DNA of 32,841 bases. Origin: Acidobacteriota bacterium. Its GTDB lineage: Bacteria > Acidobacteriota > Terriglobia > Terriglobales > Acidobacteriaceae. This document shows positions 1-32,841 of the stretch, piece after piece (within the stretch, counting starts at the first letter, position 1; every line of letters starts with the position of its first letter). The notes beneath the pieces are model-generated. The model made no database searches. It saw nothing but the letters and a program-made list of their open reading frames with translations, and was not told the DNA's origin. Both the position numbers and the translations under genes were made by a program. The DNA lies in assembly GCA_003225465.1 (NCBI GenBank), contig QIAH01000396.1, forward strand, positions 1-32,841, given 5' to 3'.

Positions 1-2
1 TG

Positions 3-1166
3 GAGTTGCAGCGACGCATGCACGAAATCGATCCGGAACTGATCGTCATTATGATGACGGGCTACGCCTCGGTCGAAACCGCGGTTACCGCTCTGAAGAA
101 CGGAGCCTACGACTATGTCACCAAGCCGCTCGATCCGGATGAGATCGCGCATCTGGTGAGGAAAGCGCTCGCGCACAAAAGAACCGAGCAGGAGAACGTC
201 CGGCTGCGGGAGACGGTCGCCGAGGTTGCCAGACCCGAGGATATCGTGGGCGAGAGCACGATCATGCAGCGGGTCTTCGATGCGATTGAAACCGTAGGCC
301 CAACCGATGCCACGGTGCTTATCACTGGAGAAAGCGGGACTGGCAAAGAACTGGTGGCACGAGCCATCCATCATGCCAGCCCACGTAAGTTCCATCCCTT
401 GGTGGTGATTCACTGCGGCGCGCTCACTGAGACGCTGCTCGAGAGCGAGTTGTTCGGCCACGAAAAGGGTGCCTTTACCGGAGCGCAATACCGCAAGAAA
501 GGCAAATTCGAGATTGCCGAAGGCGGAACCGTGTTTCTGGATGAAATCGGCGATATCAGTCTGAAGACGCAGACCGACCTGCTGCGCGTATTGCAGGAAC
601 GCGAGATCGTTCGCGTCGGCGGCAACCAATCGATCAAGGTCGACTTCCGTTGTGTGGCGGCCACGAACAAGGACCTCGAAAAAGCCATCGAAGACGGCAA
701 GTTCCGGCCCGACTTGTTTTACCGGCTGAATGTGTTCCGGATCGAGCTGCCGCCCCTGAGGGAGCGCCGCGAGGACATCCCCATGCTGGTGAATCACTTC
801 GTGCGGAAATTCTCGCTGCAGATGAATAGGAAAATTACCCGCGTTTCTCCGGGAGCCATGAACCTGCTGCAGCAGCAAACCTGGGCCGGCAACGTGCGCG
901 AACTTGAAAATGCAGTTGAGCGGTCCATGGTGGTGGCACAGGAGCCGGAGATTCGAGAATCCGATTTCGTCTTTAAGGCGATCCTGGTTCCCAACGGCGG
1001 CCCCAAGAGCCTGGATGAGATTGAGAGGGCGCATATCCTTCGAACGCTCGAGTCGGTCGGCTGGAATCAAACGCGGGCGGCCGAGATCCTCAGCATCGAC
1101 CGGGTCACGCTGCACCACAAGCTCAAGAGATACGGCTGGAGCAAACCGACCCTCCAATCGCGATGA
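3..1166 (+). CDS. Sigma-54-dependent NtrC-family response regulator (5' partial)
   Basis: A transcription activator of sigma-54 promoters, controlled by phosphorylation of an N-terminal receiver domain. The window opens inside the receiver: what remains is its second half, with the MMTGY beta-strand and the conserved lysine in YVTKPLD. The phospho-acceptor aspartate lies upstream of the window. The AAA+ domain follows, numbered from the TTG at 6: Walker A GESGTGKE near residue 108, the sigma-54 contact loop GAFTGA near 155, and Walker B with VFLDEIGD near 178. A Fis-type helix-turn-helix ends the protein (NQTRAAEILSIDRVTLHHKL). The reading frame is open to the left edge, so the TTG at 6 is not the real start. 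The last codon overlaps the next gene as ATGA, so the protease downstream is probably made in step with the regulator. The partner histidine kinase is not visible. Confidence 0.93.
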   Translation, partial: ELQRRMHEIDPELIVIMMTGYASVETAVTALKNGAYDYVTKPLDPDEIAHLVRKALAHKRTEQENVRLRETVAEVARPEDIVGESTIMQRVFDAIETVGPTDATVLITGESGTGKELVARAIHHASPRKFHPLVVIHCGALTETLLESELFGHEKGAFTGAQYRKKGKFEIAEGGTVFLDEIGDISLKTQTDLLRVLQEREIVRVGGNQSIKVDFRCVAATNKDLEKAIEDGKFRPDLFYRLNVFRIELPPLRERREDIPMLVNHFVRKFSLQMNRKITRVSPGAMNLLQQQTWAGNVRELENAVERSMVVAQEPEIRESDFVFKAILVPNGGPKSLDEIERAHILRTLESVGWNQTRAAEILSIDRVTLHHKLKRYGWSKPTLQSR

Positions 1167-1690
1167 AGCTGCTGCAATTGCTGCCGATCGGAAACTTCGA
1201 CGGTGGGCTGTTGCGGGAATTGGCTCCCCTGATGGCGAATCTTTTCCGCATCCCCACCGAGGTGCTGGCGGTGCGCCTGGACCCGGAGTTTGCGTACCAT
1301 GGCGAAAGACAACAGTTCCACTCATCCGAGATCCTGCAGGCCATGCAACGCTACGTGGAACCAGATTCCTGGCGCGTGCTGGGCCTCACGAGCGTGGATT
1401 TGTATATACCCATTCTGACGTTTGTGTTCGGCGAGGCCCAGATTGGCGGACCTTGCGGTGTGGTTTCCATCCACCGGTTGCGCCAGGAGTTCTATGGGCT
1501 GCCGCCCGACCTCGATCTCCTGCGCCAACGTCTGGCGAAAGAAGCTGTGCATGAGGTCGGACACACTCTCGACCTTACCCATTGCGAAGACTATCAATGC
1601 GCGATGGCGCCCTCGCATGCGGTCGAGTGGATCGATCTGAAGGAAAGCGCGCTGTGCGAGGCATGTCAGGCGCGGATATTTGTGGGGTAA
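1163..1690 (+). CDS. Archaemetzincin-family zinc metalloprotease
   Basis: A predicted cytosolic zinc peptidase of the archaemetzincin family (175 aa, full length for the small prokaryotic type; no signal peptide). The catalytic motif is clear: H130-E131, H134 and H140 as zinc ligands with E131 as the base. It is followed by C141, C146, M148 and a terminal C165-x2-C168 pair, which form the structural zinc site typical of this family. One deviation is visible: the motif reads HEVGHTLDLTH, so the glycine normally found in HExxHxxGxxH is Asp137. The Met-to-Cys spacing is 16 residues against the roughly 17 of the published family pattern. Physiological substrates of prokaryotic members are not established. 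It overlaps the sigma-54 regulator by 4 nt (ATGA), which suggests co-transcription. Family call is firm; function is open. Confidence 0.85.
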   Translation: MKLLQLLPIGNFDGGLLRELAPLMANLFRIPTEVLAVRLDPEFAYHGERQQFHSSEILQAMQRYVEPDSWRVLGLTSVDLYIPILTFVFGEAQIGGPCGVVSIHRLRQEFYGLPPDLDLLRQRLAKEAVHEVGHTLDLTHCEDYQCAMAPSHAVEWIDLKESALCEACQARIFVG

Positions 1691-1856
1691 CCTTGCATTC
1701 GTCGCAATGCCTACCGTTGCGCCGGCGACGATTTTTCGGCAGTCATGCTGATCGTTCGTCGTTTCTTACGTTTCCCGATTCATGCAGAATCCCCACACGC
1801 AGTTAGTTGACCCATTGTTTTCAGCGCACATCGTAGCCAACCGCACTCGTCGAAGC

Positions 1857-1873
1857 TCGGCACGCGACGTGCA
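1857..1873 (+). promoter_or_regulatory. Possible sigma-54 promoter ahead of the Cys-rich pair
   Basis: The stretch TCGGCACGCGACGTGCA has GG and GC separated by 10 nt and agrees with the -24/-12 consensus TGGCACG-N4-TTGCA except for two bases. A start about 12 nt downstream would give a leader of roughly 50 nt for the gene at 1937. The same bases form a short inverted repeat (GCACG-CGA-CGTGC), so it could instead be an operator or chance. The adjacent sigma-54 activator makes the idea more attractive. Inference only. Confidence 0.28.
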
Positions 1874-1936
1874 CAAACTCTGTCTTTCAGCTCTTGAGAA
1901 GACTCGAACGAAGTCTGCTCATGAAGGACAGTCGTC

Positions 1937-2281
1937 ATGCTGTACAAATGCGCGAACGAGGCTTGCAACACACCCTTCCGGCGCTTGCGGGAGGGGAAAC
2001 TGTTTCAGGTTGAGACCGAATACTTTCCTGGACGAAGACCTGTTTCAAACATGCAGCGCAAGGCGCGGCCGGCTCGTCGCATCGAGCACTACTGGCTCTG
2101 TGATGCTTGCTCCCCGTTTGTCACGCTTACCTTCGACCGCCAGCGGGGTGTGATTACCGTTCCCTTGGCGGATGGATCCGGAATGAAGACGGTCAAACTC
2201 GTATCGATGGACGGGGCTCCGTCGGCGGTAGGATTCGATGATTCCTCCCGTCAACCTGCGCTGCACGAGGTGCAGAAATGA
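1937..2281 (+). CDS. Small Cys4 zinc-ribbon-like protein, function unknown
   Basis: A 114-residue soluble protein with two cysteine pairs: C5-x4-C10 at the very N-terminus (KCANEAC) and a C-x2-C pair (LCDAC) near residue 75. Together they could make one zinc knuckle. I recognise this N-terminal pattern from small proteins in Acidobacteria but know no function. The start is supported by AAGGA 8 nt upstream of the ATG. The stop overlaps the next start as ATGA, so the two genes are coupled. The 246 bp upstream (1691-1936) carries no gene, only the weak sigma-54-like site noted separately. Possible roles (DNA binding or a protein adaptor) are guesses. Confidence 0.7.
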   Translation: MLYKCANEACNTPFRRLREGKLFQVETEYFPGRRPVSNMQRKARPARRIEHYWLCDACSPFVTLTFDRQRGVITVPLADGSGMKTVKLVSMDGAPSAVGFDDSSRQPALHEVQK

Positions 2282-2775
2282 CGGACCGAGAACCAGTGTT
2301 CTGCACAATTTGTCTCACGGCTGGAAAGAACGACGAGCAGTGGTTTCTGTTGGTCGAGAACCGTTGGACGGACCGGCTGAAAATTCTAAGCTGGCATGAC
2401 GAGTTGGCTTCCAATCCTGGATTTCACGCGGCCTGTTGCGCCGCCCACGTGCAACAGCTTGTGATCCACTGGATGACCACCGGAACCCTCGATTATCCGT
2501 TTGCCCGCACCAAAGATTGCGCCCACGGCCCGGTGAGCCAGAGGCCTGCGCATCGGTCGTCCATCAAGCAAGAGCCCGACATCAGCGGCGCAGAAGTGCT
2601 GGGAGAGCTAGCTGTTCATCGCGAAAGCATCGACAGAATTCTGGTCGAGAGCCCGGCTTCTCTAGGTGCCATGCTCTCTGCGTTACAGGCTGCATTACCC
2701 GAGCAGGTCGATCGTTCCGAAATCGCCGAGCAGGAAAACCCGGAGTGTGACGCCTACGCTTTGACGGAGGTTTAG
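2278..2775 (+). CDS. Small Cys/His-rich protein coupled to the zinc-ribbon gene
   Basis: A 165-residue protein of unknown function. The N-terminal half has a CTIC pair (C9, C12) and a second cluster CCAAH (C53, C54, H57), enough ligands for one zinc site. The C-terminal half (from about residue 90) is low in hydrophobics and looks like a helical or disordered tail. There is no signal peptide. It begins inside the stop codon of the preceding Cys4 protein (ATGA overlap), so the pair is one transcription and translation unit. It ends 23 bp from the convergent DUF2252 gene, with no recognisable terminator in that gap. The coupled arrangement suggests that the two proteins act together, but nothing in the sequence says on what. 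Confidence 0.65.
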   Translation: MTDREPVFCTICLTAGKNDEQWFLLVENRWTDRLKILSWHDELASNPGFHAACCAAHVQQLVIHWMTTGTLDYPFARTKDCAHGPVSQRPAHRSSIKQEPDISGAEVLGELAVHRESIDRILVESPASLGAMLSALQAALPEQVDRSEIAEQENPECDAYALTEV

Positions 2776-2798
2776 CTCTTCCGACTAACAGGCCGAAG

Positions 2799-3887
2799 CT
2801 ATCCGTCGACGCGGGCCTTCCGCCAAGCTTGCCAATCTTCATTGACGGCGGCCACCATTTCCCGAGCGGCGGCATACAGCCAATTCGGCTTCTGGTTTTT
2901 GAGGTGCTTGCGGATTTCCCTGGCGGCGTTGCGATTCCCTAGATGGATATTCGCTGTTTCCCATCCCATGGAGAAAAGCAGACGGCACTCGTCGCGGTTC
3001 TTGGGGAGTACGGCGAGTTCGATACGCGAACAGTGCGGGGAGAGGCGCCGGACAATCCAGCGGCCACGCAGTTGAACGAACGGATCCGGACAACGTACCG
3101 CCCGCGATAAGACTGCCTGGTACCAGAGCTCAACCGGACCGGGAAGATCGTAGGCCCAATATACCGAGGAGGGCACGAGCATCTTGGCTTCGCGCGCGAT
3201 CCGGCCACCATGGAATTCGGCTACGGCAACGAAGCGCTGATGCCCAAGGCTACCCAATCCTGCTACCCGGCGAGCGAGACGATATTGCAGGTGCGAATCG
3301 GGCAGCAGGTGTTCGACCGCCTCACGAGCGGTGGGAGAGATCTCCCCCCGGACAGAAGGCAGAGTGTCCATCTTCGTCCAAAACCGATCTGGGTCGCGCA
3401 ATTCGTTCAGGGCGATCAAGCGCAGCCATTTGTAACCCTCCTCCAGCACGAAAGGCCTTCCGCTTTCCGTTAGAGACTTGGTATAGCCATCAAGAATTTC
3501 CGCGCATGCATCCTTCCCAGACGCCGCAAGATGACTGTCCGTGATCGCCAGCAGCGCACTGCTTGCCAGGCGCACCAGGTCGTTCGTGTAAGGAAAGGTC
3601 GCAGCTTCATCAAAGTCGTTCACGCCCCAGATGAGACGCCCTTCCACATCCCGCCAGGTGCCGAAGTTTTCGATGTGCAGGTCGCCTACGGAAAGAATCT
3701 GGGGAGCCTTATTTGCGGCCGGACACACATCCGGCCAGATCTGCACCCAGCGGTAGAACGTGGCGCGCAGAAAGGGAAACACCGCTTCCGCCATCCGTTT
3801 GTGCTTCAGGCGCAGATCCGCCTCGACCACCGTGGTATGCGACTTGAGCCAATCCTCGTAACGAGATGTGGCCTTGACGATATTCAT
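2799..3887 (-). CDS. DUF2252 family protein
   Basis: A 362-residue protein of the DUF2252 family, which has a kinase-like fold signature but no settled function. The family core is plain: VGDLHIENFG, then VNDFDEA and the downstream TNDLVRLASS, equivalent to a phosphotransferase catalytic loop (D-H-x-x-N) and metal-binding Asp. It has no signal peptide or membrane segments. The open frame extends to 4088, but that extra 67-residue stretch translates part of a dispersed intergenic repeat (4022-4071) and reads unlike a protein, so I start at the ATG at 3887 (MNIVKATSRYEDWL), where family-like sequence begins. The Shine-Dalgarno is weak at this start. It is convergent with the Cys-rich pair and lies downstream of the ftsK terminator, so it probably has its own promoter. 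Confidence 0.82.
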   Translation of the reverse strand: MNIVKATSRYEDWLKSHTTVVEADLRLKHKRMAEAVFPFLRATFYRWVQIWPDVCPAANKAPQILSVGDLHIENFGTWRDVEGRLIWGVNDFDEAATFPYTNDLVRLASSALLAITDSHLAASGKDACAEILDGYTKSLTESGRPFVLEEGYKWLRLIALNELRDPDRFWTKMDTLPSVRGEISPTAREAVEHLLPDSHLQYRLARRVAGLGSLGHQRFVAVAEFHGGRIAREAKMLVPSSVYWAYDLPGPVELWYQAVLSRAVRCPDPFVQLRGRWIVRRLSPHCSRIELAVLPKNRDECRLLFSMGWETANIHLGNRNAAREIRKHLKNQKPNWLYAAAREMVAAVNEDWQAWRKARVDG

Positions 3888-4021
3888 CGAGGTGCGGGAA
3901 TGAACGATAGTGCCCTGGAAATGGGATGTCAATGCGAGGAATACGCCCGTCGCCTCGTTCTCAAGTTCGAGATTTCCATGAGGCTGTGGGTGGCCGGGGA
4001 AAGTGCAAAGAGGAGCACAGT

Positions 4022-4071
4022 GGTTCTCGGCGTCCTCTGCGGCCGTTCTCTGCGCTCTAAGATTTTCCTGA
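4022..4071. repeat. Dispersed repeat copy 1 (CTCGGCGTCCTCTGCGG type)
   Basis: The first 21 bases (4022-4042) recur identically at 17210-17230, and a diverged copy is at 27644-27695. The right part (CTCTGCG then AAGATTTTC at 4059-4067) is shared with the 27.6 kb copy. It lies between the end of ftsK and the start of the DUF2252 gene. Confidence 0.75.
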
Positions 4072-4099
4072 GGGTAGACGATTCCCAATCGTCACCAAA

Positions 4100-4127
4100 C
4101 GAAAAAGGCGACCTCAAAAGCCGCCTT
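4100..4127 (-). terminator. Intrinsic terminator of ftsK
   Basis: On the minus strand an AAGGCG/CGCCTT stem (6 bp, 11-nt loop) runs directly into TTTTTCGTTT. It is placed about 30 nt after the ftsK stop codon, the expected position for a rho-independent terminator. Confidence 0.75.
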
Positions 4128-4157
4128 CACAAGACTTTCATCGGGGTGAGTCGGCCC

Positions 4158-6590
4158 CTACCGCATCGACTCCTCCACTTCGGAAATCCAATCCGGCCGT
4201 TTCAGCACCTCGCGCGGCTTAGGACCATCCGCCGCACCCACGATTCCATCCCGCTCCATCAAGTCGATCAAGTGCGCCGCCCGCCCGTATCCGATGCGCA
4301 ACCGTCGTTGCAGCAGGGAAGTGGAAGCCTTTCCAAACTCGACCACCAGCCGCACCGCATCGTTGTAGAGGGGATCGTTCTCCAATTCGCCGTCGGGCCC
4401 TTCGCCGCCCGCGTCCCCGGCCTCGCGCTCCTCCCGCGGAGCCTGTAGGAAGTCCTCCACATACTGTGCGGCCGCCTGCGACCGCCAGAACTCCACCACG
4501 GCCGCAATTTCCTTCTCCGTCACCAGCGGTGCATGCAGGCGGTGCACACGCGCCGACCCCGAAGGCAAATAAAGCATGTCGCCGCGCCCGAGCAGGGCCT
4601 CAGCGCCGTTGGAATCCAAAATCGTTCGCGAATCAACCTTGGTCGCAACCCGGAACGAAATCCTCGCAGGGAAGTTCGCCTTGATGAGCCCCGTGATCAC
4701 ATCCACGGAAGGCCGCTGCGTCGCCAGCACCAGGTGAATGCCGACCGCGCGCGCCATCTGCGCCAGCCGCGTCACCGACTCCTCCACGTTCCCCGCATCC
4801 AGCATCATCAGGTCGGCCAGTTCATCGATGATGATCACGATGTAGGGGATCGGCCGCTCCTCGGAATCCTCGCCAAACAGGCTGGGCGTGCCGTCTTCCT
4901 CGAAAAGCTTGTTGTACTGATCGATATTCCGCACGCCCTTCTCGGCGAGCAATTTCAGCCGCCGCTCCATCTCCCGCACGGCATTGCGCAGCGCGTTAGA
5001 GGCCAGCTTCGGCTCGGTAATGATAGGCGTAAACAGGTGCGGAACTCCTTCGTAGTTGCCCAACTCCAGCCGCTTCGGGTCAACCAGGATCAAGCGCACC
5101 TGGTCCGGCGTCGCCTTGTACAGGATCGACATGATGAAAGCATTGATGGCGACCGACTTGCCCGTGCCCGTGGAGCCAGCAATCAGCAGGTGCGGCATGG
5201 TCGCGAGATCGGCTACTGCGATCCGTCCATTGATGTCTTTCCCCAGCCCAAGCGTCAGTTTCGACCTCGAGCCGATGAATTCCGTCGACTCGATATTCTC
5301 GCGCAGCCAGATAATTTCCCGATCGCGATTGGGCACCTGAATGCCCACGGTCGATTTGCCCGCCATGCGCTCCACCAGGATGCTTTCGGCCTTGAGCGCG
5401 AGGCAGAGATCTTCGGTGAGATTCGTGATCCGGCTGTATTTGACGCCCGCTTCGGGCTTGTACTCGAAGGTCGTGACCACGGGCCCCGGATTGATTTGGG
5501 TGACCTGTCCATGCACATCGAACTCGGCGTACTTTTCCGTGAGAACCTGCGCCAGAATCTTCAGCTCATCGGCGTCCACGGACTGCGCCCCGTCCGGCCT
5601 ATGCAGCAGGCTGCTGGGCGGAAGCTTGTACCCCCCCGCTATGCGCGGCATGATTGTCTTGTGCTTTTGAGCGCTGTCGGCCCGCTCCGAAACTTCGGGT
5701 ACGAGAACGCCCGATTCCGCCCGAGGCACGGTGGCAGAGGAATTCTCCGAAGCAGCCGTGACGGCGGCGGCAACCGTCTCGCGCGACGGCTCTTCCTCGG
5801 GAGCACCCATCATTCGATCAATCCCAGTGCGCACCGGGGCAGATGATCCGGAACCCTGTGATCGCGCCGCCCGCGGTTCTACGACGGGCGCTGCCCGTCC
5901 CGGCACCAATTGCGCCGTAACCACAGGTTTGCTGGCCCGGCGCTTCTCCAGTTCCCGCTGCATCTTGCGCTTCGCCCGCTCCTCGCGCCAATCACGCCAG
6001 CGGTCGCGCAGCGCAAACGCAAACGCGAACCGCGTCGGAATCCACACTTGCACGCTCGAAAACGAGAACGCGGTCGACAAGTAGAGCGCCACCGCGAGCA
6101 CGGTCGCGCACACGATGTACGCCCCCGCCAGATTCAGGTAATGGATCAGGAAATCGCCCACCACGCGCCCGACCAAGCCTTCCATCGGAATGACGTGCAT
6201 CCAGCGCACGTGCCCGGGAAGCAGGGCCAGGAATGCCGGAACGAAGGTCATCAGCCAGATCGCGCCCAGTGTCTTCGCCATCGGCGATTGGACCCTGCGC
6301 GAGCGGAACCAGCGCGCGCCCAGCACTGCCGCAAACACAGGAACCAGGAAGGCGCCGATCCCAAAAGCCTGCAGGCACAAGTCAGAAATCACGGCCCCAA
6401 CGATGCCGATCCAGTTGCGGGCTCCGCGGGCGGTCGTCAGCACCGAGGCGCTGTTGAACGACGGGTCGAGGGCGGAATAGGACGCGAGCGCGAGGAAAAG
6501 GAGGAGCGCGGAGACGATCAGCAGGAATCCGACCAGCTCATTGAGCCGTCGGTTGCTGGTCGGGTTGAAGATGCGCGAGAAAGTCTTCAT
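4158..6590 (-). CDS. ftsK: DNA translocase FtsK/SpoIIIE
   Basis: A membrane-anchored ATPase that pumps chromosomal DNA through the division septum and helps resolve chromosome dimers. At 810 aa it is the compact form. The N-terminal 180 residues contain about four hydrophobic segments, then come a basic helix and an Ala/Pro/Glu-rich linker (about 215-330). The motor follows, with Walker A GSTGTGKS near 470 and Walker B IIIIDELAD near 585. The C-terminal winged-helix gamma domain (about 733-800, with LLQRRLRIGYGRAA) reads KOPS-type skewed octamers in characterised FtsK. The frame is intact. It is transcribed after uppP, 307 bp apart, and ends in a good intrinsic terminator. No strong Shine-Dalgarno is seen before the ATG. 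Confidence 0.96.
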   Translation of the reverse strand: MKTFSRIFNPTSNRRLNELVGFLLIVSALLLFLALASYSALDPSFNSASVLTTARGARNWIGIVGAVISDLCLQAFGIGAFLVPVFAAVLGARWFRSRRVQSPMAKTLGAIWLMTFVPAFLALLPGHVRWMHVIPMEGLVGRVVGDFLIHYLNLAGAYIVCATVLAVALYLSTAFSFSSVQVWIPTRFAFAFALRDRWRDWREERAKRKMQRELEKRRASKPVVTAQLVPGRAAPVVEPRAARSQGSGSSAPVRTGIDRMMGAPEEEPSRETVAAAVTAASENSSATVPRAESGVLVPEVSERADSAQKHKTIMPRIAGGYKLPPSSLLHRPDGAQSVDADELKILAQVLTEKYAEFDVHGQVTQINPGPVVTTFEYKPEAGVKYSRITNLTEDLCLALKAESILVERMAGKSTVGIQVPNRDREIIWLRENIESTEFIGSRSKLTLGLGKDINGRIAVADLATMPHLLIAGSTGTGKSVAINAFIMSILYKATPDQVRLILVDPKRLELGNYEGVPHLFTPIITEPKLASNALRNAVREMERRLKLLAEKGVRNIDQYNKLFEEDGTPSLFGEDSEERPIPYIVIIIDELADLMMLDAGNVEESVTRLAQMARAVGIHLVLATQRPSVDVITGLIKANFPARISFRVATKVDSRTILDSNGAEALLGRGDMLYLPSGSARVHRLHAPLVTEKEIAAVVEFWRSQAAAQYVEDFLQAPREEREAGDAGGEGPDGELENDPLYNDAVRLVVEFGKASTSLLQRRLRIGYGRAAHLIDLMERDGIVGAADGPKPREVLKRPDWISEVEESMR

Positions 6591-6783
6591 GAAGGCGTAT
6601 TCCGCACCACTGGCCCCGTTCAGACCATCCGTGACCAGTGACCGAAGCGCGCCAGAGCCTATCGATTATGCCAAGAAACCGGCCCCGCCGACAATGGAGG
6701 AATACGCTGCGCCGTATCGACCTAGCTTCAGGGCGAAGGGGAGGCAAATGCACAGACCGGATACGTACGTGGCCTCATAGACT

Positions 6784-6818
6784 TAGGTAGCAGGTCTCAG
6801 GTGTCAGGTCTTGGTCGT
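6784..6818. repeat. Heptad-period tandem repeat (CAGGTCT type)
   Basis: Five consecutive 7-nt words: TAGGTAG, CAGGTCT, CAGGTGT, CAGGTCT, TGGTCGT. It lies about 80 nt beyond the uppP stop on the transcribed strand. A related word (CCTGACA, the reverse complement of TGTCAGG) opens the array at 26795. Confidence 0.7.
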
Positions 6819-6837
6819 GTGTGGAGCGAGGGGCGTC

Positions 6838-6858
6838 CTCGCCCGTCGATTCGGCGAG
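6838..6858. repeat. Short hairpin CTCGCC/GGCGAG
   Basis: A 6-bp perfect stem with a 9-nt loop, 40 nt past the uppP stop on its coding strand. There is no T-run, so it is not a typical intrinsic terminator. Confidence 0.5.
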
Positions 6859-6897
6859 AGCCGAATGAAAGCCTGACACGTCCCGCCGCCATGTTCC

Positions 6898-7791
6898 CTA
6901 TCCCGCCAGCCTCGCCGCAAACACCAGCACCACGATGCCGATCACGATCCGATACACCGCGAACGGCGCAAAGCCGCGTTTCCGCACCCACGCCATAAAC
7001 CAGGCGACACTCGCGTAAGCAACCAGAAAGGAAACCACAAATCCAATCGCCAGAATGATCCATTGTTGGGGCGTCAACTGCGAAACCCCAATCGGATTCT
7101 CCCCCTTCCCCCGTAGCGACTTCAGCAGGGTGTAACCCGTCGCCACGACCATGGTCGGAATCGATAAGAAGAACGAGAATTCCAGCGCGGATGCTCGCGA
7201 CATTCCCGCCAATTGTCCCGCCGCAATCGTCGCCATCGATCGCGATGTCCCCGGAAACACCGCCGACAGGATCTGGCACGCTCCAATCCAGATGGACTGA
7301 CCCAGGCTCATATCCTCCATGCGCCAGATGCGAATCGGGCTGCCGGAGGCGCCCGGCCCCGCCTTCTCCCAGATCGCGTTGCGCGCATCCACCACCCACA
7401 TCACAATCCCACCTAGAAGCAGGGCGGTTCCCATGGCGTACAAGCTCTCCAGATTCTTGCCAATCACCTTGGTAAGCAGATACGAGGGAATGGCCGTCAC
7501 CACGAACGCAACCGCTGTGAGCCCCAAAGGATGCGTCAAAACCGTGCGATCGCCGCGTTCACCCCGCGGGAAAGTCGACAGGAACTTCGCGATGCGGTCG
7601 CGGAAATATACCGGCAGGCAGAGAATCGCGCCTAATTGAATGACGATCGAGTACATCTTCCAATAGCCATCGGAGAGAGAAACATGCAGCAAACTCTCCG
7701 CAATTCGCAGATGCGCGGTAGAACTCACAGGCAAGAACTCTGTCAAACCTTCCACGATACCCAGCACGACCGACAGCAAGTAATCGTTCAA
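6898..7791 (-). CDS. uppP: Undecaprenyl-diphosphatase UppP (BacA)
   Basis: An integral membrane phosphatase that recycles undecaprenyl pyrophosphate to the monophosphate carrier for peptidoglycan and other envelope polymers. Its overproduction gives bacitracin resistance in other bacteria. At 297 aa it is full length with several hydrophobic helices. Both active-site motifs are present: EGLTEFLPVSSTAH at 14-27 and FPGTSRS near 180. The start codon is TTG at 7791, backed by a strong GGAGG 4 nt upstream. That GGAGG sits in the loop of a small GCTTC/GAAGC hairpin (7792-7811), which might modulate initiation. It lies upstream of ftsK in the same direction, so envelope synthesis and division genes are neighbours. 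Confidence 0.96.
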   Translation of the reverse strand: MNDYLLSVVLGIVEGLTEFLPVSSTAHLRIAESLLHVSLSDGYWKMYSIVIQLGAILCLPVYFRDRIAKFLSTFPRGERGDRTVLTHPLGLTAVAFVVTAIPSYLLTKVIGKNLESLYAMGTALLLGGIVMWVVDARNAIWEKAGPGASGSPIRIWRMEDMSLGQSIWIGACQILSAVFPGTSRSMATIAAGQLAGMSRASALEFSFFLSIPTMVVATGYTLLKSLRGKGENPIGVSQLTPQQWIILAIGFVVSFLVAYASVAWFMAWVRKRGFAPFAVYRIVIGIVVLVFAARLAG

Positions 7792-7864
7792 GCTTCCTCC
7801 AGATAAGAAGCATTAGTATCCCAGACATCTATGGGTTAGCCAGATTGTGAAGTTGGGTACGGAG

Positions 7865-7996
7865 CAGGCTCGAGCAATCAGGCTCTAGCAATCAGGGTCC
7901 AGGCTCTAGCAACCAGGCTCTGCAACCAGGCTCCAGGCTCTAGCAACCAGGCTCTAGCAACCAGACTTTAGCAACCAGACTTTAGCAACCAGGCTC
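7865..7996. repeat. Long heptad array, alternating CAGGCTC and TAGCAAC
   Basis: Nineteen consecutive words, built mainly from CAGGCTC and TAGCAAC with variants (GAGCAAT, TAGCAAT, CAGGGTC, CAGACTT). All are 7 nt except one 6-nt word (TGCAAC, 7921-7926). There are no unique spacers, so it is not CRISPR. The reverse-complement words form the arrays at 8184-8218 and 9454-9502. The array lies about 70 nt upstream of the uppP start. Confidence 0.92.
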
Positions 7997-8183
7997 TCGG
8001 ATCTGGCAAGCACGCGTTTAAATTCTGTGCTGGAGGCTCCAAGCGGATGGGAGTTCTTGGATTTTGCTCTCCTGTCGGAAATCTAATTCAGCTGCGGGAT
8101 TTGAGCTAAAAGAAGTCGCAAGCATAAAAATGTCTCGTAAGCTCAGGACGTCAATCCGATAAGTCGACTGAAATCGCACCAGC
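7997..8183. other. Unique spacer between two inverted heptad arrays
   Basis: Non-repetitive and AT-richer than its surroundings, with no open frame of note. It is framed by the array at 7865-7996 and its inverted partner at 8184-8218. No promoter could be assigned. Confidence 0.5.
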
Positions 8184-8218
8184 TAGAGCCTGGAGCCTGC
8201 TTGCTAGAGCCTGCTCTC
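8184..8218. repeat. Heptad array flush with a stop codon (TAGAGCC type)
   Basis: Five words: TAGAGCC, TGGAGCC, TGCTTGC, TAGAGCC, TGCTCTC. The last word ends at 8218 and the stop codon of the next gene (minus strand) occupies 8219-8221, leaving no gap. Inverted relative to 7865-7996. Confidence 0.88.
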
Positions 8219-9181
8219 CTACTCCACTAAATTCCCGAACGTCGGCACATCCTGCTGCACCAGAAACATCAACCGCTGCGCGCGCGCCGCCCAGTCCGAC
8301 TGCGGATACTGCTGCACAATTTTCTGCGTGAGCGCGATGGCCCTCGCCTTAGCCTCATCGGCTTTCTTCCGCTGCTCATCAGTCTTGTAGATATCGACCA
8401 GCGCCGCGCGCCGCTTGGCCGCCAGATACAGAGCCTCCGGAGCCGCAGGCGAGCCCGGCCGATCCGCGGCGTATTTCTCGTAATGGTCGGCTTCTTTCTC
8501 TGGACACTTCGATGTGCCCTGCCAGTCTCCGCACAACTTGTTCTCGATCAGGTGGAAGGCCGCCAGGTCTGCCCACTTGGTCCCGGGAAATTTCTTCATC
8601 ACCTCATGCATCCAGTCTTCATTCATGCCTTCGCGCAGCATGGGGTCGCGCTCTTTGGCCGAAGGCCGCGACATGACATCGGCACGATCAATCTGCCAGC
8701 GGATATCGGCCGCCCGGTAGAGTGATTCACCCGCCAAAGGTGAATTCGGAAACAGGTCGTACACGCGATAGTAGAGCCGCAATGCATCCTTATCCGCGCC
8801 CCGGCGTCCATGCCGGCGGCTGGCCTCATCTTCCGAATCGGCCGCTTCGCCAAACACAATCTTGTCTCCATCCGGATTCGTGCTGCGCACGAAGCCCTTG
8901 TCGAGAATCCAGCCACTCACCGTTTTTTCCTCGCTCAGAAACGCTTCCACGTGCGCCCACCCGTTGCTGGAATTCTCGATCACGACCAACTCGCGCCCAC
9001 GTTCGACCTCAGCCAGCTTGGTGGAGTTTTTGTCGGGAGAAAGATAGATATCGGCAACCCGGATCAGCGTACCGTGCTCGCCCGCAGCCTGAACTGGCCC
9101 GGGGTGCACGTGCAAAAACAACATGAATAGAAACAAGAGAAGAACAATCGTAGAAATCCGCACACTGGCGGAAACCGGCAT
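8219..9181 (-). CDS. Secreted SH3b domain and TPR-like protein
   Basis: A predicted periplasmic protein of 320 aa. Residues 1-33 are a long signal peptide or anchor (LLLFLFMLFL core, then VQAAG). An SH3b-like domain follows (about 38-100: TLIRVADIYLSPD, then GRELVVIENSSNGWAHVEA and GWILDKGFV), the kind that binds cell wall or peptides. An acidic linker leads to a helical repeat region (about 125-310) with YfiO/BamD-style TPR signatures such as YYRVYDLFPNSPLAGESLY and KIVQQYPQSDWAARA. A role in envelope assembly is plausible but not shown. GAGG lies about 9 nt before the ATG. It is flanked on both sides by heptad arrays. Confidence 0.75.
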   Translation of the reverse strand: MPVSASVRISTIVLLLFLFMLFLHVHPGPVQAAGEHGTLIRVADIYLSPDKNSTKLAEVERGRELVVIENSSNGWAHVEAFLSEEKTVSGWILDKGFVRSTNPDGDKIVFGEAADSEDEASRRHGRRGADKDALRLYYRVYDLFPNSPLAGESLYRAADIRWQIDRADVMSRPSAKERDPMLREGMNEDWMHEVMKKFPGTKWADLAAFHLIENKLCGDWQGTSKCPEKEADHYEKYAADRPGSPAAPEALYLAAKRRAALVDIYKTDEQRKKADEAKARAIALTQKIVQQYPQSDWAARAQRLMFLVQQDVPTFGNLVE

Positions 9182-9280
9182 GGGCGCAACCTCAAATTGG
9201 ATGAAATCGGAGCGGAAACTAGATTTTACACCGCCATTGAATGAGGGTACGAAAACCGCGCAGCAGAACTGGACGCGTAG

Positions 9281-9346
9281 GCCCAGACGCCTCGTCTGGG
9301 CGGCCGGGCGTCAGCCCGGTTGGTTCTTGCTTGCGGCGCCGCAAGC
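9281..9346. repeat. Cluster of three perfect hairpins or palindromes
   Basis: GCCCAGACG/CGTCTGGGC (9 bp, 3-nt loop, 9281-9301), CCGGGC/GCCCGG (6 bp, 4-nt loop, 9304-9319) and an 18-bp perfect palindrome with half-site GCTTGCGGC (9329-9346). The first is related to the twin-hairpin element at 21168 and 27722. Confidence 0.75.
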
Positions 9347-9411
9347 CATCATGCGTTTTCTGCCCTGCTCGCAAGCTTCGCGATTAGCCATTGCCTGGCG
9401 AGAATCCCCGA

Positions 9412-9452
9412 AGCGGAGCTTCGCTCCGCTGGGCAGACGGGACGTCCGGCCC
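9412..9452. repeat. REP-like twin hairpin, copy 1 (right arm degenerate)
   Basis: AGCGGAGC-TTC-GCTCCGCT (8-bp stem, 3-nt loop) followed by a degenerate GGGCAGACG hairpin (9431-9452). Same order and spacing as at 27705-27743. Confidence 0.72.
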
Positions 9453-9453
9453 T

Positions 9454-9502
9454 TAGAGCCTGGTTGCTAGAGCCTGTTTGCTAGAGCCTAGAGCCTGATT
9501 GC
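9454..9502. repeat. Heptad array flush with the ilvA-like stop codon
   Basis: Seven exact 7-nt words: TAGAGCC, TGGTTGC, TAGAGCC, TGTTTGC, TAGAGCC, TAGAGCC, TGATTGC. The stop codon of the following gene (minus strand) is 9503-9505, immediately after the last word. Confidence 0.92.
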
Positions 9503-10450
9503 TTACGCCCGCAACGTGTTCCAGGATTTGTCCCGCATCTCGGCCAACATCGCCGGCTCGATATTTCCGCCGCTGATCACGGCGACGTGAATCGTCCGAG
9601 CAGGCAATTCCTTTCCGTGAAACAAAAATCCGGCCACTGCCACCGCGCCGCTGGGTTCGGCGATCGTCTTGGGATTGGCCGCCAAACGCCGCATCGCTTC
9701 CCGGATCTCCTCCTCCGACACGGTCACAATGTCATCCACGAAATTCCGAATGTGCTCGAAATTGATGGGCCCGATGCTCTGCGTGCGCAGACCGTCTGCC
9801 ATCGTCTGCGTCACTTCCTCGGCGGGAAGATTTACGATTTGTCCGGCGCGAAAGCTGGCCTGCGCGTCCGCCGCCAGCGCCGGCTCGACTCCGATCACCG
9901 TCACCGAAGGTCTGCTGAGCTTCACCGCGGCTGCAACGCCGCTGATCATCCCCCCTCCACCCACGGGAACGAGCACAGTCTCCACCCCAGGCACGTCCTC
10001 CAGAATCTCCAATCCCATCGTGCCCTGTCCCGCGATGATTTTCTCGTCGTTGTACGGAGGAACGATCATGTATCCATGCTGGGCCGCCAATTCTTCCGCC
10101 TTCCGTTGCCGTTCGGTGCTCCCTGGACCGACTTTCACGATCTCCGCGCCCAAGCCCGCGGTGGCCTCAAGTTTGATCGCGGGAGCATTCTCTGGCATGA
10201 CGATGACCGCTTTGGTATGCAGCGCGCGGGCGGCATAAGCTACGCCCTGCGCGTGGTTCCCGCTGGAATACGCAATCACTCCCCGCGCCCGCTCTTCCGC
10301 CGAGAGAGAAGCAATTTTGTTGTACGCGCCCCGCAGCTTGAACGCGCCGATGGGCTGGAGGTTTTCGAGCTTTAAGAAAAGGCGCCGACCGTCGTTCGAC
10401 CCCACTCCGTCTGCCGCGATCACCGGTGTCCGCACCGTAACGCCACGCAA
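9503..10450 (-). CDS. ilvA: Threonine/serine dehydratase, PLP-dependent
   Basis: A fold-type II PLP enzyme that deaminates threonine to 2-oxobutanoate (or serine to pyruvate). The catalytic lysine is in GAFKLRGA (K38 here). The substrate loop SSGNHAQG and the phosphate-binding loop GGGGMISG are present, as is the C-terminal ISGGN. There is no C-terminal ACT-like regulatory domain, so it is closer to the catabolic TdcB or serine racemase type than to classical feedback-inhibited IlvA; the symbol is approximate. The TTG at 10450 is the first conventional start but cuts off the usual N-terminal helix. In frame upstream is VTLEDIQQAQARLRG, preceded by ATC at 10489-10487 and AGGAG 8 nt before that. 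The natural start is probably that ATC (328 aa). An in-frame stop lies at 10517-10519. Confidence 0.9.
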   Translation of the reverse strand: MRGVTVRTPVIAADGVGSNDGRRLFLKLENLQPIGAFKLRGAYNKIASLSAEERARGVIAYSSGNHAQGVAYAARALHTKAVIVMPENAPAIKLEATAGLGAEIVKVGPGSTERQRKAEELAAQHGYMIVPPYNDEKIIAGQGTMGLEILEDVPGVETVLVPVGGGGMISGVAAAVKLSRPSVTVIGVEPALAADAQASFRAGQIVNLPAEEVTQTMADGLRTQSIGPINFEHIRNFVDDIVTVSEEEIREAMRRLAANPKTIAEPSGAVAVAGFLFHGKELPARTIHVAVISGGNIEPAMLAEMRDKSWNTLRA

Positions 10451-10505
10451 ACGAGCCTGCGCTTGTTGAATATCTTCCAGAGTGACGATGGCAGATGCTC
10501 CTGAT

Positions 10506-10596
10506 TGAGCTACGAGCTACGAGCTGCGAGCTGCGAGCTATGAGCTATGAGCTCCGAGCGACGAGCTCCAGTTTCGAGTTTCAAGGTTCGAGTAAG
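10506..10596. repeat. Heptad array, 13 words (TGAGCTA/CGAGCTA to GAGTTTC)
   Basis: Thirteen contiguous 7-nt words. The first nine vary on CGAGCTA (often in identical pairs), and the last four drift to CAGTTTC, GAGTTTC, AAGGTTC and GAGTAAG while keeping register. It starts 4 nt from the AGGAG of the ilvA-like gene, so it would lie in that gene's 5' leader. Inverted partner at 10667-10715. Confidence 0.9.
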
Positions 10597-10666
10597 AAAG
10601 TAGCATCCACATCTCGCCTTCGATCCTCATTCTAAGAACAAAAGCTACGGCCTCCGATGCTATCTC

Positions 10667-10715
10667 GTAGCTCGTAGCTCGAAGCTCGAAGCTCGTAGCT
10701 CGCAGCTCAAAGCTA
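10667..10715. repeat. Heptad array overlapping the rnj stop codon
   Basis: Seven words: GTAGCTC twice, GAAGCTC twice, GTAGCTC, GCAGCTC, AAAGCTA. The last word contains the RNase J stop codon (10713-10715). It is the inverted partner of 10506-10596. Inside the 70-nt spacer a further inverted pair TAGCATC (10601) and GATGCTA (10656) extends the symmetry. Confidence 0.92.
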
Positions 10716-12377
10716 AATCTCCAGAATCACCGGCATAATCAGCGGCCGTTTCTGGGTCTGCTTATTGATGAAGCGCTTCAAATCGGCGCGGATTTTTTCC
10801 TTGATCACGCCATAATCCGCCTTTTCTTCCTCGCTCGAGGCGTCGAGCGTCTGGATCACGATCTGCTTCGCCTCTTCCATCAGTCCGTCTTCGCCGGGAT
10901 TGAACCCGCGCGTCACGATTTCCGGCGACGTTTCCACCACGCCCGTCAGCTTGTTGATCGCGATGATGGGCAGCACAATCCCGTCCTCGCTGATGTGTCG
11001 CCGATCTTTAATGATCAGGTCCTCGACCACGTCGGTGCGCGAGCCGGAATCAATGCACACCCGGCCCACATTAACGCGGCCCACTTTCCGCGCTCCGAGT
11101 TCGTCGAATTCCAGAATGTCGCCGCTTTCGATCAGCATGACCTGGCCCACCGAGCCGTGCATCGAAGCAGCCATCTCCGCATGCAGCTTGAGCTGCCGGT
11201 ATTCCCCGTGCACCGGAATGAAGTAGCGCGGCTTCACCAGGTTGATGATGAGCTTTAACTCTTCCTGGCTGGCGTGTCCGCTCACGTGCACTGGCGGCGA
11301 CGACCCATCTTCGTAAATCACGTGTGCCTCGCGCCGGAACAGGTGATCGATCATCCGGTAAATCGCCTTTTCGTTCCCAGGGATAATGCGCGACGACAGG
11401 ACGACCGTGTCGCCCTTCTCAATTTTCGCGTGCTTATGATTGTCAACCGCCGACCGCGACAACGCTGACATAGGCTCGCCCTGCGTCCCGCTGATCAGCA
11501 CGCACACCTTCTGCGGCGGAAAGTTCTTCATTTCTCCCGGATGGATCAGGAGCCCCTCGGGAATCTCGATATAGCCCAGGTCCTCGGCAATTTCGGCCGA
11601 GTTGTTCATGGAGCGCCCGATGAAGGCAATCTTGCGTCCATGTTCGAACGCTAGATCGACCGTGAGCTTGATGCGATGAATCGAAGACGAAAAACACGAA
11701 ATAAACAGCCGCCGCTCGGTGCGCGCAAACACTTCATCGAACTTGCGCCGCACCGCCCGCTCGCTGGGTGTGTATCCCTTGCGCTCGACGTTGGTGGAAT
11801 CCTGCAGCAACGCCAGCACACCTTCCTTGCCGTATTCCGCAAAGGCATGCAAGTCAAACAGGCGGTTGTCGGTGGGCGTCGGATCGACTTTGAAATCGCC
11901 CGTGTGCACCACCACGCCCAAAGGCGTATGAATCGCCAGCGCCACGCAATCCACCAGGCTATGCGTTACCTGGATGGGATGAATCGTGAACGGCCCAATC
12001 TTGATGCGCTCTGCGGGCCGAATCTCCCGCAGATCAGCCTCGTCGAGCAGGCCGTGCTCATCCAGTTTGTCCTCCACGTAGGCGAGCGTGAACTCCGTGC
12101 CCCATACCGGGACATTCAGTTCCGACAAAATCCAGGGCAGGGCGCCAATGTGGTCCTCGTGCCCATGTGTCAGCACAATCCCGCGCACGCGTTGGCGGTT
12201 TTCAATGAGATAAGAAATATCGGGAACAACAATATCGACACCCAGCAGTTCGGCCTCGGGAAACATCAGGCCGGCATCGATAACGATAATGTCATCGCCC
12301 CAGCGCAGGGCCATGCAGTTCATGCCGAACTCGCCCAGCCCGCCCAGGGGCACAATTTGCAATTTTCCGGATGGCAT
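10713..12377 (-). CDS. rnj: Ribonuclease J
   Basis: A metallo-beta-lactamase/beta-CASP RNase with 5'-to-3' exonuclease and endonuclease activity in mRNA decay and rRNA processing. At 554 aa it has the usual length. The metal site THGHEDHIG (residues 70-78) is intact, the beta-CASP region follows (FIGRSMNNSAEIAEDLGYI), and GHASQEEL with the C-terminal domain is also present. The ATG at 12377 gives the expected short N-terminus before LGGLGEFGMN. The region divergent to ecsC (12378-12696) must hold its promoter. A structured 3' region built of inverted heptads follows the stop at once, of interest because RNase J acts on structured RNA ends. Confidence 0.96.
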   Translation of the reverse strand: MPSGKLQIVPLGGLGEFGMNCMALRWGDDIIVIDAGLMFPEAELLGVDIVVPDISYLIENRQRVRGIVLTHGHEDHIGALPWILSELNVPVWGTEFTLAYVEDKLDEHGLLDEADLREIRPAERIKIGPFTIHPIQVTHSLVDCVALAIHTPLGVVVHTGDFKVDPTPTDNRLFDLHAFAEYGKEGVLALLQDSTNVERKGYTPSERAVRRKFDEVFARTERRLFISCFSSSIHRIKLTVDLAFEHGRKIAFIGRSMNNSAEIAEDLGYIEIPEGLLIHPGEMKNFPPQKVCVLISGTQGEPMSALSRSAVDNHKHAKIEKGDTVVLSSRIIPGNEKAIYRMIDHLFRREAHVIYEDGSSPPVHVSGHASQEELKLIINLVKPRYFIPVHGEYRQLKLHAEMAASMHGSVGQVMLIESGDILEFDELGARKVGRVNVGRVCIDSGSRTDVVEDLIIKDRRHISEDGIVLPIIAINKLTGVVETSPEIVTRGFNPGEDGLMEEAKQIVIQTLDASSEEEKADYGVIKEKIRADLKRFINKQTQKRPLIMPVILEI

Positions 12378-12696
12378 CGAAGTACTGATGCTAGCACAGG
12401 CTCGAAGCGAACTCGGCCTTCGTTCGTGGTTCGCCGAGGCTCAGAAAGGTAATGTTGTGCTCGAGAAACACCGTGACCCAATACCTCATCGAAGTTAGTG
12501 TCATGCTGAGCGAAGTAAGGCGCCAGCCCGACGAAGTCGAAAGCCTGCCCTGAGCGAAGCCGAAGGGGACCCCGTGTAAGGTGGCAATTTCGACCCGGTG
12601 TCGGTACATTTTCAACACTGCCGAGCTTGATGAATCATCGAGGTAATCGTCCCAAACTTTCCCCCCTGTCCCTCCCCTGATAGCATCCAATCAACG
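12378..12696. other. Divergent spacer rnj / ecsC with dispersed repeat
   Basis: No gene is supported. The minus-strand frame across this spacer translates repeat sequence. The middle is a dispersed repeat (12499-12573). Promoters for both flanking genes should be here, but no box pair stands out. Confidence 0.55.
12499..12573. repeat. Dispersed repeat of the CTGAGCGAAG...GAAGGGG type
   Basis: Two related halves: TGTCATGCTGAGCGAAG with GACGAAGTCGAAAGC, then CCCTGAGCGAAG with CCGAAGGGGACCCC. This CTGAGC/GTCGAAGG style repeat is common in intergenic DNA of several GC-rich phyla (from memory). Single copy in this window. Confidence 0.65.
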
Positions 12697-13401
12697 ATGC
12701 CCGAGAACTCCCACAAATCCTGGCTCCGCACTCGCATTGAGCAAGGCCTCGTCCACGGGTTCACGCATGCCTACGATACGGTGAAGGTCGATCCCCACAA
12801 ATTTCTGATCCAGGTGCGCGCCGCGTATGACCTTCCAGTAACCAACTTCCAAGGCATGCACAATGTCGAACTAACTCACCTCGACGAGGTCGCGGCATCC
12901 ATCATTCGAAGCAGCATGAAAATGGCGGCGGTGCAAGGCGCTGGCTTTGGACTCGGCGGACTGCTGACCGTGATCCCTGACCTCGGCCTGCTCTCGGCTA
13001 TTACCGTGCGCACGATTCAGAAACTCAGCCTCGTTTACGGATTCGAATTCAACACCGAAGATGAAATGGCCGACCTCTGGGTCGCCGCCGCCAGCGCCGC
13101 CGGAGTCGACATCAGCCGCGAGCTTCTGGAGAAGGAAGTCATCAACCGCTTCATCCCGCGCGTGATTCAGCGGATTGCCGCGCAAGCCAGCGGGGAGGTC
13201 GTGGAGAAATGGGCTGGGCGCCTGATTCCGGTAGCGAGTTCACTGATAGGCGCGGGCTTGAACTATTACTTCGTCCGCACCTGGGGAAAACGAGCCGCAG
13301 CCCACTTCCGCGAGAGACATCTTCAAGTTCGGCAACGGAGTCTATTAGCGGACTCCTCTCCGCGAGCCGACATACTCCCCAGAGCACCTGCCCGTTCCTA
13401 G
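12697..13401 (+). CDS. EcsC family protein
   Basis: A 234-residue member of the EcsC family, named after the third gene of the Bacillus ecs locus; its biochemical role is not settled. A Gly-rich hydrophobic core typical of the family runs from about residue 80 to 110 (GAGFGLGGLLTVIPDLGLLSAIT), followed by a helical half with a second Gly-containing hydrophobic segment near 180-195 (LIPVASSLIGAGLNYYF). It has no signal peptide and may associate with the membrane. The tail after about 205 is basic and looks disordered. It stands alone between divergent rnj and the co-directional HAD gene, 90 bp upstream of the latter. Confidence 0.82.
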   Translation: MPENSHKSWLRTRIEQGLVHGFTHAYDTVKVDPHKFLIQVRAAYDLPVTNFQGMHNVELTHLDEVAASIIRSSMKMAAVQGAGFGLGGLLTVIPDLGLLSAITVRTIQKLSLVYGFEFNTEDEMADLWVAAASAAGVDISRELLEKEVINRFIPRVIQRIAAQASGEVVEKWAGRLIPVASSLIGAGLNYYFVRTWGKRAAAHFRERHLQVRQRSLLADSSPRADILPRAPARS

Positions 13402-13491
13402 TCGGTGGAGCGGCCCGCATGCCATTGCGATCACTTAACACCAGCTGAATTCTGCAAGCCTCGTTCCATCATGTAATCTGTAACAACACTC

Positions 13492-14148
13492 ATGCCTTCC
13501 TTCTCCTGCTCCGCCATCCTCTTCGACCTCGACGGCGTCTTGCTCGACTCGACCCGAGTCGTCGCGCAGCAATATACCCGCTGGGCCCTTGAGAACGGCC
13601 TCGACCCCGCCGAGGTCATGAAGGCCGCCCACGGCGTGCGGACCCTTGAAGTCGTGCAGCGCGTGGCGCCGCATCTTGATGCAGTCGCCGAAACCAGGAA
13701 GATCGAAGATCGCGAGGCCGTCGCCGACGGCATCGTGGCCATCCCGGGCGCGGTCGCGCTGCTCAACACGATTCCCCGAGGTCGCTGGTGCGTGGTTACG
13801 TCCGGCACGCGCTATCTCGCGACCACCCGCATGCGCAGATTCGGCATCCCGGTCCCCGAAATCCTGGTCACCGCCGACGACGTAAACCACGGCAAGCCTG
13901 ATCCCGAGCCTTATCGCAGAGGCGCCGAGCTATTGAAAGCGAATCCCACGGACTGCGTTGTTTTCGAAGACGCCCCCGCCGGAATCCGCTCCGCCCACGC
14001 TGCCGGAATGAAGGTCATCTCGATGCCGAGCACCTATCCCGCCCCCGAACTGCACGAAGCGGACGTAATCATCCCCAACCTGGCAAGCATCAAAGTCACT
14101 CCCGACGGCGCCGGTCCGCAAGGCAAATTGATTGTGTCTTGGCAGTAA
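13492..14148 (+). CDS. HAD-superfamily phosphatase (subfamily IA)
   Basis: A cytosolic haloacid dehalogenase-type phosphatase of 218 aa with a C1 cap. All four motifs are present: FDLDGVLLDST (nucleophile D12, acid D14), VVTSGT, the lysine in HGKPDPEPY, and VFEDAPAGIRSA. The HGKPDPEPY and EDAPAG wording resembles sugar-phosphate and glycerol-3-phosphate phosphatases (yeast DOG/GPP, bacterial YfbT-like) more than phosphoglycolate phosphatase, so a small phosphorylated sugar or polyol is the likely substrate. No clear Shine-Dalgarno precedes the ATG. It is convergent with dapD, with hairpin repeats in the 143-bp gap. Confidence 0.88.
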   Translation: MPSFSCSAILFDLDGVLLDSTRVVAQQYTRWALENGLDPAEVMKAAHGVRTLEVVQRVAPHLDAVAETRKIEDREAVADGIVAIPGAVALLNTIPRGRWCVVTSGTRYLATTRMRRFGIPVPEILVTADDVNHGKPDPEPYRRGAELLKANPTDCVVFEDAPAGIRSAHAAGMKVISMPSTYPAPELHEADVIIPNLASIKVTPDGAGPQGKLIVSWQ

Positions 14149-14165
14149 TTGGCGAGCTTTGAAAG

Positions 14166-14219
14166 GGCGCGGCTTCAGCCGCGCCGTGAGAGCCACAAAC
14201 CCAACGCGGCTTTAGCCGC
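14166..14219. repeat. Pair of GGCTTCAGCC-type hairpins between convergent genes
   Basis: GGCGCGGC-TTCA-GCCGCGCC (8-bp stem, 14166-14185) and GCGGC-TTTA-GCCGC (5-bp stem, 14206-14219). No T-runs. They may work as bidirectional 3' end structures for the HAD gene and dapD. Confidence 0.72.
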
Positions 14220-14265
14220 CGAGGTCGACCGCCGAACTCACTCGGAACCCGAATTCCAGGTTTCT

Positions 14266-14299
14266 ACCGTCGTCCTACCGCAACCGTCGTCCTACCGCA
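14266..14299. repeat. 17-nt tandem duplication spanning the dapD stop codon
   Basis: Two exact copies of ACCGTCGTCCTACCGCA (14266-14282 and 14283-14299). The second contains the dapD stop (14292-14294) and its last codons; the first repeats them downstream. Confidence 0.9.
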
Positions 14300-15113
14300 A
14301 CCACTCCTCCAATTCGATCCCGCGATCCGTCTTCTCGTCGCGATACTTCACGATGACCGGCGTGTACAACGACAAATTCCAGTCCGGCCCTTTTTTGACC
14401 GCACGCGATCCCGGCACCACCACCGCATTCTCCGGCACTTCCAGCGGCTTCTCGCCTGAGGCCCGATACACTTCTCCGCGCACGAGGTCATAAAGTGGAG
14501 TTGACCGCGTCAGGATCGTCCCTGCTCCAAGCACCGCCCGCGCTCGCACCAGCGTGCCCTCGTAAACCCCGCAATTTCCGCCCACCAGCACGTCGTCTTC
14601 GATGATCACCGGCGCCGCATTCACCGGCTCGAGCACGCCGCCAATCTGCGCCGCCGCGCTCAGGTGCACGCGCTTCCCGATTTGCGCGCACGATCCGACC
14701 AGAGCGTGCGAGTCCACCATCGTGCCCTCATCCACGTAGGCGCCGGCGTTGATGAACATGGGCGGCATACAAATGACGGACGGCGCCACATACGATCCCT
14801 CGCGCACTGACGAGCCGCCCGGAACGACCCGTACGCGATCCGCAACCGAAAAGCGCCGGGGAGGGAAGGTGTCCTTGTCCACAAATGACAAGCCGTTGCC
14901 CATCTCCGCCAGTTCGCCCAGCCGAAATCCCAGAAGAATGCCCTGCTTCACCCACGCATTGACCACCCATCGCCCATCTTTTTTCTCAGCCGCGCGAACC
15001 TTGCCCTGCGTCAGTGCGCCGCGAAATTCCAGAAACGTCTGCCGGGCCTCGGGATTGCGCTCCACTTCCCCCGATGAAGCAAGCCGCTCGATTGAAGCTT
15101 TCAGGGATTTCAT
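14292..15113 (-). CDS. dapD: 2,3,4,5-tetrahydropyridine-2,6-dicarboxylate N-succinyltransferase
   Basis: Transfers succinyl from succinyl-CoA to tetrahydrodipicolinate, committing the pathway to the succinylase branch of lysine/meso-DAP synthesis. At 273 aa it is the usual length of the Gram-negative form. The N-terminal helical domain is followed by left-handed beta-helix hexapeptide repeats (from about 105 to 225, with [40 protein letters not shown] and [12 protein letters not shown]). The presence of dapD predicts that dapC/argD and dapE lie elsewhere. It is last in the asd-lysC-dapB-dapA-dapD series. Its C-terminal codons and stop are tandemly duplicated just downstream, without changing the frame. 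Confidence 0.95.
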
Positions 15114-15220
15114 GCGCGAGCAGTATACCCGCCGGGTTCGAATCAGGTAAGTTCGTGGAAAACAGGGAAAAGTAATCGACCGGATTTCACAAAAGGCAGA
15201 GGGGTTGAATAAAGCATAAG

Positions 15221-15255
15221 AACTGAAAGCTAACAGCTAACAGGAAGCTGACGAC
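15221..15255. repeat. Heptad array (AGCTAAC type) near the dapA stop
   Basis: AACTGAA, AGCTAAC twice, AGGAAGC, TGACGAC. It ends 13 nt from the dapA stop codon (15269-15271). The words relate to those at 27566-27600 in reverse complement (GCTGTTA). Confidence 0.7.
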
Positions 15256-15268
15256 CGGCGACTCTTCC

Positions 15269-16396
15269 TCAAATGCACTTGCACTCGCTGCGAATCAGCA
15301 CTCCTTGCATGTCGTGCGCGACCTGGCGAGCCTCGGCCAGTGTCGCATAAGGACCATGCCAGCGCGCATGATTGGCATCGTGCCCCGCCGGACGTCCCTT
15401 GCCGTGATTGCATTGCCCGCAAGTGGAACGATGCAGCACAATCTTGTGCGGGCCCGCCAGCCAGTTCTCATACACGAAGAACTCCGCCGTTTCCGGAGTC
15501 GGCGCGGCCGGTTTCGCAATCAAGCCCACCTCGGTTGCGACCTTCAGCAACTTCGAACGCGTATCCCGGCGCATTGGTAGAAGCGGCAGCCGGTAAACTT
15601 CCTCAATCCGCCCAAGCATGGCCAACACTGCTTTCACCGGCAGCGGGTTCGACTCGATAAAGTTGGTCTGCATCAGAGGCAAGTACTTGCGATGGATGCT
15701 GCGCGCCGTGACCCAGTCGTTGGAAAGCGCCGCCCGCGTCATCGCCGCCATTTCCGCCGGAATTTCATTTGAAGCGACGGAGATAATCCCCACTCCTCCC
15801 AGCGCGATGAGTGGCAGCGTGATGGCATCATCTCCGGAGAACACTAGAAAGTGTTCCGGCACCACGTTCAGTACCTCGGCAATTTGTGCAATGTTGCCGC
15901 TGGCCTCCTTCACGCCCAGAACGTTCGGCACTTCCGCCAGCCGCGCCAACGTTCCCGGCTCGATGTTCGCTCCTGTGCGCCCCGGCACGTTGTAGAGAAG
16001 AATCGGCTTGCCAACTGCTTCCGCGATCGCACGGAAATGCCGGTACTGTCCTTCCTGGGTGGGCTTGTTGTAGTAAGGCGAGGCGGTGAGGATCGCGTCG
16101 ACTCCCGGCCGTGCCGCGACTTCCTTGGCCTTCTCAACCGCATCCTGCGTGGAGTTCGACGTCGCCCCAGCAACAATCGGCACGCGTCCAGCCGTCACCT
16201 CGATCGTTACGTCAATGACGCGCAGCCATTCGTCGTGCGACAGAGTTGGAGTCTCGCCCGTGGTCCCGCAGGGAATCAGAAAATCAATGCCCGACTCAAG
16301 CTGCCAAGCGACCAGGTTGCGCAGGGCAGTTTCGTCAATGGCGCCGTCCTGATGAAACGGGGTGACCAGCGCGGTACCGCATCCACGCAGTTGCAT
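15269..16396 (-). CDS. dapA: 4-hydroxy-tetrahydrodipicolinate synthase with extra Cys-rich C-terminal domain
   Basis: Condenses pyruvate with aspartate semialdehyde. Residues 1-293 are a complete DapA barrel: T45-T46 in CGTTGETP, Y135 and R140 in LLYNVPGRTG, and the Schiff-base lysine K163 in GVKEASGN. DapA proteins normally end near here (about 290-300 aa). This one continues through a Pro/Ala linker (294-304) into about 70 residues with HRSTCGQCNHG (C326, C329), the motif RWHGPYATLAEA, and a final ECKC (C372, C374). The frame is continuous. The tail resembles, from memory, small stand-alone Cys-rich proteins; four Cys and nearby His could bind zinc. Whether it regulates the enzyme or is an accidental fusion is unknown. 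Confidence 0.93.
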   Translation of the reverse strand: MQLRGCGTALVTPFHQDGAIDETALRNLVAWQLESGIDFLIPCGTTGETPTLSHDEWLRVIDVTIEVTAGRVPIVAGATSNSTQDAVEKAKEVAARPGVDAILTASPYYNKPTQEGQYRHFRAIAEAVGKPILLYNVPGRTGANIEPGTLARLAEVPNVLGVKEASGNIAQIAEVLNVVPEHFLVFSGDDAITLPLIALGGVGIISVASNEIPAEMAAMTRAALSNDWVTARSIHRKYLPLMQTNFIESNPLPVKAVLAMLGRIEEVYRLPLLPMRRDTRSKLLKVATEVGLIAKPAAPTPETAEFFVYENWLAGPHKIVLHRSTCGQCNHGKGRPAGHDANHARWHGPYATLAEARQVAHDMQGVLIRSECKCI

Positions 16397-16501
16397 AGAG
16401 ATTAGGATAACTCTACTGCCGATACTCAGGGAAACCGATCCATCGGCCCACCAGATGCGCCCGGTTGCGGGTAGGGTTGTCTGTTGGCGATCCGGTAGTC
16501 C

Positions 16502-17182
16502 TCACAGCTCGCGCCAAATATCCTTGAACTCGAACATTCCCTTATGCCCACTGAGCCACTCGGCGCCGAGCACGGCGCCCTCCGCATAGCCCTGCCGGGA
16601 TTTGGCGTCGTGACAGAGATAAATCCGGTCATTGGGCGAATCAAAAATCAGCTCGTGTAGCCCGACCACATCGCCCTCGCGAAACGAAGTGATTTCCAGC
16701 TCCGCGCCAGACTTCTCCTTCACGATCCTCTGCATGACCAGCGCCGTGCCCGAGGGCGCGTCTTTCTTCGTATGGTGATGCCTTTCGAAGATCTGTCCGG
16801 AGTACCCATGACTGGCAGCTTCGGCCACAGTGCGAACCGTCTCGAAGAACAGATTCACGCCAATCGAAAAATTTGCCCCGTACAGAAATCCGATGCCGGC
16901 CTGTTCTACCTCCGGCCGCAGATTACCAAGATGCGAATACCATCCAGTCGTGCCCACCACCATGTTTTTTTTCTCGTGAAGGCAAGCCTTGATGTTATCG
17001 GCCACCGCGGCCGGCGTGGTGAAGTCGATCACCACGTCCACATTCTGCAGCGTCGCTGTGGTCAGAGCCTTGCCTTTCTCGTTGTCGTTCGCTCCCAGCA
17101 CCTGAACGTGATGATGCCGCTCGCGTGCATACTGCGCGACCAACGACCCGGTCTTCCCACGACCCAGAACAAGAAAATTCAT
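16502..17182 (-). CDS. dapB: 4-hydroxy-tetrahydrodipicolinate reductase
   Basis: NAD(P)H-dependent reductase following DapA in lysine/DAP synthesis. At 226 aa it is shorter than the E. coli enzyme (about 270). The Rossmann start is the abbreviated LGRGKTG, lacking the usual GAxGRMG. The substrate-binding and catalytic region is well kept: ERHHHTKKDAPSGTA (H135-H137, K140, then DAPSGTA 141-147) and GANFSIGVN (103-110). It lies 107 bp after lysC and 105 bp before dapA in the same direction. The shortened form is seen in several phyla, so I do not read it as damage. Confidence 0.93.
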   Translation of the reverse strand: MNFLVLGRGKTGSLVAQYARERHHHVQVLGANDNEKGKALTTATLQNVDVVIDFTTPAAVADNIKACLHEKKNMVVGTTGWYSHLGNLRPEVEQAGIGFLYGANFSIGVNLFFETVRTVAEAASHGYSGQIFERHHHTKKDAPSGTALVMQRIVKEKSGAELEITSFREGDVVGLHELIFDSPNDRIYLCHDAKSRQGYAEGAVLGAEWLSGHKGMFEFKDIWREL

Positions 17183-17209
17183 CGAAGCCTTCTCAGCGAA
17201 CTCGGCGGA

Positions 17210-17230
17210 GGTTCTCGGCGTCCTCTGCGG
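17210..17230. repeat. Dispersed repeat copy 2, identical 21 bp to 4022-4042
   Basis: It lies in the 107-bp lysC-dapB spacer. Downstream bases to 17289 diverge from the other copies, apart from AAGATTTT at 17280. Confidence 0.78.
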
Positions 17231-17289
17231 TAGGCTTTTGGTTCGTGTCCTTAGGGTGACCTTCGTTCCCTGAGTGGTAAAGATTTTTT

Positions 17290-18663
17290 CTAAGCGAACA
17301 CCCCGGCATCCAGTTCCGAGAAAAATGCCGAGTGCAATCGGCGCACGACCCCGGGCACGTCCTCTTCCTCGATCACGAATGTCAGGTTAATTTCCGAGGC
17401 ACCCTGGGAAATCATTCGCACCTTCAAATCCGACAACTCTCCAAACACCCGCGCCGCAATGCCCGGCGTCTCCCGCAAATTTTCGCCCACCAGGCAGACG
17501 ATCGCCTTCCGCCCTTCATATTTTACGTCCGCCAGCTTTGCCAAATCCGCCGCCAGTGCCGGAATGGCCTCATTCGAGTCGACGGTCAACGAAACACTGA
17601 CCTCTGAAGTCGACACCACATCCACCGCCACTTTATGTCGGTCGAAAGCCTCGAAGATTGCCTTCAGAAACCCATGCGCCAGCAGCATCCGAGGCGCGGC
17701 GACGTTCACAATGGTGATGCGTTTTTTGGCAGCAATGGCCTTGAAAATGTTCTTGCAGTGTGGCGCCCGCGCAGTGATCTTGGTCCCCTCGCAGGAAGCA
17801 TTCCGCGAATTCAAAATGTACACGGGAATATTCTTCTGGACGGCCGGGAGCACAGTGGCCGGGTGCAAAACCTTCGCGCCGAAGTAGGCCAGTTCCGCCG
17901 CCTCATCGAAGCTGATCACGCGAATGCGGTGCGCATCCGGGCAAAGATTCGGATCGGTGGTCATCATTCCGTCCACATCCGTCCAGATCTCGATGGCCTC
18001 GGCATTCAACCCGGCACCGACAATCGCCGCCGAAAAATCCGAGCCGCCGCGCCCGATCGTGGTGGTGACGCCATTGCGCGTCGCCCCAATGAATCCGCCC
18101 ATCACCGGAACGCGCCCGCCTTCGACCAGCGGCTTTAATTTGAGATTGAGCTGCTCGTTGGTGTCTTCGAAGAGTGGAACGGCGCGCATGTGCGTGCTGT
18201 CGGTCACGATGCATTGCCGCGAATCGACCAGCGATGCCTTCAGTCCACGCGCCGAAAACGCTTCGCTGACAATCCTGCTGGAAAGCAATTCACCATAAGC
18301 TGCGACGTGATCGGTGGTCCGCGGAGTCAGTTCGCCCACCGCGGCAATCCCGCGCAGCAGTTCGTCGAGCGCGTCGAACTCGCCTTCCAGTTCGCTGTGA
18401 AAGCGCGTGAAAACGCCGGTTCCCAGCAATTCTCCCGCGGTGTTGTAATGCCGTTCGCGCAATCCGCGCGAAAGCCCGAGGGCCGTTTCTCGATCGCCAG
18501 CCCCGGCCGCCTGCGCCATCTTGAGAAGCGTGTCGGTGACCTTGGCCATGGCGCTCACCACGACCACCGGCTTTTTCGCCGCTCGCCCTTTGACGATCGA
18601 AGCAGTGCGATCGATCGCCTTGGCGTCCTCCACCGAGGTCCCGCCAAATTTCATGACGATCAT
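17290..18663 (-). CDS. lysC: Aspartokinase
   Basis: Phosphorylates aspartate, the entry step to lysine, methionine and threonine. At 457 aa it is the monofunctional long form. The kinase signature KFGGTSV is at residues 5-11, RGGSDFSA binds nucleotide/phosphate, and WTDVDGMMTTDP is conserved. Two C-terminal ACT domains follow (from about 305; STSEVSVSLTVD and SQGASEINLTFVI), so allosteric control by lysine or threonine is likely. A second ATG lies 3 codons in; the first gives the family's usual start. It lies between asd and dapB, 133 and 107 bp from them, with REP-type repeats in both gaps. No lysine riboswitch was recognised upstream. Confidence 0.95.
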   Translation of the reverse strand: MIVMKFGGTSVEDAKAIDRTASIVKGRAAKKPVVVVSAMAKVTDTLLKMAQAAGAGDRETALGLSRGLRERHYNTAGELLGTGVFTRFHSELEGEFDALDELLRGIAAVGELTPRTTDHVAAYGELLSSRIVSEAFSARGLKASLVDSRQCIVTDSTHMRAVPLFEDTNEQLNLKLKPLVEGGRVPVMGGFIGATRNGVTTTIGRGGSDFSAAIVGAGLNAEAIEIWTDVDGMMTTDPNLCPDAHRIRVISFDEAAELAYFGAKVLHPATVLPAVQKNIPVYILNSRNASCEGTKITARAPHCKNIFKAIAAKKRITIVNVAAPRMLLAHGFLKAIFEAFDRHKVAVDVVSTSEVSVSLTVDSNEAIPALAADLAKLADVKYEGRKAIVCLVGENLRETPGIAARVFGELSDLKVRMISQGASEINLTFVIEEEDVPGVVRRLHSAFFSELDAGVFA

Positions 18664-18700
18664 CGCAAGAGCTCTCGCTTGAAGCAGCGTCGGCGAGCCG

Positions 18701-18723
18701 GGTAGCGCCGGCGTCCCGCCGGC
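18701..18723. repeat. REP-like element GGTAGCGCC..., copy 1
   Basis: GGTAG followed by GCCGGC-GTCCC-GCCGGC (6-bp stem). Near-identical to 26576-26598 and inverted 26619-26641. It lies between asd and lysC. Confidence 0.78.
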
Positions 18724-18796
18724 CGAAGTGTCACCACCATGCCACTACATGGGGCTGAACTGCGCTCGAACCCCACCCTGCAGCCGTGCCCTGGTT

Positions 18797-19849
18797 TCAC
18801 CCGAGATATCCTTGCGCTTTCAGCAACTCTGCATTGAGTAGAGCCGCTCCGGCCGCGCCGCGAATGGTGTTATGCGAGAGCACGGTGAATTTCCAGTCCA
18901 GCACTTTGCAGGGACGCAAACGCCCCACGGTGGTGGTCATGCCCGCGCCCCGATCCGCGTCAAAACGCGGTTGCGGACGATCGTCCGCTTCCAAATAGAC
19001 CACTGGCTGTGCCGGGGCGCTCGGCAGCCGCATTTTTTGCGGCTCAGCCGTATACGCATTCCAGGCGGAGATGATTTCCTCCGCCTTCGCCTTCTTCTTC
19101 ATCCGAACCGAAACCGATTCCGTATGGCCGTCCTCGACCGCGACCCGATTGCACTGCGCGCTCATCGCAAAGCTGCCCGGAACAATGCCGGCGCCATTCA
19201 GTTTTCCCAGCAGCTTGAGAGTTTCTTCCTCCATCTTCTCTTCTTCTTTTGCGATATAGGGAATCACATTGCCCAGGATATCGAGCGAAGCCACACCCGG
19301 GTAGCCCGCGCCGCTGACTGCTTGCATGGTCACGGCCATCACCGTCTCCAGACCAAACTGTTTATCGAGCGGAGCCAGGGCCAGCACCAGGCCAATCGCA
19401 GAGCAATTTGGATTTGTAACGACAAACCCGCCCGACTTCTTTCGCCACGCCTGCGTCTCAATCAGCTTGACATGCCCGGCATTCACCTCCGGGATCACCA
19501 GCGGCACATCTTTTGCCATGCGCAGGGCGCTAGAGTTCGACACCACGGCGCACCCTGCCTGCGCGAAAGCGGGTTCCATTTCCGCGGCGATGCTGGCGTC
19601 GAGCGCCGCGAAAATCACCTTGGGCGCGCCCTCGGGTTTTGCCGGCGAGACCACCATCTTTGCTACTCGCTCTGGAATAGCCGTTTTCAAGCGCCAGCGC
19701 GCTGCCTCGCCATAGGCACGCCCTTCCGAGCGGTCCGACGCGGCCAACCATGCCACCTCGAACCACGGATGGTGTTCCAGCATCTGTACAAAGCGCTGCC
19801 CGACGATGCCGGTGGCGCCAAGAATCCCTACAGGAATTTTTTGGGACAT
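18797..19849 (-). CDS. asd: Aspartate-semialdehyde dehydrogenase
   Basis: Reduces aspartyl phosphate to aspartate semialdehyde. At 350 aa it is of the archaeal/fungal-like class, judged by LGATGIVGQRFV at the NADP site and the catalytic stretch TNPNCSAIG with C149. The conserved VEDGHTES contains a conserved His. It heads the lysine block; its start is preceded by a 183-bp spacer with inverted heptad arrays that separates it from the AI-2E permease gene. The five genes asd-lysC-dapB-dapA-dapD share direction but have gaps of 100-155 bp, so they may be an operon with processed or attenuated segments rather than one tight unit. Confidence 0.95.
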   Translation of the reverse strand: MSQKIPVGILGATGIVGQRFVQMLEHHPWFEVAWLAASDRSEGRAYGEAARWRLKTAIPERVAKMVVSPAKPEGAPKVIFAALDASIAAEMEPAFAQAGCAVVSNSSALRMAKDVPLVIPEVNAGHVKLIETQAWRKKSGGFVVTNPNCSAIGLVLALAPLDKQFGLETVMAVTMQAVSGAGYPGVASLDILGNVIPYIAKEEEKMEEETLKLLGKLNGAGIVPGSFAMSAQCNRVAVEDGHTESVSVRMKKKAKAEEIISAWNAYTAEPQKMRLPSAPAQPVVYLEADDRPQPRFDADRGAGMTTTVGRLRPCKVLDWKFTVLSHNTIRGAAGAALLNAELLKAQGYLG

Positions 19850-19913
19850 AGAGTAACTTCAGATTTTACAACACTGCTCGTCCGACACTGCAGAATTGCA
19901 GGATGGGGAATTT

Positions 19914-19934
19914 CAGATTGCCGATTTTAGATTG
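19914..19934. repeat. Short heptad array CAGATTG/CCGATTT/TAGATTG
   Basis: Three 7-nt words, inverted partner of 19983-20024 with 48 nt between. About 65 nt upstream of asd. Confidence 0.75.
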
Positions 19935-19982
19935 GTCCGATTACTGGTGTGGTTTCAGTAGCTGGTAACGGCCTGCAGTCTT

Positions 19983-20024
19983 AAATCTGAAATCTGAAAT
20001 CTGAAATCTGCAATCTGCAATCTG
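19983..20024. repeat. Heptad array AAATCTG x4, CAATCTG x2
   Basis: Six exact heptads; 8 nt separate it from the stop codon of the AI-2E permease gene (20033-20035). Confidence 0.92.
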
Positions 20025-20032
20025 AAGCATCC

Positions 20033-21136
20033 CTACCGCTTCGGCTGCACCTCGCTACCGAACGTGTACTCATTCAGAGGCCCAAAGCGCTTCTTCTCCA
20101 CATAAATTCTTCCGCGCCGCCACACGATCCGCAAACTCGCCATCACCGGGATCGACAGATACACGCCCAACACCCCGGCGATCTCGCCTCCCGCCATCAC
20201 TCCGAAGATCGCGGCCAGCGGATGCAGTTCCATGCTCTTGCCCATGATGCGGGGCGTGATGACATAATCCTGTATCAAGCGCCACCCACCCAGAAAGATC
20301 AGCAACACTACCCAGTGCGGGTAACTCATGAGAAGGGCCACGCTCAGAATCAGCAGCGCGGCCACCAATGGGCCCACGACGGGGATGAACTCCATCACGC
20401 CGCCCGCGGTTCCCAGCACCAGCGCGTAGGGAACTCCTATTAAGCCCAAAAACGACGCGTACATCATCAGAGAGAGCGCCGCCAGGGTAAGTTGCGCGCG
20501 GATGAATTGTGCCAGCATCTGGTTCATGTCGGCGATCACTGCTTCGAGGAATTCCCGCTGCGGCCGCGATTGCACCACCGACAGCGCCACATCGCTGAAC
20601 ACCCGGCCATCTTTCAGGAAAAAAATTGCCAGCAGCGGCACCAGCAGGATCAGCCACACCTCCTTGGCCACGCTCGCCGCGCGCAAACCAAAACGCTCTG
20701 CGTATCTCTTGATGTCGTCTGAATTCTCAGTGAGGAATTGCCGGAGCTTGTCCTGCGTGGCCGCGCTCCACCCGTGCTCGCGGCCAAATTCGTGCGCGAT
20801 ATCACCAGAGCTTACCCGGTTCAGCAACGCCGGAAGCGATTGTCCCAGGCGAGCCGCCTCGTGCCCAATGCGCGGTCCCACGGAAAAAAAGAACAGCGCC
20901 AGGCCCGCCAGCAACAGCATGTAGATGACGGCAATCGCCCGACCGCGCCCATGCAGGACCTTCTCCAGGCGCGAAACGGCGGGTTCCATCAGGTAGGCGA
21001 AAAAGACCGCAAACAAAAAGACGATGAGCGTCTTGCGGGCTACATACAAAAACCCAAGTCCCAGCGCGAACAGCAATGCTGTAAACAATACGCGCGAGGT
21101 GCGTGTGTCAATGAGAGCCATGGATTCCCCGTCCAA
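20033..21136 (-). CDS. AI-2E family transporter (permease-like)
   Basis: A polytopic membrane protein of the AI-2E transporter (PF01594-type) family, 367 aa with about seven to eight hydrophobic helices. Helices at the N-terminus (VLFTALLFALGLGFLYV and TLIVFLFAVFFAYLMEPAV) and the family signature FIPVVGPLVAALLI are visible. Members export small molecules or ions; few substrates are known, and a role in autoinducer-2 should not be assumed. A second ATG (MALIDTRTSR) at 21121 is an equally good start. The C-terminus is a charged cytosolic tail. It follows the unknown exported protein gene by 63 bp, a gap filled by two hairpins. Confidence 0.87.
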   Translation of the reverse strand: MDGESMALIDTRTSRVLFTALLFALGLGFLYVARKTLIVFLFAVFFAYLMEPAVSRLEKVLHGRGRAIAVIYMLLLAGLALFFFSVGPRIGHEAARLGQSLPALLNRVSSGDIAHEFGREHGWSAATQDKLRQFLTENSDDIKRYAERFGLRAASVAKEVWLILLVPLLAIFFLKDGRVFSDVALSVVQSRPQREFLEAVIADMNQMLAQFIRAQLTLAALSLMMYASFLGLIGVPYALVLGTAGGVMEFIPVVGPLVAALLILSVALLMSYPHWVVLLIFLGGWRLIQDYVITPRIMGKSMELHPLAAIFGVMAGGEIAGVLGVYLSIPVMASLRIVWRRGRIYVEKKRFGPLNEYTFGSEVQPKR

Positions 21137-21149
21137 GCCCGGCTTGCAA

Positions 21150-21189
21150 GTCGAGCTGCGCTCGACCGGACAGACGGGGGCGTCTGTCC
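21150..21189. repeat. REP-like twin hairpin, copy 2
   Basis: GTCGAG-CTGCG-CTCGAC (21150-21166) followed by GGACAGACG-GGGG-CGTCTGTCC (9-bp perfect stem, 21168-21189). Same architecture as 27705-27743. It fills the gap between two minus-strand genes. Confidence 0.82.
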
Positions 21190-21199
21190 CTGCGTGGCT

Positions 21200-21937
21200 T
21201 CAGTCCCGCACTACTTCTGTGTTATCACTCGCAATCAGAATACGCTGGAGTTTGAAATGATCATCCAGCCACATCGTCCAGTCGCCGCCTTCGCTTCGCA
21301 AGACGAACTTGTTCATCTCCCGCTCGGTGCCCCGAATGGAAGTCTTGTCGCGCCCGGAAAACTCCACGGTCAGGGGCAGGGAAGTGCGCTGGTGCGGATT
21401 CATCGCCCCGAATTGCGTTTTCTGGTTCGCGGGACACTTCACCCCGTCTTTTTCCTGCTTGCACGTAGTGGCCAGATAGCGCCAGATCAGCACCTGCCGA
21501 TGGATGAACGCGTAGTCATCCAAAATGCTGGTTGAAGCGGGGAGCAAAAACGGTTGTTCCTCGGGCTTCTCGTTCGATCCATTGGAAATGCGCTCCATCA
21601 GGTAATCGTTGCTAGGCGCCACCGTAGCCATCGACTTGCCGGGACTGACTTCCTTCCACTCATACTTACGAATGTCGCCCGACGGCGTGAGTTGCAGCTC
21701 CGAGGTCTGCGCGGCCTTGTCAACGCCCTCTTCCGTCTTGAAATTTGAAGTGATGTTGCTGCCGTTGGCGGTTTGCTGGATCGAGAAACTTTCGGTCGCG
21801 ATTCGCCGGCCATTGATGAAAATACCCAACGAGCCGGAATCGACCATCTGCGCGGAGTCCTTCTTGTCCCCTGCCGCGGCGAGCGACGCCAGCAGCACGC
21901 CCATCATCCCCGCGCCCATGATCTTCGAAAACTTCAC
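21200..21937 (-). CDS. Exported protein of unknown function
   Basis: A 245-residue protein with a signal peptide (MKFSKIMGAGMMGVLLASLAAA) and no later membrane segment, so probably periplasmic. The mature part alternates strand-like stretches (SGSLGIFINGRRIATESFSI, MWLDDHFKLQRILIA) and resembles the beta-rich lipid- or glycan-binding type in pattern only; I do not recognise the family. One Cys pair (TCKQEKDGVKC) may form a disulfide. The start is GTG, 1 nt beyond the aroK stop, so it is probably coupled to aroK. Confidence 0.72.
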   Translation of the reverse strand: MKFSKIMGAGMMGVLLASLAAAGDKKDSAQMVDSGSLGIFINGRRIATESFSIQQTANGSNITSNFKTEEGVDKAAQTSELQLTPSGDIRKYEWKEVSPGKSMATVAPSNDYLMERISNGSNEKPEEQPFLLPASTSILDDYAFIHRQVLIWRYLATTCKQEKDGVKCPANQKTQFGAMNPHQRTSLPLTVEFSGRDKTSIRGTEREMNKFVLRSEGGDWTMWLDDHFKLQRILIASDNTEVVRD

Positions 21938-21938
21938 G

Positions 21939-22529
21939 TCACTTCTCCTCGCTGGAAGTCAGTTCCAGGCGACTCACAATGGCGCCCACGATTTGTTCGA
22001 TTCCACGGCCTTCGGTGTCCACCCGCACTCGAGCCTGCAAGTACCGCGGCCTGCGCGCCTCGTAAAGCTGCCGAAATTCCGCTTCCATGCGCCGCAAAGG
22101 ACGATCGGTCACATCCTGTGCGCAACGCCGCCAAAGTTCTTCCGTCGGCGCATCCAGAAATACGGTAGTGCTGCCCGCCTTCTCAAGCAGGGAAGCCACT
22201 TCTTCCTGCACGAAAGCTCCGCCGCCCAACGCTGCGACCATCGGGCCTGACTCCATGTCCGCCAGCAAATCACGCAGCGCCGCAAGTTCGCTGCGCCGGA
22301 ACTCCGCTTCTCCCGATTGCTGGAAAATCTCCGGAATTGTCCGTCCTTCCCGTGCCTGGATGCGGTCGTCGAGATCTTCGAAGCGCCAGCCCAGTTTGCG
22401 GCTCAGAGCCCGGCCCACGCTGGTCTTGCCTGCGCCCATGAAGCCGACAAGAAAAATGGCCCGCACCGGCGCATCGCGCCTGGCCGCGGGCGCATCTATG
22501 TTTCGGCGCGAACCTGGCGTGCCTCTCAT
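21939..22529 (-). CDS. aroK: Shikimate kinase
   Basis: Phosphorylates shikimate at O3 in the chorismate pathway. It is a P-loop kinase of 196 aa: FLVGFMGAGKTS (residues 26-37), FEDLDDRIQ with the substrate Asp, FRRSE for shikimate carboxylate binding, LGGGA, and the lid RPLRR. The N-terminus is about 20 residues longer than in E. coli AroK; a GTG at 22466 (VRAIFLVGF) is an alternative start. It is oddly placed inside a group of sigma factor, DUF4097 and exported protein genes rather than with other aro genes. The 33-bp upstream gap and 1-nt downstream gap suggest co-transcription with its neighbours. Confidence 0.93.
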   Translation of the reverse strand: MRGTPGSRRNIDAPAARRDAPVRAIFLVGFMGAGKTSVGRALSRKLGWRFEDLDDRIQAREGRTIPEIFQQSGEAEFRRSELAALRDLLADMESGPMVAALGGGAFVQEEVASLLEKAGSTTVFLDAPTEELWRRCAQDVTDRPLRRMEAEFRQLYEARRPRYLQARVRVDTEGRGIEQIVGAIVSRLELTSSEEK

Positions 22530-22562
22530 GCTGGTGGTCGCTTCACTCCCAGCCTGATTTTT

Positions 22563-23414
22563 CTAGCGTCTCTTGAGGTGGATTTTACCACTGAAGGTTC
22601 GCAGCCATACCGACGAAGCCGCCTTGTTGATGGTACCTGCGAAGGAACTCCCCTCTTTGACGAGGAAAGAGGTGTGGACTTTTGGTTGGAGGGGAACGTC
22701 GTTTTGCACCAGCCCACGCACCGACTGGGCCGTCACGTCGACCGAGGCATCGTCGGGAATGGTCGCTTCGATGTTGCCAGAGTGGCTGTTGAACCGGTAT
22801 TCCCCGGCATAGCCGAAATCTCCGTTGTACTGAATCCGTCCGCTGGTCGAGCTGACCCGCACCAGAGGTCCCGTGACGGACGTGAGCGTAACGTCTCCGC
22901 TTACCGAATCAATTTCCACGTGCCCATCACGAATGTTGGTCAAGGTGATCGGTCCCGCCATCGTTTTCACGTGCACGTGGCCGCCCGACATGTCTTTTAC
23001 ATCGACCGCCGCGTTCGCGCCTTCCGCCTCCACGTCGCCGTGCAAGCGCTCTGCGCGCAGGGGGCCGGTGGCCGACTCCAGATTCACGCTGGCATCCGCA
23101 GGCACCAGCACTTCGTAATCGACGCGCGAATTTTCCGCATTCGCTCCCGACAGCAGATGCGATTGCACATCCACCCGGTTCCCGCTCTGGCTCTGATCGA
23201 CTTCAACTTTGTCGGAGTAGGTGGTGGCGGTCACGGATACGAAATTGCCGGTGGAGGGCTTTACCGACACGCTGCCGAACTGGTTGACGATTGAGACCTT
23301 GGATTTGGGGCCGACCTCGAAGCGGTACTCCTTTTTGGTCTCGGCGACCGCGATGGTTGCGATCGCGACTATGACGACTGCGCCAAGTTCAATGAGATAC
23401 TGGCTGCGTTGCAT
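22563..23414 (-). CDS. DUF4097-family beta-helix-like exported protein
   Basis: A 283-residue protein with an N-terminal hydrophobic segment (LGAVVIVAIATIAVAET), then short beta-repeat units with the pattern of DUF4097/DUF4098 (GSVSVKPSTGNFVSV, MAGPITLTNIRDGHVEIDSVSGDVTL, GPLVRVSSTSGRIQYNG). Such proteins form a stacked beta structure and are often encoded beside ECF sigma/anti-sigma pairs, as here. Function is unknown; envelope sensing or adhesion are the usual proposals. It lies 57 bp from the anti-sigma gene in the same direction. Confidence 0.83.
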   Translation of the reverse strand: MQRSQYLIELGAVVIVAIATIAVAETKKEYRFEVGPKSKVSIVNQFGSVSVKPSTGNFVSVTATTYSDKVEVDQSQSGNRVDVQSHLLSGANAENSRVDYEVLVPADASVNLESATGPLRAERLHGDVEAEGANAAVDVKDMSGGHVHVKTMAGPITLTNIRDGHVEIDSVSGDVTLTSVTGPLVRVSSTSGRIQYNGDFGYAGEYRFNSHSGNIEATIPDDASVDVTAQSVRGLVQNDVPLQPKVHTSFLVKEGSSFAGTINKAASSVWLRTFSGKIHLKRR

Positions 23415-23471
23415 AGGTCCCCTTACGGCGTTGCCCTCGGCGGCTCCGGTCGCCGATTTCCTGCTGGCCCA

Positions 23472-24116
23472 CTATGGCAAAGAACGATCCAAAGCCATCT
23501 CGTAAATCATTGACTTCTGTCCGTAGGCGTCCATCAGCGCCTGCTGCGCTTCTTCATCATTCGGGTCCGCATCCACCGAATCCTGCGCATCGCGAATGTA
23601 GTTGTTCACGTCCCGCAGATTGCTCTCGTACGCTGCCCTCATCATCGGCGCCCGCGCCGAGACTTCCTGCAGCAACTGCTCGTCACTTGTGTCCGCGGTT
23701 TGGATGTTGGCTCCTGCCGCCGGCCCCGCAGGCTTTGCGACGGCCGCCCGGCGAGCATTGTCAGGCCGCTGCTGATACAAGAGGATTCCCACTCCCACCA
23801 GGAGCGCAGCCGCGGTGGGAACCAGCCATGCCAGTGCTCCCCAGTGCTGACGGAGCGAAGGAAGAATGGAGCGATGCCCGCTGGTCTGGGGCTCGCGAAT
23901 CAGCTTCTCTTGCCTAAGCATGATTTCGATCGAATTCCAGACCCGCGGGCTGGGCTCTTCCGAAGTCTGCAGCTCCTTGGCTTCCCGAATGATCGCCTCC
24001 AGGCTGCTCACCAACCCAGAGCAATCGCGACAATCATTCAAATGAGCCTGGGATGCTGCGTTGCCGCCTTCTTCCATGAACTCTGGCAGTTCACGTTGAA
24101 ACTCTGCGCAATTCAT
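23472..24116 (-). CDS. Zinc-finger anti-sigma factor
   Basis: A membrane-spanning anti-sigma factor expected to hold the neighbouring ECF sigma factor inactive. The N-terminal ZAS motif H25-x3-C29-x2-C32 (HLNDCRDC) is intact, with an extra C3. One transmembrane helix at about 94-114 (ALAWLVPTAAALLVGVGILLY) separates a cytosolic sigma-binding part from a periplasmic domain of about 100 residues, which is helical and acidic (NYIRDAQDSVDADPNDEEAQ). It starts 46 bp after the sigma gene. The signal could be sensed by the periplasmic part, possibly with the DUF4097 protein next door (inference from context). Confidence 0.87.
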   Translation of the reverse strand: MNCAEFQRELPEFMEEGGNAASQAHLNDCRDCSGLVSSLEAIIREAKELQTSEEPSPRVWNSIEIMLRQEKLIREPQTSGHRSILPSLRQHWGALAWLVPTAAALLVGVGILLYQQRPDNARRAAVAKPAGPAAGANIQTADTSDEQLLQEVSARAPMMRAAYESNLRDVNNYIRDAQDSVDADPNDEEAQQALMDAYGQKSMIYEMALDRSLP

Positions 24117-24162
24117 GACTTCTCTCTCCCCAAGGTAACCGTACCGCCTGCGCTTCCGTTCC

Positions 24163-24765
24163 TCACGGCTTTCCGGCCTTTTCGGCTCTGCTCGTTCTCA
24201 GGAACTCGCGCAACTTCATCCGTGCTTTATGCAATTGCGACTTGCTGTTTCCGATCGAACATCCCATCATGGTTGCGATCTCATTGTGCTCGTAACCTTC
24301 CACATCGTGCAGCACAAAGATCGAGCGGTACCCCGGTGGCAACTGGTCGACCGCATTCTGCAAGCGTAACCGGTCTACCGAACCGGACAGGACAGGATCA
24401 TCTGCCCCAAAATCTTTCTTCGGCGTCTCGTCGTCGCCTTCGGTCGCTTCTTCCAGCGAGACTACCGAGAGGCCTTTCTTCCTCAGATGCATCAGCACGA
24501 CGTTCACCGCCATGCGATGCAACCACGTCGAGAACGCCGACTCGCCGCGGAAGGTTCCGATCTTCCGGAACAACTGCAGGAACGCTTCCTGCGTCAGGTC
24601 TTCGGCTTCGGCGGTGTTCGCCGTCATCCGCAAGCATAAAGAATACACGCGCCGCTTATGCAGGTTATAGAGAAACTCGAAAGCTTCTGCGTCGCCCTGC
24701 TTGGCTCGTTCAATCGCCTGCGCTTCGGTGAGCCCGGCGCCTTGCGGCTGTTGTCGGTCGGTCAA
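24163..24765 (-). CDS. ECF RNA polymerase sigma factor (RpoE-like)
   Basis: An alternative sigma-70 factor with regions 2 and 4 only (200 aa). Region 2 (about 24-95) includes [16 protein letters not shown] and [20 protein letters not shown]; region 4 (about 133-190) has [23 protein letters not shown] then the helix-turn-helix around [18 protein letters not shown]. The start must be the TTG at 24765: no ATG or GTG lies in frame before an upstream stop, and no Met follows until residue 58. A GCCGCAT hairpin lies 14-35 nt before the start. It forms an operon with the anti-sigma factor and DUF4097 genes. Confidence 0.93.
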
Positions 24766-24778
24766 GTTGACTTTCCCG

Positions 24779-24800
24779 GCCGCATGTTGTCAGATGCGGC
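24779..24800 (-). promoter_or_regulatory. Hairpin in the leader of the ECF sigma gene
   Basis: GCCGCAT/ATGCGGC, 7-bp perfect stem with an 8-nt loop, ending 14 nt before the TTG start. It could affect initiation or be an operator; no direct evidence. Confidence 0.4.
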
Positions 24801-24963
24801 TAACTATCTGTACGTTGTACTGGTTGCGGCCCATTTTGGGATGGCCACTTGCCCCTTCTTGCTTACCAGAATAACAAAACCCGTTGCACAAGTTCGCTTT
24901 GCCAGCCTCCAGTTTTTGGAAGTGACGTTCGTAACTCGAATGGCAGCATCGTGCGCCGGTTTC
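24801..24963. other. Upstream region of the sigma operon; nothing firm
   Basis: No gene. On the minus strand there is a GAACTT 16 nt before TATTCT (about 24866-24893), which could be an autoregulated ECF-type promoter, but the boxes are only partly like known consensus sequences. The spacer as a whole runs to 25214; its right part holds two inverted heptad arrays and a dispersed repeat. Confidence 0.35.
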
Positions 24964-25012
24964 TGACCTGTTGCCTGCTGGCTGCTGGCCGCTAGTTTCT
25001 GGCTTCTAGCCC
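24964..25012. repeat. Heptad array CTGGCTG/CTAGTTT type
   Basis: Seven words: TGACCTG, TTGCCTG, CTGGCTG, CTGGCCG, CTAGTTT, CTGGCTT, CTAGCCC. Inverted partner of 25183-25210 across a 170-nt spacer. Confidence 0.82.
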
Positions 25013-25061
25013 TGCCAACCTAGTGAACCCACCCCAGGCAACTTAAATTCCCAGCCTCGTC

Positions 25062-25135
25062 GACATTCCCACAAGATTTTCGTCGCGATCTTCGCGTGAC
25101 TTTGCGATCTTGGCGGTTAAGAGCTTTTGATTCAA
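25062..25135. repeat. Diverged dispersed repeat (AAGATTTTC ... GGCGGTTAAGAGC)
   Basis: Shares AAGATTTTC with the copies at 4059 and 27687 and has the CTTCGCGTGACTTTGCG / GGCGGTTAAGAGCTTTT wording frequent in intergenic repeats of related genomes (from memory). It lies inside the inverted heptad pair. Confidence 0.5.
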
Positions 25136-25182
25136 GACCGCGGCAAAGAAGGATCAATCCGACGCAAACGAATCGCGATTGC

Positions 25183-25210
25183 TAGAAGCCCGTAGCTAGA
25201 AGCCAGAAGC
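25183..25210. repeat. Heptad array TAGAAGC type beside the MFS stop
   Basis: TAGAAGC, CCGTAGC, TAGAAGC, CAGAAGC; 4 nt from the MFS stop codon (25215-25217). Confidence 0.82.
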
Positions 25211-25214
25211 CGCC

Positions 25215-26495
25215 CTATGCCCCGGTCTTAGTCGTAATGGTTTCCAGCCCATGTCCGTGCGGTCCGAGCTCCCGCTGACGCAATAGGAACGAGAACAGCA
25301 CGCCCAGAAACCCGAGACAGGAGAAGATCCACATCCCCAGCCGGTATCCCGTCGGATTCTGCGCGCTCGCATGACCATAGTCGTTCGCCCAGCCAACCAG
25401 CAGGTTCAATCCGGCCAGCCCGATATTCTGGATCATCGTCATCAGCCCATAGGCAGTGCCCAGCTTCGACTGATCGACGATGTAGGCCACCGACGGCCAC
25501 ATCACCGCCGGGATCAACGAGAACGCCACGCCCATCATCGCCATGGGTACGTACAGGGTCACGTTGGTATAGGCCATCATCAAGTAAACCGGAATCAGGA
25601 GCATCGACCCAAACATCATCAAGAGCGCCCGCTTTCCCATGCGATCGGCAAACAGTCCGAACGCGGGCGTCCCAAACATTGTGAAGGCGGTCAGAATGCT
25701 CACCAGAAATCCGCCCAATTGCCGACTCGTTCCGTGCGCGTCCATGAAGAATTTGATCGCGAAAGTTTCGAAAGGAAAGATCGCCGAATAGAACACAATG
25801 CAGAGCGCGACGATATACCAGTAAGAAACGCCGAACTTGAAGATATCCTTGAGGACCACCTTATCCGTCGATCCGGCCTGGCCTACAGCGAAGTGCTTTT
25901 CTGCATAAACCTCCATGGCCCAATAGACCACAGCCCCGGTCACGCAGAAGGTGGCAAACAGCACTGAGATCACCAGCGGCGACCGCCAATTGGTATAGGC
26001 GGAGTGAGCCCAAGTAGGAGAATTTTGGGCCAACCAGGTGCCGAGCCGCGAAATCGTAAGATTAATGCCGAAGGCGAAGCTCAGTTCCTTGCCCCGAAAC
26101 CACTTCGCAATGGCGGTTGTGACCGCCACAATCAGCGACTCGGCGCCCAGCCCAAACACCAATCGCCCCGCCGCCATCAACCCCAATCGTCCCGACAGAA
26201 CCGTCAAGATTGAGCCCAAGAGGCAGAGCGTGCCGAAAATGAAAATTCCTTTGCGCGTGCCGATCCGATCCACGACGTAGCCGCCGATCAATACCATGAA
26301 CACATTCGGGATGGAGTAGATCGCCTGCAGCAGCCCGATGTTGGCGTCGGAGAAGCCAAGCTGCTTGACCAGTAGGTCCGCGATCGGCGCGATGCAATCG
26401 TAGACGTAGTAATTCCCGAACATCGTCAGGCTTACCACGAACAACACAATCCAGCGATAAACCCGCGAGGGTTCGGGACGAGCGGCCTCTGTCAT
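25215..26495 (-). CDS. Major facilitator superfamily transporter
   Basis: A twelve-helix secondary transporter of 426 aa (start chosen at 26495). The loop 2-3 signature GGYVVDRIGTRKG is present near residue 65, and a matching second-half motif near 265 (GLFADRMGKRALLM). Substrate cannot be read from the sequence; the overall style is that of anion/sugar-acid or nitrate-like MFS carriers, low confidence. The open frame reaches 26600, but its first residues (MPAGCRRYL) are translated from a REP-like repeat (26576-26641), so that start is false. ATG at 26495 follows GGAA by about 11 nt; ATG at 26522 is an alternative. Confidence 0.88.
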   Translation of the reverse strand: MTEAARPEPSRVYRWIVLFVVSLTMFGNYYVYDCIAPIADLLVKQLGFSDANIGLLQAIYSIPNVFMVLIGGYVVDRIGTRKGIFIFGTLCLLGSILTVLSGRLGLMAAGRLVFGLGAESLIVAVTTAIAKWFRGKELSFAFGINLTISRLGTWLAQNSPTWAHSAYTNWRSPLVISVLFATFCVTGAVVYWAMEVYAEKHFAVGQAGSTDKVVLKDIFKFGVSYWYIVALCIVFYSAIFPFETFAIKFFMDAHGTSRQLGGFLVSILTAFTMFGTPAFGLFADRMGKRALLMMFGSMLLIPVYLMMAYTNVTLYVPMAMMGVAFSLIPAVMWPSVAYIVDQSKLGTAYGLMTMIQNIGLAGLNLLVGWANDYGHASAQNPTGYRLGMWIFSCLGFLGVLFSFLLRQRELGPHGHGLETITTKTGA

Positions 26496-26575
26496 AAGCG
26501 CTTTTTCCGGCGAGGTTTGCATTTTTCGGTTTGCAGAAGAACACGAAGATATCAGAAGCAGCTGAAGATAACATA

Positions 26576-26641
26576 GGTAGCGCCGGCATCCTGCCGGCAT
26601 GGTTGCTGCTTCAAGACAGCCAGCGAGATGCTGGCGCTACC
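26576..26641. repeat. REP-like elements GGTAGCGCC..., copies 2 and 3, inverted pair
   Basis: GGTAGCGCC with a GCCGGC stem (26576-26598) faces an inverted copy with a GCCAGC stem (26619-26641), a BIME-like arrangement about 66 bp long. Copy 1 is at 18701-18723. Confidence 0.85.
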
Positions 26642-26747
26642 CCGAAATCATTGATAGTTCCCGCGAACTCGCCCTACTCAAATGAAGTCACGCCCCCCGG
26701 TCTCACTGGTAATTGAACCGAGAACTGATGACCGAACACGAGCAAGC
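26642..26747. other. Spacer after REP pair; no gene
   Basis: About 100 bp without a protein-like frame, between the REP pair (upstream of the MFS gene) and the terminator of the secreted-protein gene. The MFS promoter may lie here; no boxes are clear. Confidence 0.4.
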
Positions 26748-26783
26748 CAAAAAGAAAAAGGCCCGGCAAAACAGCCGAGCCTT
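26748..26783 (-). terminator. Strong intrinsic terminator of the Met/His-rich protein gene
   Basis: On the minus strand AAGGCTCGGC pairs with GCCGGGCCTT (10 bp including one G-U pair, 6-nt loop) and is followed by TTTCTTTTT. It lies about 60 nt after the stop codon at 26842. Confidence 0.88.
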
Positions 26784-26794
26784 CAAAACCAATC

Positions 26795-26841
26795 CCTGAC
26801 ACCTGAGATGTGACACCCAGCCCGCTAGAGCCCAGAGTCTA
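26795..26841. repeat. Degenerate heptad array before a stop codon
   Basis: CCTGACA, CCTGAGA, TGTGACA, CCCAGCC, CGCTAGA, GCCCAGA, then GTCTATT, which runs into the stop codon (26842-26844). It lies between the stop codon and the terminator stem, so it is part of the 3' UTR. Confidence 0.6.
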
Positions 26842-27393
26842 TTACAGCTTTCCCCGCTTGAACTCCTGGTTCTTCTCATTCACCCGCTCGACGTCCTGGT
26901 TGGTAATCGTGCGGGTTGCTTTGCGCCCACTCTTCGCCGCAGCCGATGCTTCTACGGGATTTCCAGCCTCCGCATGTCCCGCATAATACGTCCAGGCCTC
27001 ACGCGCTTCTTCGCCGTGCATGTGCTCCATCTGCCGCATGTGTTCTTCGTGCATGCCCATCATTGGCTCGGCATGAGGCAGGCGCACCGCCGGAGAAACC
27101 AACGGGCTGCCTCCGCCCGAATACCACACCACCTGGGTGTGCACCGCGTCCGGGTTGCCATCGACGATCGAAAGCGTCGAATTGCGTGCTCCCGCGTGCA
27201 GCCCGCCGGTTGCGTTGCTTGCACCCACCGGCGAAGGTGACACCGTCTCGAATCCCACATTAGGGGTCGAGATCAGCGGGATATAGGGTCCGCAATTGTT
27301 CGAGCAGTAGCTGGGAACGGGTCGAGTTCCGGTTTGTCCAACTGCCAGGGCCGCAAGGCCGACTACCACGAGACTCATCGCGAGTGCGCGCAT
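26842..27393 (-). CDS. Secreted Met/His-rich protein, function unknown
   Basis: A 183-residue exported protein. Signal peptide: MRALAMSLVVVGLAALAVGQ. The mature part has a Cys pair early on (YCSNNCGPY) and, near the middle, a cluster of Met and His with acidic residues (MMGMHEEHMRQMEHMHGEE) that could bind copper or another soft metal. The C-terminus is basic and helical. I do not recognise the family. The start at 27393 is set by a strong GGAGG 5 nt upstream; the longer frame to 27519 has no ribosome site and translates spacer sequence. A strong intrinsic terminator follows. Confidence 0.8.
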   Translation of the reverse strand: MRALAMSLVVVGLAALAVGQTGTRPVPSYCSNNCGPYIPLISTPNVGFETVSPSPVGASNATGGLHAGARNSTLSIVDGNPDAVHTQVVWYSGGGSPLVSPAVRLPHAEPMMGMHEEHMRQMEHMHGEEAREAWTYYAGHAEAGNPVEASAAAKSGRKATRTITNQDVERVNEKNQEFKRGKL

Positions 27394-27565
27394 ACCTACC
27401 TCCAGGGATAACCGTCCACAATCCGATGGAGCAGGTCGTATGCCAGTGATTGCAGTTTCAGTGATTTGCCCGGCATTTTCGGCTTTTTCGGGCTTTTTGC
27501 ATGAAGCAGACAATCGCACCCTTCATCCGATGCGCAAAGTCCTGCGTACAAAATGCAGAAAAGGA
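27394..27565. other. Leader and promoter region of the Met/His-rich gene
   Basis: No gene. It contains GCCCG ... CGGGC followed by TTTTT on the plus strand (27468-27498), terminator-like in the direction opposite to the genes. No confident promoter boxes. Confidence 0.4.
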
Positions 27566-27600
27566 GCTGTTAGATTTTAGCGCTTAGCTGTTAGCCAGAC
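27566..27600. repeat. Heptad array GCTGTTA type
   Basis: GCTGTTA, GATTTTA, GCGCTTA, GCTGTTA, GCCAGAC; about 150 nt past the thiF stop on the transcribed strand. Confidence 0.75.
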
Positions 27601-27643
27601 CCAAAATCTCGGATGGAAACTTGGGGGAAGATGTACGGATCCG

Positions 27644-27695
27644 GCTCAGCGCCCTCTGCGGTATTCCTCGGCGTGCTCTGCGGTTTAAGATTTTC
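27644..27695. repeat. Dispersed repeat copy 3 (CTCGGCGTGCTCTGCGG type)
   Basis: Diverged copy of 4022-4071: CTCTGCGG, CTCGGCGTGCTCTGCGG, then AAGATTTTC (27687-27695). Confidence 0.7.
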
Positions 27696-27704
27696 GCTGA
27701 TCTG

Positions 27705-27743
27705 CGGAGCTTCGCTCCGATGGGCAGACGAGGGCGTCTGCCC
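27705..27743. repeat. REP-like twin hairpin, copy 3
   Basis: CGGAGC-TTC-GCTCCG (27705-27719) and GGGCAGACG-AGGG-CGTCTGCCC (27722-27743, 9-bp perfect stem). It lies 8 nt beyond the thiF stop codon. No T-run. Confidence 0.85.
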
Positions 27744-27751
27744 CTACGTAC

Positions 27752-28774
27752 CTAGTTCCCAACAAACCGCGCATACAGGCTCCGCGCCACGCCGGCGTCG
27801 GTGGTCCCCTTGATGATCGCCCGGCCATCGGGAAACAAAGTCATCTCGTAGGGCTCACGCCAGAACTTCAGCACGAAGTCGTTATGCCGCACCTTGCCGT
27901 GCGGCTTGAGGCGCTCGTTCATAACTCGGAAGTCTACCGGCCGGTGGCGTTCGTGAATCTGCACGGAATTCCGCCCACACAGCGTGATGTGCGGCCGCCC
28001 CTCACCTTCGAGATGAATGAAGTCTCGTTCTCCGCAAGCCCGGCATCCCGCTCGCGGCTTGCCCACCTGGATCTCCGCGCGCTCGTTCGTCCACACATCC
28101 AGAGACAGCAGTGTCCGCCGTAACTGATCCTCGGCCTCCACCAGTATCTTCAAAGCTTCCGTTGCCTCAATCGAAGCGACCGCGTTCACCGCCGAATTCA
28201 AAATGCCGGCAGTCTCGCACGTTTCGAACGTTCCTTGAGGTGAATCCGGAAACACGCACGCCAAACATGCGGTCGCACCTGGAAGCACGTTCAACGTGAC
28301 GCCATAGCTTCCCACTGCCGCCGCATAAATCCACGGCACGCCATTCTTCACGGCGTAATCATTCACCAGGTATCGAGTCTCGAAATTATCTGTGCCGTCC
28401 AGGATGAGGCTCGCGCCCTCAAGCAGGGCTTCAACATTCTCAGGCGTAAGATCCGCGACCTGCGGCTCAACGACAATTTGCGAATTGAAGGAAGCAATGT
28501 GCTTGGCTGCCGCGATCGCCTTCGGCAGAGACTCGCGCGCGTCAGTCTCATCGAACAACGTCTGCCGCTGCAGATTGCTGGGCTCCACGTAGTCGCGATC
28601 AATAATGCGAAGGGTGCCAACGCCGGAGCGCGCGAGCAGCGAGGCTACCGCTGACCCCGTTGCCCCGCATCCCACAATGGCCACACGAGCGACCGCGAGC
28701 CGCTTTTGGCCTTCGGAGCCGATGCCCCGAAACAGTACTTGCCGCGAATATCGATCGTCGAGTTCCAAAGACAT
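27752..28774 (-). CDS. ThiF/MoeB/HesA-family sulfur-carrier adenylyltransferase
   Basis: An E1-like enzyme that adenylates the C-terminal glycine of a small sulfur-carrier protein (ThiS or MoaD) for thiamine or molybdopterin synthesis. Of 340 aa, residues 1-250 are the core: GCGATGS nucleotide loop, D60 and NLQRQ, DGTDN (127-130 region), a Cys in FETCETAG (C186), and zinc ligands C170-x2-C173 and C244-x2-C247. An extra C-terminal domain of about 80 residues (262-340; CGRNSVQIHER ... FPDGRAIIKGTTD) follows, in the manner of some long ThiF proteins of Gram-positives (from memory). No thiS or moaD gene is visible nearby, so ThiF and MoeB cannot be separated here. It is divergent from the BamA operon. 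Confidence 0.87.
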   Translation of the reverse strand: MSLELDDRYSRQVLFRGIGSEGQKRLAVARVAIVGCGATGSAVASLLARSGVGTLRIIDRDYVEPSNLQRQTLFDETDARESLPKAIAAAKHIASFNSQIVVEPQVADLTPENVEALLEGASLILDGTDNFETRYLVNDYAVKNGVPWIYAAAVGSYGVTLNVLPGATACLACVFPDSPQGTFETCETAGILNSAVNAVASIEATEALKILVEAEDQLRRTLLSLDVWTNERAEIQVGKPRAGCRACGERDFIHLEGEGRPHITLCGRNSVQIHERHRPVDFRVMNERLKPHGKVRHNDFVLKFWREPYEMTLFPDGRAIIKGTTDAGVARSLYARFVGN

Positions 28775-28781
28775 TAACCAG

Positions 28782-28809
28782 TGTTGCCCGGCGAAACCAT
28801 TATTATAAG
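28782..28809 (+). promoter_or_regulatory. Possible sigma-70 promoter of the BamA operon
   Basis: TATAAG at 28804-28809 with TGTTGC 16 nt upstream, in the 79-bp divergent gap. The -10 is good, the -35 poor. Confidence 0.33.
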
Positions 28810-28836
28810 TCCCTGCGCTGCATCTTTATTCGTCCG

Positions 28837-28850
28837 CCCGGGTTTCCGGG
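28837..28850 (+). promoter_or_regulatory. CCCGG/CCGGG hairpin just before the first BamA start
   Basis: A 5-bp GC stem with a 4-nt loop ending 3 nt before the ATG at 28854. It would hinder initiation there, which favours the GTG at 28899. Confidence 0.4.
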
Positions 28851-28853
28851 TGG

Positions 28854-31800
28854 ATGGAGTGGTGCCGCTCAGATGGTTCCACCCCATTCATTGAAACAGT
28901 GACCCAACGACCCGGAGCGGTTTTGCGAGCAACAGCAGGGCTGTACGCTGTTCTGGTCGTGTCTCTGCTTGCCCCGTCCGCCGGCGCTCAGCAATCGTCG
29001 CCCGCAGTTCCTCCCGCTCCTCCGTCTCTTCCGCAACAAGCCACTACCCCTCCGGGAGAACCGCTGTCGCAGACGCCCAACCCGGCTCTTGGCCCAATCT
29101 CCGAGTACCTGGGATTGCCTGTCCGCGACATCCGGGTGGTGGGCGTCGCGACCCGGGAAAAGGAGCATCTGATCCAGTTGCTGCCACAGAAAGCTGGCCA
29201 GCCGCTTGATCGGGAGCTGGTGCGCCAGAGTCTCAAGGTTCTGTTCGATTCCGGCTTATTCGCCGATGTGCAGGTTCTCGCTGAGAAAATCCCTGACAAT
29301 CAGGTCGTCCTCACCTTCACAACCGTCAACAATTACTTCATCGGGTCGATTGCGGCGGAAGGCGATCCCGGCCGGCCCAGTGCCAACCAGATTGTCAGTG
29401 TCACGAAGCTGCAGTTGGGCGAAGTCTACTCCCCCGAAAAACTCCAGCGTGCCAACAAAAACATCCTGCAGGTGATGGCCGACAACGGTTACTACCGCGC
29501 CTCCGTTACCCACGACGAACATCCTCATCCCGAAACCTCGCAAATCGACATTACCTTTCGGATCTCCCCCGGTCCGTCGGCTAGTGTGGGAGAAGTGAAT
29601 TTGAAAGGGAATCCCGGGTACTCCAAGGGCCAGCTTGAGGATTTTGCCCGCATGCATCCCGGCGACCGTGTGACCGCCGACCGGATCAGCAATGCCTTGC
29701 AGCGTATTCGCAAGCGCTACGTCAAACAGAATCGCCTGCTTGCGCAGGTCTCGATTGCCGAGCGTGCCTATCGTTCCGAAACCAACAAGCTCGATTTCAC
29801 ATTTCTCATCGATCCCGGCCCCACCGTCGACATCGCCGTCGAAGGTTTCAAGATCCGCCAGTCGGTTTTGCGCAAGCGCGTACCCGTGTACGAAGAGAAC
29901 GCGCTGGATGACGACCTGCTCAACGAGGGTCGTCGCAACCTCCTCGACTACCTGCAGAGCCGCGGTTATTTCGACGCCACCGTCGGCATCAAGAAGCAGT
30001 CCGATCCCGCCAAGAACGAATTACGCGCCATCTACGTGATCGATCCCGGCATCCGGCACAAGCTGGTCAAAGTTGTCATCACGGGCAATAAGTATTTCGA
30101 TCAGGATGCCTTGCGCTCGCGCATGCAGGTCCAGCCGGCCACTCGCCTGGTCACGAGCGGCCGCTTCAGCCAATCATTGCTTGCCAGCGACATCAACGGA
30201 TTGGAGGACCTCTACAAGGCCAACGGCTTCCGGGAGATTCAAATCAAGAGCGTTGTCGAGGACCATTACGAAGGAGTCCAGAAACATCTTGCCATCCGGC
30301 TCGAGATTAATGAGGGGCCGCAAACGCTGGTGGGCGATGTCCGCCTCGCTGGCAATGCGAAGGTCCCGACGGATCAGCTGCTCGCCAAGATCGACACTGC
30401 GCCCAACCAGCCGTATTCCGACTACAAGCTGGCCGGCGACCGCGATACAATCCTCAACTATTACTTTAACAATGGGTTTCCCAATGCCTCACTGGAAATC
30501 TCGACCCAGCCCGTAAGCGGAACTCCCGATCGCATTGCCGTCACCTTCAGCATCCAGGAAGGCGAGCAGTTTTTTGTCGACCAGGTACTTGTGTCTGGTC
30601 TCGTGCACACCCGTCCTTACGTGGTGCATCGAAAACTCAAAGTAACTCCAGCCAGCCCCTTGAGCCAGGAAGACATGCTCAACACGCAGGCGTCTCTGTA
30701 CGATCTCGGCATCTTCAGCCAGGTCGATACCGCCGTCCAAAACCCTGACGGAGAAGATCCCTCCAAGAATGTACTGATCGACATCCGCGAAGCCAGGCGT
30801 TACACATTTAAATACGGGGTGGGACTGGAAGTGCAAACCGGGCAACCTTCCACTAGCCAAGCAGTTCCGCAAGGCATGACCGGTGTCAGCCCAAGGGTTT
30901 CCCTCGAGGTCACTCGCTTGAATTTCCGCGGTCTCAATCACACCATCATCTTCAAGGGACACCTGGGCCGTCTGCAACAACGCGCGCTCGTCAGCTACAA
31001 CGCGCCCGGCTGGCTCGACAACGATAAGCTCACACTCTCGTTTACCGGCTTCTACGACAACACGCTCGACATCACCACCTTCACCTCCAAACGCCTGGAA
31101 GGCTCCGCCCAGATTCATCAGTGTTTCGGCACCGCCGACAAGTGCGTCGCCGGCCGGCTGCCCACGGAAGTGGTCTACAGCATGACATACCGCCGTGTGC
31201 AGGCCAGCAATCTTGTCATCAGCTCGAACCTGATCCCGATCCTGTCGCAGCCGACGCGGGTCGGAATTCCCGGATTTACTTTTATCCGCGACCGCCGCGA
31301 CAATCCCCTTGACTCCACCAAGGGCATGTACACCACGCTCGATACCGGAGTAGCTGCGAGTTACTTCGGTTCTGAGGCCGACTTCAGTCGCCTTCTTGTG
31401 CAGAATTCCAACTACTACCTCATTGGCCGGCACCGTCCTGCCTCGAAACGCTTTGTCCTGGCGCGCTCGACCCGCGTCGGTCTCCAGAGCGCCTTCGGCA
31501 AGACGGTGATTCTAGAGCCCAATGAAACCCCTCCCTCGGGCGCCAGCCTCATCCCCTTGCCCGAACGTTTTCTCTCGGGCGGAGGCAACTCTCACCGTGG
31601 TTTCGGGTTAAACCAGGCAGGACCGCGCGATCTGAAGACCGGTTTTCCCCTGGGAGGGAGTGCCTTGTTCCTGAACCAGCTCGAATGGCGTCTCCCGCCC
31701 CCGGACCTGCCCTATGTCGGGAATAACCTCAGCCTCGCGCTGTTCCACGATATGGGCAACGTATTTGCCAAGCCGTCCGATATGGTGAACAATCTGCTCC

Positions 31801-32075
31801 GCTGGCGACAAAAGAATGCCGACCTCTGTCTCCACCAGAGCACCTATACCCAGTGCGACTTTAACTACATGTCGCACGCGGTCGGAGTGGGGGTGCATTA
31901 CAAGACTCCTATCGGTCCCGTTCGCCTGGATTTCGGTTACAATCTGAATCCGCCCGCATTTCCCAGTTTCCAGACGGTGACAAACGAGGTGAACGGACAG
32001 TCCACCGCGACTCAGTTCGTTCCGCAAAGAGCCAGTCACTTCAATTTCTTCTTTAGCATCGGGCAGGCATTCTGA
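28854..32075 (+). CDS. bamA: Omp85/BamA-like outer membrane assembly factor with seven POTRA domains
   Basis: The central insertase for beta-barrel proteins. It has 1073 aa against about 800 in E. coli. After the signal peptide (hydrophobic core AGLYAVLVVSLLAPSAGA) and a Pro/Gln-rich linker to about 85, I count seven POTRA-like repeats: about 91-158, 161-237, 241-320, 323-397, 400-487, 489-567 and 570-647. Cues include VGEVNLKGNPG, VKVVITGNKYF and VGDVRLAGNAK. The 16-strand-type barrel follows, with the lid-loop motif HRGF near 915 and a terminal Phe. The ATG at 28854 gives an overlong n-region; the GTG at 28899 (MTQRPGAVLRA) is a more natural signal peptide start. It is followed directly by a SurA-like gene and a probable tamB. 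The barrel could be TamA-like, but seven POTRAs favour BamA. Confidence 0.92.
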   Translation: MEWCRSDGSTPFIETVTQRPGAVLRATAGLYAVLVVSLLAPSAGAQQSSPAVPPAPPSLPQQATTPPGEPLSQTPNPALGPISEYLGLPVRDIRVVGVATREKEHLIQLLPQKAGQPLDRELVRQSLKVLFDSGLFADVQVLAEKIPDNQVVLTFTTVNNYFIGSIAAEGDPGRPSANQIVSVTKLQLGEVYSPEKLQRANKNILQVMADNGYYRASVTHDEHPHPETSQIDITFRISPGPSASVGEVNLKGNPGYSKGQLEDFARMHPGDRVTADRISNALQRIRKRYVKQNRLLAQVSIAERAYRSETNKLDFTFLIDPGPTVDIAVEGFKIRQSVLRKRVPVYEENALDDDLLNEGRRNLLDYLQSRGYFDATVGIKKQSDPAKNELRAIYVIDPGIRHKLVKVVITGNKYFDQDALRSRMQVQPATRLVTSGRFSQSLLASDINGLEDLYKANGFREIQIKSVVEDHYEGVQKHLAIRLEINEGPQTLVGDVRLAGNAKVPTDQLLAKIDTAPNQPYSDYKLAGDRDTILNYYFNNGFPNASLEISTQPVSGTPDRIAVTFSIQEGEQFFVDQVLVSGLVHTRPYVVHRKLKVTPASPLSQEDMLNTQASLYDLGIFSQVDTAVQNPDGEDPSKNVLIDIREARRYTFKYGVGLEVQTGQPSTSQAVPQGMTGVSPRVSLEVTRLNFRGLNHTIIFKGHLGRLQQRALVSYNAPGWLDNDKLTLSFTGFYDNTLDITTFTSKRLEGSAQIHQCFGTADKCVAGRLPTEVVYSMTYRRVQASNLVISSNLIPILSQPTRVGIPGFTFIRDRRDNPLDSTKGMYTTLDTGVAASYFGSEADFSRLLVQNSNYYLIGRHRPASKRFVLARSTRVGLQSAFGKTVILEPNETPPSGASLIPLPERFLSGGGNSHRGFGLNQAGPRDLKTGFPLGGSALFLNQLEWRLPPPDLPYVGNNLSLALFHDMGNVFAKPSDMVNNLLRWRQKNADLCLHQSTYTQCDFNYMSHAVGVGVHYKTPIGPVRLDFGYNLNPPAFPSFQTVTNEVNGQSTATQFVPQRASHFNFFFSIGQAF

Positions 32076-32770
32076 CGCGTACCCTCTCCCATTTCGCATG
32101 CATTCTCCTGCTGCTGGCGTTGTCCGCTGCGGCTCGCGCCGCCGACGTGATTGACCGCGTCGTCGCCACCGTCAACGGCCATGTCATTTTGCAAAGCGAT
32201 TGGGACGATGCCGTCCGTTTCGAAGCGTTCGTAGAAGGTCGCCCGCTCGATCAACTGACCGACCAGGACCGCAGCCGTGCCCTCGACCGTCTGATTGACC
32301 AGGAATTGCTGCGCGAGCAAGCGCAGAGTGGGGACGCACCCGCGCCGCGCTCGGAAGAAGTGCAACAGCGAATCCAGGACATCCAGCAGCAGCACTCCGC
32401 CACTGAACCTGGCGCCTGGCAGTCCGAGTTGCATCGTTATGCGCTGAACCAGCCGCAGCTCGAGGCTTACATCGCCCACGACCTCGCCGTGCTGCATCAG
32501 GTCGAAGCCCGCTTGCGGCCGGCGGTTCAGATTAACACCGACAACATCGAGTCCTACTACCACAATACCTTCCTGCCGCAATTGCGCAAGCTAGGCGCTC
32601 AGGAGGTTCCGCTCGCGCAAGTTGCCAGCAAGATCCGCGAAATCCTTACCGAACAGAAAGTAAGTGAGCTGTTCACCTCCTGGCTGCAGAGTCTGCGCGC
32701 CGAAAGCAAAATCACCATCCCCGTGCCTGCCTCAGCTCCGGCATCACCCAGCGGAGGCCAGGCCCCGTGA
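32072..32770 (+). CDS. SurA N-domain-like periplasmic chaperone without PPIase domain
   Basis: A predicted periplasmic chaperone that would escort outer-membrane proteins to the BamA-like protein encoded upstream. The N-terminal SurA signature is clear (DVIDRVVATVNGHVILQSDW, then LDRLIDQELL). No parvulin PPIase domain follows; the rest is helical and ends in a Pro/Ala tail. The first conventional start is TTG at 32120, which removes the signal peptide. In frame upstream, the CTG at 32072 overlaps the bamA stop as CTGA and gives MTRTLSHFACILLLLALSAAARA, a textbook signal peptide ending ARA before ADV. An in-frame stop at 32054 excludes earlier starts. I therefore place the start at the CTG (232 aa); ATT at 32069 is possible. 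The stop overlaps the next start as GTGA. Confidence 0.8.
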   Translation: MTRTLSHFACILLLLALSAAARAADVIDRVVATVNGHVILQSDWDDAVRFEAFVEGRPLDQLTDQDRSRALDRLIDQELLREQAQSGDAPAPRSEEVQQRIQDIQQQHSATEPGAWQSELHRYALNQPQLEAYIAHDLAVLHQVEARLRPAVQINTDNIESYYHNTFLPQLRKLGAQEVPLAQVASKIREILTEQKVSELFTSWLQSLRAESKITIPVPASAPASPSGGQAP

Positions 32771-32841
32771 CCGCGCCTGTCACCGAGGCGCCCCCAAAGA
32801 CCGCCAGCCGCAAGTGGTGGAAATATCTTCTCCTGCTATTT
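32767..32841 (+). CDS. Probable TamB/DUF490 translocation protein, N-terminus only (3' partial)
   Basis: Only 25 codons are inside the window: MTAPVTEAPPKTASRKWW then KYLLLLF, a short basic n-region running into a hydrophobic segment as in a signal anchor. It starts with GTG overlapping the stop of the SurA-like gene (GTGA). In Acidobacteria and many Gram-negatives a tamB-type gene follows the Omp85 gene, and this N-terminus fits; the assignment rests on context. Confidence 0.5.
   Translation, partial: MTAPVTEAPPKTASRKWWKYLLLLF

Follow-up and report, generated by a model that had tools for sequence, protein, structure and literature searches.

Where does translation begin in a gene whose reading frame offers none of the usual initiation codons at the point at which its protein appears to start? 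The gene in question lies on the minus strand (9503..10489) of a 32,841-nt stretch of Acidobacteriota DNA, the whole of which is called the window below. Counted from an ATC codon, it encodes a 328-aa fold-type II PLP enzyme of the threonine/serine dehydratase type (Pfam PALP, 3.7e-83). Its best NCBIfam match is threo-3-hydroxy-L-aspartate ammonia-lyase (9.3e-99), but its 330.6 bits fall short of the cut-off of 452; no equivalog (threo-3-hydroxyaspartate ammonia-lyase, TdcB or IlvA) can be assigned, each of the best 25 of 37 NCBIfam matches lying below its curated cut-off, so that the assignment stays at the level of the threonine/serine dehydratase group. The closest solved chain is that of the catabolic threonine dehydratase 2gn0 (1.3e-69), and the PALP domain contains an FKLRGA motif, the lysine of which we take to be the PLP-binding, catalytic lysine. 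Further relatives of the enzyme are encoded in the same genome, the nearest being 43% identical.

The start region in the window

Read directly on the minus strand, the region runs in the order CAATC-AGGAG-CATCTGCC-ATC-GTC-ACT-CTG. A Shine-Dalgarno motif, AGGAG (10502-10498), is followed by an 8-nt spacer (10497-10490) and by the putative initiation codon ATC (10489-10487), after which the frame reads VTLEDIQQAQARLRG. The frame is closed upstream by an in-frame TAG (10519-10517), with no ATG, GTG or TTG between this stop and the ATC; the first usual start codon in the dehydratase frame is a TTG further downstream (10450-10448). The earlier note had described this arrangement, with an ATC at the Met position 8 nt after AGGAG and an in-frame stop at 10517 that leaves no ATG, GTG or TTG, and re-reading of the sequence found its coordinates, and the N-terminus VTLEDIQQAQARLRG that it read upstream of the TTG, to be correct. 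Its statement that a start at TTG 10450 loses the N-terminal part also holds, in that the conserved first 13 codons would be removed. The combination AGGAG-N(5-9)-ATH is, however, not rare, with 17 occurrences in the window where 9.3 are expected; the case made by this one sequence is therefore suggestive only, and it is the comparison of orthologues that settles it.

Orthologues and the position of initiation

Orthologues were collected from relatives, from genomes of the family (340 of 398 matched) and from a public genome collection, in which the named close records among the matches are Acidobacteriota. With 100 fetched stretches added, these searches gave 213 loci. Removed from these were 40 duplicates, 7 loci whose 5' end was cut or aligned poorly, and 13 others that are paralogues or distant homologues; the remaining 153 distinct orthologues come mostly from the best-scoring of the 340 matching genomes and are not a random sample. 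ATG stands at the position of the ATC in 84 of the 153, which confirms the codon position and answers the check for ATG in orthologues that the earlier note had suggested. ATC is found in 40, ATT in 3 and ATA in 2, giving 45/153 with an AUH codon (ATC, ATT or ATA); GTG (3) and TTG (5) together account for 8/153, and the others have CTC (7), CTG (7), GTC (1) or ACG (1). The preference for ATC among the AUH starts is partly the codon preference of Ile, though it exceeds it (40/45, compared with 698/1090 internal Ile codons; p 1.7e-4 for the excess). Of two close orthologues, L172 and L179 (branch length about 0.035 each), one has TTG and the other ATC, and in L179 a CTG directly precedes the ATC.

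An ATC at this codon could have arisen through an assembly error, the genome being a draft in 590 contigs, or in a gene undergoing decay. AUH recurs, however, at the same codon in 45 distinct orthologues, including that of an independently assembled genome of the same genus (L009/L030, 85% protein identity), which likewise has ATC, with GGAG 7 nt upstream; and the dehydratase reading frame is intact, against what decay would predict. Either origin is exceedingly improbable.

The frames upstream of the AUH codons point in the same direction. After the upstream stop, 31 of the 45 AUH genes, termed strict below, contain no in-frame ATG, GTG or TTG, and 14 contain some. In two of the latter, L141 and L212, the AUH codon lacks a Shine-Dalgarno motif and is preceded by an in-frame ATG at a distance of 2 and 7 codons, respectively, so that translation probably starts at that ATG; in the 12 others the upstream canonical codon is 3 to 64 codons away. 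Where the position is occupied by CTC, CTG, GTC or ACG, a canonical start lies upstream in 15 of 16 genes (Fisher p 1.6e-5 against the AUH genes). These sequence counts show the codon to be confined to AUN or a usual start and freed when an upstream start is available, with one exception, L127. In this locus, which is unexplained, the start position is occupied by ACG, and the 30 nt up to the upstream stop contain no canonical start in frame.

Nucleotide conservation among the 31 strict genes sets in sharply at the same point. Pairwise identity over the 24 nt upstream is mostly near chance, save for a bump at the Shine-Dalgarno motif, then reaches 1.0/1.0/0.71 over the three positions of the start codon and is protein-like beyond it, with 0.73/0.73/0.35 at the first, second and third positions of codons 2-13. 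These values bear on the most obvious alternative, namely that translation starts at the downstream TTG 10450 and leaves the N-terminal stretch VTLEDIQQAQAR untranslated. The TTG is the first codon of its kind in the frame and would be the choice of gene finders limited to ATG, GTG and TTG, yet codons 2-13 evolve as protein, with a third-position identity of 0.35 against 0.73, and the 84 orthologues with ATG at the AUC position likewise speak for a start upstream of it. In addition, five of the strict AUH genes (L099, L121, L057, L148 and L154) also lack any canonical codon between the AUH codon and the catalytic lysine; their open frames span 316-326 aa. Initiation at the TTG is accordingly very improbable and, on the comparison of orthologous sequences, both it and a sequencing error can be regarded as excluded. 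A gene finder restricted to the three usual codons would place the 31 strict starts inside the protein, five of them past the catalytic lysine, so that these dehydratases look truncated or dead; databases probably record them with a wrong N-terminus.

Initiation at some other unusual site has hardly more to recommend it. A CTG (10480) occupies codon 4 in the window, and a CTG is found there in 10 of the 45 AUH genes, but in the remaining 35 this codon varies (CTC, CTA, CTT or others), and the distance of CTG 10480 from the Shine-Dalgarno motif is 17 nt. An out-of-frame start followed by frameshifting would call for an out-of-frame ATG nearby, and one occurs between -30 and +2 in only 5 of the 31 strict genes. 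Both variants seem very remote.

The AUH codon is, by these sequence comparisons, shown to be coupled with a Shine-Dalgarno motif across orthologues. When the motif is defined as at least 4 nt at a spacing of 4-12, it precedes 41/45 AUH genes vs 7/84 ATG genes (Fisher p 1e-21), and the median duplex energies are -7.4 and -2.6, respectively. Relatedness was taken into account with an IQ-TREE quick tree, on which, of 11 independent pairs, a mean of 6.6 join Shine-Dalgarno and AUH and 0.0 oppose them (median p 0.016); with FastTree the pairing reaches only p 0.0625.

The AUC start proposed in the earlier note is thus supported by AUH codons in 45 of 153 orthologues, 31 of them with no upstream in-frame canonical start, by the sharp onset of conservation and by the Shine-Dalgarno motif in 41 of the 45. 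With high confidence, translation of the threonine/serine dehydratase can be assigned to AUC 10489-10487.

Gene specificity, infC and the upstream neighborhood

AUC initiation in these bacteria probably extends to infC. Of 27 infC loci located by tblastn in these Acidobacteriota genomes, that of the genome of the window included, 26 begin with ATC preceded by GGAGG; the count covers L214-L240 and leaves out the partial loci L241 and L242. The infC loci of this family share a conserved IDKR N-terminus. The one miss is L218, counted as TCG; its alignment begins at residue 3 and an ATC is present a few codons further upstream, but the locus was left as a miss. On this count, initiation at AUC is most likely a settled practice in this Acidobacteriota family.

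Beyond this, a scan of 1.22 Mb, drawn from five related genomes and the window and comprising 864 predicted genes, found no excess of AUH starts: a Shine-Dalgarno motif preceded 3/51 candidate AUH codons, compared with 58/965 for other codons. Two of the three AUH matches are the dehydratase itself, in the window and in genome G044. The third, on contig 4 of G072, is probably false, as the true start seems to be an ATG 20 codons downstream; from that ATG the gene presumably encodes a short antitoxin-like protein. As infC lay outside the scanned stretches or at their cut edges, the only internal positives were the dehydratase genes of the window and G044, both of which the scan picked up with a Shine-Dalgarno setting of 4 nt, but only that of the window with the 5-nt settings. 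The absence of an AUH excess in the 864 genes indicates that the AUH start is gene-specific, and a general looseness of initiation in these genomes is ruled out by the same 1.22-Mb scan.

The gene upstream, 223 nt from the dehydratase, is rnj, encoding RNase J (10713..12377, minus strand; TIGR00649, 560 bits against a cut-off of 400). Among genes with at least 600 nt of upstream sequence, rnj ends within 600 nt upstream of 33/44 AUH genes, as compared with 18/80 ATG genes, but this association fails a tree-aware test, with 3.6 pairs for and 2.1 against. Between rnj and the Shine-Dalgarno motif lies a long inverted repeat with GAGCTWC-type heptamers (10505..10710), the 47-nt arms of which are 89% complementary; the RNA fold of 10450-10720 has a z of -5.2. 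A related 18-mer pattern (up to 2 mismatches) has 180 matches in the same genome vs 16 for a reversed control, which identifies the intergenic element as a dispersed repeat.

The ATG-type genes may in part be initiated in a different manner. A TANNNT element 5-16 nt upstream of the start, scored at 4 or more of 6 positions, is found in 23/84 ATG genes and 2/45 AUH genes (p 0.002); under the stricter requirement of at least 5 positions the counts are 9/84 and 1/45 (p 0.16). These counts hint at leaderless transcripts in some ATG-type orthologues. Leaderless genes average 13.3% in three Acidobacteria (PMC3160421, Table 2), and leaderless initiation generally prefers AUG (PMC5622118; PMC9031893). 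A division into AUH starts led by a Shine-Dalgarno motif and partly leaderless AUG starts is a plausible picture, which we in part infer.

Evolutionary lability and possible control by IF3

At the AUC start, the initiator fMet-tRNA would presumably decode AUC with a third-position mismatch, and the strong Shine-Dalgarno motif 8 nt upstream would anchor initiation and compensate for the poor codon. A start of this kind may keep synthesis of the enzyme low and may render the dehydratase sensitive to the level of IF3, as infC is. Over the family, the same codon switches repeatedly between AUH with a Shine-Dalgarno motif, mostly behind rnj, and AUG, mostly without one; in some AUG-type species the start may lie close behind a possible -10 element, which would make the AUG type partly leaderless. 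The AUH label changes, in one direction or the other, 27 times with FastTree and 28 times (26-28) on the IQ-TREE quick tree, and well-supported branches force at least 11-13 of these changes.

The dehydratase may be compared with several known cases. The infC gene, which is autoregulated by IF3, begins with ATT in E. coli and with ATC in Streptomyces (PMC5472188). Like the dehydratase, infC combines an AUH start with a strong Shine-Dalgarno motif; it differs in that it is fixed as ATC in these Acidobacteriota and encodes IF3 itself, whereas the start of the dehydratase is labile and the enzyme has no obvious feedback. AUH starts outside infC are reported in S. aureus for ccpN (AUA), cvfC1 (AUU) and citZ (AUA), two of which are metabolic; infC, cvfC1 and ccpN carry extended Shine-Dalgarno motifs, and the AUH starts give about 10% of the expression of AUG versions in poor medium (PMC13009471). 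The S. aureus cases concern different genes in a different phylum and were shown by start mapping and reporters; repeated switching between AUG and AUH, a feature of the dehydratase, is not described for them in the part of the paper available (PMC13009471). Streptomyces sigR resembles the dehydratase in that an unusual start behind a strong Shine-Dalgarno motif is misannotated by gene finders, but the codon is GTC or GTT, not AUH, the gene encodes a regulator, and the effect of IF3, which represses sigR through the GTC start, is experimental (PMC5472188). In Borrelia burgdorferi, pncA (BBE22) is likewise a metabolic enzyme truncated in databases, its true start being AUU; it is a single spirochaete case, backed by biochemistry and a crystal structure (PMC13398362).

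The literature searched, which included few subscription papers, holds only a small number of conserved AUH starts in genes other than infC, and neither an AUH start in a threonine dehydratase nor AUH starts in Acidobacteria were found in it. E. coli pcnB, an RNA-processing gene, likewise has an AUU start. As far as comparison of sequences can tell, the dehydratase joins the genes with a conserved AUH start, of which infC is the type; its breadth, its gene specificity and its repeated AUG/AUH switching are what set it apart.

Whether the AUH start serves a function is a separate matter. The chief rival to regulation accepts the same start codon as the best explanation and competes only over the inferred function: the AUH start would be real but the product of compensated drift, in which AUG turns into AUH at genes where a strong Shine-Dalgarno motif already secures sufficient initiation for a weakly needed enzyme, and no IF3-linked regulation is involved. 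Drift is favored by the many AUG/AUH switches in the dehydratase (27 or 28, depending on the tree), set against an infC start kept as ATC in all but one of 27 loci, and by the tendency of GUG and UUG starts to be compensated by Shine-Dalgarno motifs (PMC5622118). Drift should, however, affect many genes, yet the 864 genes scanned show no excess of AUH starts (3/51 vs 58/965); and an ancestral reconstruction recorded only 1 change to AUU among 61,358 ancestral AUG starts (PMC5622118). Since the start of the dehydratase is labile and that of infC fixed, drift is a rival of about equal weight, with an even chance of being correct; lability fits it as well as it fits regulation. Selection for IF3-sensitive throttling of the dehydratase has somewhat less than an even chance, and IF3 control is made more plausible, by analogy, by the ATC start of infC in the same family.

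A broader scheme may be put forward tentatively. The dehydratase and infC could form a small IF3-sensitive set that would make the breakdown of amino acids depend on the level of the initiation machinery or on its fidelity, and different lineages would have moved the gene repeatedly between a Shine-Dalgarno-led AUH mode behind rnj and a partly leaderless AUG mode lacking the motif, the two responding differently to IF3. The many natural AUG/AUH switches across this family of soil bacteria provide a ready comparison of the costs and benefits of an AUH start, and the dehydratase offers a simple test of whether control by IF3 extends beyond infC to metabolism.

Follow-up and report, generated by a model that had tools for sequence, protein, structure and literature searches.

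4-Hydroxy-tetrahydrodipicolinate synthase (DapA) is a textbook enzyme and antibiotic target that starts the synthesis of lysine and of the cell-wall precursor, and lysine bound at the dimer interface is the usual explanation of how it is controlled. Here we describe a DapA encoded in the window (the whole 32,841-nucleotide stretch of DNA that was analysed) which resembles known members of the family (PF00701, TIGR00674) in its full barrel, its active-site residues, and its operon with asd, lysC, dapB, and dapD. The solved DapA structures that it matched are 289-330 aa long, and no match goes beyond residue 293 of the window protein; none reaches its C-terminal domain of 70 aa, which we refer to below as the tail. 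We found no description of a DapA with an extra domain in the papers and libraries searched. Among described domains, the N-terminal zinc domain of Ada (PF02805) is likewise a small Cys4 domain, in which a short helix precedes a Cys pair, but a profile-profile comparison (hhalign) gave a probability of only 0.8% in local and 0.1% in global mode, and we rejected this relationship. DUF6233 (PF19746), a family of unknown function, weakly matched the C-terminal C-x2-C end of a relative of the tail from Mesorhizobium (E = 0.0053, below the cut-off); only 15 residues were matched, and the window tail itself had no hit. The tail belongs to a family of small Cys proteins that has no name, found free-standing at three loci (L153, L172, and L231) and on plasmids of Bradyrhizobium and Mesorhizobium, for which there was no matching model in the libraries searched. 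The likeness extends to Y-E-x-W in most members, H-x3-C-x2-C, W-x-G-P, a C-terminal [CH]-x(1-2)-C, and a size of 72-74 aa, while the family differs in that no enzyme is attached and the C-terminal pair varies (HRC, HEC, CPFC, CSIC). The locus is a known enzyme with a new domain variant, together with an unnamed Cys-domain family, and is not a new kind of system.

The fusion gene and its operon

The features of the locus are as follows, with the basis of each in brackets.

15269..16396, minus strand: dapA-tail fusion gene, 375 aa (single open frame, stop codon included)
15536..16390, minus strand: DapA (4-hydroxy-tetrahydrodipicolinate synthase) catalytic barrel, residues 3-287 (PF00701, TIGR00674)
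15485..15526, minus strand: variable linker rich in Pro and Ala, residues 291-304 (pN/pS 0.43, linker lengths)
15272..15484, minus strand: C-terminal Cys domain, residues 305-375, with H322, C326, C329, W346-HGP, C372, and C374 (conservation and predicted fold)
15410..15421, minus strand: codons of C326-x2-C329, putative first ligand pair (sequence, conservation)
15275..15283, minus strand: codons of C372-x-C374, putative second ligand pair (conservation; C372 is His in some free-standing relatives)
16502..17182, minus strand: dapB (PF05173 and PF01113; synteny)
17290..18663, minus strand: lysC, aspartate kinase with ACT domains (PF00696, PF22468)
18797..19849, minus strand: asd, aspartate-semialdehyde dehydrogenase (PF01118, PF02774)
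14292..15113, minus strand: dapD, tetrahydrodipicolinate N-succinyltransferase (PF14805 and hexapeptide repeats)

PF00701 matched residues 3-287 of the 375-aa protein with an E-value of 9.7e-87, and its TIGR00674 score of 333.6 bits, against a curated cut-off of 206 bits for this equivalog model, places it among the DapA equivalogs. An alignment of 52 fusions showed that K163, Y135, R140, Y108, and Y109 are invariant in the DapA half, the first three being the Schiff-base lysine and the catalytic Tyr and Arg (K161, Y133, and R138 in E. coli numbering). Judging from this alignment, the catalytic residues of the fusion DapA are intact. The tailed protein is the one canonical DapA of the source genome, the other PF00701 match being a paralogue of 28% identity on contig C153. 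A reading made from the sequence alone (hereafter the sequence-only reading) had described a full DapA barrel followed by a Pro/Ala linker and about 70 Cys-rich residues, and this was confirmed by both the profile matches and the sequence. The stretch that it had singled out, 15269-15520, corresponds to residues 293-375 plus the stop codon, i.e., linker and tail, and the motifs that it had listed (C326-x2-C329, RWHGPY at 345-350, and C372-x-C374) are all present exactly in the tail. The junction was also thought to be free of frameshifts, and there is indeed neither a frameshift nor a stop codon there; GC3 is equal on its two sides (0.71 in DapA and 0.69 in the tail).

At the loci where gene order was checkable, the arrangement asd-lysC-dapB-dapA(-dapD) was the same with and without the tail. 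Close relatives that lack the tail have this operon too, so the wider family can dispense with the tail; we did not find it as a separate gene near any tailless dapA. The DapB of the window is short (226 aa) and its match to DapB_N is modest, and matching stretches of similar length are present in neighbouring genomes.

Conservation of the tail and drift of the linker

The hallmark of the tail is H-x3-C-x2-C ... W-x-G-P ... C-x-C. Searched alone, the tail had no match in Pfam, NCBIfam, PHROGs, PADLOC, or the PDB sequences, and a second copy of the Cys domain was not found in the source genome. Purifying selection acts on the tail almost as strongly as on the catalytic domain: mean pairwise pN/pS is 0.161 in the tail and 0.133 in DapA, against 0.431 in the linker. 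The four Cys, H322, R323, and WHGP are kept in 71 of 71 full-length fusions, and F306, Y309, E310, W312, G315, P316, K318, G332, R335, P336, G338, R357, and LIRSE are also invariant in this set, in which the conservation of two stretches is biased because the sequences were fetched partly with the patterns LIRSECKC and ARWHGP. An unbiased set of 22 rows, assembled with no choice by motif, agrees on the invariant residues with one loss, that of C329 to Tyr in G012; one fused copy (L057) is without C329. We considered an internal start that would yield the tail alone and rejected it, as the nearby start-type codons are limited to two GTG, those of residues 308 and 320, and both fall within the first strands of the domain.

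The linker behaves differently from the domains that it joins. Its length is usually 13-18 residues and reaches 110-116 in two members (G005 and G012), and it drifts in both sequence and length, up to 116 residues, while all four Cys stay. Linkers of this extent suggest that the Cys domain is tethered to the enzyme rather than packed at one fixed place.

Predicted structure and a putative zinc site

An AlphaFold2 model of the tail alone, built without metal, had a mean pLDDT of 87.4 and a pTM of 0.76, with strands at 3-8, 15-20, and 41-47, a helix at 50-59, and a final strand at 65-68 (tail numbering). The tail is thus confidently predicted to be a compact beta-beta-beta-alpha-beta domain that folds by itself. 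The full-length model has a tail with the same elements and a pLDDT of 74-92 over most of its length, but the second half of the barrel is poorly predicted because the alignment is shallow, and the relative placement of barrel and tail in that model is therefore untrustworthy. The tail model had no significant Foldseek match in the PDB (best E = 2.8) or in BFVD, and VIA-align gave a Z of 2.0 at most; the lack of a significant match is no proof of a new fold.

A ligand position at which His replaces Cys usually marks a zinc site. Across tails and relatives the C-terminal pair occurs as CKC, CRC, HRC, HEC, CPFC, or CSIC, so that the third ligand is either Cys or His, and this switching is our main ground for calling the tail zinc-binding. 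Most likely, the tail binds one zinc through C326, C329, C372, and C374. Points against this are that no solved zinc domain matched the fold significantly, that C329 is missing from the fused copy L057, and that the relatives L232 and L233 end in H-x-C only. The earlier suggestion of a metal-binding tail is well supported insofar as Cys conservation, Cys/His switching, and the compact, confident model all point to a separate and probably metal-binding domain.

Distribution and origin of the fusion

A whole-protein search of 25 genomes of the same family, source genome included, recovered the tail in 11 and a DapA of ordinary length in 14. A profile of the tail detected the domain in 85 of 300 genomes of the family and in 33 of 79 genera; in these 85 genomes most of the matches lie in frames of the size of the DapA fusion, among which only the fetched frames were read. 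A scan of GTDB gave 104 relatives, of which 80 were kept; by record title all 80 are from Acidobacteriota, spanning Acidobacteriaceae, Ca. Sulfotelmatobacter, SbA1, and other Terriglobia. The fusion is in frame at 77 of these 80 loci, the remaining three being broken by runs of N, and it is also present in 23 genomes that were found with no choice by motif. The fusion is therefore real and is conserved in one large group of soil Acidobacteria. The sequence-only reading would have been refuted by orthologues in which this length was ordinary and the Cys residues were not conserved; the length is indeed ordinary in part of the family, but the Cys residues are conserved. On a tree of DapA the presence of the tail is explained by two changes, and none of 500 shuffles gave as low a number, which indicates one or two origins of the tail, within a single part of the family. 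As many soil Acidobacteria have this DapA as their only one, an extra domain kept there by selection suggests that a further layer around the DapA step has gone unrecognised.

Relatives of the tail outside DapA

The Cys domain also occurs with no enzyme attached. L153, from another family of the same class, is a free-standing ORF of 73 aa adjoining murA (named by eye), and L231 contains a free-standing stretch of 72 aa, counted from its ATG, near recA. A 74-aa relative (L172, 893-1114, plus strand; IMGVR_UViG_3300028837_004134) lies on a putative viral contig of IMG/VR beside a gene that we judged by eye to have a CHC2-primase-like sequence, and this one intact free-standing copy was the only significant result of our viral and phage searches for the tail. 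Degenerate, unannotated copies are present on plasmids of two rhizobia, Bradyrhizobium sp. 186 (L162, approximately 2492-2623, NZ_CP082165.1) and Mesorhizobium sp. 113-3-3 (L169, approximately 3013-3207, NZ_AP023245.1). Matches to haloarchaeal plasmids (E = 0.5-0.7) were dismissed as noise, as in the one that was read the matched frame is interrupted by a stop and is not that of the annotated genes.

Alignment shows H-x3-C-x2-C, W-x-G-P, and the C-terminal [CH]-x-C in register, which places tails and relatives in one family. H322, C326, C329, W346, G348, and P349 are invariant in a ten-row alignment of the two, in which the identity of the non-fused relatives to the window tail falls to 21-47%. 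The tail therefore defines a small Cys-domain family with no model in the libraries searched, and its free-standing relatives make the function of the Cys domain testable on its own.

Profile matches to L231, L232, and L233 had E-values of 1e-18 to 2e-13. L232 (2913-3515, minus strand) and L233 (2519-2866, minus strand), which we count among the free-standing relatives, represent a diverged branch of the Cys domain, with the pattern YEDRQ...HKLTIH..C..CNAG.G...GKWYGPF...HEC and only H-x-C as the C-terminal pair; in these two genomes the adjoining gene has a weak LolA-like/DUF5686 match. A second fusion architecture is seen at L154 (G146:C16, frame 1471-2355, plus strand), where the Cys domain stands at the N-terminus of a protein of about 290 aa (frame of 295 aa) that has a probable membrane segment.

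Possible roles of the tail

We give a probability of about 50% to the reading that the tail is a docking domain, stabilised by zinc and held by a flexible tether, that was captured by a DapA which is itself normal and complete for catalysis. In this view, a free-standing Cys protein of small size would have been fused once or twice to DapA in one lineage of Terriglobia (Acidobacteriota), leaving the Cys domain hanging on the flexible Pro/Ala linker. As DapA is normally a tetramer, several copies of the tail would be displayed on the enzyme surface, and a zinc-stabilised face that includes the conserved Y309, E310, W312, H322, R323, and W346-HGP may bind another protein or cell component, candidate partners being the next enzyme, DapB, or cell-wall assembly. 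The role of the tail would then be docking rather than the gating of catalysis. We judge docking most likely because the domain is conserved, is predicted to fold by itself, sits on a variable linker, and is shared with free-standing proteins, and because drift of the linker while the Cys stay is not what one would expect of a rigid gate. The coupling of DapA to another protein thus appears to be the reading that fits best, and since close relatives lack the tail in the same operon, any such docking would not be essential in general. It is also possible, though we propose this only tentatively, that an unnamed family of small zinc proteins, whose free-standing members occur in soil bacteria and on mobile elements, was recruited to DapA as a docking or sensing module, giving zinc- or partner-dependent localisation or control across this group of soil Acidobacteria.

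The tail might instead only stabilise the tetramer or shield the C-terminus with no partner involved, and its restriction to one lineage, its dispensability in relatives, and its constant position at the C-terminus of DapA would all agree with such an appendage. We think this unlikely, as H322 and W346-x-GP are common to free-standing relatives in unrelated contexts, which suggests that the domain has a function of its own, and the length of the linker varies greatly.

A second control beside lysine, in which the Cys4 site would sense zinc or an oxidant and alter DapA activity or assembly, seems to us quite improbable. DapA commits the pathway to lysine and diaminopimelate, this lineage keeps a single DapA on which such control could act, and the Cys are conserved beyond the possible folding needs of a 70-aa tail. 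However, the linkers of 110-116 residues in two members are probably disordered, so that a direct link between the tail and the active site is improbable. Paired Cys that swap with His have the look of a structural site, and close tailless relatives have the same operon and much the same residues at the lysine site. The lysine-site motif (TPTLSHDEW and similar) is much the same in tailed and in most close tailless proteins, so the tail is not a lysine switch. We could also rule out that it replaces the lysine site, as the motif is little changed in tailless relatives, and no obvious change at that site goes with the tail. Judged by motif position rather than by alignment, W57 and D85 of the window protein occupy the places of H56 and E84 (E. 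coli numbering). According to PMC10464499, H56 and E84 are needed for lysine inhibition in an engineered enzyme cited there.

That the tail is a small DNA- or RNA-binding module through which DapA moonlights is very doubtful. The tail has several His, Lys, and Arg, its weak viral neighbours in Foldseek (none with E <0.3) include an AP2-like integrase N-terminal domain as well as homing endonucleases that carry NUMOD3 or GIY-YIG domains, L153 has a sub-threshold Pfam match to an integrase DNA-binding domain (E = 0.046), and L172 lies beside the primase-like gene on its putative viral contig; yet all of these matches are insignificant, the net charge of the tail is modest, and we know of no reason why an enzyme of lysine synthesis would bind nucleic acid. 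Finally, the source genome is fragmented (590 contigs), but chance or artefact has a negligible probability, as about 80 independent assemblies carry the same in-frame fusion and the tail has a pN/pS of 0.16: this repeated fusion refutes the assembly error at the junction that the sequence-only reading had entertained and, together with purifying selection, rules out a frameshift or an overlong frame read through with no selection on the tail.
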